DNA of 64,000 nt from Pseudoflavitalea sp. G-6-1-2 (lineage in GTDB: Bacteria > Bacteroidota > Bacteroidia > Chitinophagales > Chitinophagaceae). The DNA lies in the NCBI RefSeq assembly GCF_012927185.1, contig NZ_JABBGB010000003.1, positions 868,001 through 932,000 on the forward strand, in the 5' to 3' direction. The stretch's first letter is position 1. Each line of letters opens with the position of its first letter. Of this stretch, positions 1 to 64,000 are shown one piece after another. The notes below the pieces were generated by a model that saw only the letters and a list, made by a program, of their open reading frames with translations, ran no database searches and was not told the DNA's origin. The translations under genes were made by a program, and so were the position numbers.

Positions 1-1
1 T

Positions 2-1018
2 CTTCAACGCATCACCGATGTGCTCAAAAAACAAAAGATACAGGAAATAAAAGGTGATATCTGGATCGACGATCTCACTTTCACCAAAGATCCTATGCCC
101 GGTGGCTGGATCTGGACCGATATCGGCAACTACTACGGAGCAGGATGCTGGGGACTCAACTGGCACGAAAATCAGTACGATCTCACATTGTCCGCCGGTG
201 ATTGCTGCGGTGGTCTCACTACCATCAAAAGCATTTCACCTGCCATCCCTGATTTTACCATCAGCAACGATATCAAAGCAGGGAAGAAGGGCAGTGGTGA
301 CAACGGTTATATTTTTTCCGCACCGTTCAGCACCAAAGCATACACATCCGGCACCATCCCTGCCAACGAAAATAATTTCACCATCTCCGGTTCCATGCCG
401 CAACCTGCTGCTGTTTTCGGAGCCGCACTGAAGAGCGCAATCGTTCAGGCCGGCATCAAATTCTCCGGTAAAGTGCAAACCTCTGCTGGTGCTATGATCA
501 ATCAGCAAACAATCCGCAAACCTTCTGCGATACTCGACATACTCGCTTCGCCTACACTTGATAGCCTCAATTACTGGTTCCTTCAGAAAAGCATCAACCT
601 CTATGGCGAAGCGCTCGTAAAACAATTTTCTTTTAAACAGGGAGGCGATGGCAGCACCGAGGAAGGTGTTGAACTGCTTCGCAAATTCTGGGAATCGAAA
701 GGCATCGATAAAGGCGCTGTGAACATTATGGATGGAAGCGGACTATCCCCTCAAAATCGTGTAACAACAGACGCACTGGTGCGCGTACTGCAGTATGCGA
801 AGTCTCAACCCTGGTATGCATCGTTCTACAATGCCTTGCCGCAATACAATGGCATGAAGATGAAAAGCGGCTCCATCGGCGGTTCCCGTGCGTATGCGGG
901 CTATCATACAGCAAAAGATGGAGCGCAGTATTCATATGCCATCATCGTCAACAATTACAACGGATCTGCAGGAGATGTAGTGAAGAAAATGTACAAAGTG
1001 CTGGATAATCTCAAGTAG
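2..1018 (+). CDS. dacB: D-alanyl-D-alanine carboxypeptidase/endopeptidase, PBP4 family (5' end missing)
   Basis: Penicillin-binding protein 4 family enzyme, a periplasmic serine peptidase that trims or cuts peptidoglycan cross-links. The frame is open from base 2, so the start codon, signal peptide and SxxK nucleophile lie outside the window. The second active-site motif is visible as SIN near base 590. A DGSGLS...NRVT stretch typical of the family starts near base 730. The third motif reads KSG at 863-871, where KTG is usual; Ser at that position is a conservative change. The frame closes with TAG followed at once by a rho-independent terminator, so this is the last gene of its transcript. 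Family assignment is firm; the gene symbol is by similarity only. Confidence 0.82.
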   Translation, partial: LQRITDVLKKQKIQEIKGDIWIDDLTFTKDPMPGGWIWTDIGNYYGAGCWGLNWHENQYDLTLSAGDCCGGLTTIKSISPAIPDFTISNDIKAGKKGSGDNGYIFSAPFSTKAYTSGTIPANENNFTISGSMPQPAAVFGAALKSAIVQAGIKFSGKVQTSAGAMINQQTIRKPSAILDILASPTLDSLNYWFLQKSINLYGEALVKQFSFKQGGDGSTEEGVELLRKFWESKGIDKGAVNIMDGSGLSPQNRVTTDALVRVLQYAKSQPWYASFYNALPQYNGMKMKSGSIGGSRAYAGYHTAKDGAQYSYAIIVNNYNGSAGDVVKKMYKVLDNLK

Positions 1019-1030
1019 GCATAAAACAGA

Positions 1031-1053
1031 AAAACATCCGAAAGGATGTTTTT
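1031..1053 (+). terminator. Rho-independent terminator after the PBP4 gene
   Basis: Perfect 9-bp stem (1031-1039 with 1044-1052) around a GAAA tetraloop, ending in a T run, 12 bases after the stop codon of the upstream gene. Confidence 0.8.
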
Positions 1054-1057
1054 CAAA

Positions 1058-1236
1058 GGACGTTTTGGACAAAAGCTTGTTTCCAAGGTCCGGTTTTTGG
1101 ACGGTCTTCTTCTAGGATTGGACAGGTTTTTCGTTTGGACTGGATCGTTTGGTTTTTCAGGAATTGGACAGTGCAAAGAAATTGTTTTGTTGGCTTCTTT
1201 CGGACATTACCCGGTTAAGTAAATATTAATTCGGAC
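1058..1236. repeat. Cluster of short TTGGAC/TCGGAC motifs
   Basis: Between the terminator and the convergent thioesterase gene the motif TTGGAC occurs five times and TCGGAC twice, at irregular spacings of roughly 17 to 36 bases. The last copy forms the palindrome GGACGTCC. No gene is visible. It could be a decayed repeat array or a low-complexity remnant; no function is claimed. Confidence 0.4.
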
Positions 1237-1263
1237 GTCCGCAGTATCGATGATAAAAATCAA

Positions 1264-1683
1264 CTAAGCTTCTACGTTAAAGAAAGGTTCGAGCCTTTCG
1301 CGCAATGGTGCAGGCATCAGAGTGCGTTCTCTCGTTTTCGAATCGAGAAAATACAGCACCACATGCCCAACAGTAAGCAGTTTGCCTGCTTCATTGAAAA
1401 CTTCCTGATGAAATTCAATTCTGTGATTGGATGGCAACTCGCGCAGAGTGGTCTTTACGGAGATGAGATCATCATAATGGGCGGGACGTAAGAACTTGAA
1501 CTGTATTTCTACAATCGGCATTATTACGCCCGCCGCTTCCATGTCTTTATACGTAAACCCCAATTGCCGGATGCTTTCTGCTCTGGCCACTTCAAAATAC
1601 TGGGCATAGTTACCGTGGTAGACGATGTCCATCTGATCGGTCTCGGCATATCGCACACGGATAGGAGTTGTAGTGATGTACAT
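1264..1683 (-). CDS. Acyl-CoA thioesterase, YbgC/4-hydroxybenzoyl-CoA thioesterase family
   Basis: 139-residue single hot-dog-fold thioesterase that would hydrolyse acyl-CoA thioesters in the cytoplasm. The active-site region near residues 11-25 reads RYAETDQMD...YHGNY, the classic YbgC/FcbC pattern with the catalytic Asp in the TDQM segment. Asp stands where many members have Gly after QM. Length is typical. It lies 14 bases after the DoxX-like gene on the same strand, so the two are probably co-transcribed. Substrate cannot be told from sequence; in Bacteroidota such genes often act on short- or medium-chain acyl-CoAs. Confidence 0.85.
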   Translation of the reverse strand: MYITTTPIRVRYAETDQMDIVYHGNYAQYFEVARAESIRQLGFTYKDMEAAGVIMPIVEIQFKFLRPAHYDDLISVKTTLRELPSNHRIEFHQEVFNEAGKLLTVGHVVLYFLDSKTRERTLMPAPLRERLEPFFNVEA

Positions 1684-1697
1684 AGGAAGATGTTCTC

Positions 1698-2105
1698 TTA
1701 TTTTCCGGCCATTCCGTCAACACTGATTTTACCAGGTCCCATAATGATGAGCGCGAGGTAACCTGAGAGATAAAGAGCAGCCATTTCGCCTTCTCCGAAG
1801 ATCTGTCCGCCATGCGCTTTGAACAGTGCCACGCACATAGTGATGATCAGCGGAACACAGGCCAATCTTGAAAATAATCCGATCAGCAGCAACGCGCCAC
1901 AAACCAGCTCGGCAAAAATTACCAGGCCAAGAGTGGTGGACTGGCCAATACCGAGAAAGCTCATGAATTGTCCTTTATACGTTGCGAAATTCACCAGTTT
2001 ATCGTATCCGTGGTGAATGATCAGGCCGCCGCAGCCCAGGCGTAACAAAAGGGTTGCAAGGTTAAAGGAGCCTGTTGTGTAGTTGGTTGACATTAGTTTA
2101 CTCAT
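1698..2105 (-). CDS. DoxX family membrane protein
   Basis: 135-residue integral membrane protein of the DoxX family, with four predicted hydrophobic helices and the family's early LLRLGCGGLIIHHGYDK segment. I chose the ATG at 2105 (MSKLMST) because the in-frame extension upstream to 2246 is basic, Ser/Phe-rich and not family-like. A second Met four residues later is an alternative start. DoxX proteins are linked to redox or quinone-related functions, but the role of this paralogue is unknown. It is followed by the thioesterase gene after 14 bases, suggesting a two-gene operon. Confidence 0.82.
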   Translation of the reverse strand: MSKLMSTNYTTGSFNLATLLLRLGCGGLIIHHGYDKLVNFATYKGQFMSFLGIGQSTTLGLVIFAELVCGALLLIGLFSRLACVPLIITMCVALFKAHGGQIFGEGEMAALYLSGYLALIIMGPGKISVDGMAGK

Positions 2106-2295
2106 GGATAAAATGTTTGCTGCGCCAAAAATAGTAGTTTGAATCTGGAATTTCCTACTATAAAAAGAAAAGTTAAACCTGCCACTTATCCACAGGTGTT
2201 TGGAACGATGTTTGGTTGTAGATGAAATATTTAGAATCTTTACCACGTTACAACAGCGTATTCACTGTTGAGCTCTATTTCAAACGGATATTGGA

Positions 2296-5200
2296 ATGAA
2301 AAAAATCACAGCCTTTTGCGTCCTGGCTCTTTCCATTCAAGGTTCTATTGCACAGCAAACCCGATTCATCAACGACCCGCAGGGTACTTTCAAGCAGGCT
2401 AAAGAATTTTTCCAGCGCGAACAGTACAGTCTTGCGTATCCGCTGCTGAAAGATCTTCAGCTGCAGATGAAGGATCAGGATAGAACCAATCTTGCCATCA
2501 CCACGCAGGAAATCAAATACTATACTACTGTCTGCGCACTCAAACAAAATGAGCGCGGAGCCGTAGACAAGGCGAAAGATTTTATCGATCTCGAAGACAA
2601 TACGCCGCGCGTTCAGATGATGAGCTTTCATCTGGCAGAATACTATTTCCGTCAGGGTGATTATTCCAAAGCGCTCGAACTCTACGAAGCCACCAATATC
2701 GAGAACCTCAGCAACCGCGAAATTGCAGACCTGAAATTCCATCAGGGCTATGCGTATTTCAACGCCAAACAGTTCGATAAGGCTAAACCCTTATTCGATG
2801 CCATCCGTCAGCTGAAAGACGATCCCAATTACATCGATGCCAATTACTACTACGGCTTCCTCGCGTTCAACGATAAAGAGTACCGCAAGGCGCTCGATGC
2901 ATTTGCCATTGTAGAAGATCATCCGCAATACGGTCAGGTAGTGCCTTACTACATCGCAAACATTTATTATGCACTCGGCCAGAAAGATAAAGCCCTCGAC
3001 TATGCCGAAGGCAAACTCAAAAGAGGCAATCTCTATTACGATCTCGAAATGCGCCAGATCGTAGGCCATGCTTATTTCGAGAAGAAAGAATTCAGCAAGG
3101 CCCTGCCTTATCTCGAAACCTACGTAAACAAATCAGATAAAGTAAGAAAGGAAGATCTGTACGAACTGAGCTATTGCTACTATCAGGCAAACAATCTCAA
3201 CAGAGCCATCGATGGTTTCAAACAGATCAGCGGCACGCAGGATTCACTGGCACAGAACGCCATGTACCTGCTGGGGGATGCTTACCTGAAAACCGATCAG
3301 AAAGCCAATGCCCGCAATGCCTTCTACATCTGCGCTACCAACAGCAGCAATGCAAAGCAGAAAGAGATCGCATCGTTCAACTACGCCAAACTCTCCTTCG
3401 AGCTCGGCTATCAGGATGTGGCGATCACCGAACTGCAGAAATTCCTCGCAACATATCCGAACAGCGAATACAATGCAGAAGCAAAAGAGTTGCTCATCAA
3501 TGTACTCGCCAATACCAACAACTACAAAGATGCACTTGCATTGCTCGAAGGTTTGAAAACACCTTCGCCCAATGCAAGAAAGCTCTATCCTAAAATATTG
3601 TACGGCCGCGCTACCGAGCTCATCAACGATGGCATGCTCGTAACCGCCAATGAACTGCTCACGCGCGCAGAAGCAATGCCCGATAACAGCAGCGTGCTGC
3701 CTTACATTCAGTTCTGGAAAGGAGAGATCGCTTACCGCCTCAACCGTACGGACGAAGCCATCAAGTACTATTTCGATTACCTGAAAACCGGCGTGGTGGC
3801 CGATGAAGCCAACCCGGTGAGTGCGAAATACAACCTCGGTTACTCCTATCTGCGCAAAGAAAATTATCGTCAGGCATTGACATTCTTTGAACAGATCGTA
3901 ACCAATCCCAAACTGAATTCAACACCCATCGAGCAGGATGCCTATGTACGCGCAGCAGACTGTTACTACATGAGCCGCGATTACAAAAAAGCGCAGGCCA
4001 TGTACGATAAAGTGCTCGACTATTCATGGCCGCAGAGCGATTACGCCACTTTCCAGAAAGCGATGATCGCCGGCGTTAACAATGGTAAGGACAAGATCGC
4101 TGTCCTCAGCGGCATCAGCAGAAAATATCCGTCTTCCGGTCTCGTGGGAGATGCCAATATGGAGATCGCCACCACTTATCTCGCCAACGAGCAGTTCCGC
4201 GAATCCATTCCGTATCTGAAGAATGTGATCAGCGATCCCAATTCGTCGCTCAAGCCAAAAGCTTATCTCAAACTCGGTATTGCCTACTACAATCTTGAGA
4301 ACGATAACGAAGCGCTGAATCAGTATACATCCATCATCAAACAATATCCCAACTCACCCGAAGCGGAAGCAGCGCTGGAAAATGCCCGTACCATTTTTGT
4401 TGAGCAGGGCAAAACCAGCGAGTACGTTACATTCGCGCGCAGCATGGGCAAAGAAGTGAGCGGGTCACAGGAAGAAGACCTGGCCTATCAGGCAGCCGAA
4501 GTGCAGTTCAACAACGGCAACTTCCCGGCAGCCGCCAAAGCCTTCGAAGATTATATCAAACGATTCCCTGAAGGAAGACATTCGCTAGAAGCGCTCTATT
4601 ACAAGAGTGAGATCTATTTCAATCAGAAAGACTGGAACAAAGCCATCGTGGGATACGAAGCGCTGGCCGACCGCGTTCCGCACAAATACGGAGAGAAATC
4701 TCTCATCAATGCAGCACGCCTCAACTTCTTCGATCTGAAGAACTACGAGAAAGCGGAGAAATATTTCAGAAGGCTGAAAGACTTCGCCACCTCACAGGAG
4801 AACAAGCTCGAAGCCATGCGTGGTCTGCTTCGCAGCCAATACCAGTTGCAGAAATGGAGCGATGCCGTTGAAAATGCACGCGACCTGCTTGCACAGAAAG
4901 GTATCGGTACAGACGATAAAACAATGGCGAATATGGCCATCGCCAAATCATATCAGAACAATAATCAGTTAGATCAGGCCATTACACAATTCCGTTCAGT
5001 GGTAGCGCTCAGCAAATCTGCCTACGGCGCTGAAGCCAGATACGAAATTGCAGCTTCCCTCTTTGCCCAGAACAGACCGAAAGATGCTGAGAAAGCAGCC
5101 TTTGAAGTAATCAACAAAGCAGGTTCTTACGAGCAGTGGGTAACCAAAGCCTACATTCTGCTGGGAGACATCTACTTCAAGCAAAACGATTACTTCAATG

Positions 5201-5322
5201 CCAAAGCCACTTTCCAGAGCGTTGTAGAAAATGCGAGGATCGAAGAACTGCGTCAGGAAGCTCAGCGCAAACTCGATCAGACCATCGAAGCAGAGAAGAA
5301 AAACAGTAAGATCAACAACTGA
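2296..5322 (+). CDS. Large secreted tetratricopeptide-repeat protein
   Basis: 1008 residues, with an N-terminal signal peptide (MKKITAFCVLALSIQGSIAQ) and no lipobox cysteine, so a soluble periplasmic protein. The rest is a nearly continuous solenoid of TPR-type helix pairs; units such as YYFRQGDYSKALELYE and YAYFNAKQFDKAKPLF recur with about 34-residue period. It probably works as a scaffold. The barrel gene starts 5 bases after its stop and the HU-CCDC81 gene follows, so the three likely form one operon. From memory, this TPR plus barrel pairing is common in Bacteroidota and lacks an experimentally settled role. No enzyme domain is visible. Confidence 0.85.
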   Translation: MKKITAFCVLALSIQGSIAQQTRFINDPQGTFKQAKEFFQREQYSLAYPLLKDLQLQMKDQDRTNLAITTQEIKYYTTVCALKQNERGAVDKAKDFIDLEDNTPRVQMMSFHLAEYYFRQGDYSKALELYEATNIENLSNREIADLKFHQGYAYFNAKQFDKAKPLFDAIRQLKDDPNYIDANYYYGFLAFNDKEYRKALDAFAIVEDHPQYGQVVPYYIANIYYALGQKDKALDYAEGKLKRGNLYYDLEMRQIVGHAYFEKKEFSKALPYLETYVNKSDKVRKEDLYELSYCYYQANNLNRAIDGFKQISGTQDSLAQNAMYLLGDAYLKTDQKANARNAFYICATNSSNAKQKEIASFNYAKLSFELGYQDVAITELQKFLATYPNSEYNAEAKELLINVLANTNNYKDALALLEGLKTPSPNARKLYPKILYGRATELINDGMLVTANELLTRAEAMPDNSSVLPYIQFWKGEIAYRLNRTDEAIKYYFDYLKTGVVADEANPVSAKYNLGYSYLRKENYRQALTFFEQIVTNPKLNSTPIEQDAYVRAADCYYMSRDYKKAQAMYDKVLDYSWPQSDYATFQKAMIAGVNNGKDKIAVLSGISRKYPSSGLVGDANMEIATTYLANEQFRESIPYLKNVISDPNSSLKPKAYLKLGIAYYNLENDNEALNQYTSIIKQYPNSPEAEAALENARTIFVEQGKTSEYVTFARSMGKEVSGSQEEDLAYQAAEVQFNNGNFPAAAKAFEDYIKRFPEGRHSLEALYYKSEIYFNQKDWNKAIVGYEALADRVPHKYGEKSLINAARLNFFDLKNYEKAEKYFRRLKDFATSQENKLEAMRGLLRSQYQLQKWSDAVENARDLLAQKGIGTDDKTMANMAIAKSYQNNNQLDQAITQFRSVVALSKSAYGAEARYEIAASLFAQNRPKDAEKAAFEVINKAGSYEQWVTKAYILLGDIYFKQNDYFNAKATFQSVVENARIEELRQEAQRKLDQTIEAEKKNSKINN

Positions 5323-5327
5323 TTACA

Positions 5328-6992
5328 ATGAAACGCATCCACATATCACTTGCATCTCTCATTGCTTTTTGTGCGGCAGTTCCGGGCATGGCTCATGCGC
5401 AGGATACCACAAAGAGAAAAAGTATCGATATCACCAGCACCTTCAAACCCGTGCTGCGCGAAGCTGCCAAGATCAATTTCAACGCAGCGCCGCCTTCCGT
5501 TGATACCAGCAAACCAAGACTGGGGTATTCCATCCCGGTGCAGAATCTGTTCTTCACTTATCAACCCGCCGAACTGAAGCCGGTTGCTTTGCAGATGGAT
5601 TCTATCACTGCATGGCAATACAGCAATTTCATCAAGGTGGGCATCGGCAATGTGCACCAGCCCTACGTGAAGGCAGGATTCAGTTTCGGAGATTTCAAGA
5701 ATACTTTCTTCAATGTATTCGCCGATCACTACACGTCGAAAGGCAGTCTCGATTTTCAGAAGAACAGTCTCACCAGCGTAGGCGCCGCTATGACCTACAA
5801 AACCAACAGCAATCTGGAGATCAATGCCAGACTGGGTTTCAAGAGCGACGACTACTATCTCTACGGCTTTCAGCCTAAAGATCTTCCATTCAAGAAAAGT
5901 GATCTGCGCCAGCGATTCCAAACCATCGAAGGCAAAGTGGATCTCCGCAATATCGAACCCACTGAATTCGGGCTGAACTATCATCCCAATCTCCGCATCA
6001 GTGTGTTCAACGACAATCATTCACCCAAGGCCAACGAGACCAACACCGTGCTGAACCTTCCGCTCGAAAAAACATTCGGCGAAGATTTTGCCTTCCATCT
6101 CGGAGCCACAGCCGATCTCACCCGCTACGAGAGAAAGCTCAACACATCCAATGGCAGACCCCGTCTGGAACAGATGAACAATCTCTATCAGGTGAATGCG
6201 GCGCTCGAATACAAATCCACCAATCTCTTCATCCATGGCGGCATTACGCCGAGCTGGGAGCAGAAGAAATTCCATATGCTGCCGAACATCATGGCAGACA
6301 TCACTACAGACGATAAGCAGCTGACCCTGCAACTCGGCTGGATCGGTTACTTCGAGAAAGGATCTTACCAGCGCTTCGCAGGCATCAATCCCTGGCTGGC
6401 GCAACCAGACAGCATGCTGAACACCCGCGTGGAAGAACGTTATGCCGGCCTCAAAGGCTCTGTAGGCAATCATTTCACCTACTCGGCCAAATTCGGATTG
6501 CTCACTTACCGCAATGCACCGCTGTTTGTGAACGATGATGTGGATGGCAAAACCTTTCTCGTTCGCTACGAACCTAAGTTCCATGCCATTCAGCTGCATA
6601 CCGAAGCCGCCTACAACGTAAGCGAAACCTTCGGCGCAAAAGCAGGCTTCACCTTCAACAATTACTACAATATGAAAGTGGAGAAGAAAGCATGGGGAAT
6701 GATACCTGTAGAACTCAATGCCGGATTGCACTGGCAGGCTATGAAAGACCTGATGCTGCGTACCGAATTCTGGCTCTGGGATGGCGCCCGTTACCTGAAG
6801 AACGGAACCGACTACAAAACCAAAGCCGGTCTCGATCTCAATGCAGGGGCAGAGTTTCGTATTACACGCAATTTGAATCTCTGGGTGCAGTTCAACAATA
6901 TCCTGAACAACAAATACCAGCGCTGGAACCAGTACGAAGTATTCGGCTTCAACCTGCTGGGTGGAATTACCTATTCCTTTAACCAGAAATGA
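5328..6992 (+). CDS. Outer-membrane beta-barrel protein (TonB-receptor-like, no obvious plug)
   Basis: 554 residues with a signal peptide ending near AHAQ (residues 1-24). A short segment (KSIDITSTFKPVLREAAKI) precedes a long run of amphipathic strands alternating aromatic and polar residues, for example ARLGFKSDDYYLYGF and NLWVQFNNILNNKYQRW. It ends in Phe-rich strand residues typical of an outer-membrane barrel. The C-terminal half resembles TonB-dependent receptors (FNNILNNKYQRW), but I see no canonical plug domain or TonB box. The gene starts 5 bases after the TPR gene and is probably translationally coupled to it. Role unknown; it may partner the TPR scaffold. Confidence 0.8.
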   Translation: MKRIHISLASLIAFCAAVPGMAHAQDTTKRKSIDITSTFKPVLREAAKINFNAAPPSVDTSKPRLGYSIPVQNLFFTYQPAELKPVALQMDSITAWQYSNFIKVGIGNVHQPYVKAGFSFGDFKNTFFNVFADHYTSKGSLDFQKNSLTSVGAAMTYKTNSNLEINARLGFKSDDYYLYGFQPKDLPFKKSDLRQRFQTIEGKVDLRNIEPTEFGLNYHPNLRISVFNDNHSPKANETNTVLNLPLEKTFGEDFAFHLGATADLTRYERKLNTSNGRPRLEQMNNLYQVNAALEYKSTNLFIHGGITPSWEQKKFHMLPNIMADITTDDKQLTLQLGWIGYFEKGSYQRFAGINPWLAQPDSMLNTRVEERYAGLKGSVGNHFTYSAKFGLLTYRNAPLFVNDDVDGKTFLVRYEPKFHAIQLHTEAAYNVSETFGAKAGFTFNNYYNMKVEKKAWGMIPVELNAGLHWQAMKDLMLRTEFWLWDGARYLKNGTDYKTKAGLDLNAGAEFRITRNLNLWVQFNNILNNKYQRWNQYEVFGFNLLGGITYSFNQK

Positions 6993-7043
6993 TTTTGATT
7001 ATACAACAAAATACTGTTGTTTCGCAACTTTAAACAACGTCTC

Positions 7044-7676
7044 ATGACGGAAGTGCTGACCAGTTACTTATTGCAGAACAAGAGCCTATCCATTCCGGGT
7101 TTGGGTACCATCTATATTGAGCGTATCCCTGCTCAGACGGATTTCGTGAACAAACAGATACTGCCTCCTGGTTATCATTTCAGGTTCGATAAATATTTCG
7201 ATGCGCCAGATAAAGATTTCTTTACCTATATCTCCAGAGTAAAGGATATCGCAGACTACGAGGCCATCAAATGGTACAACGAATGGGCTTATGAGTTTCG
7301 CGGGCGACTCCGCAACGATACCGAAGAGGTATGGCCCAATGTAGGATCGTTCAGAAAAGACAGTTCCGGTGAGATTGCCTTTCAGTCCGCCGGCGCAATT
7401 CCCACATACGAGAAACCATCTCCTGCTACCAGGATCGTAAGAACGCATACGCAGGCCACCATGCTGGTAGGCGATCGCGAAGTTACCCGCGACATCATCC
7501 ATCAGGATGGCGAGAACTTTGCCGAAGAAACCGTTTACCGCGAAAAAGACAGCTGGTGGATCTATGCACTTATCATCGGCGCCATCGCTGCCAGCGCATT
7601 ATTCTTCCATTTTTACAAGAAAGGATTCAACCCCGCATCACTGGGCAACCAGCAAAGAATCGAAATATCCGGATAA
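7044..7676 (+). CDS. HU-CCDC81 domain protein with one membrane anchor
   Basis: 210 residues. The N-terminal part (residues 1-60, with LLQNKSLSIPGLGTIYIER) fits the prokaryotic HU-CCDC81 domain 1, followed by a second such domain (roughly 70-130). A hydrophobic helix, WWIYALIIGAIAASALFFHF, lies at about 173-192, followed by a short tail. Related Bacteroidota proteins often end in a peptidoglycan-binding SPOR domain; the tail here is too short for one. I chose the ATG at 7044 because the TTG nine codons upstream is not needed by the domain. It lies 51 bases after the barrel gene, so it may link DNA or nucleoid-like binding to the envelope; that is inference. Confidence 0.72.
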   Translation: MTEVLTSYLLQNKSLSIPGLGTIYIERIPAQTDFVNKQILPPGYHFRFDKYFDAPDKDFFTYISRVKDIADYEAIKWYNEWAYEFRGRLRNDTEEVWPNVGSFRKDSSGEIAFQSAGAIPTYEKPSPATRIVRTHTQATMLVGDREVTRDIIHQDGENFAEETVYREKDSWWIYALIIGAIAASALFFHFYKKGFNPASLGNQQRIEISG

Positions 7677-7726
7677 GCCTTTATTGCTGACTGATTTTCC
7701 TTTTCTTTGCACCTCGGTTATTTACA

Positions 7727-8626
7727 ATGAAAGCTGTTATTACGTATACCAACTGCCCTGTATGCAGTGCCGCAACCATTCACGAAGCTCTGATTGCCAC
7801 GGATCATACCGTTTCAGGAGAGCAATTCAGCATATGGGAATGTGCATCCTGCACGCATCGTTTTACCCAGTCTGTTCCAGACGAAGCAAACATCGCTCCC
7901 TACTACAAAGCAGACAGCTATATTTCGCATTCCAATACCAGCAAGGGTTTGGTGAATACTTTGTATCATCAGGTTCGTAATATCACACTTCGCAGCAAAA
8001 GAAAACTGGTACAGTCCACCACCAACCGCACCACCGGGCAGCTGCTCGATATCGGCGCCGGAACGGGCATGTTCGCCGGCTTCATGCAACGCAGCGGATG
8101 GCAGGTACTGGGCCTCGAACCAGATGCCAACGCGCGGCAAACTGCCAAAGAAGTGAACGGCATTTCATTGCATCCTACCGACGAACTCTTTGACCTTCCT
8201 GCAGAACATTTCGATGTAATTACCATGTGGCATGTACTGGAGCATGTTCATCGCCTGCAGGAATACATGCAGCAGCTGAAAAGACTGCTCAAACCCGGCG
8301 GCGTGCTGCTGATAGCCGTTCCCAATTACACCAGCTTCGATGCGCAGCATTACGGCCGCTTCTGGGCTGCTTACGATGTGCCGAGGCATCTCTATCATTT
8401 CTCACCCGCATCCATGCGTACACTGCTGAAAAGGAACGATCTCAAACTCGACTCCATCAAACCCATGTGGTTCGACAGTTTCTATGTGAGCATGCTCAGC
8501 GAAAAATGCAAACACGGAAAAGCCAGTCTGGTGAAGGGTTTCATCACGGGTCTCCGTTCTAACCTCAAAGCCGGCAAAGGCAACAATGCAAGATGCAGCA
8601 GCCTGATCTATGTGATCAGACCATAA
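7727..8626 (+). CDS. Class I SAM-dependent methyltransferase with N-terminal CxxC pair
   Basis: 299 residues. Residues 10-45 carry two CxxC pairs (CPVC and CASC) that would bind zinc. They are followed by a Methyltransf_23-type Rossmann domain: motif I is LLDIGAGTGMFAGF (about 105-118), then the acidic loop LEPD and a post-motif LLKPGGVLLIAVPN. Proteins of this build methylate small molecules, lipids or glycan precursors. Substrate is not deducible. Convergent with the cyclotransferase pair, 17 bases from its end. The preceding gene ends 50 bases upstream, so it could belong to that operon or have its own promoter. Confidence 0.8.
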   Translation: MKAVITYTNCPVCSAATIHEALIATDHTVSGEQFSIWECASCTHRFTQSVPDEANIAPYYKADSYISHSNTSKGLVNTLYHQVRNITLRSKRKLVQSTTNRTTGQLLDIGAGTGMFAGFMQRSGWQVLGLEPDANARQTAKEVNGISLHPTDELFDLPAEHFDVITMWHVLEHVHRLQEYMQQLKRLLKPGGVLLIAVPNYTSFDAQHYGRFWAAYDVPRHLYHFSPASMRTLLKRNDLKLDSIKPMWFDSFYVSMLSEKCKHGKASLVKGFITGLRSNLKAGKGNNARCSSLIYVIRP

Positions 8627-8643
8627 TCTACTCAAGGAATTAT

Positions 8644-9474
8644 TTATTGGTGTAATGTGATCTCGTACATCTCAGGCCATTTCTTGCCCGTGATCATGTA
8701 CCTGCCTGTTTTGGGATTGTAGGCAATGCCATTCAGCTCGCGATACACGATGAGCTGCTTATCTGCTTTCTGCTGCAATGGACTCAGATCTATTTTCCCC
8801 TTCACATAACCGGTGCCTGCATTGATCAGCAGAATATTATTCGTGAGCCACTGATTGGCGAAGATGGTTCCGTTTACATATTCCAGTTCGTTGAGGTTTG
8901 TAACCGGACCGTTTTCATCGCGCACTTCCAGCACTTTGTACCGAATGAGCGAATCGGGGTGGAGGTAGTAAAGCCGGTTGGTTCCATCGCTCATGATGAG
9001 ATGGGTAGAGTCGTGAGTGAGTCCCCATCCCTTGCGTTCTATGGAAGGAAGCTTGAATTCTTTGAGTTTCTGCTTCGACTGAAGATCGTATACAAACCCA
9101 ACACCATTATCGAGCGTGAGCCAGTACAGTTTATTGTTGAAGAAAGTAATGCCTTCTGCAAAGTATTTGCGCCTGTCGAGCAGTATCTCGGGATCATTGA
9201 TGCCCTTCTTTGTGTTCACCACGCCAAGCACAGATGGGAAGGGACTTTCAGCGAGATTGCCTCCGGACGATTCCCAGAGTTTATCATCAAAATATTCAAG
9301 GCCTTCAGTGAAGTAAGTGGTATCGTGCGGATAACTGGCAAACACCGTATACCCGATATTGATGCTGGCTGGTATGCTGCTGTCGCTTTTGGTTGCGGAA
9401 GTGGCGTGTTCCGGATTGGAACATCCGGCCATGGCGATCAGCAGTGCAAGCATATCGGGAATAAGGTTTTTCAT
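8644..9474 (-). CDS. Glutaminyl-peptide cyclotransferase, lipoprotein (copy 1)
   Basis: 276 residues. It starts with a lipoprotein signal ending in the lipobox AMAGC (Cys18), so it is probably membrane-anchored in the periplasm or outer membrane. The rest is the five-bladed propeller of the plant/bacterial-type glutamine cyclotransferase family, with diagnostic stretches FTEGLEYFDDKLWESSG, WGLTHDSTHLIMSDG and LNELEYVNGTIFANQW. These enzymes convert N-terminal Gln of peptides to pyroglutamate. It follows its paralogue by 6 bases and shares most motifs with it, pointing to a tandem duplication. Whether both copies are active cannot be judged from sequence. Confidence 0.88.
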   Translation of the reverse strand: MKNLIPDMLALLIAMAGCSNPEHATSATKSDSSIPASINIGYTVFASYPHDTTYFTEGLEYFDDKLWESSGGNLAESPFPSVLGVVNTKKGINDPEILLDRRKYFAEGITFFNNKLYWLTLDNGVGFVYDLQSKQKLKEFKLPSIERKGWGLTHDSTHLIMSDGTNRLYYLHPDSLIRYKVLEVRDENGPVTNLNELEYVNGTIFANQWLTNNILLINAGTGYVKGKIDLSPLQQKADKQLIVYRELNGIAYNPKTGRYMITGKKWPEMYEITLHQ

Positions 9475-9480
9475 GATGCC

Positions 9481-10302
9481 TTATTGTATTTTGATCTCGT
9501 ATACCTTCGGCCACTTTTTACCGGTAATGTAGATCTTGCCATTGGCGCTGTCGAATGCGATGCCGTTCAGCACATCGGCTTCGGGAGCTGTGTTGCGTAT
9601 TTCATTGGTAAGATTGGAGAGGTCTAATTGTCCTACTACCTTTCCGCTGTTGGGATCGATCTTCAGAATGTAAGGTGTTTCCCACTGGTTGGCATATACG
9701 AAACCGTTGATGTATTCGAGTTCGTTGATATTCGCCACCGGACCATTGTAATCGCTCACGCTGACGATATTGAGCATCTTCAGTGAATCAGGACTATAGA
9801 AATACAGTTTGTTGCTGCCATCGCTCATGATGAGATTGGTTCCATCGTTGGTGAGTCCCCATCCATCGTGGTTATAAGTGAATTGTTTTACCAGTTTGAA
9901 ATCCGGCAAATCATACACAAAACCTGCTTTTGTTTGCCAGGTGATGTAGTATGCTTTATTGTTGAGGATGGTACTGCCTTCTCCGAAATGTTCGGGAGCG
10001 AGTTTGGCTTTATGTTCGGCTTTGCCGGTGGCAAGATCAACAGGTCCGATCCAGGAGCCATTGTTCTTAATGCCTTCGCCGGGGCTGCCGGTGCTCTCAT
10101 ACATTTGTCCGTTATGAATAGTGAGGCCCTGCGTAAAGCTTTCTGTATCATGCGGAAAAGCATTCACTACAGTGTACTGCAGCCTTGGAGTACCTGCTTC
10201 AACGGTGTTGCCTGAATTGTTGTTGTTGTCTGTATTGTCGTTACTGTTGCAGCTTCCGAGAATAACACTGAGCAGGAGACTGCTATAAACTAAGTTTTTC
10301 AT
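9481..10302 (-). CDS. Glutaminyl-peptide cyclotransferase, lipoprotein (copy 2)
   Basis: 273 residues from the ATG at 10302, which gives a clean lipoprotein signal (MKNLVYSSLLLSVILGSC; lipobox ILGSC). An adjacent in-frame ATG at 10305 is equally possible. An Asn/Asp/Gly-rich linker follows, then the glutamine cyclotransferase propeller with FTQGLTIHNGQMYESTG, WGLTNDGTNLIMSDGS and INELEYINGFVYANQWET. It is first in a two-gene operon with copy 1. Expected role: cyclisation of N-terminal Gln on exported proteins, which many Bacteroidota lipoproteins and T9SS cargoes expose after signal cleavage. That link is inference. Confidence 0.88.
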   Translation of the reverse strand: MKNLVYSSLLLSVILGSCNSNDNTDNNNNSGNTVEAGTPRLQYTVVNAFPHDTESFTQGLTIHNGQMYESTGSPGEGIKNNGSWIGPVDLATGKAEHKAKLAPEHFGEGSTILNNKAYYITWQTKAGFVYDLPDFKLVKQFTYNHDGWGLTNDGTNLIMSDGSNKLYFYSPDSLKMLNIVSVSDYNGPVANINELEYINGFVYANQWETPYILKIDPNSGKVVGQLDLSNLTNEIRNTAPEADVLNGIAFDSANGKIYITGKKWPKVYEIKIQ

Positions 10303-10580
10303 CATATATCGCTGGGTCTGTATGATCAAAAATACTGTTTTGGTGGTAAGAAAAAAGTGAAAATCATGTCGAATGGGAGGGGACTTGCATTTATTGGAAA
10401 GATTTACTTGTTTTACATCAGCTTACTGTACCATGTACAAGTTCAATATCCCACCTGTAATTCCATTTCCTGTTATTCTTTCGTTAAGTAACGCATAATT
10501 CATTCCTGTGTATGAACCTGGCAGCTGATGCCGGAGATTCAGGCAGCAGCTGTGGCTATTCGCTCACGAAAGCTGAACTG

Positions 10581-11798
10581 ATGAAACACATTTTACTTGC
10601 CGCCTTACTTTTACTGCTGGTTTTTGCTGCAGATGCACAACGTGTCTGTCACACTATTTTCGATTCACCGGCAAAAGCACAAGGTGGAGTAAATAAATCA
10701 TATACTTCAAACACTACAGCATCCATTTCAACACGATCCGGCACAGAAACAAACGGAGAGCTCCGCCTCATCCGCATTCCGGTTGTTGTGCATATTCTCT
10801 ACAACAATGCACAACAGAATATCAGCGATCAGCAGGTATACTCACAACTCGAAGCGCTCAACAAAGATTTTCGCAAACTGAATGCCGATACGCAGTTCAT
10901 ACCTGCTGCGTTCAAAAGTATCGCAGCAGATTGCCGAATAGAATTTCAACTGGCCAGTTCCGATGCAGTGGGGCGAGCCACCACTGGCATTATTCGTAGA
11001 TACACGCGCATCAAAGCATTTGGCATCGATGAAGGGATCCGTTCCACTACTTATGGAGGCAGTGATGCCTGGGATGGCAAATACTATCTCAATATCTGGG
11101 TGGCAAATCTCACGCAAGGCATTTACGGATATGCCACAGCGCCCGGCGCAACAGCTACCAATGATGGGATCGTAATTTCTTTCAAAGCTTTCGGCACTAC
11201 CGGCACGGCGCTCGCACCCTACAACAAGGGCCGCACACTGACCCACGAAACCGGCCACTGGCTTGGTCTTCGTCATATCTGGGGAGACCGCGACTGTGGC
11301 AACGACTATATCGACGACACGCCTCCGCAGCAAAGCAGTACCCGTGGCTGTCCTTCGGGCATGCGCTCTACCTGCAACAATGGAGCTAACGGCGATATGT
11401 ATATGAATTTTATGGATCTCACCGACGATGCCTGTCTGGGCATGTTCACTGCCGGTCAGTGCAATGTTATGCGCAGCCAGTTTGCACAAGATGCAGCACG
11501 CAGTTCTTTGCTTCAATCGAAAGGGTTATCGGCCCCCACATTACCTGCATTGAATGCCGAAGAAAATATGCCACGTAGTCTGGCATTGCATGTATGGCCT
11601 AATCCTGCAAAATCATTTGTGCAGTTATCGGGGTCGGTTGCTGATGGAACAGTTGTACTTGTTCAGCATGGCAACGGACAAACAGTATTGCGCACAACAG
11701 TGCGGACAGGAAAGATCTATCTGAATGGATTGAATGCGGGATTGTATTTTTTGAAAGTGGGGATGCATCCGGTTATCAAACTCATAAAGGTTGATTGA
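10581..11798 (+). CDS. M43-family zinc metalloprotease with T9SS sorting domain
   Basis: 406 residues from the ATG at 10581, which begins a clear signal peptide (MKHILLAALLLLLVFAADAQ); the upstream in-frame extension is not signal-like. The catalytic zinc site is HETGHWLGLRH at about residue 221, matching HExxHxxGxxH of the pappalysin/cytophagalysin family. A downstream Met-containing turn, YMNFMDLTDDAC, completes the site. Cysteines nearby probably form disulfides. The last 75 residues (VWPNPAKSF... to KLIKVD) form a type A T9SS C-terminal sorting domain, so the enzyme is exported to the surface or medium. Likely a secreted endopeptidase. Confidence 0.9.
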   Translation: MKHILLAALLLLLVFAADAQRVCHTIFDSPAKAQGGVNKSYTSNTTASISTRSGTETNGELRLIRIPVVVHILYNNAQQNISDQQVYSQLEALNKDFRKLNADTQFIPAAFKSIAADCRIEFQLASSDAVGRATTGIIRRYTRIKAFGIDEGIRSTTYGGSDAWDGKYYLNIWVANLTQGIYGYATAPGATATNDGIVISFKAFGTTGTALAPYNKGRTLTHETGHWLGLRHIWGDRDCGNDYIDDTPPQQSSTRGCPSGMRSTCNNGANGDMYMNFMDLTDDACLGMFTAGQCNVMRSQFAQDAARSSLLQSKGLSAPTLPALNAEENMPRSLALHVWPNPAKSFVQLSGSVADGTVVLVQHGNGQTVLRTTVRTGKIYLNGLNAGLYFLKVGMHPVIKLIKVD

Positions 11799-11821
11799 TA
11801 TAGTTTTTTATCAACGGCCGT

Positions 11822-11967
11822 GCCCGGGATATAAAAACAACGTCGAAAAACAGGCCCAGCAGGGGTTAACTTCGATTGGGCTATAAGTAAGGAGGATTGG
11901 GCGTTTGAATGTATCCGGGCTATCACGCAACCCGTTTTAAGGCCGTGTTTTCATATCCCGGTTCCCG
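11822..11967 (+). repeat. 150-bp palindromic-ended element, copy A
   Basis: Element of about 146 bp whose ends are inverted (GCCCGGGATATAAAAAC at the left; the right end reads the complement of AACCGGGATATGAAAAC). Inside lie AGGGGTTAAC, GGAGGATTGGGCG and AACCCGTTTTAAGGCCG, all also found in the same order in copy B read on the minus strand. No ORF. The two copies face each other between convergent genes. It resembles a MITE or REP-like mobile palindrome; no transposase is nearby. Confidence 0.72.
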
Positions 11968-12110
11968 GCCTTGCTTACTATTCGTATGTGCGTAAGAGTG
12001 AATCACCAACAGCTATTCATCATCAACTCCGACCTTTCTCCCTTCCTCCAACTCACAGCGCTCGTTGAATAAGATATTGCTAAAAAAAATGTTACACCTT
12101 CACGGGCATA

Positions 12111-12260
12111 GGGCAATGGGATATGATAATATCCGGCCTTGAAACGGGTTGGGCAGACGCCCGGTTTTATTCTATCGCCCAATCCTCCATTACAAAAGCC
12201 TCATCGGTGTTAACCCCTGCCCGGCCTGTTTCTCGACGGTATTATCATATCCCTTTGCCC
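12111..12260 (-). repeat. 150-bp palindromic-ended element, copy B
   Basis: 150-bp element bounded by 21-bp terminal inverted repeats at 12111-12131 and 12240-12260 that differ at one base (core GGGATATGATAATA). Read on the minus strand, its interior matches copy A over nearly its full length. It ends 8 bases from the stop of the FAD oxidoreductase gene, so it is part of that gene's 3' end. The 11968-12110 spacer between the copies holds no gene. The two copies could pair with each other as a very large hairpin. Confidence 0.75.
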
Positions 12261-12268
12261 AAAATTAC

Positions 12269-13420
12269 CTAAGCCATTCTCTTTGCAATATCTTCTCCAA
12301 CGAGCGCCGACAACGCCACACCCATGCCGCTCATGCGCACTGCGCAGAAAATGTTTGGTGCAACTTCCTTAATGATCGGCATTTTCTCAGAGCCCATTCC
12401 CATGATGCCGCTCCAGCGATCTGTAATTGTGAAACTTTTTCCGGGGATGATGTACTGTGAAAGAAAATTCTCCAGCTCCTGCTGAATGGTTTGAGTGATC
12501 TCCATCTCTGTAGTGGCTTCTTCTTCAAAAGCCTTGTTGCGCGCGCCTCCCAGGAGTATGCGGTCTCCAAGATCCCTAAAGTAATAGAAACCTTCGTCAT
12601 AATGGAATGTGCCTTTGAATGGCAGGTTTTCGATTGGTGAGGTTACCAGAATTTGTCCGCGCGCGGGAACGATATCGAGATCGGGAAGCAATTGCTTTGC
12701 AAATGCATTGGTGCAGACAAGCAGTTGTTTGCTTTTGATTGTGAGTGATTGCGGAGTATCGCTGATCCTGTAATGGCAGTAGATATTCACTCCTTCGGGC
12801 CCTTGCTCGAAATGTGTAACATTGGTGGCATTCAGAATAGTTACGCCCATGGCCTGAATGCGTTGCATCAGTTGCTGGCAAAGCATGCCGGAATGAAGTC
12901 CGCCTTCAAATTTATTTTCGAGGAGATGCGCGGTTTGCCCGAATCCGAACTTCTTTATTTTGTTGCCGGCAAATCTGAAAGTGGGAGAGGAGCCGATGAT
13001 GGGAGAGAGTTTTTCGTTGAGATAATCCATCTGTTGCTGCAGTACAGCTTTGCCCGGATCTTTTGCTGCAGTGATCATTTCATAGCCTCGGCTTAACTGA
13101 AAACCGATGGCTTTTTCACCGAGTATTTTTCTGGTTCGCTGAAGTCCGCGAAAGCGCATGTCTACCAGTTGAAGCATGGCATCTTCACCGGATTTTTCCA
13201 TGTCTGCCATCAGTTCGGTTACGCTGCCGAAGCAGGCGAATCCTGCATTCCGTGTGCTGGCTCCTGTGGGGATGATGCCACGGTCGATTATTGTAATTTT
13301 GCTGGCAGGTTGCTGCTTCTTCAGATGCCATGCACACCATAGCCCAACCAGTCCGCTACCAAGGATCACCACATCATTGGGGGCGAAAAAACTTTCCTTT
13401 TCCCAGACAGATATTTGCAT
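12269..13420 (-). CDS. FAD-dependent oxidoreductase, D-amino-acid oxidase (DAO) superfamily
   Basis: 383 residues. The N-terminal FAD-binding Rossmann motif VVILGSGLVGLWCAWHL lies at about 17-33, followed by the acidic IIDRG and the GASTRNAGFACFG segment common in glycine oxidase/D-amino-acid dehydrogenase-like flavoproteins. The C-terminal part has the second FAD-contact stretch (RWSGIMGMGSEKMPII then GMGVALSALVGEDIA). It would oxidise an amine or amino acid, with electrons passing to oxygen or a quinone. Substrate unknown. The gene is divergent from the DUF4197 lipoprotein gene and its 3' end abuts the inverted repeat element. No signal peptide. Confidence 0.82.
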   Translation of the reverse strand: MQISVWEKESFFAPNDVVILGSGLVGLWCAWHLKKQQPASKITIIDRGIIPTGASTRNAGFACFGSVTELMADMEKSGEDAMLQLVDMRFRGLQRTRKILGEKAIGFQLSRGYEMITAAKDPGKAVLQQQMDYLNEKLSPIIGSSPTFRFAGNKIKKFGFGQTAHLLENKFEGGLHSGMLCQQLMQRIQAMGVTILNATNVTHFEQGPEGVNIYCHYRISDTPQSLTIKSKQLLVCTNAFAKQLLPDLDIVPARGQILVTSPIENLPFKGTFHYDEGFYYFRDLGDRILLGGARNKAFEEEATTEMEITQTIQQELENFLSQYIIPGKSFTITDRWSGIMGMGSEKMPIIKEVAPNIFCAVRMSGMGVALSALVGEDIAKRMA

Positions 13421-13470
13421 TGAATAAAGTTATTTGATAATATGCACCCGGAAAAATTGTAATTCAGTTT

Positions 13471-13482
13471 ATTTGATCAAAT
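13471..13482. promoter_or_regulatory. 12-bp perfect palindrome between divergent genes
   Basis: ATTTGATCAAAT, centred 15 bases before the ATG of the DUF4197 gene and about 56 bases before the divergent oxidoreductase start. It could be an operator for either gene. AT-rich 12-mers of this sort can occur by chance, so confidence is low. Confidence 0.3.
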
Positions 13483-13491
13483 CACTACCAG

Positions 13492-14226
13492 ATGAAAAAG
13501 TTTATTTACCTGTTGCCACTATGTATTGTTTTGTTTTCAGGATGTGAAACCACACAGCAGATTCTGAAAGATATCGGACAAACCACGGGCTCGGGAACAG
13601 GCGCCGGCAGCAATACAGGATTGAGCAATGGCGATATCATTGCCGGATTGAAAGAAGCCCTCTCCGTAGGCGCTCAGCGCTCTTCCAATCAATTGTCTGC
13701 CATGGACGGATTCTTCAAAAATGCAGCTATCAAAATATTATTGCCACAGGAAGCACAGAAGGTAGAGAAAACGATGCGCGATCTCGGCATGGGAAATCTG
13801 GTTGATAAAGCCATCCTTTCATTGAACCGCGCGGCAGAAGATGCGGCTACATCAGCAGCGCCGATTTTCATCAATGCCATCAAGAGCATCACTATCACAG
13901 ATGCACTCGGCATTCTGCGTGGAAGCGATACGGCTGCTACTTCTTTCCTCAGAGGAAGAACTACTACCGCACTCACCAATGCATTCAGACCTGTGATCGA
14001 TAAATCACTTGCTAAAGTGAATGCTACAAAATACTGGAGCGATGTATTCACTGCATACAACCAGTTTGCTGCGAAAAAGATCAATCCCGATCTCGCAGGA
14101 TATGTAACTGAAAAGGCATTAGGCGGCATTTTCTATCAGGTAGGGCTTGAAGAACAAGCGATACGTAAGGATCCTGTTGCAAGAACAACGGAGATCCTGA
14201 AGAAAGTATTTGGCAGCCGGTCATGA
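13492..14226 (+). CDS. DUF4197 family lipoprotein
   Basis: 244 residues with a lipoprotein signal (MKKFIYLLPLCIVLFSGC, lipobox LFSGC). A Gly/Ser/Thr linker follows, then the DUF4197 domain from about residue 48 to the end. Family features visible include LSNGDIIAGLKEALSVGA at the start, LRGSDTAATSFLRGRT in the middle and KALGGIFYQVGLEEQAIR near the end. The fold is mostly helical and its biochemical role is not known. It is monocistronic: divergent from the oxidoreductase and closed by a strong terminator. Confidence 0.85.
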   Translation: MKKFIYLLPLCIVLFSGCETTQQILKDIGQTTGSGTGAGSNTGLSNGDIIAGLKEALSVGAQRSSNQLSAMDGFFKNAAIKILLPQEAQKVEKTMRDLGMGNLVDKAILSLNRAAEDAATSAAPIFINAIKSITITDALGILRGSDTAATSFLRGRTTTALTNAFRPVIDKSLAKVNATKYWSDVFTAYNQFAAKKINPDLAGYVTEKALGGIFYQVGLEEQAIRKDPVARTTEILKKVFGSRS

Positions 14227-14245
14227 TTACGGCTTGCTGAAATCC

Positions 14246-14279
14246 GGGGAGTGCCTCTGCAGACGGTACTCCCTTTTTT
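14246..14279 (+). terminator. Rho-independent terminator after the DUF4197 gene
   Basis: GGGAGT and ACTCCC arms around a 15-base loop, followed directly by a run of six T; 20 bases after the stop codon. Confidence 0.72.
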
Positions 14280-14320
14280 ATGCCCGGATGATTCAGAATG
14301 AATGCATTAAGATGTTAAAC

Positions 14321-14366
14321 TGTTCCGATTTGTTCTATGCCGGTTTCGACTACGGCGGTATTTTTG
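14321..14366 (+). promoter_or_regulatory. AraC gene promoter with 13-base operator-like motif
   Basis: A Bacteroidota -7 box, TATTTTTG, lies at 14359-14366. The motif TGTTCCGATTTGT lies at 14321-14333, 38 bases upstream (start to start). The identical 13-mer sits at the same distance before the -7 box of the PEP-mutase-like gene at 15221. No -33 TTTG is present at normal spacing, which suits an activator-dependent promoter. Confidence 0.6.
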
Positions 14367-14403
14367 TAAATTGAAAATCAATTCAGAAACAGACAAATCC
14401 ACG

Positions 14404-15219
14404 ATGAAGTACCAGGAGATAATTCCGGGCAACAGACTGAAGCAGTACGTTAAATGCTATTACATCTATGAGTCGTCATCAGATGCAGCATTTGACGATA
14501 CAGTGTTTCCGAGCGGATGCCTGGAGATCATCTTCAACCTTGGATCAGGCCAGTGGCAGACGGGTACTGCCGATGGATTTGTAACCAATCCTCCCATTGA
14601 GTTATGGGGACAGATACTGCGTCCCCTGCAAATAAAATCTGTAGGAAAGAATACCATGCTTGGCATAAGATTCTTTCCGCATGCAGCTGCTTACTTTCTG
14701 CCGGACAAAGTGGATCTCTTCAATAATCAGGTGGCTGATTTTACAGATCATTCAGGTAATGAAGTGAAGGGACTGCATAATCAGTTGCTGGAGACAGCTT
14801 CCTGGCAGCAAAGGATTGAACTGATCGAAAGATTTCTGACGCAGAAACTCGCGCGTACCGAAAATAAATTGCAGAAAGGAGTAGTCGTCAGCGGAGTGAT
14901 GCATGAAATGATGCAGCGCGATTTCTTCGACAATATCGAGAATGTTGCGTCTAAGTACGGCATTACGTCGAGATACCTTCAAAAGTTGTTTCTTCAGTAT
15001 ACGGGCCTTACGCCGAAGCTGTACAGCAAGATCAACAGATTTCAGAACAGCCTTAAACTGATGTCTAAAAAAGAAAGTTCCCTCACTTCGATAGCCTATG
15101 ACCTTGGCTATGCAGACCAGTCGCATTTTATCAGGGAGTTCAAATCTTTTACAGGATTAACGCCTTCCGGTTATTCATTCGAAAGTTCTCCCGTAACAGC
15201 TGCATTTACCGGCAACTAG
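14404..15219 (+). CDS. AraC-family transcriptional regulator
   Basis: 271 residues from the ATG at 14404; the TTG 33 bases upstream adds only a non-domain tail. The N-terminal half (PGNRLKQYVKCYYIYES..., VFPSGCLEIIFNLG) is of the DUF6597 sensor type often seen in Bacteroidota AraC proteins. The C-terminal 100 residues form the two-HTH AraC DNA-binding domain: VASKYGITSRYLQKLFLQYTG, then IAYDLGYADQSHFIREFKSF. It is followed by the PEP-mutase-like gene after 85 bases with its own promoter. The shared upstream 13-mer suggests it regulates itself and that gene. Confidence 0.88.
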   Translation: MKYQEIIPGNRLKQYVKCYYIYESSSDAAFDDTVFPSGCLEIIFNLGSGQWQTGTADGFVTNPPIELWGQILRPLQIKSVGKNTMLGIRFFPHAAAYFLPDKVDLFNNQVADFTDHSGNEVKGLHNQLLETASWQQRIELIERFLTQKLARTENKLQKGVVVSGVMHEMMQRDFFDNIENVASKYGITSRYLQKLFLQYTGLTPKLYSKINRFQNSLKLMSKKESSLTSIAYDLGYADQSHFIREFKSFTGLTPSGYSFESSPVTAAFTGN

Positions 15220-15220
15220 T

Positions 15221-15266
15221 TGTTCCGATTTGTACAATTCCACGTTTTGATGCTGATATAATTTTG
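15221..15266 (+). promoter_or_regulatory. Promoter of the PEP-mutase-like gene with the same 13-base motif
   Basis: TGTTCCGATTTGT at 15221-15233 (starting just after the AraC stop codon) and the -7 box TAATTTTG at 15259-15266, 38 bases apart start to start, exactly as upstream of the AraC gene. The motif is the best candidate for the AraC protein's binding site. Confidence 0.6.
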
Positions 15267-15304
15267 TTCCTGCAATAAAGCATACACAACAAAAAAGAAA
15301 TATC

Positions 15305-16081
15305 ATGTCATCATCACTCGCACAATTCAAAGCACTGCATCAGGCATCGGAATTATTTGTATTGCCAAATGCATGGAATGCAAAAAGCGCAGCAAGTTTT
15401 CAGGAACAAAATTTTTCAGCAGTGGGAACATCCAGTGCGGCAGTAGCCAGCAGCCTGGGTTACGACGATGGAGAGCAGCTTCCGTTTGAAGAGTATCTGC
15501 TGATTGTAAGAAGAATTCTCGCATCGGTAAAGATCCCTGTTACGGTTGATATCGAAATGGGATTCGGCAATACCAACGAAGCCATCCTGAAAAACATTCA
15601 GCAACTGGTTGATCTCGGCGTAGCAGGCATCAACATCGAAGACTCTCAGATCATCGATGGAGTACGCACACTGAAAGATGCGAAGCAATTTGCCGCTACC
15701 ATCGAATACATCAAAAACAAACTGGCGGCTAAAAATCAGGATATCTTCATCAATCTCCGCAGCGATACTTATCTGCTGAATGTTGCCAACAAACATTCAG
15801 AAACTGTTACCCGTTTGAAGCTGTACAACAATACCGGAGCAGACGGCATCTTCCTTCCCTGCATAACCGCAGAAGAGGATATTGCAGCAGCAGTGGGCGT
15901 TTCATCGCTTCCGCTGAATGTAATGTGCATACCTGGGCTGCCGGATTTTGAACAGCTGAACAAGCTCGGCGTAAAACGCGCCAGCATGGGACCATTCTTC
16001 TTCAGCAAAGTGTACGAAGAAGTAGGGCAGCTGGCCAATGCAGTGCGCAGCAGTTACAGCTTTGCATCCATCCTTAGCTGA
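15305..16081 (+). CDS. Isocitrate lyase/phosphoenolpyruvate mutase family protein
   Basis: 258 residues forming one TIM barrel of the ICL/PEP mutase superfamily. Visible family features are FVLPNAWNAKSA at the start, the metal-binding VTVDIEMGFG (about 80-89), NIEDSQ (about 115-120) and the late PGLPDFEQLNKLGVKRASMGP. The KKCGH active-site loop of true isocitrate lyase is absent, so it belongs to the short oxaloacetate-decarboxylase/phosphonomutase-like branch. It would cleave or rearrange a C-C or C-P bond of a small 2-oxo acid; exact substrate unknown. Probably co-transcribed with the SnoaL-like gene 30 bases downstream and controlled by the upstream AraC protein. Confidence 0.83.
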   Translation: MSSSLAQFKALHQASELFVLPNAWNAKSAASFQEQNFSAVGTSSAAVASSLGYDDGEQLPFEEYLLIVRRILASVKIPVTVDIEMGFGNTNEAILKNIQQLVDLGVAGINIEDSQIIDGVRTLKDAKQFAATIEYIKNKLAAKNQDIFINLRSDTYLLNVANKHSETVTRLKLYNNTGADGIFLPCITAEEDIAAAVGVSSLPLNVMCIPGLPDFEQLNKLGVKRASMGPFFFSKVYEEVGQLANAVRSSYSFASILS

Positions 16082-16111
16082 TTTCAATTTTTCAACTTAA
16101 ATAATCAATCG

Positions 16112-16492
16112 ATGAAATTGCCAACCAGAGCCGAAGATGCACATGCGTCTTTAGCAGCAGCTTACAATACCGGCGATCTTGCTACCGTATTGAGCATGTA
16201 CGATGTAAACGGAATAATTGTACCAGAGCTAAACAGGCCGGTTTCAGGAAAGGATCAATTTGAAGAAGCGGTGAAAGGCATTCTCTCCATCAAAGGAACT
16301 ATGGAGATCAGAACAGTGTACTGTCTTCAAACAGGCGATCTCGCCGTTGGAAGATCGGAGTGGAATATCACCGGTGGAAATGATGTAAAAGTAAGTGCCA
16401 AAGGAATTGAAGTAATGAAACGCCAGGCTGATGGTACCTGGAAGATAGTGATCGACCATGCATTCGGAGCGCTCGAAGCGCTCACGCCATAA
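16112..16492 (+). CDS. SnoaL-like/DUF4440 (NTF2-fold) protein
   Basis: 126 residues with the NTF2-like cone fold of the YybH/SgcJ group: an N-terminal helix (AEDAHASLAAAYNTGDLATVLSMYD), then VSGKDQFEEAVKGIL, and C-terminal strands ending IVIDHAFG. Such proteins are small cytoplasmic enzymes or ligand-binding proteins, often of unknown role. Last gene of the AraC-controlled group; a perfect terminator follows 32 bases after the stop. It may act on a product of the PEP-mutase-like enzyme; that is inference from position. Confidence 0.8.
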   Translation: MKLPTRAEDAHASLAAAYNTGDLATVLSMYDVNGIIVPELNRPVSGKDQFEEAVKGILSIKGTMEIRTVYCLQTGDLAVGRSEWNITGGNDVKVSAKGIEVMKRQADGTWKIVIDHAFGALEALTP

Positions 16493-16524
16493 AAAACAAA
16501 CATCAATTTTCTCTTGTGACCATG

Positions 16525-16555
16525 AGGCCTGATTTTTTGATCAGGCCTTTTTTCA
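16525..16555 (+). terminator. Rho-independent terminator after the SnoaL-like gene
   Basis: Perfect 9-bp stem AGGCCTGAT/ATCAGGCCT (16525-16533 with 16540-16548), 6-base loop, then a T run. Confidence 0.88.
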
Positions 16556-16860
16556 AAATTCCCGGCCCCATTCTATTGCAGTCTCCCAATGCTCGCGTTA
16601 TGCTGATCTGACACAGCGACTACAGATCAGCGGCTCACCAGCATCTTCTCTGCCAGAGTTGCTTCATCCGCATAATGGTACACGGCGCGGAGTCGGCAGA
16701 GGACACTTCGCGAACTGTTTGGTTGGGCCGGGGACCTGCACACTTAGACCTGACATCAAGTGATTCGGAACAGGAGCCGGGTATTTTGATAAGGCGCTGC
16801 CGTAATGCAGCATCGAACAGGGTTTAGGGAGCAGGGGTTAAACTTTCAGAACATACTGAT
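16556..16860. other. Gene-free structured region with decayed element traces
   Basis: No coding region is supported. Several local stems are visible: GCTGATCTG/CAGATCAGC (16602-16610 with 16623-16631), CTCTG/CAGAG near 16648-16658, a longer-range TCTGCC/GGCAGA pair, and GCTGC/GCAGC near 16796-16811. Two stretches resemble the 150-bp elements at 11.8-12.3 kb: one with ATTCTAT...CCCAAT near 16570-16595 and one with AGCAGGGGTTAA near 16831. It could be a mosaic of decayed copies or an unrecognised structured RNA. Confidence 0.35.
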
Positions 16861-16999
16861 ACATATCGTTTATGATTAAGCGAAAACGATCGCTAATAAT
16901 ATTCTTTCAGACCCGATGGGCCGATAATGTTGTGTTGTTGTGTAAGGCAAAGCCCGTTGACCGGAAAGATCAATGGATAAAGAACATGAAATGGTTATC

Positions 17000-17204
17000 A
17001 AGGAAAAATGAGGAAGGTAATTGCAAAGGATATTTAATCTGAGGAAACTGACAAGGATTCCCGTGGAAATGATTGAATGAAACGTGGACGGGATATATGG
17101 TTTAAACGAAAGCGCTTGATGCACCGGCGTTTCCGCGTAAACAGGTATTGAATAGTGCTATTTCAAATATACAATCATTTTTAATATATAGTAGAAATAC
17201 GCAG
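17000..17204 (-). repeat. Direct repeat R1 downstream of the T9SS cargo gene
   Basis: Shares with R2 (19025-19251) a 39-base core at 17162-17200 that matches at 32 positions, and the stretch CAAAGGATATTT about 150 bases further on. Within the core, on the minus strand, lies TATATTTG, a -7-type box (17164-17171). No gene follows it on the minus strand apart from an unconvincing 82-codon ORF. Confidence 0.45.
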
Positions 17205-17250
17205 TTTTTTGTTTGACTTTTTTCACGCAAACGATTGCTTCTTATCATGA

Positions 17251-17283
17251 TAAAAAAGCTGCCCCTTTGCAGGAGCAGCTGGT
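17251..17283 (-). terminator. Rho-independent terminator for the minus-strand T9SS cargo gene
   Basis: Read on the minus strand: AGCTGC(T)CCT, loop GCAA, AGG(G)GCAGCT, then a run of six T, about 34 bases after the gene's stop codon. Confidence 0.8.
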
Positions 17284-17313
17284 TTAACCATCACCTTCCA
17301 AAAGGAAACCACA

Positions 17314-18747
17314 CTACTTTACCATGATCTTTCTGGTAATGGTTTCACCTGTAGAATGGTGTTTGATATTCAGAAAATACAAGCCTGTTTTAAGGTTGTG
17401 CAGTGTATACTGATTAACGCTGATACTTCTTACTGTTTGTATCTGCCTTCCGCTGCCATCAGTAACCTGAATGTCCTTCCCACTGGCATCATTGAACGAA
17501 ATATTCACATTGCCATCCAGTGAAGGATTGGGATAGATCAGCACGGCCAGGCCTGATGAAGTATTGCCTTTCACTATCACCACTTTGCTGAAAGATTTCC
17601 TGCCATCGAGATCTGTCTGAGCCAACCTGTATTGCGTATTGTTGTCGGCACTGTTGTTATCTGTGTACTCATAGTTGCGTAGACTATTGCTGTTGCCATC
17701 TTTCGCAGATGATGAAATGAAGGTGATGGTTTCAAAATCACCACTGCCGGTTTTTCTTTGCACTTCAAATCCTTTATTGTTATGCTCGGAAACTGTTTGC
17801 CATTTTAGTTTTACCGATGAAGTGTTCAACCTGGTTGCGTCGAAGGAAGTTAGTTCAACAGGTAAAACCGGACAGGTATTCGAGAGTAATTGCGTAATGG
17901 AGAATGGTTGCCCGGTAACCTGAACGCGCACCCATAGACTTGCATTTTCATTTGGAGAAAGCAGTGGGAGCGCAGGAGAGGTGAAAGAAGTGCCCACCGC
18001 AGGAATGTTAACCAGCACAGAAGTGAAAATCACCGGGTCGGTTGCATCGAGCACACCCAACACTGCATTGTCTGCATACACAGTGAAGATGGCTGTCTGA
18101 GCTAACGACTGAGATGCAATGTTCACAGTGTACGTGCGCGGTAGTGGGCAAAGAATTTTGCCGCTTACCAACGGATCATTAACTATAAACGGATTTTTGG
18201 GCGATACACACTGCGTACCGTTATTGCTGTTTGAGTTGCTGCTCCATACATCGGCTATCAGTTTAGTTACATTGTTGCACGCACCCGGTATGGTCAGTGC
18301 AATACCTTTAATGGTAAAGCGATTGATGGTATTGATGCCTGTTCCGCTGACATAAGTTTTGGTAATGCCGGTGGCAGAAAGAATAGGAGAGAGTGTTGCA
18401 TTCTGATATTGTGTACCAAGTGTTGGTGTGGCTAATGTTGGGTTTACCACTAAGATGGTTCCTAAAACATTGGCCAGATCTGTTGCATTGGGAGGATGCG
18501 CATAAGTGAGTTGTGGATTGGGATAATTCGCTTCCGTCCAGATATGTACAGTAGTGAACTTGTTTCCGCCATTATTACGCTGATCCCAGCTGAGGTCGAT
18601 ATTGAGTTGACAATTGCCGCCGCTGTTGGTGGCGCTGTTCAGTTTGATGGTGATGTTTGTTACATCACATGCCTGTGCCATTGCCTTTTGAAGGGAGGAT
18701 GTAAAAATGAGGGCAATAGTAAGACAGGCGAGTAGTACTTTTCGCAT
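17314..18747 (-). CDS. Secreted protein with T9SS type A sorting domain, function unknown
   Basis: 477 residues. Signal peptide MRKVLLACLTIALIFTSS... ends at AMAQ (about residue 25). Residues 26-290 are a Thr/Asn/Pro-rich beta region with few charged residues and no catalytic motif I recognise. Residues about 298-400 (VELTSFDATRLN..VKLKWQTVSEHNNKGFEVQRK) are the fibronectin-like module common before T9SS tails. The last 75 residues (VLIYPNPSLDGNVNISF... to MVK) form the type A sorting domain. It is therefore surface-attached or released, perhaps as an adhesin. It is flanked by two direct repeats and closed by its own terminator. Confidence 0.82.
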   Translation of the reverse strand: MRKVLLACLTIALIFTSSLQKAMAQACDVTNITIKLNSATNSGGNCQLNIDLSWDQRNNGGNKFTTVHIWTEANYPNPQLTYAHPPNATDLANVLGTILVVNPTLATPTLGTQYQNATLSPILSATGITKTYVSGTGINTINRFTIKGIALTIPGACNNVTKLIADVWSSNSNSNNGTQCVSPKNPFIVNDPLVSGKILCPLPRTYTVNIASQSLAQTAIFTVYADNAVLGVLDATDPVIFTSVLVNIPAVGTSFTSPALPLLSPNENASLWVRVQVTGQPFSITQLLSNTCPVLPVELTSFDATRLNTSSVKLKWQTVSEHNNKGFEVQRKTGSGDFETITFISSSAKDGNSNSLRNYEYTDNNSADNNTQYRLAQTDLDGRKSFSKVVIVKGNTSSGLAVLIYPNPSLDGNVNISFNDASGKDIQVTDGSGRQIQTVRSISVNQYTLHNLKTGLYFLNIKHHSTGETITRKIMVK

Positions 18748-18795
18748 AATGTGTGTGTTTTTTAGGTGACGAATAGGTAATAGAATATCGGTGCG

Positions 18796-18822
18796 TCAAT
18801 GTATGTGTGGTATAACATTGAT
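18796..18822. promoter_or_regulatory. Inverted repeat upstream of the T9SS cargo gene
   Basis: TCAATGT and ACATTGA arms separated by 12 bases, about 50 bases before the start codon at 18747 on the minus strand. A possible operator or leader hairpin. Confidence 0.3.
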
Positions 18823-18993
18823 ACACAAACGAAAAGTTCGGGCAATACAATTCCAGCAGGACTTCCGTCCTTGTTTTTTGGTGGCCTTGAATGCCTTAAT
18901 TATGGAAATAGGATGGTTTACTGACGATTATGTCAGCGTTTCAGTGATGTTACTACATAGCGGGACACCGGGAGGTATTCCTGGAATTGCAAA

Positions 18994-19022
18994 GGATGGA
19001 TGGATGGAAGGATAGATGGATG
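18994..19022. repeat. Degenerate GGAT/GGATG microsatellite
   Basis: A short tract of GGATG-like tetra- and pentanucleotide units with interruptions, in the 584-base gap upstream of the T9SS cargo gene and beside repeat R2. A slippage tract; no coding role. Confidence 0.55.
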
Positions 19023-19024
19023 CG

Positions 19025-19251
19025 AAAGGAATAACCAGTAAAGGTTAACAAAGGATATTTGAATGCAGAGTGCATTGTGTAATAGACTCAGGTTAGCGAG
19101 TCATGTGGTGTGTATTGCAACGTAGGCTGAAGGAGTAAGGTAGGTATTGTGAAAAGTGGAGTGCCGGTTTATTAAGGTCGAATGCCGGGGTTATATATTA
19201 GCCAATTCAAAAGTACAAACAAATTTGATATATAGTAAAAATACTGTCTGC
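19025..19251 (-). repeat. Direct repeat R2 upstream of the T9SS cargo gene
   Basis: Partner of R1. The 39-base core is at 19206-19244. On the minus strand it contains TACTTTTG (19208-19215), a -7-type box at the position aligned with that of R1; two of the seven differences between the cores fall in the two variable bases of the box. Transcription from it would run through a leader of about 450 bases into the T9SS cargo gene. The gap 18748-19331 holds no other gene. Confidence 0.45.
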
Positions 19252-19272
19252 AAAATGGGGTGATATTTATCA

Positions 19273-19306
19273 ATAAAAAAGGGCATTCCGTACAACGGAA
19301 CGCCCT
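19273..19306 (-). terminator. Rho-independent terminator of the susCD operon
   Basis: On the minus strand: GGGCGTTCCG, loop TTGTA, CGGAATGCCC (one internal mismatch), then a run of six T. Starts about 27 bases after the susD stop codon. Confidence 0.85.
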
Positions 19307-19331
19307 CCCTTCACATAATACCCTTATCAGA

Positions 19332-20837
19332 TTATTTATAAAGATTAGGGTTATTCTGTTCTTCTGCAAGCGGAATTGCAAACAGGTAGTATGGACTATT
19401 AGGAACATAATCACTGCCATCGATAAACTTCGTGGAAGTATGTGATTTCGATGGAACCTGAATGGGAGTACCATCGGGTGTAATGGCAGTTACTACAATT
19501 GGTTTCTTATCTGCATCTACATACGGTTTGCGCGAAACAGCCTGCTGATTGCGGATGATATCGGAGAGCGAAAATCCTTCACCCCAGAGTTCCTTTCTGC
19601 GTTCGATCAGGATCTCTTTGATCAGATCATCTTTGCTGATTGCAGGATCTGCAGGCGTGGCGCCACGTGCATTGCGTAGATCGTTCAGCGCCTGCACAGC
19701 TTCTGCTTTTTTATCGGCACGTGCGAGACCTTCAGCTTTGATCAGATGTGCTTCAGCGCTGCGCATCAGCACGAGATCAGCCGTTTGATCGTCTCTGAAA
19801 CGGAATTTCTTGTACTGAAGAAATCCCTGACGTCCCGATCTGCCATCCCATGAGAACAGCGATTTACGGATATCCCCATCATTGAACAGCAGCATGAAGA
19901 AGGGATCTGCACTGAAGCTATAGTAGTAAGAAGAAGCAGAAGATACATCGAGGAAGTGGAAGCTGTAGCTGCCATCACTCTGAGATGGGATCTCCGAATG
20001 GCCCCATATCCATTCTGAATTTCTTACATCATTGAAGCCCTGTGTGTAGTCTGCCTGCGTCATCAGCGGATAATATTTCAGCGCTTTGCTGGCAGCAGTT
20101 GCAGCTTCGTCCCATTTACCTGTGTTGAGGTATGCGCGGGCCTGAAGACCAAATACCACATTGGTATCGATCTTATACTTGGCTGTACGCTGATATCCAT
20201 CCAGCAAAGGAATGGCATCGCCGAGATCTTTCAGAATCTGCGTATAGAGTTCATTCAGAGTGGCTCTTGGTTTGCCTTCCGTTTTATCGGTTGTAGGCTC
20301 TGTGTAGATCGGAGCTGTTTTCGCATTCGGATCTTTCAGATAAGAGAACTGATAGAAAGAAGCAATGGTGAGATAGATATTCGCACGTTGTGCCAATGCC
20401 TGACCTTTCGCCACACGCTTCAATCCTGCATCTCCCTCTACTTTATCTACATTGGCCAGAATGATGTTCTGGTTATTGATGATTTTGTAAAGCTGATTCC
20501 AGATAGCATTTACGCGGCTGGTTGTTTTATCGTGCAGCTGATTGAAACTGTATACAGGGTTGTAGCTGTATTTGTTTGGATTAACCGCTACATCACTACC
20601 CATCGCATCGCTTACGAGTGCAATGGTTTTGAAACCGGGGTTACCGAATGTGCCTCCATAGAAATCGTCCATGAAAGATGCCCATGCACCTTCTGAAATG
20701 GTATTGAGGTTGCCGATATTCTTCAGAATAATTTCTTCAGAAACGGCATCGGATGGAGAGGTGTTCAGTTGTTTGTTGCAACTCGCCAGGCCTATGGACA
20801 GTGCTGCAATATATAAAAGATGATATTTCGTTTTCAT
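19332..20837 (-). CDS. SusD/RagB family outer-membrane lipoprotein
   Basis: 501 residues from the ATG at 20837, which yields a standard lipoprotein signal (MKTKYHLLYIAALSIGLASC; lipobox GLASC). An earlier ATG at 20861 overlaps the susC stop codon as TAATG and would add 8 residues; it may serve translational coupling. SusD features include ALAQRANIYLTIASFYQF, the TPR-like ARAYLNTGKWDEAATAASKAL, RSAEAHLIKAEGLARADKK, EILIERRKELWGEG and the closing FAIPLAEEQNNPNLYK. It would be the surface lid of the SusC channel, delivering substrate to it. No glycosidase, sulfatase or peptidase gene is attached, so the ligand must be inferred from the sulfur-type leader. Confidence 0.93.
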   Translation of the reverse strand: MKTKYHLLYIAALSIGLASCNKQLNTSPSDAVSEEIILKNIGNLNTISEGAWASFMDDFYGGTFGNPGFKTIALVSDAMGSDVAVNPNKYSYNPVYSFNQLHDKTTSRVNAIWNQLYKIINNQNIILANVDKVEGDAGLKRVAKGQALAQRANIYLTIASFYQFSYLKDPNAKTAPIYTEPTTDKTEGKPRATLNELYTQILKDLGDAIPLLDGYQRTAKYKIDTNVVFGLQARAYLNTGKWDEAATAASKALKYYPLMTQADYTQGFNDVRNSEWIWGHSEIPSQSDGSYSFHFLDVSSASSYYYSFSADPFFMLLFNDGDIRKSLFSWDGRSGRQGFLQYKKFRFRDDQTADLVLMRSAEAHLIKAEGLARADKKAEAVQALNDLRNARGATPADPAISKDDLIKEILIERRKELWGEGFSLSDIIRNQQAVSRKPYVDADKKPIVVTAITPDGTPIQVPSKSHTSTKFIDGSDYVPNSPYYLFAIPLAEEQNNPNLYK

Positions 20838-20860
20838 GATGCTTGATTTGAATGTGTTCA

Positions 20861-23800
20861 TTAAAGTCCTACCTGTAAGCCAACTGAAATTGTTTTCATC
20901 TGTGGATACTGATAGTAGGTTGTACCGCCGAGTGATTGCTCAGGATCCATACCCTGGTGACCGTAGAAAGTGAGCAGGTTCTCGCCCAGCAGGTACACTT
21001 TGGCTGTTTTCAAACCAGCACGCGATAACAGTGTGCGTGGCAGATTGTAGCCTAATGAAACCTGTTTCAACCTTGCATATGTGGCATCGTACAAAAATCT
21101 GGTTGAAGTAGACGTGAAGTTCAGATTGTCTGTAGTGAGAATAGGAACATTGGTGTTCTTGTTCTCAGGAGTCCATCTTTCTTTCAGCTCCACACCCCAG
21201 TTGCGGCCGGGAGAGGTACCACCGGTAAGCATGTTCACGTAATCGAGATCGAGTACTTTACCACCGAGGCTGTATGCGAGGATGAACGACAGTTCAAATT
21301 CCTTATAGTTGAGGGTGTTGGTGATACCGCCGGTAACATCAGGAAGCGCAGTGCCGGCTTGCGTAAGCGTTCCGTCGCTGTAAACAGAAGTTGTTTTTCT
21401 TGCACCTGTTGTTTTGTCGTTTGTATACCAGAGTGGTTTGCCTGTTTCGGCATCAACACCAGCCCACTCGCGGAGGAAGAAATCGTAGATCGATCCGCCA
21501 ACTGCCAGACGTTTTGTTCCGCTGATGATCTCTTTCTGTGGAAGTTCAACAATTTTGTTTTTGTTGTGTGCGAGGTTCACACCTACTGTCCACCTGAAAT
21601 CTTTATTGCTTACAGGAACCGCATTCAGTTCTACTTCGATACCGGTGTTGCGGAGCTTTCCGATATTGGCGCTTACAGAAGTGAAACCTGTAGAACCTGC
21701 CAGTGGTTTGGCATACAGCAGATCTTTACTGGTTCTGATATAGTAGTTAACGGAACCGTATAAGCGATTTTTGAAGAAACCGAAATCTGTACCTACGTTA
21801 AAGTTGAGGTTGCTTTCCCATTTGAGGCCAGGCGTTGGAAGGCGGGATGTGATAACACCACCGTTGCCGAGGTTGGTCTTAATGGAATACAAAGCCAGAT
21901 AGTTGTAAAAGCTGGTAAGATTATCGTTGCCTGATGAACCATAGCTGGCTTTCAGTGTGAGTGCGCTCAGCCAGTCCACCGACTTGAGGAAGTCTTCTTC
22001 AGACAATCTCCAGCTTGCACCTGCAGACCAGAATGTTCCCCATCTTGAATCCGGGTGGAAGCGGCTGCTTCCGTCTCTGCGAACCGATGCGGTAGCGAAA
22101 TACTTTCCGAGATAGTTGTACTGCGCCTGTCCGAAGAAACTCAGCTTAACATAGTTGTCTGCGGTACCGGAGAAATCGTTCAGCTGTGAACCAGCTACCG
22201 GCTCGTACAGATCGGGCAGTACCATTTTCTGGCGGCTGCCATAGATGCGGTTCTTGTTGAGATAGTAGTATTCATGACCAGCCAGCAGGTTCAGGTGGTG
22301 ACCCGATTGCAGGTTGAGATCATAAGTAAGAATGTTGTTCCATGTATAAGAAAGAAAACGGGAATTCTCTCTGTACACAGTGCCTTCGATCTCGGCATCT
22401 TCACCCACCAGTGGATTGGTGTAGTAATGTGAGTTGGCGTTGATGTAATCGAGATTGAAGCTGGTTTTGAACTTAAGCGCAGACGTAATGGCTGCTTCGA
22501 GGAATGTTCTCGCAGAGATATTCTCGTTGGTGTTTCTCGATCTGTTCAACGGCTCTGAACCGATGAGGTTGTAACGAGCCAGTGCAGAAGATGGACGGTA
22601 ATCGCCATAATCGTACTGTGTTTTTCCGTTTGCATCGGTAAGGAATGTGCCATCAGGGTTGCGTTTCCAGATAGGGTAGAAGCTTGGAATGGTTCTTCCG
22701 AACAGCACAATGTTGGCTTGTTTGGAATCGGAAGAAGTAGGGTAGTCCTGTGTGGTAGTTGCACCATTGAGGTTAAGGCCTACTTTCAGCCATTTCTTTG
22801 CCTGCAAAGTGAGGTTGCTTCTGAAGTTATAGCGTTTGAAACCAGAGCCGAGGAAAGCGCCTTCATTGTTGGTGTAGCCACCGCCGAGGTAGTAAGTTGC
22901 TTTTTCAGTGCCGCCGCTGAAACTCAGCTGAGCCTGTGTGTATTTGGCGTTTTGCTGCATCGCATCGGCCCAATCGTCGTTCCAGAGCGGAACGGCGCCG
23001 GCAACGATCTTACCGTCTCTTCCAACCGGTTCGGCAAATTTGGGACCGTAAGGGTTGATGCCAAGATCAGATACAATGCGGCCGCTCGCAATTTCTGCTG
23101 CTTTTGCAGGTGTTTCTTTATTGCTGAGTGCTTTGTTGCGGAGTGCCTCCCAGTAAAGCTCGAAATAATCGTTGGTGCCGATCTTGTCGTAGTCTTTCAC
23201 TGCGCGGCTGCTCGAGCCCTGATTAACTGTAACATTGATTACGCCATCTTCTCCTTTCTTTCCTGTTTTGGTGGTGATGATAATTACACCATTAGCAGCG
23301 CGTGAACCATACAGGTTGGCAGAAGCGGCATCTTTGAGGATACTGATAGATGCAATGTCCGCAGGGTCCAATGCGTTGATGTCTCCATCATATGGCGCAC
23401 CGTCTACCACAAAGAGTGGAGCACTGGAAGCATTGATAGATCCAACACCGCGGATGCGGATGGCAGAAGCATTACCGGGTTGTCCGTTCTCAGAAGTGAT
23501 CTGCAAACCGGGAGCAAGACCCTGCAATGCGTTGGTGATGTTGGGAGTAAGCCTGTTGTTGATCTTGTCGGCACTGATAGTGGCAACAGCACCGGGGTAA
23601 CCGCTACGTTTTACAGTGGTGTAGGCAACTGCTACTACTTCTTCAAGTGTGGAATTCGATGCCTTCAGAAGAATGGTAAGATCATTGTCTGATTTTACTT
23701 CTGTTTCGAGCGGTTCTCTTCCTACAAATGTGATAGTGATAACGGTTTTCCCTTCGGGAACTTCCAACTGAAATTTTCCCTGCTGGTTGGTGGTGGTTAC

Positions 23801-23953
23801 AATGGAAGTTTTGTTGACTGTAATAGTAGCCCCTTCTAAGGGTTGTTTGCTTTCAGCAGTCAGCACAACTCCACGCAACTGTTTTTTTTGTGCGTATACT
23901 CCAATGCTGATCAGCAGCGCCAGCATGAGTATTACATTTTTCTTAATAAGCAT
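20861..23953 (-). CDS. SusC/RagA family TonB-linked outer-membrane transporter
   Basis: 1030 residues from the ATG at 23953. A GTG nine codons upstream is the alternative; the ATG starts directly into the signal peptide (LIKKNVILMLALLISIGVYAQ). Then come a carboxypeptidase-D-like regulatory domain (LRGVVLTAESKQPLEGATITV), a TonB-box-like EEVVAVAY, the plug (AVATISADKINNRL... RIRGVGSINASSAPLFVVDG), the SusC signature LKDAASANLYGSRAANGVI and a 22-strand-type barrel. TonB-driven uptake of a ligand captured by SusD. The long leader with a SAM-I riboswitch and a poly-Cys ORF suggests control by sulfur amino acid status and so a sulfur-containing ligand. Confidence 0.94.
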   Translation of the reverse strand: MLIKKNVILMLALLISIGVYAQKKQLRGVVLTAESKQPLEGATITVNKTSIVTTTNQQGKFQLEVPEGKTVITITFVGREPLETEVKSDNDLTILLKASNSTLEEVVAVAYTTVKRSGYPGAVATISADKINNRLTPNITNALQGLAPGLQITSENGQPGNASAIRIRGVGSINASSAPLFVVDGAPYDGDINALDPADIASISILKDAASANLYGSRAANGVIIITTKTGKKGEDGVINVTVNQGSSSRAVKDYDKIGTNDYFELYWEALRNKALSNKETPAKAAEIASGRIVSDLGINPYGPKFAEPVGRDGKIVAGAVPLWNDDWADAMQQNAKYTQAQLSFSGGTEKATYYLGGGYTNNEGAFLGSGFKRYNFRSNLTLQAKKWLKVGLNLNGATTTQDYPTSSDSKQANIVLFGRTIPSFYPIWKRNPDGTFLTDANGKTQYDYGDYRPSSALARYNLIGSEPLNRSRNTNENISARTFLEAAITSALKFKTSFNLDYINANSHYYTNPLVGEDAEIEGTVYRENSRFLSYTWNNILTYDLNLQSGHHLNLLAGHEYYYLNKNRIYGSRQKMVLPDLYEPVAGSQLNDFSGTADNYVKLSFFGQAQYNYLGKYFATASVRRDGSSRFHPDSRWGTFWSAGASWRLSEEDFLKSVDWLSALTLKASYGSSGNDNLTSFYNYLALYSIKTNLGNGGVITSRLPTPGLKWESNLNFNVGTDFGFFKNRLYGSVNYYIRTSKDLLYAKPLAGSTGFTSVSANIGKLRNTGIEVELNAVPVSNKDFRWTVGVNLAHNKNKIVELPQKEIISGTKRLAVGGSIYDFFLREWAGVDAETGKPLWYTNDKTTGARKTTSVYSDGTLTQAGTALPDVTGGITNTLNYKEFELSFILAYSLGGKVLDLDYVNMLTGGTSPGRNWGVELKERWTPENKNTNVPILTTDNLNFTSTSTRFLYDATYARLKQVSLGYNLPRTLLSRAGLKTAKVYLLGENLLTFYGHQGMDPEQSLGGTTYYQYPQMKTISVGLQVGL

Positions 23954-24033
23954 ACGTATTGTTGAATTAAAAGTAGACACGGAATATCCCTTCCGATGCC
24001 TGGGTTTAGAATTGGCATAGCATCGGTTACAAT

Positions 24034-24047
24034 GCTCCTTGAGGAGC
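24034..24047 (-). promoter_or_regulatory. Hairpin between the poly-Cys ORF and susC
   Basis: GCTCCT and AGGAGC arms with a 2-base loop, about 40 bases after the stop codon of the Cys-rich ORF and about 80 bases before the susC start. No T run follows on the minus strand, so it is not a classic terminator. The 3' arm contains AGGAG. It may take part in an alternative leader fold or protect the susC message. Confidence 0.4.
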
Positions 24048-24087
24048 TGTCAGTTTTTTACTTAGCTTGATTTGATACAGGAAGTAA

Positions 24088-24135
24088 CTATCCCATACAA
24101 CAGCAACAACAGCAGCGTTGCATGCTATGGGGCAT
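24088..24135 (-). CDS. Cysteine-rich leader peptide (six consecutive Cys codons)
   Basis: A 15-codon ORF, MPHSMQRCCCCCCMG then TAG, in the leader of the susCD operon. The Cys codons at 24114-24097 alternate TGC and TGT; three further codons are Met, so 9 of 15 residues contain sulfur. A shorter version could start at the internal ATG at 24123. It lies 121 bases downstream of the SAM-I riboswitch and 134 bases upstream of susC. By analogy with ribosome-stalling leader peptides, and with the poly-Cys upstream ORFs reported in mycobacteria, slow translation when Cys-tRNA is scarce would alter folding of the leader and raise susCD expression. Translation is inferred, not shown. Confidence 0.68.
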   Translation of the reverse strand: MPHSMQRCCCCCCMG

Positions 24136-24256
24136 CAGTTGACACATTCGTGGGGCAGAATAAATAGCTTTCATCACTTTCAACTTTACATGAGACAACC
24201 ATTAACCAGAAAATGCTGCGGAGCGCTCAGAAGAGTTTTGAAATACATTCAACTAT

Positions 24257-24360
24257 CTCATCTTTCTCCTTTTCAGGAGGAGGAGTTAGCACCTTATACA
24301 TGGGTAAGTACAGGTTGCCAAGACGTCGCAGGGCCCTTCCCTCAGTCTGTTCTGGATAAG
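24257..24360 (-). promoter_or_regulatory. SAM-I (S-box) riboswitch upstream of susCD
   Basis: On the minus strand the whole S-box core is present in order: CTTATCCAGA (P1 5' strand), GAGGGAAGGGCCC, GGCAACC, AGGTGCTAA, TCC, then GGAGAAAGATGAG. P1 closes by CTTATC (24360-24355) pairing with GATGAG (24262-24257), six pairs including one G-U. S-box RNAs bind S-adenosylmethionine and usually shut off methionine or sulfur genes when SAM is plentiful. Here the downstream genes are a SusC/SusD pair, about 300 bases on. The expression platform is unclear because no intrinsic terminator follows directly. Confidence 0.92.
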
Positions 24361-24391
24361 TGTTGTAAAAGATCTATTGTGTTTGGAGGTG

Positions 24392-24423
24392 CAAATATAG
24401 AGCGCATATTTTAGTCTACCAAA
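24392..24423 (-). promoter_or_regulatory. Promoter of the susCD leader
   Basis: Minus-strand -33 box TTTG (24423-24420), 20-base spacer, then -7 box TATATTTG (24399-24392). Transcription would start near 24385, about 25 bases before the S-box P1 stem. Confidence 0.78.
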
Positions 24424-24462
24424 AAAGTAGGGTTATGTTTCAGGATAAATTTTCCGGACTGC

Positions 24463-24496
24463 TGCAAAAGGTTTCCAGACACTTGCAAAAGTTTCC
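24463..24496. promoter_or_regulatory. Two direct repeats upstream of the susCD promoter
   Basis: TGCAAAAGGTTTCC at 24463-24476 and TGCAAAAGTTTCC at 24484-24496, 21 bases apart (two helical turns) and about 80-110 bases before the predicted transcription start. They have the layout of a tandem regulator-binding site. Confidence 0.42.
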
Positions 24497-24684
24497 TGAA
24501 GCGAATATTGGGCAGGTAACTCCCCACTATCCAATAATGCAAAAATGAATGGAGGTTTATCGGCTATGAATGCGGTTTTCAGACCTTTTAACGGTTTATG
24601 ATCGACGTTAGTATCGGAATGATCTGTTCAGACTGTATTGCATCATTACTTATCAATATATTTTTATATTTTGTCCGGGAATAA

Positions 24685-24822
24685 TCTAAATTTACCGAAG
24701 AGCGGGAACTGAGGCATATCAAAGCGAAGTACACTTTCAACCGTACAAACGGATTCAGCAAGCTGGTGTATTACGAAAAGAATGCATGGGAGAGTGAGCC
24801 GAAGGAGATTGATATCAAATAA
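24685..24822 (+). pseudogene. 3' remnant of a lost gene
   Basis: 46 codons without a start, running from a stop at 24682-24684 to TAA at 24820. The text looks protein-like (HIKAKYTFNRTNGFSKLVYY, ending EPKEIDIK) with charged and aromatic residues, but no family is recognised. It sits on the plus strand just before the bidirectional terminator, so it may be the tail of a gene deleted here. The rest of the 24500-24900 gap shows nothing else. Confidence 0.35.
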
Positions 24823-24848
24823 TCCGGATCGACGGATTCAATAAAAAC

Positions 24849-24880
24849 AAAAGTCCCGCATCAGCTGATGCGGGACTTTT
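24849..24880. terminator. Bidirectional terminator, 32-base perfect palindrome
   Basis: Two 16-base arms with no unpaired centre, A run at the left and T run at the right, so it can work on both strands. It lies 21 bases after the lpdA stop codon on the minus strand. Confidence 0.9.
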
Positions 24881-24901
24881 CTTTTATGCAGATAAATGCA
24901 A

Positions 24902-26305
24902 TTAAAGGTGGATAGCTTCGCCATAAGCCACTTCAATAGCATCTTTCACGCTCTCGCTGATAGTCGGGTGCGGGTGGATGCTGTTGAGTACTTCGTGGTA
25001 AGTAGTTTCGAGCTTGCGGCCTACTACTGTTTCGATGATCATTTCAGTTACGTTGTAACCGATCATATGCGTACCGAGCCATTCGCCGTATTTAGCATCG
25101 AAGATTACTTTTACGAAACCTTCTGTATGGCCTGCAGCAGAGGCTTTGCCCGAAGCGCTGAGCGGGAATTTACCCACTTTGATTTCGTAGCCGGCTTCTT
25201 TGGCTTGTTTCTCTGTGTATCCAACTGAAGCGATCTCAGGTGTGCAATAAGTACAACCAGGAACGTTGTTGTAATCGATAGCTTCCGGCTGGTGATTGAA
25301 TTTCTTCTCGTTGTATGCAATGCTCTCTACGCAGATGATGCCTTCTTTGCTTGCTACGTGTGCGAGTGCCTGGCCAGGAGCACAGTCACCGATTGCGTAG
25401 AAACCAGGAACATTCGTCTGATAGTATTTGTCCACTGCAACACGGCCTTTCTCAGTTTTGATGCCCAGTGTTTCCAATCCGATATTTTCGATATTGGCAG
25501 TAACACCTACAGCGCTGAGAACAACGTCTGCTTCGAGCACTACGTCGCCATTGGCAGTTTTGATAGTGGCTTTAACGCCATTGCCGCTGGTATCAACGCT
25601 GGTAACTTCGGCATTGGTCATTACTTCGATACCTTGTTTCTTGAAGTTCTTCTCCAGTTCTTTCGATACATCTTCATCTTCAACAGGCACGATGCGTGGG
25701 AGGAATTCAACGATGGTAACTTTTGTTCCGAGAGCATTGTAGAAGTAGCCGAATTCAACGCCGATAGCGCCTGATCCTACTACGATGATGCTCTTGGGTT
25801 GGGTAGGAAGGCTCATGGCTTCGCGATAGCCAATGATCTTCTTGCCATCCTGTTTCAGGGCTGGCAGTTCGCGGCTGCGGCCGCCGGTTGCTATGATGAT
25901 ATGTTTTCCTTCAACGATTTGTTTTTTGCCGTCAGCAGCAGTCACTTCAACCTGACCTTTTGCTTTGAGCACGCCGTTGCCCATCACAACGTCGATCTTG
26001 TTCTTTTTCATGAGGAACTGAACGCCCTTGCTCATTTTCTCTGCTACGCCGCGGCTGCGTTTGATCACAGCAGCAAAGTCGTGCTGACCGGTGGCTTCAA
26101 TACCAAAATCTTTTGCATGTTTGATGTACTCCATTACTGAAGCACTTTTCAGGAGGGCTTTGGTAGGAATACAACCCCAGTTGAGGCATATACCACCGAG
26201 GCTTTCTCTTTCAATGATAGCGGTCTTTAAACCTAACTGAGATGCACGGATAGCTGCCACATATCCGCCGGGGCCACTTCCGAGTACTATTACGTCGTAT
26301 GCCAT
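24902..26305 (-). CDS. lpdA: Dihydrolipoyl dehydrogenase (E3)
   Basis: 467 residues, full family length. It reoxidises dihydrolipoamide with NAD+ in the 2-oxoacid dehydrogenase and glycine-cleavage complexes. FAD-binding VLGSGPGGYVAAIRASQLG at residues 6-24; redox disulfide GGICLNWGCIPTK at 37-49; NAD-binding VVGSGAIGVEFGYF at about 182; second FAD segment YAIGDCAPG near 310; C-terminal catalytic His-Glu pair in HPHPTISE. It stands alone on the minus strand, closed by a strong bidirectional terminator. Upstream, a 200-base gap without a clear promoter box separates it from the island gene. Confidence 0.97.
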   Translation of the reverse strand: MAYDVIVLGSGPGGYVAAIRASQLGLKTAIIERESLGGICLNWGCIPTKALLKSASVMEYIKHAKDFGIEATGQHDFAAVIKRSRGVAEKMSKGVQFLMKKNKIDVVMGNGVLKAKGQVEVTAADGKKQIVEGKHIIIATGGRSRELPALKQDGKKIIGYREAMSLPTQPKSIIVVGSGAIGVEFGYFYNALGTKVTIVEFLPRIVPVEDEDVSKELEKNFKKQGIEVMTNAEVTSVDTSGNGVKATIKTANGDVVLEADVVLSAVGVTANIENIGLETLGIKTEKGRVAVDKYYQTNVPGFYAIGDCAPGQALAHVASKEGIICVESIAYNEKKFNHQPEAIDYNNVPGCTYCTPEIASVGYTEKQAKEAGYEIKVGKFPLSASGKASAAGHTEGFVKVIFDAKYGEWLGTHMIGYNVTEMIIETVVGRKLETTYHEVLNSIHPHPTISESVKDAIEVAYGEAIHL

Positions 26306-26504
26306 ATTTGGTTTGTGATTTTAAACATTATGATTTTGGGTCTGTAAGATAAGCTCTTGTTCCTCATGGGGCAGGAGGGGTTTCTTACGACCTGCGAAGC
26401 TAGTCGAAAATGGAGAAAAACCCAAATACGGGCAGGAGAGGGAAATGTTGTATCATTATTAGAACAAAATTTGAAGTAAAAAGTTGATTATCTGAATGAT
26501 ATGC

Positions 26505-28385
26505 TTATTTGATTAATTCTTCTCCCTGCTCAAAGTCATACTTCGCTATTCGGAGTAAGGCAGCAATTAACAAAAGTGCTTTATCAATTGAATAATCGTG
26601 ATACTCATAATATGAATGTGCAACATTATTCCTGATATTAGGGCCACCTTCATTCAGAAAAAGATATTTGAAGAAAAAAACATCATCTTCTTCAAAATAT
26701 TTCAGGAATTCTTCTTTCTCCAGAATGTTGTTAATATACAATTCCTGCATCCCTTTTTGTCTGCTAATGCTGGTGCTAACATTAATGTATTCGCAGAATT
26801 TGCGCAAAAGGCCTTCGAATTTTAGGGTTAAGCTATCAATACACAAAACAAAAGACGGTTGGTAGTATTTTGAACTGGTCCACGCCTGAATCTGAACAAA
26901 AAACTCAATGATTGAGGGGATAATTAACGGACTGGTATTTAATTCAAGTTCTTGTCCGCTTATGTCTTTGTAAATAAAACTTTTGCCAATCCAGCTGTCA
27001 TTAACAATAAAGGAAATGAAATTTCTAAATGTCAAATGTCCTGATTGAATTCCGGGTATAATAATGTACCGCAGTTTGGGAAGAAGGCTATGTTGAACAT
27101 AATAGGAATAGAATGTGTACAAATGGTTAGTCTGAATGTCTAAGGCGTTGTTCTTAATTATGTTTTTGTTTTTATCAAATTGTATATGATTAAAATGGTC
27201 AAAAGTTGTTTTTGCTAGTTTCTTAACCCCTTGTTGAGCAGCCTTGTAATTCGGCAGGATAGGCTCATTAGCTAAATAGGAGTAAATGCTTCTGGGCGTA
27301 CACATTAATATTTTCTCTGCATTTCCTTTTAGATATTCATCCCATTTTTCAATTGCATTAACTGTTTTTACATCATAGTTTATACTAAAGGAGGTTAATC
27401 TGATATTGGATTTATGGGCATGATATAGTTGTTCGGTTTCCTCCTTTTCTTTAGTATTATGCGCTAATGTAAAGGCCTGGATTGCCTTGGTGTAATTATA
27501 TTGCTTAATCCAGGCTCTGTCTTCGGTTGATTCCCGGTCGGCCATCCTCCTGTTTGCAAATCCAACTTCATTATGCCATTCTTTTAAATTTTCTTTCGTT
27601 TTTTGTGCTACTTCGATTGCTTTAGGAAAATATATTGATGTCCAAAGAAAATCACTTATTCTAGGGTTCTTATTTAGTTCGCTTTCGTAAATGTCAAGCA
27701 CTCCCTTAAAGTCAATAGCCTTAAAAAGTTTTGGGAAGGATAACATATCTTCAACAATTCCCGACTTCACAAAAAAGGGAATTCCCGAAACTCTAAATAG
27801 TAAGTGGTTAGCTAGCTTTTTAATTTGCTCATGTTCAGTGTTAATTTCATTGCAGAGGCTCGATGTATTTTCGAAATAGCGTCCAATTAGGCTTGCTTTG
27901 TCTTCATCATAATTAGGGTGAAGCTGTTTAATAAGGTCATTAATACAATCAAAATAATTTTGGATTGCTTTAATGCCGTACTTCCTATTCTTAACACCAG
28001 AAATAGCTCTCCATAGTAAATGATAATACCTTGCCTTAAGTAAACTGGTTTTGCAGTTCTCCGCTCTTTTTTTTATGTAAGAAAATGCATTGGTTTGTAT
28101 CTGATCTAAGGAAGGAAATTGACTTACCTCACCAATTATTGCACCATTAGAAGAGGAAAGAGAAAATAACCGGGGACCATTAATTTCAAAAATGAAGCAT
28201 TCAACCTCCCATTGGGCCCACTGCTTTTCTTCAGGGGAATTTGTGAAATTTCTATACTTTATGAAAATATCTGAGATTTCCGAAAATTCCTCCAATTCCA
28301 TCCCATTAGCTTCAACAAACTCATACAGGTCGTCAATTGTAGAAAATTGTGTTGCATCAAAGTCCTGGAAAGAGTTTTTATTCAT
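26505..28385 (-). CDS. AT-rich orphan with HEPN-like C-terminal motif (DUF4209-like)
   Basis: 626 residues with no signal peptide or clear membrane helix. The protein is mainly helical. The C-terminal part has LRKFCEYIN..., EFLKYFEEDDVFFFKYLFLNEGGPNIRNNVAHS. The RNNVAH segment (Arg585, His590) fits the R-x4-His motif of HEPN RNases and related DUF4209-type tails; I am fairly but not fully sure of that family. The gene is clearly richer in A and T than its neighbours, uses AT-ending codons, and has AT-rich gaps on both sides, which suggests horizontal transfer. HEPN proteins often act in phage defence or toxin systems; no antitoxin-like partner is seen here. Confidence 0.6.
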   Translation of the reverse strand: MNKNSFQDFDATQFSTIDDLYEFVEANGMELEEFSEISDIFIKYRNFTNSPEEKQWAQWEVECFIFEINGPRLFSLSSSNGAIIGEVSQFPSLDQIQTNAFSYIKKRAENCKTSLLKARYYHLLWRAISGVKNRKYGIKAIQNYFDCINDLIKQLHPNYDEDKASLIGRYFENTSSLCNEINTEHEQIKKLANHLLFRVSGIPFFVKSGIVEDMLSFPKLFKAIDFKGVLDIYESELNKNPRISDFLWTSIYFPKAIEVAQKTKENLKEWHNEVGFANRRMADRESTEDRAWIKQYNYTKAIQAFTLAHNTKEKEETEQLYHAHKSNIRLTSFSINYDVKTVNAIEKWDEYLKGNAEKILMCTPRSIYSYLANEPILPNYKAAQQGVKKLAKTTFDHFNHIQFDKNKNIIKNNALDIQTNHLYTFYSYYVQHSLLPKLRYIIIPGIQSGHLTFRNFISFIVNDSWIGKSFIYKDISGQELELNTSPLIIPSIIEFFVQIQAWTSSKYYQPSFVLCIDSLTLKFEGLLRKFCEYINVSTSISRQKGMQELYINNILEKEEFLKYFEEDDVFFFKYLFLNEGGPNIRNNVAHSYYEYHDYSIDKALLLIAALLRIAKYDFEQGEELIK

Positions 28386-28583
28386 AACTAACTTGCGCTG
28401 AGTTTTAATTGTTTAGAATCTTAATTTGTAAATTATATTAAAATAAAATAATAACTGATCTTGTCTTAAAAATCCAGGAAATTGATATGCATTTTGGGAT
28501 TGTTGGGCAGTTAAAAATGTATCTAACAAAGTCATAAGAAATCCTTGCTTGTTTTTGGCTAAATTGTTATTAATTAGCCTTGC

Positions 28584-29732
28584 ATGAAAAAAATCAACCG
28601 ATACTTGAGTTATTTTGCCTACTCAATTGTAATTCTGCTGATTGCATTTGCAGGTTATGCATTCATCAGCGGCAAAACCTATCTCTTTAAAGTTGTCTGG
28701 TACAATTTCCCCGGCATCGACGATTACAAACATTTCAACAACAATACTCTCACCACCGGCACACATCAGCCATGGGCGGTGAGCACGGATTACAACAAAC
28801 CTACACTCCCCGCCGATACACGCAGGCTGCTCACAGACCTGCAAACTACTGCTCTCCTCGTTATAAAAAACGACTCTGTTTTATTTGAAGAATACTGGGA
28901 TGGATATTCCGATTCTTCCTGGTCCGGCTCTTTCTCCGTGGCCAAAAGCATCACCGGTCTGCTGGTTGGATGCGCGCTCAAAGACAGCAGCATCAAATCT
29001 CTTCAGGACCCTGTCGGAAAATATCTTCCGGAATTCAAAGAAGGAGAGAAGTCGAAAGTGAAAATCATCGATCTGCTCACCATGAGCAGCGGCACCGATT
29101 TTCAGGAAACCTATTCCAACCCGCTCAGCATCACTACTGAACTCTATTATGGAGATGATGTATACAAAACTGCCACGGGCGTGGGAATGGAGGCTGAGCC
29201 CGGTAAGCTCTTCGAGTACAGATCCGGCGATACGCAACTGTTGGGTCTCATCGTAGAGAAAGCCACCGGAAAATCGCTCAGCGCCTACTGTGCAGAAAAA
29301 CTCTGGCATCCGCTGGGGGCCGAACATCCGGCACTCTGGAGCACCGATCATACGGGCGGACATATCAAATCGTATTGCTGTTTCAATTCCAATGCGCGCG
29401 ACTTTGCAAGATTCGGGCAACTGATGGTGGACAGCGGCCGCTGGAAAGGGCAGGAGATCATTTCCCCCGAATACTACACTCAATCCATTACACCCAATAT
29501 GATCCCCGACAGGCATGGAAAGCCCTGCGACTACTATGGTTATCAGTGGTGGATCATTCCCGGCAATGAAAAAATATTCTATGCCCGTGGAATCCTTGGG
29601 CAATACATCATTGTTATCCCTTCCAAAAAACTGGTGCTGGTGCGGTTAGGCAAAAAAAGAGCCGATCCCGTTCCTGCATTGCATGCCCCCGGAGAAGTAG
29701 CAGAATTGATCAACTGGGGAATGCAATTGTGA
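28584..29732 (+). CDS. Serine hydrolase, beta-lactamase-like (class C fold), membrane-anchored
   Basis: 382 residues. An uncleaved N-terminal helix (residues 10-30, ILLIAFAGYAFISG) would anchor it to the inner membrane facing the periplasm. The nucleophile motif SxxK is SVAK in GSFSVAKSITGLLVG at about 117. The YxN-type motif appears as YRSGDTQLLG near 214. The third motif near the C terminus is GILGQYIIV in place of HxG. The family includes esterases and D-amino-acid peptidases, and substrate is not deducible. It precedes bshB1 by 41 bases, but bshB1 has its own -7 box. Confidence 0.82.
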   Translation: MKKINRYLSYFAYSIVILLIAFAGYAFISGKTYLFKVVWYNFPGIDDYKHFNNNTLTTGTHQPWAVSTDYNKPTLPADTRRLLTDLQTTALLVIKNDSVLFEEYWDGYSDSSWSGSFSVAKSITGLLVGCALKDSSIKSLQDPVGKYLPEFKEGEKSKVKIIDLLTMSSGTDFQETYSNPLSITTELYYGDDVYKTATGVGMEAEPGKLFEYRSGDTQLLGLIVEKATGKSLSAYCAEKLWHPLGAEHPALWSTDHTGGHIKSYCCFNSNARDFARFGQLMVDSGRWKGQEIISPEYYTQSITPNMIPDRHGKPCDYYGYQWWIIPGNEKIFYARGILGQYIIVIPSKKLVLVRLGKKRADPVPALHAPGEVAELINWGMQL

Positions 29733-29745
29733 ACAAATCCCTGAT

Positions 29746-29753
29746 TATCTTTG
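29746..29753 (+). promoter_or_regulatory. -7 promoter box for bshB1
   Basis: TATCTTTG, matching TAnnTTTG, 20 bases before the bshB1 ATG. A -33 TTTG at normal spacing is not obvious. Confidence 0.5.
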
Positions 29754-29773
29754 TTGTTCGCACATCAACGATT

Positions 29774-30511
29774 ATGAAACTAGATATACTCGCCATCGGC
29801 GTCCATCCCGATGATGTGGAACTTGGTTGTTCCGGAACACTCATTAACGAAATCAGAAATGGAAAGAAGGCTGGCATTCTCGACCTCACACAAGGGGAGC
29901 TTGGAACCAGGGGAACCATCGAAACCCGGTATGCCGAAGCGGCCAGTGCAGCAGCCATCATGGGCGTGCATGTGAGGGAAAACCTCAAAATGCGCGACGG
30001 TTTTTTCCGGAATGATGAAGCGCATCAGTTGCAACTGATCAGCGCCATCCGCAAGTATCAGCCGGATGTGATCCTCGCCAATGCGCTCGACGATCGCCAC
30101 CCCGACCACGGCAGAGCGGGCCACCTCATCTCAGACGCCTGTTTCCTCAGCGGTCTTGTTAAAGTGGAGACCCGCGACGAGAACGGTAATCTTCAACCAA
30201 AATGGCGTCCCAAATATGTGCTGCACTACATGCAGGACTGGTATCACGAACCTAATCTCTTAATCGACATAAGCGATGTATTTGAACAGAGAATGAAGGC
30301 TGTAGAGGCTTATTCAACTCAGTTCTTCAATCCTATCAATGGCGGTGAAGGCACACAAACCTATATTTCCACCCCCGACTTCCTCGACAGTGTAATTGCG
30401 CGTGCGCGCATGCTCGGAAAAAGAATTGGCGTGAAATATGCAGAAGGGTTCATCAGCGAAAAAAAGATCGGCATCCGCAATCTCGATTCGCTGGTATTGG
30501 TAGAAACATAA
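29774..30511 (+). CDS. bshB1: Bacillithiol biosynthesis deacetylase BshB1
   Basis: 245 residues from the ATG at 29774. LmbE/PIG-L fold zinc deacetylase that removes acetate from GlcNAc-malate to give GlcN-malate in bacillithiol synthesis. Metal and catalytic motifs: AIGVHPDDVELGC at 7-19 and DDRHPDHGRAGHL at about 106. BshB1-specific stretches include LTQGELGTRGT and the C-terminal GVKYAEGFISEKKIGI. Bacillithiol is the main low-molecular-weight thiol of Bacillota and many Bacteroidota. BshA and BshC are not in this window. A start 15 codons earlier is possible but would overlap the promoter box. Confidence 0.93.
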   Translation: MKLDILAIGVHPDDVELGCSGTLINEIRNGKKAGILDLTQGELGTRGTIETRYAEAASAAAIMGVHVRENLKMRDGFFRNDEAHQLQLISAIRKYQPDVILANALDDRHPDHGRAGHLISDACFLSGLVKVETRDENGNLQPKWRPKYVLHYMQDWYHEPNLLIDISDVFEQRMKAVEAYSTQFFNPINGGEGTQTYISTPDFLDSVIARARMLGKRIGVKYAEGFISEKKIGIRNLDSLVLVET

Positions 30512-30548
30512 TTAGCAAGGTTTTAAGGGTTTGTAGGTATTATAATCG

Positions 30549-30556
30549 TAACTTTG
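30549..30556 (+). promoter_or_regulatory. -7 promoter box for the desaturase gene
   Basis: TAACTTTG followed by C, an exact Bacteroidota -7 box, 41 bases before the ATG. Confidence 0.65.
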
Positions 30557-30597
30557 CGCCTTTATTAATTTCTTTTAGTCCCCCTGTATTAAACAAA

Positions 30598-31674
30598 ATG
30601 GCGACACCAAAATTTGCGAATGTTCCTCACTCATTCCATTCAGAACTGAAGCGCAGGATCAGTGAGTATTTTCAGGAAGTGGGTACATCCCAAACCGGTA
30701 ATTACAGCCTTTTCATAAAAGCTGTGGTGCTGATGGTAGGTTTTCTCGCTGTGTATATTCACCTGGTGTTCTTTACACCCAGCCTCCTTTTTCAGATACT
30801 GGAAAGCGTTATACTGGGCGGACTGGTAGCAGCTATCGGCTTTAACGTAATGCACGACGGTGCACACGGAAGCTTCAGCAAATACAAATGGGTAAACACC
30901 CTCGCTTCTTTCTCTCTCAATATTCTCGGTGGCAACAGCTTCATGTGGAATGTGAAACATAACGTGATCCATCACGCGTATACCAACGTAGACGGTGTGG
31001 ACGACGATATCGATATCCAACCATGGATGCGCATGAGCTCCACTCAGAAAAAATACAAACTGCACAAGTATCAGCATATCTATTTCTGGCTCCTGTATTC
31101 ACTGCTCTACGTACTGTGGATCTTTGTACTCGACTATCAGAAATATTTCAAGAGCAAAGTAGGCAGCATGCCTCTGAAGAAAATGAAACTCAGCGACCAC
31201 CTCGTGTTCTGGGGCTTCAAATTGCTGCACCTCTTCATGTTCGTTGGCCTTCCCATTTACATGGTAGGTTTCTCTTCATGGCTTATCAGCTTCCTCATCT
31301 TCACACTGGTGGCAGGTCTTGTACTGAGCCTCGTGTTCCAGCTGGCACATACGGTTGAGCATACTGCTTTCCCTGTAGTGAATGAAGATACCGGAAGACT
31401 GGATGATGAGTGGGCTATCCACCAGATCAAAACCACCGCAAACTTTGCTACCAACAATAAAGTAGTGAGCTGGCTGGTAGGTGGATTGAACTTCCAGATC
31501 GAACACCATCTTTTCCCCAAAATATCGCACGTACACTATCCTGCTATCAGCAAGATCATTCGTAAAATGTGCCAGGAGCACGGTCTCCAGTACATCGAAT
31601 ATCCACGTGTACGCTATGCGGTAGCTTCTCACGTGGCCTTCCTGAAACAAATGGGAACCGCAATGCCTTCATAG
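30598..31674 (+). CDS. Membrane fatty acid desaturase
   Basis: 358 residues, polytopic. Three histidine boxes bind the di-iron centre: HDGAHGSF (about 84-91), HNVIHHAYTN (about 121-130) and QIEHHLFPKISH (about 300-311). The QxxHH form of the last box is typical of acyl-lipid (front-end or delta-6-like) desaturases. Hydrophobic helix pairs lie at about 38-60, 75-82, 155-180 and 200-250. It introduces a cis double bond into membrane acyl chains, using oxygen and electrons from ferredoxin or cytochrome b5-like donors. Own promoter upstream; the aguB gene after it also has one. Confidence 0.9.
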   Translation: MATPKFANVPHSFHSELKRRISEYFQEVGTSQTGNYSLFIKAVVLMVGFLAVYIHLVFFTPSLLFQILESVILGGLVAAIGFNVMHDGAHGSFSKYKWVNTLASFSLNILGGNSFMWNVKHNVIHHAYTNVDGVDDDIDIQPWMRMSSTQKKYKLHKYQHIYFWLLYSLLYVLWIFVLDYQKYFKSKVGSMPLKKMKLSDHLVFWGFKLLHLFMFVGLPIYMVGFSSWLISFLIFTLVAGLVLSLVFQLAHTVEHTAFPVVNEDTGRLDDEWAIHQIKTTANFATNNKVVSWLVGGLNFQIEHHLFPKISHVHYPAISKIIRKMCQEHGLQYIEYPRVRYAVASHVAFLKQMGTAMPS

Positions 31675-31710
31675 GCACGGAGTTTTAACACTAAAATTCC
31701 TGTTATTGCA

Positions 31711-31718
31711 TAACTTTG
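31711..31718 (+). promoter_or_regulatory. -7 promoter box for aguB-aguA
   Basis: TAACTTTG followed by C, 23 bases before the aguB ATG; identical to the desaturase box. Confidence 0.62.
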
Positions 31719-31740
31719 CAGCCTCAAAGTTTAAACCATC

Positions 31741-32616
31741 ATGTCTAAAGTAAAAGTAGGACTGGTGCAGATGAGTTGCACCGCCAATAAAGAAGAGAAC
31801 CTGCAAAAGGCAGTTGACAAAGTAAGAGAAGCAGCTGATAAAGGTGCTCAGATCGTTTGTCTGCAGGAATTATTCACTTCACTGTACTTCTGCGATGTGG
31901 AGGATTACGACAACTTCAATCTGGCAGAAGCTGTTCCCGGACCATCCACTGAAACCCTCGGAAAGGTAGCGGCGGAGAAAGGTGTGGTGATCATCGCTTC
32001 ACTTTTTGAAAAAAGAACACAGGGGCTGTATCACAATACCACTGCCGTGATCGATGCAGATGGTACTTACCTCGGCAAGTACCGCAAAATGCATATTCCC
32101 GATGATCCGGCTTACTACGAAAAATTCTACTTCACTCCCGGCGACCTGGGATATAAAGTCTTCAAAACAAAATTCGCCACCATCGGTGTGCTCATCTGCT
32201 GGGATCAATGGTATCCCGAAGCTGCGCGCATCACTGCACTCATGGGCGCAGAAATTCTGTTCTATCCCACCGCTATCGGCTGGGCCACTTCACAGGACGA
32301 AGCCACCAACAACGAGCAGTACAATGCATGGCAGACCATTCAACGCAGTCATGCTGTTGCCAATGGTATCCACGTGGTGAGCGTAAACAGGGTAGGCCTC
32401 GAACAGAACGGCGCCATGAAATTCTGGGGCGGCTCTTTCGTGAGCAATCCTTTCGGTAACCTCACTTATCTGGCAAGCCACGATAAAGAAGAGACCCACG
32501 TTCAGGAGCTCGATCTGAAACTGAGCGATCGCTATCGTACGCACTGGCCATTCCTGCGCGACAGAAGAATCGACTCTTATCAGCCGATCACCAAAAGATA
32601 TATCGACGAAGATTAA
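31741..32616 (+). CDS. aguB: N-carbamoylputrescine amidase
   Basis: 291 residues, nitrilase superfamily. It hydrolyses N-carbamoylputrescine to putrescine, CO2 and ammonia, the last step of the agmatine route. The catalytic triad is visible: Glu43 in CLQELF, Lys116 in KYRKMHIPD and Cys153 in LICWDQWYPE. QELFTSLYFC and NRVGLE are family hallmarks. It forms an operon with agmatine deiminase 32 bases downstream, which supports the assignment over other nitrilases. Length is normal. Confidence 0.95.
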   Translation: MSKVKVGLVQMSCTANKEENLQKAVDKVREAADKGAQIVCLQELFTSLYFCDVEDYDNFNLAEAVPGPSTETLGKVAAEKGVVIIASLFEKRTQGLYHNTTAVIDADGTYLGKYRKMHIPDDPAYYEKFYFTPGDLGYKVFKTKFATIGVLICWDQWYPEAARITALMGAEILFYPTAIGWATSQDEATNNEQYNAWQTIQRSHAVANGIHVVSVNRVGLEQNGAMKFWGGSFVSNPFGNLTYLASHDKEETHVQELDLKLSDRYRTHWPFLRDRRIDSYQPITKRYIDED

Positions 32617-32648
32617 TCTGCCCTTTACCGCAGCATAAAAAACATTCC

Positions 32649-33695
32649 ATGGAATCAATCACTCCTGCACAGCTGGGCTATGTGTTCCCTGCTGAATTTG
32701 CTCCGCATACCGCAACCTGGCTGAGCTGGCCTCATAAAGAAGCGAGCTGGCCCGGAAAGATCAATGCCATCTATCCATACTACAGCCAATTTGTAAAAGA
32801 ACTGGCGCTGAGTGAGCTGGTGCGCATCAACGTGGCTGATGAAGCCATGAAACAGTTCGCATCGAAGCATCTCAACGATGCAGGTGTTGATATGAGTAAA
32901 GTGGAATTTTTCTTTCATCCCACCAACGACGCGTGGTGCAGGGATCATGGTCCGGCTTTCCTCATCAATCCCGCAGCAGAACAGAAAAAAGTGATCGTCG
33001 ACTGGGGCTACAACGCCTGGGGCGGAAAATATCCTCCATTCGATCAGGATGATGTAATTCCAACCCTCATCGGAAAACATTACAACCTGCCTGTGTACAA
33101 TCCCGGTATCGTAATGGAAGGAGGATCTGTAGAATTCAATGGCGCCGGCACTTTGCTCACATCAACAGCATGCCTGCTCAATCCGAACCGCAATCCGCAT
33201 CTCAATCAGGATCAGATCGAAAACTACCTTCGTCAATATTACGGAGTAGAGCAGATCCTCTGGGTTGATGAAGGCATTGTAGGTGACGATACCGATGGAC
33301 ATATCGACGATACCATCCGCTTCGTGAATGAAGACACTGTGCTTACGGTTGTTGAATTCAGCAAAGAAGATGAGAACTACGAACTGCTGCAGCAGAACCT
33401 GCGTCAGCTGAAACAGATGCGACTGCTCAATGGCAAACAGCTCAACATCATCGAGCTGCCCATGCCGGATGCAGTGGTGTTCGACGATCAGCGGCTGCCG
33501 GCTTCTTACGCTAATTTCTATATCGCCAATAAATCTGTGATTGTTCCAACGTATCGCTGTGCAGCGGATGATGTGGCATTGCAGATCATTCAGCAAAGTT
33601 TCCCCGACAGAAAGGTAGTGGGTATCGACAGCACGGAGATTATCTGGGGACTGGGAAGTTTCCACTGTCTGAGCCAGCAGGAACCTGCGGTGTAG
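32649..33695 (+). CDS. aguA: Agmatine deiminase
   Basis: 348 residues of the peptidylarginine-deiminase-like family. It converts agmatine to N-carbamoylputrescine, feeding the enzyme encoded just upstream. Family motifs: TWLSWPHKEASWPG at about 19, DAWCRDHGPAFL near 95, MEGGSVEFNG near 157, DGHIDDTIRF near 216 and the catalytic Cys near the C terminus in GLGSFHCLSQQ. Last gene of the aguBA operon; its end is 15 bases from the convergent TPMT-like gene with no obvious terminator between. Confidence 0.95.
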   Translation: MESITPAQLGYVFPAEFAPHTATWLSWPHKEASWPGKINAIYPYYSQFVKELALSELVRINVADEAMKQFASKHLNDAGVDMSKVEFFFHPTNDAWCRDHGPAFLINPAAEQKKVIVDWGYNAWGGKYPPFDQDDVIPTLIGKHYNLPVYNPGIVMEGGSVEFNGAGTLLTSTACLLNPNRNPHLNQDQIENYLRQYYGVEQILWVDEGIVGDDTDGHIDDTIRFVNEDTVLTVVEFSKEDENYELLQQNLRQLKQMRLLNGKQLNIIELPMPDAVVFDDQRLPASYANFYIANKSVIVPTYRCAADDVALQIIQQSFPDRKVVGIDSTEIIWGLGSFHCLSQQEPAV

Positions 33696-33710
33696 GGCAA
33701 TGTTATTCCG

Positions 33711-34304
33711 CTAATCATTTATGGCAATAAAGAATGCTTCGGCGCCCTGTCTCGGCTTGATAGAGTTGCGGCAGGGCTCCATTTTTTTAAGACGCAGCTG
33801 TTGCTGGAAGATTGGCATATACGATTCGATATGTCCTCCATAAGGCGGCGCTGAATCAAAATCCCTGTTGAACAACACACCTGCAATTGTGCCTCCCGGA
33901 GCGAGCAATTCTTTCACTTTCTCTGCATATTTCGGCCTCATTGCAGGAGGAAAAACACAGAAGAAAGTCTGTTCGAGAATGAGATCATACTGGCCTGCAT
34001 GCTCAAAGAAATCTCCGGTTATGATGTTGAGTGAATTGCCAGCATAAGTTTTTAATCTTTCTGCCAGCTGTGCTGTGAGAACTGAAGAAATATCAATTAC
34101 TGTAAGGTGCTGAAACCCTTGCTGCATCAGGTATTCAGCTTCGTATCCGTTGCCGCATCCGGGAATGAGGATGCGAATGTTCTTATCTGTCAGCTGATCG
34201 ATGTATTCTTTTAATGGAGTAGAGGGATAACCGATATCCCAGCCTTGTTTTTGCTGTTTGTATTGATCGTCCCAGAAGTCAGCATCGAAGATTTGATCCG
34301 GCAT
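33711..34304 (-). CDS. SAM-dependent methyltransferase, TPMT family
   Basis: 197 residues. Thiopurine S-methyltransferase-type protein: FWDDQYKQQKQGWDIGYPS near the start (substrate/SAM lid), motif I as ILIPGCGNGYEAEYL at about 44, the acidic VIDIS and the late LLAPGGTIAGVLF. Bacterial members methylate sulfur, selenium or other small nucleophiles, or halides. Substrate unknown. It lies 20 bases downstream of the small membrane protein gene on the same strand. Confidence 0.85.
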   Translation of the reverse strand: MPDQIFDADFWDDQYKQQKQGWDIGYPSTPLKEYIDQLTDKNIRILIPGCGNGYEAEYLMQQGFQHLTVIDISSVLTAQLAERLKTYAGNSLNIITGDFFEHAGQYDLILEQTFFCVFPPAMRPKYAEKVKELLAPGGTIAGVLFNRDFDSAPPYGGHIESYMPIFQQQLRLKKMEPCRNSIKPRQGAEAFFIAIND

Positions 34305-34324
34305 GGCATATCGTTTATGGATGG

Positions 34325-34720
34325 TTACTGCTTTGTTCTTTTCTCTTTCAACACTCTGGCTAGATTAGTGATCATCAGGTGATGTTTCTCCATCTCTGTA
34401 CTCGTGGCAGGCTTCCCATCGATATAGAAAAATGGAGGCGCATCTCCATTCAATGTGAGTTTGTAAACAGTTCCACTTGGGTCTTTGATGGTGATGGTAT
34501 TCTCCGCTGTTTCCTGTTGCATGCTTGGTTGTTCAAGCGGAGCAGATGTACTGTCTTTGGTACGTACCATCGTTTCTACTTCAGCCGGCAGAACGGTATC
34601 TCTGTTCCAGTATAGAAAACCCAGAATCACCAGCAACAAAAAAGAAGCTGCCATCCATACGCGTGCTGTGCGTGCACCGCGTCTTTCTGATTTCGGGCGA
34701 AGTGAAATTTTGTCACGCAT
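34325..34720 (-). CDS. Small single-pass membrane protein, function unknown
   Basis: 131 residues. A short basic cytoplasmic segment (RDKISLRPKSERRGAR) precedes one transmembrane helix (VWMAASFLLLVILGFLYW, about 22-39). A polar Glu/Thr/Ser-rich linker follows, then a small beta-looking module (ITIKDPSGTVYKLTLNG...) and a basic tail. No family recognised. Probably co-transcribed with the TPMT-family gene 20 bases downstream. Confidence 0.65.
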   Translation of the reverse strand: MRDKISLRPKSERRGARTARVWMAASFLLLVILGFLYWNRDTVLPAEVETMVRTKDSTSAPLEQPSMQQETAENTITIKDPSGTVYKLTLNGDAPPFFYIDGKPATSTEMEKHHLMITNLARVLKEKRTKQ

Positions 34721-34877
34721 GTTGTGTGCTGCTTAGTTGTGTTGTAGCCTGTTGCCTGATGATCGCATGCAGCGCACAGCCGTATGCCGGATCATGAAGC
34801 ATTATTTCAAATCCAAGGTACGTTTTTTTGACAGCTAAGGTTAAACTACAGGAAACCAAATGGAAGGGAAAGCTCCG

Positions 34878-34900
34878 AAACCTGCTATGGTAGCAGGTTT
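34878..34900. other. Perfect 10-bp hairpin downstream of thrC
   Basis: AAACCTGCTA and TAGCAGGTTT with a 3-base loop. It is 30 bases after the thrC stop on the minus strand but lacks a T run, so it may be a weak terminator or a 3' end-stabilising stem. Confidence 0.45.
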
Positions 34901-34930
34901 GGAAGGAAGAAAAATATTAGGATGAGTCGG

Positions 34931-36103
34931 CTAAAGATTCTGCAAATACTTATATCCACTGCCGGTATTCAGCAGCAATATCTTTTCGTTGCGATCTATT
35001 TTGCCGGCATCAAGCAATTGCTCAAGTGCTACGTAAAGTGCGGCACCTTCCGGTGCGATGAGCATGCCTTCTGTGTTGGCGATCATGCGAACTGCATCGA
35101 GCATCGCCTGGTCTTCAACAGCAACCGGGAATCCGCCCGATTCCTGCAATACGCGCATGATCATCTTTTCCGCAAACGGATGCGGCACTGCCAGGCCGTT
35201 TGCCAATGATGGTGCGCCGGTATATTCTTTTACGCTGCTGATCCTGCCTTCGTAGCGTTGCACGATAGGTTGACAGTTTGCCGCCTGCACTGCAATCATT
35301 CTCGGACGATCAGGCCCAATCCAGCCCATGGCCTCCATTTCAGCGAAGGCCTTCCACATGCCGATCAGTCCGGTTCCGCCGCCGGTGGGGTAGAGGATCA
35401 CATCGGGCAATTCGAAATTGAATTGCTCCGCAATCTCATAACCCATCGTTTTTTTGCCTTCGAGCCGGTAAGGCTCCTTCATGGTGGAGATATCGAAGTA
35501 AGGATATTGCTGTTTCAGCTCGGCCACTTTTTTTGCGCAGTCGCTGATCAATCCGTTTACCAGTAAGAGCTTCGCTCCGTACAATCTGCATTCTTCCTTG
35601 AATACTTCGGGGGTATGTGTGGGCATCACTACGATGGCCTGCATGCCTGCTGCTGCGCAATAGGCTGCCATAGCTCCGCCTGCGTTGCCGGCTGTGGGAA
35701 CAATGCATCCTGAAAGTCCGAATTCTTTGGCTTTGCTCACCGCTACACTGATGCCGCGTGCTTTGAACGAACCGGTAGGATTTCCTGATTCATCTTTGAT
35801 GTACACATCAGGCGTTCCGAGTTTTTCGGTTAGCCGTTTGGGATAGATGATGGGCGTCATGCCCTCACCAAGGCTCACGATATTGGATGCATCCAGTACA
35901 GGAAGCACCTCCGCATATCTCCACATGGTTGATGGCCGATGCTGCAATGCAGCAGGAGTGAAGCTTTCAGGATATTCGTATTCCGCTGTCAGCGGCTGCT
36001 GACAACAGGGAGAAAATGTCTGAGGCTCAAAAATCGATACTGGCTGACCGCATGATGAACAGATCAGCCGGGCTAATGTGCTTTGTTGCTGTGCTAGTTT
36101 CAT
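34931..36103 (-). CDS. thrC: Threonine synthase-like PLP enzyme
   Basis: 390 residues from the ATG at 36103; the 10-codon extension upstream is not family-like. The N terminus has a zinc-ribbon-like segment (CSSCGQ... CCQQ), then the PLP fold II core. SLGEGMTPIIYP is the family opening, and the PLP lysine is in SGNPTGSFKARG at about residue 130. The phosphate-binding loop is TAGNAGGAMAAY and a later PTGGGTGLIGM completes the site. It would convert O-phosphohomoserine to threonine. A related PLP lyase cannot be ruled out. Preceded 66 bases upstream by a LysR gene on the same strand. Confidence 0.75.
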   Translation of the reverse strand: MKLAQQQSTLARLICSSCGQPVSIFEPQTFSPCCQQPLTAEYEYPESFTPAALQHRPSTMWRYAEVLPVLDASNIVSLGEGMTPIIYPKRLTEKLGTPDVYIKDESGNPTGSFKARGISVAVSKAKEFGLSGCIVPTAGNAGGAMAAYCAAAGMQAIVVMPTHTPEVFKEECRLYGAKLLLVNGLISDCAKKVAELKQQYPYFDISTMKEPYRLEGKKTMGYEIAEQFNFELPDVILYPTGGGTGLIGMWKAFAEMEAMGWIGPDRPRMIAVQAANCQPIVQRYEGRISSVKEYTGAPSLANGLAVPHPFAEKMIMRVLQESGGFPVAVEDQAMLDAVRMIANTEGMLIAPEGAALYVALEQLLDAGKIDRNEKILLLNTGSGYKYLQNL

Positions 36104-36169
36104 ATACTCACAATGACCCTGTAAAAGTAACAAGTCGCTGCACTGCCGCTAATGCTGATTGCTTATACG

Positions 36170-37075
36170 CTATAACTTTTTGTTATAACCCTTGGCCAGC
36201 TTAATGAATAACTGATTGAGCTTATCTGCTTCAGAATCTCTTCTTTGTACAAAGTAAAATGCACGCTGGATGGTCATTCCCGGTATATTCAGTTTTACCA
36301 GCTCTCCATTCTTTAACTGTTTCACAACAGATCGCAATGGCAGAAATCCGAGACAGGTATCGTCGAGCAGAAAATTTTTGAGGGCTTCCGTACCTCCGAG
36401 CACTATTTTATGGCGTATATCCGCAATGCTCATTTTGCATTTCTGCAATGCTTCGGTAACGGCGGCGAGTGTACCCGAACCTCTTTCGCGCAATGCTACA
36501 GGGATCTGCTTCAGCTCATCGGGCTGAATGGTTTTTCGTTTCACCAGATTGCTGCGCGCACTGCATACCGGCACTACTTCGTCGGAAATGAAGAACTGGT
36601 ATTTCACCGCCGTGAGTTGTTTTTTTCCTTCGGTGATGCCCAGATCGATTTCGTGATTGAGCAATGCTTTCAGAATATTTTCGGAATTGCGGTTCACCAG
36701 CGTGAGCTCGATGTTGGGATATTGCTGATGGAATGCAGAAAACATGGGAGGAATCACATACAGCGTAATGGTGGTGCTGGTGCCGAGGGTGAGCGATCCC
36801 TTCGCCTGATGGATGTCTTCCTGTTTGCTAAGATCGAAGGCCAATTGCCGTTGCAGCTCTCTGCCCTTCACCACATAATTCAGCAGCAGTCTGCCTTCCG
36901 TGGTAAGCAGTACTGCATTGCCTTTGCGCTCGAAGAGGCTGGCCCCGTAATTTTTTTCGAGGGTCTGAATATGCCGCGTAATGGCGGGCTGACTGATAAA
37001 CAGCACTTCCGCTGCGCGCGAAAAACTCAGGTGAGTAGCTACTTCAAAAAACACTTCATGACTGAAACTGATCAT
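36170..37075 (-). CDS. LysR-type transcriptional regulator
   Basis: 301 residues from the ATG at 37075. The winged helix occupies residues 1-60 (FFEVATHLSFSRAAEVLFISQPAITRHIQTLEKNYGASLFERKG). The substrate-binding PBP2-like domain follows, with SLTLGTSTTITLYVIPP and DLGITEGKK. It resembles CysB/CysL-like regulators in layout. It is on the same strand as the thrC-like gene and 66 bases from it, so the two may be co-transcribed. Its regulon and effector are unknown. Confidence 0.88.
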   Translation of the reverse strand: MISFSHEVFFEVATHLSFSRAAEVLFISQPAITRHIQTLEKNYGASLFERKGNAVLLTTEGRLLLNYVVKGRELQRQLAFDLSKQEDIHQAKGSLTLGTSTTITLYVIPPMFSAFHQQYPNIELTLVNRNSENILKALLNHEIDLGITEGKKQLTAVKYQFFISDEVVPVCSARSNLVKRKTIQPDELKQIPVALRERGSGTLAAVTEALQKCKMSIADIRHKIVLGGTEALKNFLLDDTCLGFLPLRSVVKQLKNGELVKLNIPGMTIQRAFYFVQRRDSEADKLNQLFIKLAKGYNKKL

Positions 37076-37106
37076 ATCAGGCGCTTGTTCTCCCAAGATA
37101 CGCAAT

Positions 37107-37132
37107 AAAAAAAGGCCACCCTAAGGCGGCCT
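37107..37132 (-). terminator. Rho-independent terminator of the universal stress gene
   Basis: On the minus strand: AGGCCGCC, 4-base loop, GGTGGCCT (one internal mismatch), then a run of T. It starts 36 bases after the stop codon of the stress gene and before the LysR start. Confidence 0.82.
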
Positions 37133-37168
37133 CCGAAGCAGATAGTTAATGTTGTATAGAACTCAGGT

Positions 37169-38002
37169 TTACTCGTGGATAGCCACAATCGGAATATGGC
37201 TATGATAAGCCAGCTTCTTCGTATGGCTTGTTTTGAACAGGCCACTCAGGAATGAATTTCTTTTCGGTACAATAATGATGGTATCGATCGCACGATCGAT
37301 GCTGAACTGGCTGATCGCCTCCTGAAAATCATATTGACGGATGAAATAAAACTCAGGACTGTAACCGCTGAACATCTTCTCCATTTTCGCCTTCTCAGAC
37401 TTGTATTCATCGGTAATATCAACGTAATGCTCACTGTCTACATTCACAATATGCAGTGAAGCTCCAAAAAGTTGCAGCACGGATCTGATAGGAGCCACCG
37501 GTGTAGTGGTTTCCACATCTTTCAGATCGGATGCCAGTGCAATATTTTTGATGGAATGATAAGTTGCATCGGGAGGAACAATCATCACAGGTCCGATACC
37601 CTTATCAACCAGGTTGAGGGTATTGCTTCCCATGAAGATCTGTTCGAGACGGGTAGCGCCGGTGATGCCCATTATCACGAGGTCGATGCCATGATGTCTC
37701 ACATATCGTTCCAGACTATCTACCAGAGATGAACCTGCTTCGAGCACAATTTCGATTTTCACATTGCCGAGCGTAAGCAGCTCTGATTTCAGATTTTCAA
37801 GCGCATCGGTAAGAATAACCAGCCGGTCGTTCTCCGTTTCGGTCAGCAAAGAACCGTCTGATCCTGCAGCTACTACATCATGCAGATTGTACAAAATGAT
37901 GGTGGAGTCTTTGTCTTTGGCATTGGCAACGGCTTGAACGGCAAACCTGGCAGCATTTTTCGAAGTGTCAGAAAAATCCGTTGGAACGAGGAATTTTGTC
38001 AT
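37169..38002 (-). CDS. Universal stress protein, two UspA domains in tandem
   Basis: 277 residues from the ATG at 38002; the upstream extension is not conserved in type. Domain 1 covers about 1-140 (KFLVPTDFSDTSKNAARFAVQ and the late GITGATRLEQIFMGSN, the ATP-loop-like segment). Domain 2 follows (IALASDLKDVETTTPV to HSHIPIVAIHE). Tandem Usp proteins are common in Bacteroidota and bind nucleotides during stress. Divergent from the GH20 gene and closed by a terminator, so monocistronic. Confidence 0.87.
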   Translation of the reverse strand: MTKFLVPTDFSDTSKNAARFAVQAVANAKDKDSTIILYNLHDVVAAGSDGSLLTETENDRLVILTDALENLKSELLTLGNVKIEIVLEAGSSLVDSLERYVRHHGIDLVIMGITGATRLEQIFMGSNTLNLVDKGIGPVMIVPPDATYHSIKNIALASDLKDVETTTPVAPIRSVLQLFGASLHIVNVDSEHYVDITDEYKSEKAKMEKMFSGYSPEFYFIRQYDFQEAISQFSIDRAIDTIIIVPKRNSFLSGLFKTSHTKKLAYHSHIPIVAIHE

Positions 38003-38122
38003 ACGTAACAGTTGGTTTTTTTGGAAAGATACATAAACGGGATTAAAAAAATATGCTCTATGATTGAATGAATACAATCCCCTAATTTTATTCACTCCAT
38101 TCACTTAGCCCAATTAAGTTAT

Positions 38123-40033
38123 ATGAAAAAAATCACTATTGCGTTTGTATTGCTTGCCTGTTCTATGATTGGCGCAGCACAAACCTTACCTGCGATTATT
38201 CCACAACCTGTATCCCTCGGACTCCGTACCGGGAATTTTGAGCTGAATGCGCAAACGCGTATCGAAGTATCCGGCTCTCCCGAAGCGCTCCGTGTAGCTG
38301 AAATGCTGGCCACACAGCTCAGACCCGCCACCGGATATGCCCTCCCCGTAGGGAATGGCTTTACTAAAACGGTGAAATCGAATCTTATTGCATTTGAACT
38401 CAACAAATCTGCCGACATCACACTCGGCAATGAAGGGTATTCGCTCGACATTCAGCCTTCTTCCATCTCCATCAAAGCCAATAAGCCTGCAGGCCTGTTC
38501 TATGCCGTACAGACACTGTTGCAGATCTTCCCCAAAGAGATCGGCGGCAAAACCCTGATTAAAAAAACATACTGGAGCCTGCCCGGACTCAGCGTTACAG
38601 ATCAGCCCCGCTTCGCATGGCGTGGACTGATGTTCGATGTAAGCCGCCACTTCTTCACCAAACAGGAAGTGAAAGACTTTATCGACAATATGGTGAAATA
38701 CAAATACAACCTGCTCCACTGGCACCTTACAGACGATCAGGGATGGCGAATAGAGATCAAGTCCCTGCCCAAACTCACCTCTGTTGGTGCATGGCGCGTA
38801 GACAAGACCGGCAACTTCGGAAGCTTCTCTGCACCCACCGAAGACGAGCCCAAAACATACGGAGGTTTCTACACACAGGAAGACATCAAAGAAGTGATCA
38901 AATATGCAGCCGACCGTTTCGTTGACATTCTCCCCGAAGTGGATGTGCCCGGCCATAGCAGCGCTGCCATTGCTTCTTATCCCGAACTCACCTGCGACCC
39001 CGCCAATGTGCGTGTAAGCTCAGGAGAGAAATTCATGCAGTGGCATGGAGGTGGCAAATTCGACGCACTGGTTGAGAACATGCTTTGCCCCGCAAAAGAA
39101 ACCACTTACGAATTCCTCGATAAAGTATTCACCGAAGTAGCCGCACTCTTTCCTTTTCCATACATCCACATGGGTGGTGATGAGTGTGCCAAGAACTTCT
39201 GGGAAAAAAGCAGTGCCGTAAAAGAACTGATGGAGCGCGAAAAGCTGAAAGACATGCACGAAGTGCAGAGTTACTTTGTTAAACGTGTAGAAAAGATCAT
39301 TCTCGCCAAAGGCAAAAAAATGATCGGATGGGATGAAATCCTCGAAGGTGGCCTCGCACCCAGCGCTGCAGTGATGAGCTGGCGCGGCATGAAAGGCGGC
39401 ACCGAAGCCGTGAAGATGGGCCACGAAGTGATCATGAGTCCCAACACCAATGCCTATCTCGATTTCATGCAGGGCGATGCCAGCATGGAACCTCCTGTAT
39501 ACAATTCACTTCGTTTGAAAACATCTTACGAGTTCGATCCCATGCCCGAAGGTGCAGATCCTAAACTGGTGAAAGGCGGACAAGCCAATCTCTGGACAGA
39601 GCAGATCTACAACACGCGTCACATGCAGTACATGCTGTGGCCACGTGCATTCGCCGTTGCTGAATCTCTCTGGAGCCCCAAAGAGAAGAAGAACTGGAAG
39701 AGTTTTGTGGAAAGAACGGAGCAGCATTTCGCGCGCTTCGATGAAGCTGAAATAAAGTACTCACCTGCGATGTACGATGCGATTGTGAAGCCCACACTCA
39801 CTGAAGCCGGACAATTGAAAATCGATCTCAGCACCGAAGTGGATGGCCTCAATATCTACTACAGTTTCGACAATTCGTTCCCCGATCGTTACTATCCGAA
39901 ATACACACAAACACTTACGCCACCCAAAGATGCCAGCACCATGAAGCTGATCACCTACAGAGGCAAGAATGTGGTTGGCCGCATGATGGTGATTCCCATA
40001 GCTGATCTGCAGAAAAGGGCAGCTAAAAAATAA
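38123..40033 (+). CDS. Beta-N-acetylhexosaminidase (GH20)
   Basis: 636 residues with a signal peptide (MKKITIAFVLLACSMIGAAQ), so periplasmic or outer-membrane. The GH20b N-terminal domain covers about 25-150, then the catalytic TIM barrel: NLLHWHLTDDQGWRIEIK at about 195-212 and the catalytic Asp-Glu pair in HMGGDECAKNF near 350. Trp-rich substrate loops follow. The tail carries a C-terminal chitobiase-like beta domain (GLNIYYSFDNSFPDRYYP). It removes terminal GlcNAc or GalNAc from chitin oligomers, peptidoglycan or glycoprotein glycans. Monocistronic with a strong terminator. Confidence 0.94.
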   Translation: MKKITIAFVLLACSMIGAAQTLPAIIPQPVSLGLRTGNFELNAQTRIEVSGSPEALRVAEMLATQLRPATGYALPVGNGFTKTVKSNLIAFELNKSADITLGNEGYSLDIQPSSISIKANKPAGLFYAVQTLLQIFPKEIGGKTLIKKTYWSLPGLSVTDQPRFAWRGLMFDVSRHFFTKQEVKDFIDNMVKYKYNLLHWHLTDDQGWRIEIKSLPKLTSVGAWRVDKTGNFGSFSAPTEDEPKTYGGFYTQEDIKEVIKYAADRFVDILPEVDVPGHSSAAIASYPELTCDPANVRVSSGEKFMQWHGGGKFDALVENMLCPAKETTYEFLDKVFTEVAALFPFPYIHMGGDECAKNFWEKSSAVKELMEREKLKDMHEVQSYFVKRVEKIILAKGKKMIGWDEILEGGLAPSAAVMSWRGMKGGTEAVKMGHEVIMSPNTNAYLDFMQGDASMEPPVYNSLRLKTSYEFDPMPEGADPKLVKGGQANLWTEQIYNTRHMQYMLWPRAFAVAESLWSPKEKKNWKSFVERTEQHFARFDEAEIKYSPAMYDAIVKPTLTEAGQLKIDLSTEVDGLNIYYSFDNSFPDRYYPKYTQTLTPPKDASTMKLITYRGKNVVGRMMVIPIADLQKRAAKK

Positions 40034-40165
40034 TGAGTGACCTCTCTGTGAATTTTTTTCAGAAACAATGCAACGCTCTGTAATTGAAGGGTGTCAAGGT
40101 AACCGGACGCAAGGAGAGCGTTCATTGGTATTTGCTTAGGGGTTATTACCAATTATGTCTACGTA

Positions 40166-40200
40166 GGGGCTTCCACCGTCTGAATGGAAGCCCCTTTTTT
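40166..40200 (+). terminator. Rho-independent terminator between GH20 and GH16 genes
   Basis: Perfect 10-bp stem GGGGCTTCCA/TGGAAGCCCC (40166-40175 with 40185-40194) and a run of seven T, directly abutting the stop codon of the convergent GH16 gene. Confidence 0.9.
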
Positions 40201-40997
40201 TATTTGTATACGCGAACGTAATCGATCTCCATACGAATGGGGAAGATGGTATCATCCACGCCTTTTTGTCCACCCCAGAACCCGCCCACAGCAATGTTCA
40301 GCAGCAGGTAGAACTTATTGTCGAATGGCCAGGCGTCATTGCCGGTATGCTCGTTGCGGAAAGTAAAATAAGTATTGTTGTCGACGCTTACACGAATGGA
40401 ATCGGCATTCCAGTCGAGTGCATATACGTGAAATTTTTCCGATACATCGTTCACGCGGATCGTATCGGTTTTTTGTGTGCCGATGGTATGAAAATATTTC
40501 TTAGTGTGTGCGGAACCGTGAATCATTCCCGGGTTATGGCCAACGTGTTCCATGATGTCGATCTCGCCATCATCGGGCCATTGTTTCGGATTGGCATTCA
40601 GCATCCAGATGGCAGGCCAGCTGCCGCGGCCTGCGGGCAGTTTGGCACGCACTTCAATTCGTCCATACTGCCATTCGCCTTTTCCTTTGCTCACGAGTCT
40701 GGTGGAAGTGTATTTGTTCCCTTCCCAATCTTCTTTTCTTGCTTCGATCACCAGCCGGCCGTTTTCTACCCACACATTTTCTTTTCGTCCTTTGGTATAG
40801 AACTGCAGTTCTTCGTTGCCCCATCCGGAACCGCCCACATCGTAGCTCCATTTGGTGGAATCGGGAAGGCCGGTATAATTGAATTCGTCGCTCCAGGCGG
40901 GAGCAGGAACTACAGGTACCTGTTGCGCATGCGCAAAGGAAGGAAGAATAAGACTGGCTGCAATGCAGCAGTGGAGCAGAAAGGAGCGGGGTTTCAT
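40200..40997 (-). CDS. Secreted GH16 beta-glucanase
   Basis: 265 residues. Signal peptide to about FAHAQ (residue 25), then a single GH16 jelly-roll with no extra binding module. Catalytic site GEIDIMEHVG: nucleophile Glu145, Asp147 and acid/base Glu150, the ExDxxE form of laminarinase/lichenase enzymes. Other family features are WSDEFNYTGLPDSTKWSYDVG at the start and YGRIEVRAKLPAGRGSWPAIW before the site. It would cut beta-1,3 or mixed-linked glucans. Divergent from the his operon. Confidence 0.94.
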   Translation of the reverse strand: MKPRSFLLHCCIAASLILPSFAHAQQVPVVPAPAWSDEFNYTGLPDSTKWSYDVGGSGWGNEELQFYTKGRKENVWVENGRLVIEARKEDWEGNKYTSTRLVSKGKGEWQYGRIEVRAKLPAGRGSWPAIWMLNANPKQWPDDGEIDIMEHVGHNPGMIHGSAHTKKYFHTIGTQKTDTIRVNDVSEKFHVYALDWNADSIRVSVDNNTYFTFRNEHTGNDAWPFDNKFYLLLNIAVGGFWGGQKGVDDTIFPIRMEIDYVRVYK

Positions 40998-41087
40998 GAG
41001 CTATTATTTCAGTGTGTGTTACTGTAAAATACGGCAATATCGCAGCATCACTTACGAACGGCTGTTAAAATCCTCGCAAAAAAATAT

Positions 41088-41117
41088 TTTGCAGTTCACA
41101 TTCAGGTGTTACCTTTG
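41088..41117 (+). promoter_or_regulatory. Promoter of the his operon
   Basis: -33 TTTG (41088-41091), 18-base spacer, -7 TACCTTTG (41110-41117). The predicted start is within a few bases of the hisL ATG at 41127, so the leader mRNA would be almost leaderless. Confidence 0.8.
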
Positions 41118-41126
41118 CTCCACATT

Positions 41127-41183
41127 ATGTTACAAAACACACATATCCATCATCATCATACTTACCGAGAGGTAGGCCAGTGA
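41127..41183 (+). CDS. hisL: His operon leader peptide
   Basis: An 18-codon ORF reading MLQNTHIHHHHTYREVGQ then TGA, directly downstream of the promoter and upstream of the hisG terminator hairpin. Five of its codons are His (CAT), in the run His-Ile-His-His-His-His at 41142-41159. Its distal codons overlap the antiterminator strand. This is the classic design of ribosome-mediated his attenuation known from enterobacteria: stalling at His codons when charged tRNA-His is scarce favours read-through into hisG. Too short for ordinary gene calls. The symbol is by functional analogy. Confidence 0.87.
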   Translation: MLQNTHIHHHHTYREVGQ

Positions 41184-41245
41184 TGTTGTGTATATGTACC
41201 AACAATATTCAAAGGGCTTACCACACGGTGAGCCCTTATTTTTTT
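41161..41245 (+). promoter_or_regulatory. His attenuator (1:2, 2:3 and 3:4 pairings)
   Basis: Segment 1 CTTACC (41161-41166) pairs with segment 2 GGTAGG (41171-41176) across a GAGA loop. Segment 2 GGTAGGCC (41171-41178) can instead pair with segment 3 GGCTTACC (41215-41222), eight pairs with one G-U. Segment 3 with segment 4 forms the terminator, an 11-bp stem (41212-41222 with 41227-41237), 4-base ACAC loop and a T run at 41239-41245. A ribosome stalled at the His run would cover segment 1, freeing 2 to block the terminator. Confidence 0.87.
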
Positions 41246-41268
41246 GCTCATACTCCAAACACATAAAA

Positions 41269-42132
41269 ATGGATCAGACAAAACTGCGAATCGCCATTCA
41301 GAAATCAGGCAGGCTCTACGAAGATTCAGTGCAACTGCTGAAAGAATGCGGCATCGACCTTCGCAATGTAAAAGACAGGCTGAAGACCGAATCTGATAAT
41401 TTTCCGCTGGAAGTTTTCTTTCTCCGTGATGATGATATTCCTCAATATGTGGAAGATGGCGTAGCCGATATAGGCATCGTAGGCGAAAACGTACTGCTCG
41501 AAAAGAACAAACAGGCAGTGGTAGTGGAGAAACTGGGCTTCGGAAAATGCCGCCTCTCGGTTGCCATCCCCCGTGCCATGGAGTATGAAGGCGTGAAATC
41601 TTTGCAGGGCAAACGCATCGCAACCAGTTATCCTTTCCTCGTAAATAAATACCTCACCGATAATGGCGTGCAGGCTGAAATGCACGAGATCAGCGGATCA
41701 GTGGAGATCGCTCCCGGCATTGGTCTCGCAGATGTGGTGGCCGATCTCGTGAGCAGCGGATCAACCCTCTTCATGAACGGATTGAAAGAAGTGGAATCGA
41801 TTCTGCAATCGCAGGCCGTTCTGGTAAAGAACAATAGCCTCGCACCTGCGCAATTGCAGCTGCTCGATAAACTGCTCTTCCGCATCCGCGCCGTGAAGAA
41901 AGCCAAGCGCAACAAATACGTGCTGCTCAACGCACCGAACGAAAAGCTGAAAGATATCATTTCATTACTGCCGGGTATGCGAAGCCCAACAGTTCTTCCG
42001 CTTGCAGAACCCGGATGGAGCAGCGTTCACAGCGTACTCAGCGAAGACACTTTCTGGGACATCATCGAAGCCCTGAAATCAGCCGGTGCCGAAGGCATTC
42101 TGGTAGTACCTATCGAAAAAATGGTGATCTAA
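41269..42132 (+). CDS. hisG: ATP phosphoribosyltransferase (long form)
   Basis: 287 residues from the ATG at 41269; earlier in-frame starts would lie inside the attenuator hairpin. First enzyme of His synthesis, joining ATP and PRPP. N-terminal LRIAIQKSGRLYEDS, DGVADIGIVGENVL and the PRPP-binding EIAPGIGLADVVADLVSSGSTL are diagnostic. The C-terminal 75 residues are the HisG_C regulatory domain where His feedback inhibition acts, so this is the long hexameric form that needs no HisZ. Followed by hisD after 10 bases. Confidence 0.97.
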   Translation: MDQTKLRIAIQKSGRLYEDSVQLLKECGIDLRNVKDRLKTESDNFPLEVFFLRDDDIPQYVEDGVADIGIVGENVLLEKNKQAVVVEKLGFGKCRLSVAIPRAMEYEGVKSLQGKRIATSYPFLVNKYLTDNGVQAEMHEISGSVEIAPGIGLADVVADLVSSGSTLFMNGLKEVESILQSQAVLVKNNSLAPAQLQLLDKLLFRIRAVKKAKRNKYVLLNAPNEKLKDIISLLPGMRSPTVLPLAEPGWSSVHSVLSEDTFWDIIEALKSAGAEGILVVPIEKMVI

Positions 42133-42142
42133 AAACTGCACT

Positions 42143-43417
42143 ATGAAATTATACCGATACCCGGAACAATCAAGCTGGAAGGCGCTGCTGCAGCGGCCTG
42201 TAGCTGATGCTGTTTCGTTAACACAACGTGTACGAACTGTATTGGACGATGTGAAGCAGAACGGAGATGCAGCAGTAAAACACTACACCAAACAATTCGA
42301 CAATGTGGAGCTGAACACCGCACTGGTGTCTGCTGCTGATTTTGAAGAAGCAGAACAATCATTGTCCGAAGAACTGAAGCAGGCTATTCTCACTGCAAAG
42401 AATAACATTGTTTTATTCCATGAACAACAAATATCCCAACCGGTAATTGTGGAGACCATGCCCGGTGTGCAATGCTGGCGAAAGTCGGTAGGCATCGAGC
42501 GGGTAGGGCTCTACATTCCCGGCGGATCTGCCCCGCTTTTCTCTACCATTCTGATGCTGGGCGTTCCGGCTGTGCTGGCTGGTTGCCGCGAGATTGTGCT
42601 CTGTTCGCCTCCTGATGCTAATGGTAAACTGCATCCTGCCATTTTATTCGCAGCCAAAATTGTAGGCGTTACAAAAGTGTTCCGCATCGGTGGCGTGCAG
42701 GCTATCGCAGCAATGGCTTACGGAACAGAAACTGTTCCTTCGGTGTACAAGATTTTCGGTCCGGGTAACCAGTATGTTACCTGCGCCAAACAACTGGTGC
42801 AGCAGGAAGGACTGGCCATCGATATGCCCGCAGGTCCCAGCGAAGTAGCGGTTTTTGCTGACGATACGGTTCCTGCAAGTTTCATCGCAGCTGATCTGCT
42901 CAGCCAGGCAGAACACGGAGCAGACAGTCAGGTTTTGCTGGTAACCTGCTCCGAAAAACTCATCGGAGAAGTGGAAGCAGCTGTTGCTGAACAACTCGCA
43001 CAACTGCCACGAAAAGACATTGCAGCACAAGCACTGACGCACAGCAAACTGATTCTGATGCGCGATGAAACTTCTGCCATGGATCTGCTCAATGAATATG
43101 CAGCAGAACACCTTATTCTCAGCTGCGCCAATGCTGCTGAACTTGCAGAAAAAGTGATCAATGCAGGATCTGTATTCCTCGGAAACTATTCTCCGGAAAG
43201 CGTTGGAGACTATGCCAGCGGCACCAATCACACGCTTCCCACCAATGGATATGCACGAGCCTACAGCGGCGTGAGCGTGGATAGTTTCGTAAGAAAGATT
43301 ACCTTCCAGCAATTAAGTTACCAGGGGCTGCAAAGCATCGGCAGCACTGTAATTCAGATGGCAGAAGCAGAAGGGCTGCAGGCACACGCCAATGCAGTGA
43401 AAGTAAGATTGCAATAA
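42143..43417 (+). CDS. hisD: Histidinol dehydrogenase
   Basis: 424 residues, full length. It oxidises histidinol to His in two NAD+-dependent steps and binds zinc. Features: VERVGLYIPGGSAPLFST, RIGGVQAIAAMAYGTETVP, GPGNQYVTCAK, MPAGPSEVAVFADD, DLLSQAEHGADSQ and the Zn/active-site region GNYSPESVGDYASGTNHTLPT. The ATG at 42143 is 10 bases after hisG. Its stop is 24 bases before the hisC ATG, so translation is probably coupled. Confidence 0.97.
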   Translation: MKLYRYPEQSSWKALLQRPVADAVSLTQRVRTVLDDVKQNGDAAVKHYTKQFDNVELNTALVSAADFEEAEQSLSEELKQAILTAKNNIVLFHEQQISQPVIVETMPGVQCWRKSVGIERVGLYIPGGSAPLFSTILMLGVPAVLAGCREIVLCSPPDANGKLHPAILFAAKIVGVTKVFRIGGVQAIAAMAYGTETVPSVYKIFGPGNQYVTCAKQLVQQEGLAIDMPAGPSEVAVFADDTVPASFIAADLLSQAEHGADSQVLLVTCSEKLIGEVEAAVAEQLAQLPRKDIAAQALTHSKLILMRDETSAMDLLNEYAAEHLILSCANAAELAEKVINAGSVFLGNYSPESVGDYASGTNHTLPTNGYARAYSGVSVDSFVRKITFQQLSYQGLQSIGSTVIQMAEAEGLQAHANAVKVRLQ

Positions 43418-43441
43418 TTGAATTCTATCAATCAAAAGATC

Positions 43442-44494
43442 ATGAGTTTTAATCTCGATAATCTCGTTAGACCGAATATCAAAAATCTCGTTCCCTATTC
43501 ATCCGCACGCGACGAATTCAAAGGCAGCGCAAGTGTTTATCTCGATGCCAATGAAAACGCTTACGGTTCACCACTCACCAAATGGTACAATCGTTATCCC
43601 GATCCTTTGCAGTTGCAGGTGAAGAGCAAAATCAGCGAAGTGAAAGGTGTTCCGATGGAGAATATTTTCCTCGGCAATGGCAGCGATGAATGCATCGATA
43701 TTCTCATCCGCGCATTCTGCGAACCGGGAAAAGACAATATCATTATTTGTCCGCCTACATACGGCATGTACGAAGTAAGCGCCAATATCAACGATGTGCA
43801 GATCAGGAAAGTGCCGCTCACACCTGAGTTTCAGCTCGATCTCCCTGCCATCGAAGAAGCTGTGGACGACAATACAAAAATCATCTTCCTCTGTTCTCCC
43901 AATAACCCTACGGGTAATTCACTCGATCGTGAAGACCTCGAAATAATTCTCAACAACTATTGGGGTATTGTGGCGCTCGACGAAGCCTATATCAATTTCT
44001 CCCGCTTCCGCAGCTTTACGCAGGAGCTTGCAGATTATCCGCAGCTGGTAGTGATGCAAACACTCAGCAAAGCATGGGGACTGGCAGCGCTTCGTCTCGG
44101 ACTGGCCTTCGCTTCCGAGGAGATCATAGGTGTGATGAATAAAATAAAACCGCCGTACAATATCAACCAGGCATCGCAGGATCTTGCACTGAAAGCACTG
44201 GAAGAAGTAGGGATGGTGAACGATATGATCCGCGAGATCGTAAGTCAGCGCGGCATGCTCGAAAAAGAGCTGGCGAAGCTGCCTGTTGTACAAAGAATTT
44301 ATCCCTCAGACGCCAACTTTCTGCTGGTGAAAGTAACAGATGCCAAAGGCATCTACAACTACCTGCTCGAAAAAGGAGTGGTGGTGCGCGATCGCAGTGG
44401 CGTTACCCTTTGCGAAGGCTGCCTCCGCATAACCGTTGGAACTGAGGCGGAAAATAAAGCCCTATTGGCATATTTGCAAAGTTACTTGGCATAA
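43442..44494 (+). CDS. hisC: Histidinol-phosphate aminotransferase
   Basis: 350 residues from the ATG at 43442; a TTG eight codons earlier is the less likely alternative. Class I/II PLP aminotransferase: NENAYGSP for substrate, GNGSDECIDILIRAF for the phosphate loop, CSPNNPTGN at about 150, ALDEAYI and the PLP lysine in TLSKAWGLAALRLG at about 205. It converts imidazole-acetol phosphate to histidinol phosphate. The next his gene, hisB, is 1.9 kb further on, past two unrelated genes. Confidence 0.96.
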   Translation: MSFNLDNLVRPNIKNLVPYSSARDEFKGSASVYLDANENAYGSPLTKWYNRYPDPLQLQVKSKISEVKGVPMENIFLGNGSDECIDILIRAFCEPGKDNIIICPPTYGMYEVSANINDVQIRKVPLTPEFQLDLPAIEEAVDDNTKIIFLCSPNNPTGNSLDREDLEIILNNYWGIVALDEAYINFSRFRSFTQELADYPQLVVMQTLSKAWGLAALRLGLAFASEEIIGVMNKIKPPYNINQASQDLALKALEEVGMVNDMIREIVSQRGMLEKELAKLPVVQRIYPSDANFLLVKVTDAKGIYNYLLEKGVVVRDRSGVTLCEGCLRITVGTEAENKALLAYLQSYLA

Positions 44495-44549
44495 ATAGCT
44501 TAGTCTGGCCAAATCATTTAATTTAGAGACGTACATAAAAGTCTTCAAA

Positions 44550-45824
44550 ATGAATGCGATAATCAAAATGCTGCCGGTAGCCCTGTTATTGTCCGTGCAG
44601 ACCCTTGCCAACGACTCAACTGTGGTGAAGAAAAAAATCATCAAAGAAGAGAATGGAGGCATCACGCTTCCCAAAGGTTTCAAAGCTGTAGTAGTGGCTG
44701 ATAACCTTGGAACAGTGCGTCATATCGTGGCCCAGACCAATGGCGATATCTATGCAAAGCTCGATCGTGTAAAGAATGGAAAAGGCATCCTTCGTCTCCG
44801 CGACACCAACAAAGATGGTGTGGCAGATGAGATCCTCGGATGGGGCAACTACAGCGGAACAGGCATCACCATCAAAAATGGTTATCTCTATGCATCGTCC
44901 AACACAGATGTGTATCGTTACAAACTCGACGATAAAGGAGATGTGATCGATACTGCCAATGCTGAGAACATCGTAACGGGGTTGATCAACCGCAGAACAC
45001 ATAACACCAAATCCATCGTGCTCGACAATGATGGAAATATCTATGTGAACATTGGCGCTCCGTCCAATGCATGTCAGCTCAGCGACCGCACCGTGAACTC
45101 TCCCTCGATGGACCCATGTCCGCTGCTCGATTCAACCGGCGGCATCTGGCAGTTCAAAGCCGACCAGAAAGGGCAGAGCTACCACAACGGCATCAAATAT
45201 GCCACCGGCATCCGCAACGTAGTGGGCCTCGACTGGAACCAGACCACCAATCAGCTCTACGCCATGCAGCACGGCCGCGACCTGCTGAACACGCTCTTCC
45301 CAGGCATGTACAACGAAGAGCAGAGTGCAGAGCTTCCTTCGGAAGAATTGCTGCGCATCAAAAAAGGCGACGACTATGGATGGCCATATTGCTACTACGA
45401 TCAGTTCCAGAAGAAAAAAGTACTGGCTCCTGAATATGGTGGAGATGGAAAGAAATTGGGAAGATGTGCGGACAAATCTCAACCTATCTACGGATTTCCC
45501 GGACACTGGGCGCCGAACGCATTGCTGTTCTACACCGGCAACCAGTTTCCTGAAAAATATAAGAATGGCGCATTTGTGGCTTTCCACGGATCATGGAACC
45601 GCGCACCACGTCCGCAAAACGGCTACTTTGTAGTATTCCTTCCATTCAAAGACGGAATGCCTGGCGGAGATTATGAGATCTTCGCAGACGGATTTGCCGG
45701 AGAAAAGATCGATCCGAAAAATGCACGCTTCCGTCCATGCGGACTGGCACAGGGACCCGATGGATCGCTGTACATTTCCGAAGACAAAAAAGGAAGGATC
45801 TGGAAAGTATCTTACAACAAATAA
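44550..45824 (+). CDS. PQQ-type sugar (sorbosone) dehydrogenase-like beta-propeller
   Basis: 424 residues with a weak signal peptide (MNAIIKMLPVALLLSVQTLAN), so periplasmic. It is a six-bladed propeller of the glucose/sorbosone dehydrogenase family, with LRLRDTNKDGVADEI, KYATGIRNVVGLDWN, AMQHGRDLLNTLFP, KKGDDYGWPYCYYD, GHWAPNALLFYTGNQFPEKYKNGAFVAFHGSWNR and CGLAQGPDGSLYISEDKKGRIW. Such enzymes oxidise sugars or alcohols using PQQ and calcium. The cytochrome c gene 23 bases downstream is a natural electron acceptor. The pair interrupts the his genes; no metabolic link to His is evident. Confidence 0.87.
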   Translation: MNAIIKMLPVALLLSVQTLANDSTVVKKKIIKEENGGITLPKGFKAVVVADNLGTVRHIVAQTNGDIYAKLDRVKNGKGILRLRDTNKDGVADEILGWGNYSGTGITIKNGYLYASSNTDVYRYKLDDKGDVIDTANAENIVTGLINRRTHNTKSIVLDNDGNIYVNIGAPSNACQLSDRTVNSPSMDPCPLLDSTGGIWQFKADQKGQSYHNGIKYATGIRNVVGLDWNQTTNQLYAMQHGRDLLNTLFPGMYNEEQSAELPSEELLRIKKGDDYGWPYCYYDQFQKKKVLAPEYGGDGKKLGRCADKSQPIYGFPGHWAPNALLFYTGNQFPEKYKNGAFVAFHGSWNRAPRPQNGYFVVFLPFKDGMPGGDYEIFADGFAGEKIDPKNARFRPCGLAQGPDGSLYISEDKKGRIWKVSYNK

Positions 45825-45847
45825 TTACGAACCTGAAAACTTACAAA

Positions 45848-46312
45848 ATGAAAAGATTATTCTTTGCAGGAGTGGCAGGTATCGGATTGTTCTTCCTGAG
45901 TGCATCTTATCGTAATCCAGATCAGACGAAGCCCAAACAAACCAAACCTGCACAAACAAAGCAGGCAGCCATTTCAAAGAAAACGCTTGCCGATGGCAAG
46001 AAGATCTACGATACGTACTGTCTCGTTTGCCATCAGGCAGATGGAGGAGGCGTTCCGCGCCTCAATCCACCATTGCAGAAAACAGAATTTGTGCTGGGCG
46101 ATAAAACCAGACTGATCAACATCGTGCTCAAAGGCATGAGTGAAGAAGTGGAGATCGACGGAGAAGTATACGACAACAATATGAGCGCTCACGCCTTCCT
46201 TACGGATCAACAGGTGTCTGATGTGCTCACTTATGTGCGCAATAATTTTACTAACAAAGCCAGTGCGGTTACACCCGCTGAAGTAAAGGCTGTTCGTGCA
46301 AAGCTGAAATAA
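45848..46312 (+). CDS. Secreted c-type cytochrome
   Basis: 154 residues from the ATG at 45848. N-terminal signal or anchor (LFFAGVAGIGLFFLSAS), then a Lys/Thr/Pro/Gln linker with repeated QTKP, then one class I cytochrome c domain. The haem site is Cys58-Leu-Val-Cys61-His62, and the axial Met is probably in NNMSAHAFL. It likely takes electrons from the dehydrogenase encoded immediately upstream. Its stop is 43 bases before hisB, so the two genes and hisB may share a transcript. Confidence 0.87.
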   Translation: MKRLFFAGVAGIGLFFLSASYRNPDQTKPKQTKPAQTKQAAISKKTLADGKKIYDTYCLVCHQADGGGVPRLNPPLQKTEFVLGDKTRLINIVLKGMSEEVEIDGEVYDNNMSAHAFLTDQQVSDVLTYVRNNFTNKASAVTPAEVKAVRAKLK

Positions 46313-46355
46313 TTCAATAAGGGTCAGCTTGCCGGATCAGTATTTTTAAGTTGCT

Positions 46356-47495
46356 ATGAAAAGGATTTTATTTATAGATCGCGACGGCACGCTCATCAAT
46401 GAAGCGCCGCCTACTTATCAACTGGACTCATTCGACAAGCTGACCTTCTATCCCAAAATGTTCGAATACATGGGGAAGATCGCCAGAGAAATGGATTATG
46501 AACTGGTGATGGTCACCAATCAGGATGGACTCGGCACGGATGCCTTTCCTGAAGACACTTTCTGGCCGCTGCACAACCTGGTGATGAAGAGCCTCGAAGG
46601 CGAGGGCATTCGTTTCAGCGCTGTGCATATCGACAAATCATTCCCGGCAGAAAATCTTCCTACCCGCAAGCCCGGAACGGGCATGCTCACGCAGTATCTC
46701 AACAATCCGGCTTACGATATCGAAAATTCGTTTGTGATCGGAGACCGCATCACCGATGTGCAACTCGCCAAGAACCTTGGCTGCAGGGCCATCTGGCTGA
46801 ATGAAGATTCAAGCCTTGGTGCGGCAGAGATCAGCGATAAAGTGGCTGAACTGCAATCGGTGATTGCACTTGAATCGATCGACTGGGCGGAGATCTATTC
46901 TTTCCTGAAACTCGGATTACGTCAGGTATTGCACGAACGCAATACGAACGAAACGCAGATCAAGATCGAACTGAATCTCGATGGCAGTGGCAAAGCAAAG
47001 ATCATGACCGGCCTCGGTTTCTTCGATCATATGCTGGAGCAGATTGCACGGCATGGAAAATTAGACCTCACAGTTCGTGCAAACGGAGACCTGCATATCG
47101 ATGAACATCACACAATAGAAGATACAGGCATTGCACTGGGTGAAACATTCGCGCAGGCGCTGGCAGATAAACGCGGCATGGAGCGTTATGGATTTGCATT
47201 GCCGATGGATGATGCAGAAGCAAAAGTGCTCATCGATTTCGGAGGAAGGAACTGGATTGTGTGGAATGCAGAATTCAAGCGCGAATACGTAGGGGATATG
47301 CCTACGGAGATGTTCTATCATTTCTTCAAATCGTTCTCCGATGCAGCGAAATGCAATTTGCAGATAGAGTGTCATGGAGATAATGAGCATCATAAGATCG
47401 AAGCGATCTTCAAGGCATTTGCGAAGGCCATCAGAATGGCGGTGAAACGCGATCCGATGAGCAATTATCTGCCGAGTACGAAGGGGGTGTTGTAG
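46356..47495 (+). CDS. hisB: Bifunctional histidinol-phosphatase/imidazoleglycerol-phosphate dehydratase
   Basis: 379 residues. The HAD phosphatase domain covers about 1-165 ([11 protein letters not shown] with the nucleophile Asp pair, [30 protein letters not shown]). The dehydratase domain covers about 185-379 ([54 protein letters not shown]), with His/Glu Mn ligands. In the phosphatase domain the E. coli zinc loop (Cys, His, Cys, Cys) is replaced by [16 protein letters not shown], with no cysteine. After the stop comes a 560-base AT-rich gap, not the usual hisH. Confidence 0.96.
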
Positions 47496-47584
47496 GGTCA
47501 ATAAGCAGAAACACATATCTGAAATAGAAAAAATACTTATCCAGATATTCTGACCAAAAGACGTCAAACTACTTGATCTAAATA

Positions 47585-47622
47585 AAGATGAGTATTGAGC
47601 ATGTATCATATACTCATCTTTT
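47585..47622 (+). terminator. Probable terminator after hisB
   Basis: 11-bp perfect stem (47585-47595 with 47610-47620), 14-base loop and a short T run, about 90 bases after the hisB stop. It would separate the first his segment from the downstream genes. The AT-rich arms make it moderate in strength. Confidence 0.55.
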
Positions 47623-47771
47623 GGATATTAATAAAAGGTGGATTTTGTCTTATTAAAAGGTTTTTTTTATACCAAGGTGAAGAAGTAAGAATCCTCCCAA
47701 AGCCCAAATAGCCTCCGAAAAAAGATTTATTAATATGTTCCATATTGTTTCCACGAAACATTTGTAACTAT

Positions 47772-47828
47772 ATGAAGATACCAAATTTCAAGGCATTTGC
47801 GAAAATGGTAAAGTTGGCGGTGAAGTAA
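47772..47828 (+). pseudogene. Duplicated hisB 3' fragment, or an 18-codon peptide gene
   Basis: Reads ATG to TAA as MKIPNFKAFAKMVKLAVK, a small cationic amphipathic peptide. The second half matches the hisB C-terminal stretch [13 protein letters not shown] at 47409-47447, both in DNA (TTCAAGGCATTTGCGAA is identical in both) and in protein (Ile/Val, Arg/Lys and Met/Leu are conservative). It is most simply a partial duplication of hisB or the tail of a deleted second copy. The rest of 47623-47771 and 47829-48056 shows no gene. Confidence 0.45.
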
Positions 47829-47930
47829 AATCTTGTACACGATTAGATGCGAGTAGGAAGGAGAAAATTCCCAATTGTAACAGATTCAGTTGGATCGAAT
47901 CCAAAATTATTGTGAGTTTTGATTATCATA

Positions 47931-47958
47931 GATTGATATTTATAGATAAATATCAATC
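47931..47958. promoter_or_regulatory. 28-base perfect inverted repeat upstream of the secreted hypothetical gene
   Basis: GATTGATATTTAT, two central bases, ATAAATATCAATC. It lies about 100 bases before the ATG at 48057. Long perfect arms in AT-rich DNA may be an operator for that gene or a remnant of an insertion; it is not followed by a strong T run. Confidence 0.4.
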
Positions 47959-48056
47959 TTTCTACGCTTGTAATTCGATTTATATCCAGTACTTTGAATT
48001 AATACTTGTTGATTTTGGTTATTGTTTTCTGATTAGCAGTAATAAAATTAACCAAC

Positions 48057-48593
48057 ATGAAAAAAACACTTCTCATTACTGCAGTTTTGATGTTTTCGAT
48101 CATTACCTTGAACGCACAGCAAAGCCCAAAAGAAAAGGAATCAACTGAAAAATCTAAACTTGAGGCATTCAGTTTAAAAACAGGAAGCTTAATAAAAAAA
48201 GAGTTTAAGACCCTCGGAACAGTAAAAAAGGTAGAAATAAAAACTCTTATCTTAACAGATGTGCTTTCTGATTCAAAAATTTCTGGAATAAAACTCGAGA
48301 CCTCTGTTTACAAAAGTTATGGTTCTACAACCAAAAGCTGTTTTCTGGATTCTGACGAGATAGAAGCATTTCTCAAATCGGCTAACTACCTTATGAGTTC
48401 AATTGGTTCTCCTGGGGAGTTGTATTCTGAATTTCAGTTTACCAGTAGGGATGGATTTCAAGCAGGATGTTATAAGGAGAAAGACATTTGGAAATATTTT
48501 ATCAAACTGGAAAAGTATGATGGAGATTCTTACGTTTTCCTTGATAAAGATGACTTTCAGAAGCTTATTGATACTATCCAATCAAAAGGGTAA
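48057..48593 (+). CDS. Secreted protein, function unknown (AT-rich)
   Basis: 178 residues with a clear signal peptide (MKKTLLITAVLMFSIITLNAQ) and no lipobox Cys. The mature part is charged at first (SPKEKESTEKSKLEAF), then a compact mixed alpha/beta domain with two Cys (KSCFLDSDEIEAFLKSANYL and FQAGCYKEKDIWKYF). No family recognised. Codons are richer in A and T than in the flanking his and trp genes, and the gene sits in the gap that splits the his cluster, so it may be a recent insertion. Confidence 0.6.
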   Translation: MKKTLLITAVLMFSIITLNAQQSPKEKESTEKSKLEAFSLKTGSLIKKEFKTLGTVKKVEIKTLILTDVLSDSKISGIKLETSVYKSYGSTTKSCFLDSDEIEAFLKSANYLMSSIGSPGELYSEFQFTSRDGFQAGCYKEKDIWKYFIKLEKYDGDSYVFLDKDDFQKLIDTIQSKG

Positions 48594-48614
48594 GAGAACT
48601 TAACTCAAAATAAA

Positions 48615-48645
48615 TTTGGTGATTCCTACTCAATCCCTACTTTTG
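48615..48645 (+). promoter_or_regulatory. Promoter of the trp operon
   Basis: -33 TTTG (48615-48618), 19-base spacer, -7 TACTTTTG (48638-48645), an exact Bacteroidota consensus. The predicted start is at or within a few bases of the trpL ATG at 48650, so the leader mRNA is nearly leaderless. Confidence 0.88.
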
Positions 48646-48649
48646 CACT

Positions 48650-48712
48650 ATGACATTTCAAGTAATAAACAAACAGTGGTGGTGGCATACAAACTCTATT
48701 CGGGGCTTGTAA
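48650..48712 (+). CDS. trpL: Trp operon leader peptide
   Basis: A 20-codon ORF, MTFQVINKQWWWHTNSIRGL then TAA, with three consecutive Trp codons (TGG) at 48677-48685. It lies between the promoter and the terminator hairpin before trpE. Such a Trp-codon run is very unlikely by chance in that position, and the ORF overlaps the antiterminator strand, as in enterobacterial trpL. Stalling at the Trp run under Trp shortage would prevent termination and switch on trpE and the downstream genes. Symbol by functional analogy. Confidence 0.87.
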   Translation: MTFQVINKQWWWHTNSIRGL

Positions 48713-48780
48713 TCCACTATTGTTGTTTATTATAACACCATATTAGAAGGGCCTCGATGTACAATCGGGGCCCTTTTTCT
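48701..48780 (+). promoter_or_regulatory. Trp attenuator
   Basis: Terminator: 10-bp stem GGGCCTCGAT/ATCGGGGCCC (48749-48758 with 48764-48773, one G-U), 5-base loop and T run. The alternative is CGGGGCTT (48701-48708), inside trpL, pairing with GGGCCTCG (48749-48756), eight pairs of which three are G-U. That would break the terminator. A further long-range pairing, AATAAACAA...AGTGG with CCACT...TTGTTTATT, encloses the Trp codons and could be the competing early structure. Confidence 0.85.
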
Positions 48781-48807
48781 TTTTCCCAAATACCTGAAGT
48801 CTCACTA

Positions 48808-50226
48808 ATGAAAAAAATTACAGTTCAAACGAAATGCAAGAAAATGCTGGCGGATGTTTATACGCCGGTGGGGATCTACCTCAGGCTGAGAGACAGGTTC
48901 CGTGATACTGTGCTCCTCGAAAGCACCGATCACCACTCCGCAGAGAACAGTTACTCCTTCATCTGCATCAATGCCATCGCCGGCATGCAGATCAGCTCCA
49001 CCAAAGAACTGGAACTGAAATATCCCAACAAGAATCCCGAAACACTACCTATCAAAAATGTGCAGGATGTACCTAACATCCTCTGGGACTTCATGCAGAA
49101 CTTCACCATGCAATCCAACGAAGTGAAAGAAACCCGCTTCGCACAGGGACTGTACGGTTACACCACTTTCGATGCAGTGCAATTCTTCGATACCCTGAAA
49201 CTGAAATCGGCGAACGAAACTCCTGCCATTCCTTTCATGCGTTATCGCCTGTATCAATACGTGATCGTTATCAATCACCATAAAGATGAACTCTTCCTCT
49301 GCGAGAATCTGGTAGACGGGCTCGAAAGCGATGTGAACGCAGTGGAAAGCCTCATCCGCAGTAAAGATGTTCCTGTTTATCCGTTCAAAGCCGTTGGTAC
49401 CGAAACTTCCAATATGGACGATGAAAGCTACCGCAGCATGGTGAACGAAGGCATCCAGCACTGCTTCCGCGGCGATGTATTTCAGATAGTGCTCAGCCGT
49501 CGTTTTCAGCAGCAGTTCATCGGCGACGAATTCAATGTATACCGCGCACTCCGCTCTATCAATCCTTCTCCATACCTCTTCTTCTTCGATTACGGCGATT
49601 ACAAACTGATGGGCTCTTCACCGGAGTCTCAGATTCTGATCAGCAATGGCAAGGCTGTTGTACATCCGATTGCAGGTACATTCAAACGTACCGGCGACGA
49701 TGAAACCGATCAGAAAGCAGCAATGGATCTGCTGAAAGATCCGAAGGAGAATGCAGAGCATGTGATGCTGGTCGATCTCGCGCGCAACGATCTCAGCAGA
49801 GTATGCGACGATGTAACTGTAGCTCACTATCGCGAAGTGCAATACTACAGCCACGTAATTCATCTGGTAAGTGAAGTAAATGGAAAGGTTCGTGAGAATG
49901 CCAATCCTTTTGAACTGATGGCAAAAACATTCCCTGCGGGAACGCTCAGCGGTGCGCCAAAATTCAAAGCCATCGAACTCATCGACGGGCTGGAACCCAC
50001 CAGCAGAAGCTATTACGGCGGAGCCATCGGATATATGGGCTTCGACGGAAGCTGCACGCATGCCATCATGATCCGCAGCTTCTTCACCAAAAACAACACA
50101 CTCTACTATCAGGCAGGCGCCGGAGTGGTTGCTGCGAGCAAGCCCGAAAGCGAATTGCAGGAAGTGAACAACAAACTCGGTGCACTCAAAAAAGCCATCG
50201 TGTTTGCAGAAGAGATCGCACAATAA
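48808..50226 (+). CDS. trpE: Anthranilate synthase component I
   Basis: 472 residues from the ATG at 48808; the in-frame ATG at 48757 lies inside the terminator hairpin and is rejected. With TrpG it makes anthranilate from chorismate and glutamine. The feedback site LLES is present in TVLLESTDHHSAENSYSFI (about 36-54), so Trp inhibition is expected. Catalytic C-terminal features: GDVFQIVLSRRF, SPEMQ-like GSSPESQILI, HPIAGTFKRTG, MLVDLARNDLSRV, TFPAGTLSGAPKFKA and GGAIGYMGFDG. First gene of trpEGDCFBA, followed by trpG after 20 bases. Confidence 0.97.
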   Translation: MKKITVQTKCKKMLADVYTPVGIYLRLRDRFRDTVLLESTDHHSAENSYSFICINAIAGMQISSTKELELKYPNKNPETLPIKNVQDVPNILWDFMQNFTMQSNEVKETRFAQGLYGYTTFDAVQFFDTLKLKSANETPAIPFMRYRLYQYVIVINHHKDELFLCENLVDGLESDVNAVESLIRSKDVPVYPFKAVGTETSNMDDESYRSMVNEGIQHCFRGDVFQIVLSRRFQQQFIGDEFNVYRALRSINPSPYLFFFDYGDYKLMGSSPESQILISNGKAVVHPIAGTFKRTGDDETDQKAAMDLLKDPKENAEHVMLVDLARNDLSRVCDDVTVAHYREVQYYSHVIHLVSEVNGKVRENANPFELMAKTFPAGTLSGAPKFKAIELIDGLEPTSRSYYGGAIGYMGFDGSCTHAIMIRSFFTKNNTLYYQAGAGVVAASKPESELQEVNNKLGALKKAIVFAEEIAQ

Positions 50227-50246
50227 AAACTTTTAAAAAATTCCTT

Positions 50247-50825
50247 GTGAAAATATTAGTATTCGATAATTACGATTCATTCACCTACAACCTGGTTCAT
50301 CTCGTTGAAAAGATCCTGCACCAGCGCGTAGACGTAGTTCGCAACGACCAGATTCCGCTGGAAAAAGTGAAAGACTACGATAAGATCATTCTCTCTCCGG
50401 GTCCCGGTATTCCCAATGAAGCCGGACTGCTGCTGCCGCTGATAAAAGAATATGCTCCCAGCAAATCGATACTGGGCGTATGTCTCGGCCATCAGGCCAT
50501 CGGCGAAACCTTCGGCGGAAAACTGGTAAACCTCAGCACAGTGTATCATGGTGTGGCCACACCGGTGAACATTACCGACAGAGGAAGAAAGGGAATGGAT
50601 CTCTTCGAATCATTGCCCGATACCATTGAAGTTGGTCGCTACCATTCATGGGTAGTGAGCGATGAAAATTTTCCGGCAGAGCTCCTCATCACTGCACGCG
50701 ATGAGAAAGGATATGTGATGGGATGTCAGCACAAAACCTACGATGTACAGGGTGTGCAGTTCCATCCGGAGAGTGTGCTTACTCCGCAGGGCGAAACCAT
50801 CCTCCGGAACTGGCTGAAAAAGTAA
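50247..50825 (+). CDS. trpG: Anthranilate synthase glutamine amidotransferase component
   Basis: 192 residues starting at GTG 50247. Class I amidotransferase that supplies ammonia to TrpE. NYDSFTYNLVHL at 8-19, LSPGPGIPNEAG, the catalytic Cys in GVCLGHQAIGE (about 79), and the His-Glu pair in VQFHPESVLTP near residue 172. Could also serve PabB, as in other bacteria with one amidotransferase. Separate from TrpD, not fused. Confidence 0.96.
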   Translation: MKILVFDNYDSFTYNLVHLVEKILHQRVDVVRNDQIPLEKVKDYDKIILSPGPGIPNEAGLLLPLIKEYAPSKSILGVCLGHQAIGETFGGKLVNLSTVYHGVATPVNITDRGRKGMDLFESLPDTIEVGRYHSWVVSDENFPAELLITARDEKGYVMGCQHKTYDVQGVQFHPESVLTPQGETILRNWLKK

Positions 50826-50867
50826 ACCCGGCACAAACCCCATTTCTGAATCAGTGAACAGTTTACA

Positions 50868-51860
50868 ATGAAAAAGATCTTAGAATTATTATTCGCACAT
50901 AAATCCCTCAGTCGTGCTGCAGCCAAAGAAGCGCTGGTGAATATCGGCAAGGGAATGTACAACGAGCATGAAGTAACTGCGTTCATGACTGTGTATCTCA
51001 TGCGCAGCATCACCATCGAAGAGCTGCAGGGCTTCCGCGATGCACTGCTTGAACTCTGTGTGCCTGTTGATCTCAACGGACACGAAACCATCGATATCGT
51101 TGGTACCGGAGGTGATGGCAAGAACACTTTCAATATCTCCACGCTCAGCTGCTTTATTGTAGCGGGTACAGGTCAGAAAGTGGCCAAACACGGCAATTAC
51201 GGCGCAAGCAGCATCAGCGGTGCATCCAACGTGATGGAGCAGCTGGGCTACAAATTCAAAAGCGACAAAGACAGCCTGAAACGCGAAGTGGAAGAAACCA
51301 ATATCTGTTTCCTGCATGCACCATTGTTTCATCCTGCCCTCAAAACCGTAGGGCCGATCCGCAAGAACCTGGGCATCCGCACCTTCTTCAATATGCTCGG
51401 ACCGATGGCCAATCCCGCTTCTCCGAAATTTCAGCTGGTAGGCGTGTACAGCCTCGAAATGGCACGCATCTACAACTATCTGCTGCAACAATCCGGAACA
51501 GCATTCACCATCATTCACGGCCTCGACGGATACGACGAGATATCCCTCACCAACGATACCAAAGTGATCACCAACAAGGGCGAGCAGATCATGACGCCGG
51601 AGCAACTTGGCAAGCGCGCTGTAACGCCTGCAGATATCTACGGAGGAAATTCGGTGGAAGAAGCTGCCAAACTCTTCGTTAAGATATTGAAGGGAGAAGG
51701 AAGCTGGGCACAACATGCAGTTGTGCTCGCCAATGCCGCCATGGCGCTGCATTGCACAGGAACACACAAAACCTACGATCAGGCATATGCCGCAGCGGTG
51801 GAAAGCCTGGAGAGCGGTAAAGCCTATTCGACATTCCAAAAACTCATTGCGCTGCAATAG
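50868..51860 (+). CDS. trpD: Anthranilate phosphoribosyltransferase
   Basis: 330 residues. Transfers phosphoribose from PRPP to anthranilate. Visible: the PRPP loop DIVGTGGDGKNTFNIST (about 80-96), KHGNYGASSISGASNVMEQLGY, the HPALKTVGPIRKNLGIRTFFNMLGPMANP anthranilate site and HGLDGYDEIS. Unfused from TrpG; typical length. Ends 15 bases before trpC. Confidence 0.97.
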   Translation: MKKILELLFAHKSLSRAAAKEALVNIGKGMYNEHEVTAFMTVYLMRSITIEELQGFRDALLELCVPVDLNGHETIDIVGTGGDGKNTFNISTLSCFIVAGTGQKVAKHGNYGASSISGASNVMEQLGYKFKSDKDSLKREVEETNICFLHAPLFHPALKTVGPIRKNLGIRTFFNMLGPMANPASPKFQLVGVYSLEMARIYNYLLQQSGTAFTIIHGLDGYDEISLTNDTKVITNKGEQIMTPEQLGKRAVTPADIYGGNSVEEAAKLFVKILKGEGSWAQHAVVLANAAMALHCTGTHKTYDQAYAAAVESLESGKAYSTFQKLIALQ

Positions 51861-51875
51861 CGAAAACCTTTGCAC

Positions 51876-52667
51876 ATGAATATCCTGGATACAATAATTG
51901 CACATAAAAGAATGGAAGTAGCGGAGCGCAAAGCAGCCACACCTGCCAGCGCTCTGGAACGCTCGGAATTATTCAAAAGAAAGGTGTTTTCCCTGAAAGA
52001 ATTCCTGCTCGATGATGCTCGTACGGGCATCATCGCGGAATTCAAAAGAAGATCACCCTCCAAAGGACTGATCAACGGAAACGCAGACGTGGTAGGTGTT
52101 ACAGGCGCATACGCGAAACATGCTTCGGGCCTCAGCGTACTCACCGACGAACAGTTCTTCGGTGGTGTTACTGCAGATCTGATGGCTGCGCGCATCAATC
52201 AGATTCCCATTCTTCGCAAGGATTTCATCATCGATGAATATCAGATACTCGAAGCACGCGCCATGGGCGCCGATGTGATTCTCCTGATTGCGGCCTGCCT
52301 CACGCCCGCAGATGTAAAACGGTTGGCTACCTTTGCTACTCAGCTCGGACTCGAAGTGTTACTGGAACTTCACGACGAAGAAGAGCTCGCCCATATCTGC
52401 GATGAAACGGTTTTGGTCGGCATCAACAACCGTAACCTCAAAACCTTCAAAGTGGATATCGAACGCAGCCTCGCCATGGCAAAGAAAATCCCCGACAACC
52501 GGGTAAAGATCGCAGAGAGCGGAATCAGTTCTGTAGACAATATCCTGCTCTTCCGCAACAACGGTTTCAGAGGATTTCTGATCGGAGAGAACTTTATGAA
52601 AGAATCCGATCCCGCCATTGCTTTTGAAAACTTTGTACAGGAGCTGAAAGCGGCATCAGCACTGTAG
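51876..52667 (+). CDS. trpC: Indole-3-glycerol phosphate synthase
   Basis: 263 residues from the ATG at 51876; a TTG two codons earlier is unlikely. Converts CdRP to indole-glycerol phosphate. Catalytic motifs EFKRRSPSKG (about 53), SVLTDEQFFGG, LRKDFIIDEYQ with the active Lys (about 110-120), NNRNLKTF, and AESGISS near 210. Not fused to TrpF. Followed by trpF after 48 bases. Confidence 0.96.
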   Translation: MNILDTIIAHKRMEVAERKAATPASALERSELFKRKVFSLKEFLLDDARTGIIAEFKRRSPSKGLINGNADVVGVTGAYAKHASGLSVLTDEQFFGGVTADLMAARINQIPILRKDFIIDEYQILEARAMGADVILLIAACLTPADVKRLATFATQLGLEVLLELHDEEELAHICDETVLVGINNRNLKTFKVDIERSLAMAKKIPDNRVKIAESGISSVDNILLFRNNGFRGFLIGENFMKESDPAIAFENFVQELKAASAL

Positions 52668-52715
52668 TTCAGATTGCTTGCCGGATACACGCTTAACACT
52701 TAAAATCTGAACAAT

Positions 52716-53345
52716 ATGAGAGTAAAAGTATGCGGCATGACCCAGCCAGACCAGGTGGAGAAACTGGCGGACCTCGGCGTTTCGTTTGCGGGATTCATTT
52801 TCTATCCCAAAAGTCCGAGGTATGTGTTCAAACACATGACCACCACGCAGATCCGCAAGGAGAATCGTCTCAACAAAGTAGGCGTTTTTGTAAATGCCCC
52901 CATTGAAGAAGTGCTCCATATGGTGGATGAATGCCGGTTGCATCTTGTACAGCTTCATGGCGATGAACCACCCAAGTACTGCGAGAAACTCGCCGATTAC
53001 GTAAGCGTGGTAAAAGCCTTCAGACTCAGCGATAACGACAGTGTGGAATGGATGATCCGGCCCTATCAGGATGTCTGCGATATGTTTCTCTTCGACACCA
53101 TGGGCGCAGGATACGGGGGCACAGGAAAAAAGTTCGACTGGAGCGTGCTGAAAAATACCGACATCGGAAAACCATTCTTCCTCAGCGGAGGCATCGAACC
53201 CGGTGATGAAGAACAACTCAGAGAGTTCGAAAAAGAACCCGCTGCAAAAGCACTTTTCGCGCTCGATATCAACAGCAAATTCGAAACCAGTCCGGGTTTC
53301 AAAGACCTCGACAAAGTGGCTGAATTTGTAAATAAGATGAAATAA
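52716..53345 (+). CDS. trpF: Phosphoribosylanthranilate isomerase
   Basis: 209 residues, single TIM barrel. Catalytic Cys in KVCGMT near residue 6, QLHGDEPPKYC near 80, and the catalytic Asp in FLFDTMGAGYGGTGKKFDW (about 124-142), followed by FLSGGIEPGDEEQ. Isomerises PRA to CdRP. A stand-alone trpF together with a separate hisA means no dual-function PriA is needed. Confidence 0.96.
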   Translation: MRVKVCGMTQPDQVEKLADLGVSFAGFIFYPKSPRYVFKHMTTTQIRKENRLNKVGVFVNAPIEEVLHMVDECRLHLVQLHGDEPPKYCEKLADYVSVVKAFRLSDNDSVEWMIRPYQDVCDMFLFDTMGAGYGGTGKKFDWSVLKNTDIGKPFFLSGGIEPGDEEQLREFEKEPAAKALFALDINSKFETSPGFKDLDKVAEFVNKMK

Positions 53346-53377
53346 AAAATATCAGTTCATAAATAATCGGATGGATC

Positions 53378-54571
53378 ATGGCAACAACAATTTATCAGCA
53401 ACCTGATGCACAGGGATACTACGGAAAGTTCGGCGGCGCATACATCCCCGAAATGCTGCACCCCAATGTGGAAGAGCTGCGCAAACAGTATCGCAGCATC
53501 ATTACCAGCAAAGACTTCAAAGATGAGTATCAGGCCCTGCTGAGAGATTATGTAGGACGTCCAACGCCGTTGTACTTCGCATCGCGCCTGAGCGATCAGT
53601 ACAACACCAATATCTACCTCAAACGCGAAGATCTATGTCATACAGGTTCACACAAACTCAACAATGCGTTGGGACAGATCCTGCTGGCACAGCGGCTCGG
53701 AAAGAAACGCATCATTGCCGAAACAGGAGCCGGACAGCACGGCGTAGCAACCGCCACTGTATGCGCACTCAAAGGCATCGAATGCATCGTGTACATGGGA
53801 GAGAAAGATATTCAGCGTCAGGCTCCGAATGTTGCCCGCATGAAGATGCTCGGCGCTACTGTGATTCCCGCTGTCAGCGGCAGCAAAACGCTGAAAGACG
53901 CTACCAATGAAGCAATCCGCGACTGGATCAACAATCCCATCGATACGCATTACATCATCGGATCGGTGGTAGGTCCACATCCTTATCCGGACATGGTGGC
54001 CAGTTTCCAGAGTGTGATCTCCGAAGAGATCCGCAAGCAACTGAAAGATAAAACCGGCAGCGAATTGCCCACGCATGTACTCGCCTGTGTAGGTGGAGGA
54101 AGCAATGCTGCTGGCGCCTTCTATCATTTCACGGAAGAACAATCCGTGAAGCTGGTAGCAGTGGAAGCTGCGGGTCATGGGGTAGACTCCGGCATGAGCG
54201 CCGCTACAACACGCCTCGGGAAACCCGGTGTACTGCATGGCAGCAAGAGTCTTGTAATGCAAACAGAAGATGGACAGGTGGTAGAGCCACACAGCATTTC
54301 AGCCGGACTGGATTACCCAGGCATTGGACCACTGCATGCAAATCTGTTCGATAGCGGCAGAGGCACCTTCCTCAGTGCAACGGACGAAGAAGCGGTACGC
54401 GCAGCTTTCAATCTTACGCAGCTCGAAGGCATCATTCCCGCACTGGAATCATCCCATGCACTGGCAGGTCTCAATCAGGTGGCATTCAAAAAAGATGATG
54501 TAGTGGTGCTCTGTCTCTCCGGAAGAGGAGATAAAGATATGGCCACTTACATGCAGGCAATGGGAGTATAA
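53378..54571 (+). CDS. trpB: Tryptophan synthase beta chain
   Basis: 397 residues. PLP lysine in [18 protein letters not shown] (about 85), phosphate loop [13 protein letters not shown] (near 235), [17 protein letters not shown] and [12 protein letters not shown]. Joins indole and serine to make Trp. Standard TrpB1 rather than TrpB2. Co-transcribed with trpA 42 bases downstream. Confidence 0.98.
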
Positions 54572-54613
54572 CAGTCACGGACATACTATTTCTGAAAACC
54601 GGAATCAATTATC

Positions 54614-55381
54614 ATGAGCAGGATACAATCACTTTTCAATACAAAGAACAAACAGGTACTCAATGTGTACGTTACAGCAGGCTATCCGCAGCTGAACAGC
54701 ACACTCACCATCATGTCGGCACTGCAGAAGAGCGGCGCTGATCTCATTGAACTCGGTATGCCGTACAGCGATCCGCTGGCCGATGGCCCTGTGATCCAGG
54801 CCAGCAGCACCATCGCATTGCAGAATGGCATGACCATCAAAACACTGTTTGCACAGCTTAAAGACTTCCGCAATACCATTCATGTGCCGGTAATTCTGAT
54901 GGGCTACATGAACCCCATATTGCAGTACGGATTCGAGAAGTTCTGTGCGGATGCAGCAGCAGTGGGCATCGACGGACTGATACTTCCGGACCTTCCGGAG
55001 TTCGAATTCGAATCGGAGTACGGAGCCATCATCAAAAAGTACAATCTCGATTTTATATTCCTTGTAACGCCTGAAACAAAACCGGAGCGTGTACAGCGAT
55101 TGGATAATCTCAGCACAGGTTTCCTGTATGCAGTATCATCCAGTTCCACCACGGGTAAAGATCAGAACATGGATGCAGTGAATGCTTACCTGCAACGACT
55201 GCAATCGATGAACCTGAAAAACCCAGTGCTGGTAGGTTTCGGCATCAAGGACAAAGCCAGTTTTGAAGCGGCTTCAAAATATTCCAATGGAGCCATCATC
55301 GGAACGGCCTTTATCAAAGCGCTCGAAGGAGCAACCGATGTTACGGCCGCTACCGAAGCCTTCATCAAAACTGTAAAATAA
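54614..55381 (+). CDS. trpA: Tryptophan synthase alpha chain
   Basis: 255 residues. TIM barrel cleaving indole-glycerol phosphate. Catalytic Glu in LIELGMPYSDPLADGPVIQ (about 43-61) and Asp in the same segment; GLILPDLPEFE and SSSSTTGKD follow. Last trp gene; hisH starts 29 bases downstream with no terminator between them, so the trp transcript probably continues into the his genes. Confidence 0.97.
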   Translation: MSRIQSLFNTKNKQVLNVYVTAGYPQLNSTLTIMSALQKSGADLIELGMPYSDPLADGPVIQASSTIALQNGMTIKTLFAQLKDFRNTIHVPVILMGYMNPILQYGFEKFCADAAAVGIDGLILPDLPEFEFESEYGAIIKKYNLDFIFLVTPETKPERVQRLDNLSTGFLYAVSSSSTTGKDQNMDAVNAYLQRLQSMNLKNPVLVGFGIKDKASFEAASKYSNGAIIGTAFIKALEGATDVTAATEAFIKTVK

Positions 55382-55410
55382 TTTTACCTGACATTCAGAA
55401 AATAAACACC

Positions 55411-56010
55411 GTGGAATTAGCCATCGTAAAATACAATGCAGGAAATATCCAGAGCGTATTGTATGCGCTCGAAAGGATCGGCGCAACAGCTGTGGTCACC
55501 GATGATCACGAGCAATTGCGCAAGGCGGATAAAGTGATCTTCCCCGGAGTGGGAGAGGCCAGCAGCGCTATGCGTTATCTGCAACAGCATGGCCTCGATA
55601 CAGTGCTGAAAGATTTGCAGCAGCCCGTACTCGGCATCTGTCTTGGCATGCAGCTCATGTGCGCATACAGCGAAGAGAACAATACACCATGCCTTCGCAT
55701 CTTCGAGGAAAAAGTAAAACATTTTGAAAGTGTGACCACTGCTGAAGGCCCGCTCAAAATTCCGCAGATCGGCTGGAACAATATCTGGAGCCTGAAAACA
55801 GACCTCTTCAAAGGTGTGCCTGAAAACAGCTTCACGTATTTTGTGCATGGATACTATGCAGCGCTCGGTGAACATACCATTGCCACCACCACTTATGGCC
55901 ATAGCTACAGCTCTGCGTTGCATCGCGGCAATTTCTACGGCGTGCAGTTCCACCCGGAGAAAAGTGCAGCTGTTGGCGAAACAATTCTGGGAAACTTTTT
56001 GAAACTTTAA
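55411..56010 (+). CDS. hisH: Imidazole glycerol phosphate synthase, glutaminase subunit
   Basis: 199 residues starting at GTG 55411. Class I amidotransferase that supplies ammonia to HisF. YNAGNIQSVLYALERIG at the start, FPGVGEASSAMRYL, catalytic Cys in GICLGMQLM (near 79), and the His-Glu pair in YGVQFHPEKSAA near 185. First of the distal his genes, located directly after trpA. Followed by hisA 8 bases later. Confidence 0.96.
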   Translation: MELAIVKYNAGNIQSVLYALERIGATAVVTDDHEQLRKADKVIFPGVGEASSAMRYLQQHGLDTVLKDLQQPVLGICLGMQLMCAYSEENNTPCLRIFEEKVKHFESVTTAEGPLKIPQIGWNNIWSLKTDLFKGVPENSFTYFVHGYYAALGEHTIATTTYGHSYSSALHRGNFYGVQFHPEKSAAVGETILGNFLKL

Positions 56011-56018
56011 TCAGATAC

Positions 56019-56741
56019 ATGCAGATTATTCCGGCCATTGACATTATCGAGGGTAAATGCGTGAGGCTTACCCAGGGCGATTACCAGCAGAAGAAGATCT
56101 ATAACGAACATCCGCTCGAAGTAGCGAAACAATTTGAAGATGCCGGCCTGCAACGCCTGCATCTCGTTGATCTCGACGGCGCAAAAGCCGGCACAGTAAA
56201 GAACTGGAAAGTGCTCGAATCCATTGCCGGGAAAACCAGACTGGTAGTGGATTTTGGAGGAGGCATAAAAAAACGGGAAGACGTTGATATCGTATTCAAC
56301 TCCGGTGCGGCGCTGGCCACCATCGGCAGTCTCGCTGTGAAAGATGAAAGCACTTTTGTTCAGTGGCTCCAATCCTACGGAGCAGAAAAATTCCTGCTCG
56401 GAGCAGATGTGAAAGACGAAAAGATCGCAGTAGCCGGTTGGCTCGAAACCACCGATATCTGGATCTATGATTTCGTTCAGAAATACATCGAACATGGCAT
56501 TCAGCAAGTGTTCTGTACCGATGTGAGTAAAGACGGATTATTGCAGGGGCCATCCACCGAACTGTACAAAAGCATTCTTACTAAATTCGATGGGCTGCAC
56601 TTCATTGCCAGCGGCGGTGTAAGTTCAGTAGCCGATCTCGATGTTTTGCGCAATATCGGATGTGCCGGTGTAATCGTTGGGAAAGCCTTCTACGAAGGAC
56701 GAATAACACTCGACGAACTGGTGCAATTCAACAGAGGCTAA
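56019..56741 (+). CDS. hisA: ProFAR isomerase
   Basis: 240 residues, TIM barrel that isomerises ProFAR to PRFAR. Catalytic Asp in PAIDIIEGKCVRLTQGDY (about 5-22), LHLVDLDGAKAG, VDFGGGIKKREDVD and GADVKDEKIAVAGW (second Asp). A separate trpF exists, so it need not do both reactions. A small hairpin lies between it and hisF. Confidence 0.96.
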   Translation: MQIIPAIDIIEGKCVRLTQGDYQQKKIYNEHPLEVAKQFEDAGLQRLHLVDLDGAKAGTVKNWKVLESIAGKTRLVVDFGGGIKKREDVDIVFNSGAALATIGSLAVKDESTFVQWLQSYGAEKFLLGADVKDEKIAVAGWLETTDIWIYDFVQKYIEHGIQQVFCTDVSKDGLLQGPSTELYKSILTKFDGLHFIASGGVSSVADLDVLRNIGCAGVIVGKAFYEGRITLDELVQFNRG

Positions 56742-56767
56742 CACATAATAAAAATCTGCCGGTACAA

Positions 56768-56787
56768 GGTCTGATCAAACTCAGACC
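56768..56787 (+). other. Intercistronic hairpin between hisA and hisF
   Basis: GGTCTGA, 6-base loop, TCAGACC; perfect 7-bp stem with no T run. It might stabilise or process the message between the two genes. Confidence 0.4.
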
Positions 56788-56813
56788 CTATACTGGTTTC
56801 ATAAATTTCAGCA

Positions 56814-57575
56814 ATGCTTTGTAAAAGAATCATTCCCTGTCTCGATATCAAAGACGGACGCACCGTGAAAGGCACCAACTTCGTTGATCTCCGCGACGCC
56901 GGTGATCCTGTTGAACTCGGCGCCCTCTATGCAAAGGAAGGTGCCGACGAACTGGTGTTCCTCGATATCACCGCTACCGTTGAAAAAAGAAAAACGCTTC
57001 GCGAGCTGGTGAATAAGATTTCGCATCATATCAATATTCCCTTCACTGTTGGTGGCGGCATCAGCAGTGTGGAAGATGTAAGTGCTTTGTTGCAGAACGG
57101 TGCCGATAAGATCTCCGTAAACACAGCTGCATTCAAAAATCCTGCACTGATCAACGAACTGAGTAAGGAGTTCGGAAGTCAGTGTGTGGTGCTGGCCATC
57201 GATACACGCAAAGAAGACGACGGAGAATGGTACGTTTACCTCAATGGAGGACGCGTAAAAACTGATATCCGGTGCATCGACTGGGCAAAGCAGGCCGTTG
57301 ATCTCGGAGCCGGAGAAATTCTGCTCACCAGTATGAACCACGATGGAACCAAGGCCGGATTTGCCATCGATATCACTCGTGAACTGGCCACAACGCTGCC
57401 GGTTCCTGTGATTGCCAGTGGCGGCGGCGGTACCAAAGAGCATTTTGTAGAGGTGTTTGAAACCGGAAAAGCAGATGCAGCGCTGGCTGCAAGCATTTTC
57501 CACTTCAAGGAGATATCCATTCCGGAATTAAAAGGATATTTGCAGGAGAGGAAGATACATATCAGACCAGTTTAA
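56814..57575 (+). CDS. hisF: Imidazole glycerol phosphate synthase, cyclase subunit
   Basis: 253 residues. TIM barrel forming IGP and AICAR from PRFAR and ammonia delivered by HisH. Opening [21 protein letters not shown] holds the catalytic Asp11. Then [16 protein letters not shown], the second catalytic Asp in LAIDTRK near 130, [12 protein letters not shown] and [10 protein letters not shown]. Followed by two very small genes rather than hisI directly. Confidence 0.97.
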
Positions 57576-57585
57576 TGTATTTGTC

Positions 57586-57762
57586 ATGCGTTTTCTTGCT
57601 CATATTGTTGAGATTATTGTGGCGTATTACAACGCCAGACCAGGTGCCTTACAACTGAGAGGCAGAGCTAAAAGGCATGCAAAGTGGGAAAAGAAAATTT
57701 CGAAATTGAAAACTGAGTCCGAAAAAGAAAAGTACCGGCACAGCAAAAATAACAGCGCATGA
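57586..57762 (+). CDS. Small basic protein of unknown function, 58 residues
   Basis: ATG to TGA, starting 10 bases after the hisF stop. Its stop overlaps the next gene's start as ATGA, a strong sign of real, coupled translation. Short hydrophobic N-terminal stretch (FLAHIVEIIVAYY), then a strongly basic Lys/Arg/Glu tail that looks helical. No family recognised. It lies inside the his transcript between hisF and hisIE, so it is expressed with them. A chance ORF is possible but less likely given the spacing. Confidence 0.6.
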   Translation: MRFLAHIVEIIVAYYNARPGALQLRGRAKRHAKWEKKISKLKTESEKEKYRHSKNNSA

Positions 57763-57944
57763 AGTTCCCTATTTTTATTCCACTGCTGGCAATCGCAATA
57801 ACGATGTTTGTTTATTTCAAGAACAAGCAGTCAGATAAAAGCCGACATCGTCGTGAACGCTTTCAGGAAAAACAGGAAGAACTGCTCGAAACGTTGAGAA
57901 AACAAAAAGAAAAAAAAGATCAACAAAAGGATAGTCAATCGTAA
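57759..57944 (+). CDS. Small membrane-anchored coiled-coil protein, 61 residues
   Basis: Starts within the stop of the preceding small gene (ATGA overlap) and ends 10 bases before hisIE. One N-terminal transmembrane helix (FPIFIPLLAIAITMFVYF, about 3-20), then a highly charged segment of Lys, Arg, Gln and Glu that looks like a coiled coil facing the cytoplasm. No family recognised. Could form a complex with the preceding small protein. Conserved position between his genes should be tested by comparison with relatives. Confidence 0.65.
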   Translation: MKFPIFIPLLAIAITMFVYFKNKQSDKSRHRRERFQEKQEELLETLRKQKEKKDQQKDSQS

Positions 57945-57954
57945 ACAGCAAACC

Positions 57955-58551
57955 ATGAAAATCGATTTCTCCAAATATGCCGATGGCCTCGTTCCTGCCA
58001 TCATTCAGGATTTCACCACCCACAAAGTACTGATGCTTGGTTTCATGAATCAGGAGGCAGTAGACAAAACCATGGCCGAAGGAAAAGTAACTTTCTTCAG
58101 CCGCAGCAAACAGCGACTCTGGACCAAAGGCGAAGAGAGTGGTCATTTTCTGCTGGTAAAAGAAGTGCTGAACGATTGCGACAACGATACCCTTCTCATC
58201 AAAGCCAATCCGCTGGGCCCAACCTGCCATACAGGTGCGGATACCTGCTGGGCAGAAAAAAATCATTCCGAAGAATTCCTTTATTATCTTCAGGATATCA
58301 TCAATCTCCGCAAACAAAGCACCGATGCAAAGTCGTACGTGCGCGATCTTTTTGGCCGGGGAATCAATAAGATAGCTCAAAAAGTAGGGGAGGAAGCCGT
58401 GGAGCTGGTGATCGAGGCAAAGGACAATAACGAGGAGCTTTTTCTCAACGAAGCTGCCGATCTGCTCTTCCATTATTTGATTTTACTTAACGCAAAAGGA
58501 CATAAATTGCAAGATGTGGTTGATATACTAAAATCAAGGCACTCAAAGTAA
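57955..58551 (+). CDS. hisIE: Phosphoribosyl-AMP cyclohydrolase/phosphoribosyl-ATP pyrophosphatase
   Basis: 198 residues, a fusion of the PRA-CH domain (about 1-110) and the PRA-PH domain (about 115-198). The N-terminal zinc and active-site residues are visible in MLGFMNQEAVDKT, TFFSRSKQRLWTKGEESGHFL and LGPTCHTGADTCW. The PRA-PH part carries KVGEEAVELVIEAKDNNEE with its Mg-binding Glu residues. Steps two and three of His synthesis. Last his gene; a TlpA-type gene begins 3 bases after its stop. Confidence 0.96.
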   Translation: MKIDFSKYADGLVPAIIQDFTTHKVLMLGFMNQEAVDKTMAEGKVTFFSRSKQRLWTKGEESGHFLLVKEVLNDCDNDTLLIKANPLGPTCHTGADTCWAEKNHSEEFLYYLQDIINLRKQSTDAKSYVRDLFGRGINKIAQKVGEEAVELVIEAKDNNEELFLNEAADLLFHYLILLNAKGHKLQDVVDILKSRHSK

Positions 58552-58554
58552 ATT

Positions 58555-59643
58555 ATGAAACTATTTTTCTCCCTGTTACTGATCGTTCCGGCAACCGTGT
58601 TTGCCCAGCAGAAAGGATTTGTGATCAACGGATCGATAGCCGGGTTGCAGGATGGATCGCTGGTTACCATCAGCGACGCCAACAATCCAACGGATACCCT
58701 CGCCAAAGCCATTGTTTCTAAAAATCAGTTTATACTCAAAGGCTCACTGAAAGAGCCGAATGTGCACTATGTAAATTTTCATGGCCCGAAAAAGAAAACT
58801 GTTCTTTTTATCGGCAATGAGAATGTAACCATCAAAGGCGATACGGCCGATGTTACCAAACTCGATGTAAAAGGTTCGCCGATCCAAAACGATTACGAAG
58901 CTTTTGCTCATCAGTTCAATCCGATGTTCGAGCAGCTTACCTTGCTCACGCAAAGAATCAACAGCAAGCAGGATATTCAACCCGGAGACACACTGCTGGT
59001 GCAGCATCAGGCCCTCATCGATAAACTGATCAGCAATATCGAGTCTTTCGTAACATCGCACAATACATCACCGGTATCTCCATTTTTGCTGGTGATTACA
59101 TCGCAGCTCGATCAGGATATCGCCACTACAGAAAAAAGATTCGCCCTGCTGAAGCCCGCTGCGCAGGAAACCTTCTACGGTAAAATGATCAAAGACAGAA
59201 TTGAAAAAAGCAAAATAGGACTGGTTGGATCACAGGCGCTCGACTTCACGCAGCCGGATGTTGATGGAAAGCAGGTTTCATTGTCCTCTTTCCGCGGAAA
59301 ATATGTGCTGGTAGATTTCTGGGCAAGCTGGTGCAAACCCTGCCGCATGGAAAATCCCAATGTGGTGGCTAACTACAACCAGTTCAAATCGAAGAACTTT
59401 ACTGTACTGGGTGTATCGCTCGATCGCGAGAAAGCCGACTGGCTCGAAGCCATCAAGGCCGATAACCTCAGCTGGACGCATGTGAGCGATCTTCAGTTCT
59501 GGAAGAATGCAGTTGCTGTGCAATACGGCATCGAAGGCATTCCTGCAAACATTCTGGTAGATCCGCAGGGCAAGATCGTAGGGAAGAATCTTCGTGGAGA
59601 AGAACTCACGGCCAAACTCACAGAATTACTCGGAAGCAAATAA
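58555..59643 (+). CDS. TlpA-like thioredoxin-fold protein with DUF4369 domain
   Basis: 362 residues. Signal peptide (MKLFFSLLLIVPATVFAQ), an N-terminal beta DUF4369 domain (INGSIAGLQDGSLVTISDA... to about 100), a helical middle, and a C-terminal thioredoxin domain. The redox motif is WCKPC at about 259-263 in VDFWASWCKPCRMENPNVV. A periplasmic thiol-disulfide reductase, as in cytochrome c maturation or general thiol quality control. It starts 3 bases after hisIE, so it is co-transcribed with the his/trp genes, with no obvious functional link. Confidence 0.9.
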   Translation: MKLFFSLLLIVPATVFAQQKGFVINGSIAGLQDGSLVTISDANNPTDTLAKAIVSKNQFILKGSLKEPNVHYVNFHGPKKKTVLFIGNENVTIKGDTADVTKLDVKGSPIQNDYEAFAHQFNPMFEQLTLLTQRINSKQDIQPGDTLLVQHQALIDKLISNIESFVTSHNTSPVSPFLLVITSQLDQDIATTEKRFALLKPAAQETFYGKMIKDRIEKSKIGLVGSQALDFTQPDVDGKQVSLSSFRGKYVLVDFWASWCKPCRMENPNVVANYNQFKSKNFTVLGVSLDREKADWLEAIKADNLSWTHVSDLQFWKNAVAVQYGIEGIPANILVDPQGKIVGKNLRGEELTAKLTELLGSK

Positions 59644-59673
59644 GCGGCATACATTCAGCAGAAGAAACCACAC

Positions 59674-60564
59674 ATGAAAATATTGATCACCGGAGCAAAT
59701 GGATTGCTGGGACAGCACCTCGTGAACGAGTTGCTGCAACAGCAGTTTCAGGTGGTGGCCACCGGCAAAGGCCCGTGCCGCCTGCCTTTTGAGCCATCGG
59801 AAAAATTCAGCTATCGCAGTCTCGATATCACAGACGAACTGGAGATAGAGAAAGTGCTCAGCGAAGAACGTGCAGACGTTATTGTTCATTCCGCTGCCAT
59901 GACGCAGGTGGATGAATGCGAGAAAAATCCTGAGCTCTGCGAAAAGATCAATGTTTACGGCACCACACAACTGCTGGTGGATGCCGAGAATTACAGCAAA
60001 TACATCATCTATCTTTCCACCGACTTCGTTTTCGATGGATTGTTTTCTCCCTATCGCGAAGACGATGATCTTCGTCCTGTGAACTTCTACGGGTTTACCA
60101 AAATGCAGGCGGAAGCCATCATGCATACCAGTGAAATTCCATGGGCCATCGTTCGCACCTGTCTGGTGTATGGCAATCCATTGGAAGGCACGCGCACCAA
60201 TATCGTGAGCTGGGTAAGAGAAAGCCTGCAGGAAGGAGAGCCCATCAAAGTGGTATCCGATCAGCAACGCACACCTACGTATGTGGAAGATCTTGCCAAA
60301 GGCATTGTACTGATGATTCAGAAACAGGCCACCGGCATTTATCATATCTCCGGCAAAGACCTGCTTACGCCTTACGAAATGGCCATGCGCACTGCCGACT
60401 ATTTCAGTCTCGATAAAAGCCTCATTACAGAAGTAACTTCCGAAACATTTACGCAGCCTGCAAAACGCCCTGCCCGTACCGGTTTCGATATCAGCAAAGC
60501 CGTTAAGGAGTTGGGTTACAGCCCTTCGTCTTTTGAAGATGGATTGAAGCAGATGTCTCAGTAA
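59674..60564 (+). CDS. NAD(P)-dependent sugar reductase, RmlD-like (SDR superfamily)
   Basis: 296 residues. Rossmann NAD(P) motif TGANGLLGQHLVNEL (about 6-20), a short sugar-binding C-terminal part, VIVHSAAMTQVDECE, YLSTDFVFDG and the catalytic YGFTK (Tyr-x3-Lys) near 140. This matches RmlD/RfbD, dTDP-4-dehydrorhamnose reductase, but the sequence could serve another 4-keto sugar. No rmlA, rmlB or rmlC in the window, so the pathway is unproven. Confidence 0.8.
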   Translation: MKILITGANGLLGQHLVNELLQQQFQVVATGKGPCRLPFEPSEKFSYRSLDITDELEIEKVLSEERADVIVHSAAMTQVDECEKNPELCEKINVYGTTQLLVDAENYSKYIIYLSTDFVFDGLFSPYREDDDLRPVNFYGFTKMQAEAIMHTSEIPWAIVRTCLVYGNPLEGTRTNIVSWVRESLQEGEPIKVVSDQQRTPTYVEDLAKGIVLMIQKQATGIYHISGKDLLTPYEMAMRTADYFSLDKSLITEVTSETFTQPAKRPARTGFDISKAVKELGYSPSSFEDGLKQMSQ

Positions 60565-60679
60565 TTATTCTCCAGAAAGGTATTCTGCAGCATCCCGCCA
60601 CTTAATGGACGGTTCATTGTCAAAGCCTGTGAAATGCCACAGAAATTGACTAATTTACTATAGTCACATACCTTTTCAC

Positions 60680-61390
60680 ATGAGAAAAATCTACCTTCTG
60701 CTGCTTTGCAGCATGCTTTCTGTGTCGCCATTGTTCGCACAGATCAATAATCAATCTTCCGCACTTCCGCTGGGTACTGTTAGTTTTGTACTCGAAGATC
60801 GCACTATCAATGACCGGCTGCATCCGGATATCGTAGGCTCCGCCCTGCTTACAGACGACTGGTCGCAGGGTGCTGTTACCATGATCAACGGACAACATTT
60901 CTACAATGTGAATCTTCTCTTCAATATTTACGACAACATTCTCTATTTCCGCAGAGGCGAGAAAGAAATGTGTGAGTTCACTATACCTGTGAGGGAATTT
61001 GTGTTTCGTTACCTGAAAGGAAATGATTCCACCAGAGTGCTGTACAGAAGCGGGTTTCCGGCAACAGGAAAGAACACGGAGAATACTTTCTACGAAGTGC
61101 TGGCAGACGGCAAATTCATTCTGCTGAATTTCCACTACAAGAACCTGGTGAAAGTAAAAGGCGATTACGTTCGCAAAGATGCCTACAACAAATTCGAAGA
61201 CAGGAGCCAGCTGTATCTCTACGATGCAAAGCAGGGCAAGCTCATCCGCCTCGATGCCATCGAAGATCTCAAAACGGCAGTAGGAGCCCCGGCCGATGCT
61301 GCTGCGCAGGCACTCGGCAAAACAAAAATCAAACTAAAGAATGAAGATGATGTAGCAGCGCTGGTGGCTGCCATCAACAAACAGCTGTAG
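60680..61390 (+). CDS. Secreted protein of unknown function
   Basis: 236 residues with a clear signal peptide (MRKIYLLLLCSMLSVSPLFAQ). The mature part is beta-rich in its first 120 residues (LGTVSFVLEDRTINDRLHPD; YNVNLLFNIYDNILYFRRG) and ends in a small helical segment with Lys and Ala. I recognise no family or catalytic motif. It lies 115 bases downstream of the reductase gene and converges on arginase 3 bases from its stop, so the two 3' ends nearly abut. Confidence 0.65.
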   Translation: MRKIYLLLLCSMLSVSPLFAQINNQSSALPLGTVSFVLEDRTINDRLHPDIVGSALLTDDWSQGAVTMINGQHFYNVNLLFNIYDNILYFRRGEKEMCEFTIPVREFVFRYLKGNDSTRVLYRSGFPATGKNTENTFYEVLADGKFILLNFHYKNLVKVKGDYVRKDAYNKFEDRSQLYLYDAKQGKLIRLDAIEDLKTAVGAPADAAAQALGKTKIKLKNEDDVAALVAAINKQL

Positions 61391-61393
61391 TCG

Positions 61394-62341
61394 TCAGTTC
61401 ATCATCAGCACATTCACACTGCGTTGCAGAATGTTGAATGCAATCTCACTCATGAGGTTTTCCTTATCGAGCGTGGGATTCACTTCCGTGATCTCGAAGC
61501 AGCAGATCTTGCGGTTTTGCATAAACTTGCTGATAAGATCTTCGGCTTCGCGCTCGCGGAGACCATTGCTCACGGGAGTTCCTGTTCCTTTGGAGATCGA
61601 CGAATCGAGACTGTCCACATCGAAGCTGATGTAAATATCGGTGCAGTCGGAGAGATAGCGGATAACGCTTCTTACCACATTCTCCGGGCCTTTGCGGCGA
61701 ACCTCGTTGGTGGAGATCACCTTCATGCCATATTTATCGATGAGGTATTTTTCTTCTTTCTCGAAGTCGCGAAGTGAAATGAATACCACATCTTCGGGCA
61801 ATACTTTGGGTGCGATCTTGCCGAGATTTTTCAGGCCATTCCATTGCTTTTTGGTCTCTTCGTCCAGTTCATGAACGGCCATGTCCTCATTGTCTTCATT
61901 GATGGAAAGCGCCAGCGGCATGCCGTGCATATTGCCGGAGGGAGTGGTGTAGGGAGTATGCAGATCTGAATGTGCATCGATCCAGATAACGCCCAGCCTC
62001 GCTTTCGGCTTGGCCATTCTGATGCCTGCGATGGTAGCCCCGGCCATGCTGTGATCGCCACTGAGCACCACAGGAAAGAAATTATTCTTGATGGTATCGT
62101 GCACAGCCTTGCTCACGCGCTCGTACATGGTAGCTATACCCTTGATGCGTTTGGCGTAAGGAGATTCGATAGGCTCGTGCAGTATCTTATTTTCGTTGGG
62201 AACTTTTTCTGATGGAAAATGAATGAAGAAGTTACTCATGAAATCCAGCGCTGCAATCTTGATGGCATCGATTCCGAGGCTTGCTCCTCGTGTTCCGGCG
62301 CCAATTTCGGACGGTACTTCTATCAGCTTGATATTTTTCAT
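61394..62341 (-). CDS. Arginase family protein (probable arginase)
   Basis: 315 residues from the ATG at 62341. Di-manganese ureohydrolase fold. Metal-binding motifs: LSGDHSMAGAT (about 98), WIDAHSDLHTPYTTPSGNMHG (about 124-144) and ISFDVDSLDSS (near 240). The SGNMHGMPLA segment and the overall order favour arginase over agmatinase or formimidoylglutamase. It would split arginine to ornithine and urea. The window also has the agmatine route, so arginine or its decarboxylated product may flow two ways. A 27-codon ORF lies just upstream. Confidence 0.8.
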   Translation of the reverse strand: MKNIKLIEVPSEIGAGTRGASLGIDAIKIAALDFMSNFFIHFPSEKVPNENKILHEPIESPYAKRIKGIATMYERVSKAVHDTIKNNFFPVVLSGDHSMAGATIAGIRMAKPKARLGVIWIDAHSDLHTPYTTPSGNMHGMPLALSINEDNEDMAVHELDEETKKQWNGLKNLGKIAPKVLPEDVVFISLRDFEKEEKYLIDKYGMKVISTNEVRRKGPENVVRSVIRYLSDCTDIYISFDVDSLDSSISKGTGTPVSNGLREREAEDLISKFMQNRKICCFEITEVNPTLDKENLMSEIAFNILQRSVNVLMMN

Positions 62342-62416
62342 ATATAAACGTTGGTAACACAATCAGGTTTACTGAAATGAAAGCAGAAGGTCGGGAAGAA
62401 AGTAATGGATGGAACG

Positions 62417-62500
62417 CTAGCCCGGAATGTAGTAGTTCACCGGCAGCACCTGCTGGGCGAATGGCATAATCAATATGGGTTTCCGTGTGCGGGTCGACAT
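62417..62500 (-). CDS. Possible 27-residue small protein upstream of arginase
   Basis: ATG to TAG, reading MSTRTRKPILIMPF... and ending PVNYYIPG. It is 75 bases upstream of the arginase ATG on the same strand. The text is protein-like (Tyr-Tyr-Ile-Pro-Gly end, a hydrophobic middle), but no family is recognised and no signal peptide is present. It could be a leader-type ORF or a small effector. The codons include only three Arg, so a simple Arg-stall leader is not indicated. The remainder of 62501-62665 holds only the next gene's promoter. Confidence 0.35.
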   Translation of the reverse strand: MSTRTRKPILIMPFAQQVLPVNYYIPG

Positions 62501-62582
62501 AACAACAGCGTTACGGCCTAAAGATAGCAAGTCTTCATCAAAAGAAAAACGAACAATTGTTAGCAGGTTAGCGCATCTCCAT

Positions 62583-62590
62583 TATATTTG
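62583..62590 (+). promoter_or_regulatory. -7 promoter box for the acyl-CoA dehydrogenase gene
   Basis: TATATTTG, an exact TAnnTTTG match, 75 bases before the ATG. The nearest TTG for a -33 box is 23 bases upstream, longer than usual. Confidence 0.55.
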
Positions 62591-62665
62591 TGTTCCGTCC
62601 AAAACCAACCATTCACAGAAAATCAATCTTTTTCACTGTAGGACGGCCAAAAAACAAGCGTCAAT

Positions 62666-63820
62666 ATGCAATTTCAATTATCAGAAGAACACCTCATGAT
62701 CCGTCAGGCTGCGCGCGATTTTGCCCAGCAGGAATGCTTACCCGGCGTTATTGAAAGGGACGAACAGCAGAAATTTCCCTATGACCAGGTTTACAAACTT
62801 GCAGAACTGGGCTTTATGGGAATGATGGTTGACCCCAAATACGGTGGTTCCGGAATGGACACCATCAGCTATGTACTCGCCATGGAAGAGATCAGCAAGA
62901 TCGACGCCAGCGTAAGCGTTTGCATGAGCGTGAATAACAGTCTGGTTTCATGGGGCCTCGAAGCTTTTGGTAACGAAGAGCAGAAACAAAAATACCTCAC
63001 ACCACTCGCACAGGGAAGAAAAGATGGCAAGCTCTATATCGGCGCTTTTCTGCTGAGTGAGCCGGAAGCGGGCAGCGACGCCACTTCGCAACGTACCACT
63101 GCTGAAGACAAAGGCGATCATTACCTGCTCAACGGAACCAAGAACTGGATCACAAATGGTTCTTCTGCATCTGTATACCTCGTAATGGCACAAACAGATG
63201 TTGCCAAAGGAAGCAAGGGCATCAACTGTTTCATCGTAGAAAAGAACTGGCCCGGCGTAGTAGTGGCGGCTAAAGAAAATAAACTCGGTATCCGCGGAAG
63301 CGATACGCATACTATCATGTTCAACGATGTGAAAGTTCCGAAAGAGAACCGTATCGGAGAAGATGGATTCGGATTCACATTCGCCATGAAAACATTGAGC
63401 GGAGGCCGCATCGGCATTGCCTCTCAGGCACTCGGTATCGCCAGCGGCGCTTACGAGCTGAGCGTAAAATATGCCAAAGAAAGAAAGGCATTCGGCAAAG
63501 AGATCATGCATCACCAGGCCATCCAGTTCAAACTGGCAGATATGGCAACACGCATCGAAGCAGCGCGTCTGCTCTGTCTGCGAGCAGCATGGGATAAAGA
63601 CCAGCATCAGGATTATGCGCTGAGCTCTTCCATGGCCAAAGTATTCTCCAGCGAAACAGCGATGTGGACAACGGTTGAAGCCGTTCAGATCCACGGAGGA
63701 TACGGATACGTAAAAGAATATCACGTAGAACGCCTCATGCGCGATGCCAAGATCACACAGATCTATGAAGGTACTTCCGAAGTACAGCGCATCGTAATCG
63801 GCAGATCTATTCTCAAATAA
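62666..63820 (+). CDS. Acyl-CoA dehydrogenase (short-chain type)
   Basis: 384 residues, full-length flavoenzyme of beta-oxidation or branched-chain acid breakdown. N-terminal helices (MIRQAARDFAQQECLPG), then YIGAFLLSEPEAGSDA, NGTKNWITNGSSA, LGIRGSDTHTIMF and the C-terminal GGYGYVKEYHVERLMRDAK. The catalytic Glu is in QIYEGTSEVQRIVIG near residue 368, the position of short-chain/butyryl-type enzymes. Own promoter and terminator, so monocistronic. Confidence 0.94.
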   Translation: MQFQLSEEHLMIRQAARDFAQQECLPGVIERDEQQKFPYDQVYKLAELGFMGMMVDPKYGGSGMDTISYVLAMEEISKIDASVSVCMSVNNSLVSWGLEAFGNEEQKQKYLTPLAQGRKDGKLYIGAFLLSEPEAGSDATSQRTTAEDKGDHYLLNGTKNWITNGSSASVYLVMAQTDVAKGSKGINCFIVEKNWPGVVVAAKENKLGIRGSDTHTIMFNDVKVPKENRIGEDGFGFTFAMKTLSGGRIGIASQALGIASGAYELSVKYAKERKAFGKEIMHHQAIQFKLADMATRIEAARLLCLRAAWDKDQHQDYALSSSMAKVFSSETAMWTTVEAVQIHGGYGYVKEYHVERLMRDAKITQIYEGTSEVQRIVIGRSILK

Positions 63821-63840
63821 GTTTTATTTGAAAAGAAGAA

Positions 63841-63872
63841 AAGGCCTTCTCCGCAGGGAGAGGGCTTTTTTC
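63841..63872 (+). terminator. Rho-independent terminator after the acyl-CoA dehydrogenase gene
   Basis: GC-rich stem (GCCTTCTCC with GGAGAGGGC, one G-U), 4-base loop, then a T run; 20 bases after the stop. Confidence 0.87.
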
Positions 63873-63879
63873 TTTTCAG

Positions 63880-63887
63880 TAGCTTTG
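63880..63887 (+). promoter_or_regulatory. -7 promoter box for the YggS-type gene
   Basis: TAGCTTTG, matching TAnnTTTG, 18 bases before the ATG at 63906. No -33 box at normal spacing is obvious. Confidence 0.5.
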
Positions 63888-63905
63888 CCCCTTCAATTTT
63901 CTATT

Positions 63906-64000
63906 ATGGCTGTGAATATTGCTGCATACAATCAGATACTGGCAGAGCTTCAACCCCAGGGCGTAACACTGGTGGCGGTTTCCAAAACCAAACCGGTGGA
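63906..64000 (+). CDS. YggS/PROSC family PLP-binding protein (3' end missing)
   Basis: The first 31 codons, with MAVNIAAYNQIL at the start and TLVAVSKTKPV at the end. The LVAVSKTK stretch contains the PLP-binding lysine region typical of the YggS family, which keeps pyridoxal phosphate balance in the cell. The rest lies outside the window. Family call rests on this one motif. Confidence 0.7.
   Translation, partial: MAVNIAAYNQILAELQPQGVTLVAVSKTKPV

Follow-up and report, generated by a model that had tools for sequence, protein, structure and literature searches.

Poly-Cys leader peptides lacking terminators were predicted in 2005 for Mycobacterium, P. acnes and B. longum (PMC1262725, available part), and the poly-Cys ORFs of M. 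smegmatis are described in PMC9031893 as working by an attenuation dependent on cysteine supply; the experiment on them (Canestrari et al. 2020) is cited there and in PMC13236596. In Rhodobacterales, the uORFC-8-2 motif located before cysS carries tandem Cys codons inside a stem, and ribosome-mediated attenuation has been proposed for it (PMC8632094, in the portion available). Two signals are combined in the Salmonella mgtCBR leader, where the tandem attenuators mgtM and mgtP act independently and additively according to the available text of PMC3641672. As for Bacteroidota, leader-like sORFs are mentioned for B. thetaiotaomicron in the accessible part of PMC7366714, and a search of the text available from PMC2965389 gave no occurrence of 'Bacteroid' or 'Chitinophaga'. 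Among the matches listed in our literature searches, with subscription journals mostly outside their scope and sources available in part, none dealt with a SAM riboswitch joined to a Cys leader or with Cys leaders of Bacteroidota.

The leader studied here precedes susC on the minus strand of the window, i.e.: the whole 64,000-nucleotide stretch of Pseudoflavitalea sp. G-6-1-2 DNA that was analysed. It shares with the actinobacterial poly-Cys leaders a short ORF, a Cys run near the stop, a probable place among sulfur-gene leaders and, as far as the available part of PMC1262725 goes, the lack of a reported conserved terminator hairpin; it differs from them in belonging to a different phylum, in being paired with a SAM-I aptamer and in standing before an outer-membrane importer. 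The uORFC-8-2 motif is more distant, with two Cys codons, an intrinsic terminator, a different gene and no riboswitch mentioned in the portion of PMC8632094 at hand. The mgtCBR leader resembles the arrangement we propose in that it reads two signals, one of them amino-acid supply through the codons of a short ORF (PMC3641672, available text), but its other input is ATP, again through a short ORF, there is no metabolite riboswitch in that account, and the signals do not belong to one nutrient pathway. CruR, too, is a uORF that contains Cys and precedes the gene of a TonB-dependent transporter, yet it is a longer protein with CXXC and RAPP motifs and senses copper (PMC9426467, accessible part). 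With respect to RF00162 riboswitches, the window aptamer is a member by score, and differs in that no terminator of its own was found and in being followed by an ORF with Cys codons.

The elements of the locus follow each other on the minus strand in the order upstream motif, promoter element, SAM-I aptamer, short ORF with Cys run, susC and susD (Table 1). By its covariance-model score, the segment 24362-24255 is a member of the SAM-I riboswitches, and an aptamer is found at the equivalent place in two congeners (G001 and G004). TAnnTTTG is the -7 consensus of Bacteroidota promoters, and both congeners have it too, 36 nt upstream of their aptamer. The stretch from aptamer to ORF showed no terminator in any of the four S-box/SusC leaders read (window, G001, G004, and G100). 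The upstream motif was searched for in the source genome with the pattern AGTCYAYYNNNNNNRTRGGDWW, which was written from leaders of this kind, so that its matches at susC and at a cysteine synthase-like gene are by construction. It has five matches in the genome: the susC leader, the cysteine synthase-like leader, metY, and two genes that by eye are peroxiredoxin-like and S1-domain-like, the last of which may be a chance match. The backward version of the pattern, used as a control, has one.

Table 1. Position of the features of the susC leader, and of a related locus, in nucleotides of the window unless a contig is given.
Feature	Position	Strand	Basis or remark
Upstream motif AGTCTACC-N6-GTAGGGTT (plus reading), partly palindromic	24413..24434	.	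Candidate sulfur-regulon site; adjoins promoter
Promoter -7 element TATATTTG, TAnnTTTG type	24399..24392	minus	Direct reading
Left arm of predicted ligand-free pairing, includes 5' strand of P1	24366..24350	minus	Prediction from unconstrained MFE fold
SAM-I (S-box) riboswitch aptamer	24362..24255	minus	RF00162, 70.6 bits (cut-off 44.4), full length 1-108
Right arm of predicted ligand-free pairing, between aptamer and leader ORF	24213..24195	minus	Unconstrained MFE fold
Leader ORF, 28 codons, MKAIYSAPRMCQLMPHSMQRCCCCCCMG-stop	24174..24088	minus	Same length in two congeners; the 15-codon ORF is its 3' part
Weak terminator-like site, inside leader ORF	24121-24103	minus	Consensus scan
Run of six Cys codons, TGC TGT TGT TGC TGT TGT	24114-24097	minus	Third-position C/T differs across orthologs
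Hairpin A, GCUCC-UCAA-GGAGC, 3' of ORF	24047..24034	minus	RNAalifold over 12 leaders, weak support
Weak terminator-like hairpin, 5 pairs, interrupted T tail	23995..23980	minus	Consensus scan
susC, SusC/RagA TonB-linked outer-membrane transporter	23953..20861	minus	TIGR04056, 817.6 bits; Pfam Plug, CarbopepD_reg_2; ATG at 23953
susD, partner lipoprotein	20861..19332	minus	PF07980, PF14322
Cysteine synthase-like gene (L085)	G000:C1:2020923-2022043		Homologs L147-L161; six-Cys leader peptide and intrinsic terminator

Translation of 24135-24088 on the minus strand gives MPHSMQRCCCCCCMG-stop, 15 codons with six consecutive Cys and three Met. An in-frame ATG lies 13 codons upstream of the 24135 start, at 24174, and the ORF opened by it ends in CCCCCCMG-stop at 24088. 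Since the 28-codon ORF has equal length in both congeners (MKTVLSTLPLLCTSHNRMQLSCCCCCMR and MKTVFSSLPLLYTTPNRMQRCCCCCCMG), the ATG at 24174 is probably the start, rather than the one at 24135. The original prediction had placed an ORF with six Cys codons between S-box and susC, which was borne out by the translation, the RF00162 match and a shuffle test; it had described it as a 15-codon ORF with three Met, of which the six Cys and three Met hold and the length probably has to be extended to 28 codons. In that test the 275 nt preceding susC were subjected to 4000 dinucleotide shuffles: none had an ATG ORF with at least five consecutive Cys at most four codons from its stop, and nine had one with at least three. 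The first Met codon is absent from both congeners, and the other two are present in both and are not kept in most loci without S-box. Between the ORFs of G001 and G004 there are 4, 3 and 8 differences at codon positions 1, 2 and 3, a modest bias. At the scale of the source genome, at least five consecutive TGY codons occur at 25 places, including the window's run; 23 of the 24 others sit within frames that are open from stop to stop over 100 codons or more, on either strand, and the sole exception is the leader ORF before the cysteine synthase-like gene. An antisense frame that stays open for at least 104 codons also crosses the window's run.

Downstream, a SusC/RagA TonB-linked protein adjoins a SusD, as in SusCD importers, a class mostly known for glycans. 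By eye, no third gene was common to the SusC/SusD neighbourhoods of five relatives. The cargo of this pair is likely to be a sulfur compound.

To look for the ORF in relatives, a nucleotide pattern proved of little use as an ortholog finder and was abandoned. ATGCAR-N6-TGY4 matched 19 of 394 family genomes at 20 places (2 genomes for the backward control), and only three of the 20 places were susC leaders (window, G001, and G004), the others being read by eye as chance. The ATGCAR start is specific to the genus, and orthologs were therefore sought through the SusC protein. They came from genome contigs and from family genomes, with matches in 12 of 244 in one set and six of 38 chosen genomes in another; among 295 genomes of the class the window SusC found only the window itself at threshold. 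Loci found twice were counted once (L066=L108, L067=L164, L068=L165, L070=L168, L071=L109, and L074=L163); L072, without upstream DNA, and L075-L084, with less than 44% identity, were left out of the count. The susC of G004 is truncated at a contig end and was grouped with the close orthologs by its N-terminus, not by identity. We scored an ATG ORF with at least three consecutive Cys, at most four codons from the stop and at most 275 nt from susC.

Ten of 15 orthologs with about 70% identity or more have such an ORF (window, G001, G004, G002, G005, L069, L070, L071, L166, and L167). As for the other five, L067 and L068 have a stop directly before the Cys codons, L107 lacks the ATG, L066 has CC only, and L074 is Cys-rich without run or ATG. 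Among the homologs with 44-66% identity, two of six score: L115 (52%, CCCC) and L073 (44%, MCMCCCM); L112 (66%) has CC only and L113 (64%), L114 (53%) and L116 (49%) have no Cys run. As a control, 30 of the 57 SusC matches of the source genome were read over the 350 nt that precede the nearest ATG; 29 of these are genes other than the window's susC. Judged by reading, none of these 29 has a Cys run near the stop; one (L123) has a CCC, but 14 residues from the stop. The difference between 10 of 15 and 0 of 29 gives a Fisher p of 1e-6, which is only descriptive because the orthologs are related. The ORF starts 205-234 nt upstream of susC in the ten intact close orthologs, and this spacing is kept with or without S-box; measured from TAnnTTTG, the start lies about 217 nt downstream in S-box loci and 9-23 nt in five loci without S-box. 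The window, G001, G004 and L071 have the longest runs (5-6 Cys), so that each of the genus's three S-box loci is among them. One mark of amino-acid leader-peptide attenuators is a small ORF, conserved among relatives, in which the regulatory codon is repeated close to the stop, and this is found here for Cys.

The distribution of the S-box is narrower. The window, G001 and G004 are the only close SusC orthologs where it was found; eight named homologs, the other 10 of 12 loci of the family search and L163-L168 (two of which are new) gave no match. Two further members of the genus, G002 and G005, have susC with a CCC leader and no S-box there, and G003 has no susC match at threshold. With the flavobacterial SusC L073 as query, the hits in 395 genomes of the phylum were the window and two genomes (loci L175 and L176) that belong to the class but to a different family. 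In both, an S-box precedes a distant SusC homolog, 49 and 47% identical to L073, and there is no Cys run. Because only three SusC orthologs have the S-box, the Cys leader seems to predate it at susC, and because G002 and G005 have CCC without S-box while L175 and L176 have an S-box without Cys run, the two devices seem to have been gained and lost separately. The SusC homolog of L175 and L176 also has an AGTCTA..TAGACT inverted repeat upstream, besides the S-box.

We then asked which genes of the family carry both devices, reading 65 S-box leaders: the best 30 from 155 matched genomes of 195, 20 selected stretches from genomes with at least two S-box matches, and 15 of the genus. An ORF was called Cys-rich if it started with ATG, had at most 60 codons and contained at least four Cys in eight residues. 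Gene classes rest on N-terminal motifs, with single loci checked by NCBIfam: cysH, cysD, metY (L172, L177), hom (L178) and SusC (L234) passed the curated cut-off, MetX, CGS (L182) and PstS scored below it, and the porin-like protein had no match. A Cys-rich ORF follows the S-box in seven of 12 metY leaders automatically and in nine of 12 when L181 and L204 are included by eye (L177 being weaker), in 3/3 susC leaders of the genus, in the one metX-like leader, and in three of 15 unclassified leaders. It follows it in 0/31 cystathionine gamma-synthase-like (CGS-like) and 0/3 homoserine dehydrogenase (hom) leaders. The aptamer-to-gene distance is 33-256 nt for CGS-like and 113-454 nt for metY genes, so that the shorter CGS-like leaders have less room for an ORF; the hom leaders are shorter as well. 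Of the three unclassified positives, one stands before cysH-cysD, one before a SusC/SusD pair (SusD identified by eye), and one before genes for a porin-like protein and a PstS-like binding protein. Apart from SusC, 12 of 13 tandem leaders have an S-box terminator of their own. As a possible internal promoter, TAnnTTTG occurs in the interval from S-box to Cys ORF in seven of these 13 (0/4 for SusC leaders), so that in those seven the two devices may in part be carried by separate transcripts.

In metY leaders (L179, L181, L185, L192, L193, L197, L204, L209, and L212) the runs mix Cys and Met, e.g. MCCCCMCMGA, and several have by eye a small AUGCC-loop-GGCAU hairpin at the end of the ORF; metY leader ORFs may count Met besides Cys. 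In G107 (L221/L231) an S-box, a terminator and a leader ORF ending in ACCCCCNSSCCMQ precede cysH-cysD (and cysN by eye). In G066 (L216/L232), an S-box and a Cys-rich leader precede the porin-like and PstS-like genes, whose operon is possibly a sulfate and not a phosphate system. A further S-box class (L001, L005, L006, L009, L215, and L223) stands before a conserved gene starting with M(K/R)(E/D)Q.

For the output step, no strong terminator was found at the susC leader in the window scan, only the two weak terminator-like sites of Table 1, both on the minus strand. Of conserved structure 3' of the ORF, two hairpins were noticed by eye; RNAalifold over 12 leaders gives hairpin A, with five pairs, in three of which both bases are altered, each time in a single sequence, an energy of -1.8 kcal/mol and an unfavourable covariation term (+0.14); an earlier alignment of 11 leaders gave no conserved structure 3' of the ORF. 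Fold z-scores for the stretch from Cys run to susC range from -2.24 to +0.50. A hairpin around the Cys codons that looked conserved by eye at some loci was dropped because its z-scores span -2.00 to +1.29. As the terminator-like sites are only weak, we consider Rho-dependent termination or a block of translation more likely than an intrinsic terminator, and we do not claim for the susC leader membership in the intrinsic-terminator subclass of textbook transcription attenuators.

Taken from the sequence, the susC leader is, in our judgement, quite probably a sulfur sensor with two inputs, SAM and charged tRNA-Cys, on one transcript. The SAM-I aptamer would read SAM, and the 28-codon ORF, whose Cys run lies directly ahead of the stop, would read charged tRNA-Cys: when Cys-tRNA is scarce, the ribosome would pause within the run, the downstream RNA would refold, and susC would be expressed, so that importer expression would be high at low SAM and/or low Cys. 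Translation of the ORF, stalling, the AND or additive logic and the output step are all parts that we infer. The original prediction had put forward this two-signal leader and expected the run to be kept in relatives with the S-box. Conservation of the run and of its spacing to susC, the pairing before other sulfur genes, the Cys-rich leaders of the cysteine synthase-like genes and the upstream motif at metY speak for it. None of the three SusC leaders of the genus with an S-box has lost the run, and SusC relatives without S-box keep it too. Against it stand L175 and L176, with an S-box and no run, the five close orthologs without a clean ORF, the weak terminator-like sites and covariation at susC, and the small number of cysteine synthase-like leaders (3 of 15) whose antiterminator pairing beats shuffles. 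The pairing of S-box and Cys run, then known to its author from no other case, is present before susC and is not unique, since metY, metX-like, cysHD, porin-like and another SusCD have it too; the search of the family for an S-box followed by a Cys ORF before susC, which had been proposed as a check, gave among the 65 S-box leaders read the three loci of the genus plus one other SusCD.

Several other readings can be weighed against this one. The two inputs could be hierarchical, with SAM controlling access to the start of the leader ORF and Cys being read only at low SAM. This variant of the two-input sensor draws on the contrast between the four S-box/SusC leaders, G100 included, in which no terminator was found from aptamer to ORF, and the 12 of 13 other tandem leaders that have one, and on MFE folds, in which ACAACA..CUUAUCCAGAA at the 5' end is predicted to pair with UUUCUGG..GUUGU, just before the ORF, in the ligand-free form of 3/3 S-box/SusC leaders of the genus. 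Because these folds concern three related sequences only, we regard the hierarchy as a tentative option, with the odds rather against it. The Cys ORF might instead be a decaying relic in this genus, where the S-box took over and the run no longer matters: a start codon or run is missing in several relatives, and some members of the genus, G002 and G005, keep the susC ortholog without an S-box between promoter and ORF. Such decay is improbable, given that the genus's three S-box loci have runs of 5-6 Cys, an intact ORF and a conserved spacing.

Two readings dispense with tRNA charging altogether. The nascent poly-Cys peptide could sense a metal (Cu or Zn) or redox state and free or arrest the ribosome, in the manner of CruR, the precedent for a Cys-containing uORF with a TonB-dependent transporter (PMC9426467, accessible part), and six adjacent Cys could conceivably bind Cu or Zn. 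We give this little credence: the Cys-rich leaders found here precede sulfate reduction, cysteine synthase-like, metY and metX-like genes, and two codons separate the run from the stop in G001, G004 and the window, so that its residues would still be inside the exit tunnel at termination. That the run is a chance low-complexity (TGY)n stretch, the real feature being on the complementary strand, could be suspected from the 25 genomic places with five TGY codons, nearly all within long open frames on either strand. This reading was set aside as having practically no likelihood, being contradicted by the comparison across genera, in which the run is conserved in frame near the stop with synonymous C/T variation, and by the 0/4000 shuffles.

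Returning to the two-input sensor, the SAM-I plus Cys-leader device joins sensors of known kinds and, from the leaders compared, is recurrent in the family. We lean towards a general rule in which genes that acquire or fix sulfur (SusCD, cysHD, metY, and metX-like) would use a SAM-I aptamer plus a Cys (often Cys/Met) ORF, while genes that only consume Cys for methionine would have the riboswitch alone; the devices would be gained and lost separately, and at SusCD, with one leader lacking a strong terminator, SAM may gate the reading of Cys. If the two-input reading is true, a single mRNA leader gauges two nodes of one pathway, its end product (SAM) and its entry product (Cys), by means of two unrelated RNA-based sensors. 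The contrast between genes with both devices and genes with the S-box only makes the logic directly testable. The two-input reading would also tie a SusCD pair to sulfur supply and give a handle on its substrate, and it would suggest that Cys-counting leaders are regularly used in Bacteroidota.

The cysteine synthase-like gene of the source genome offers a simpler relative of the susC leader. Its product scores 206.7 bits with PF00291, and its best NCBIfam match, CysM, reaches 259.4 bits, below the cut-off of 394.2. The leader encodes a peptide ending in CCCCCCKTHARVIWVGCSLGLS-stop, followed by a terminator. Close homologs of the gene occur in 16 of 195 family genomes, and 15 leaders could be read (L162 begins where its contig does). 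Each of the 15 combines a Cys-rich ORF with a U-tract terminator hairpin; 12 have a run of at least four Cys and three are of the CCCTCCC or CCCNCC kind. In most of them a GGUGG-like stretch 5' of the terminator can pair with its left arm, a complementarity that exceeds base-composition shuffles at 5% in only 3/15. Judged on these elements, this leader most likely works by classical attenuation with an intrinsic terminator. After the cysteine synthase-like gene, L085 and L041 have a gene that by eye is JAMM/MPN-like, a pair that we take to be reminiscent of the CysM-CysO-Mec route.
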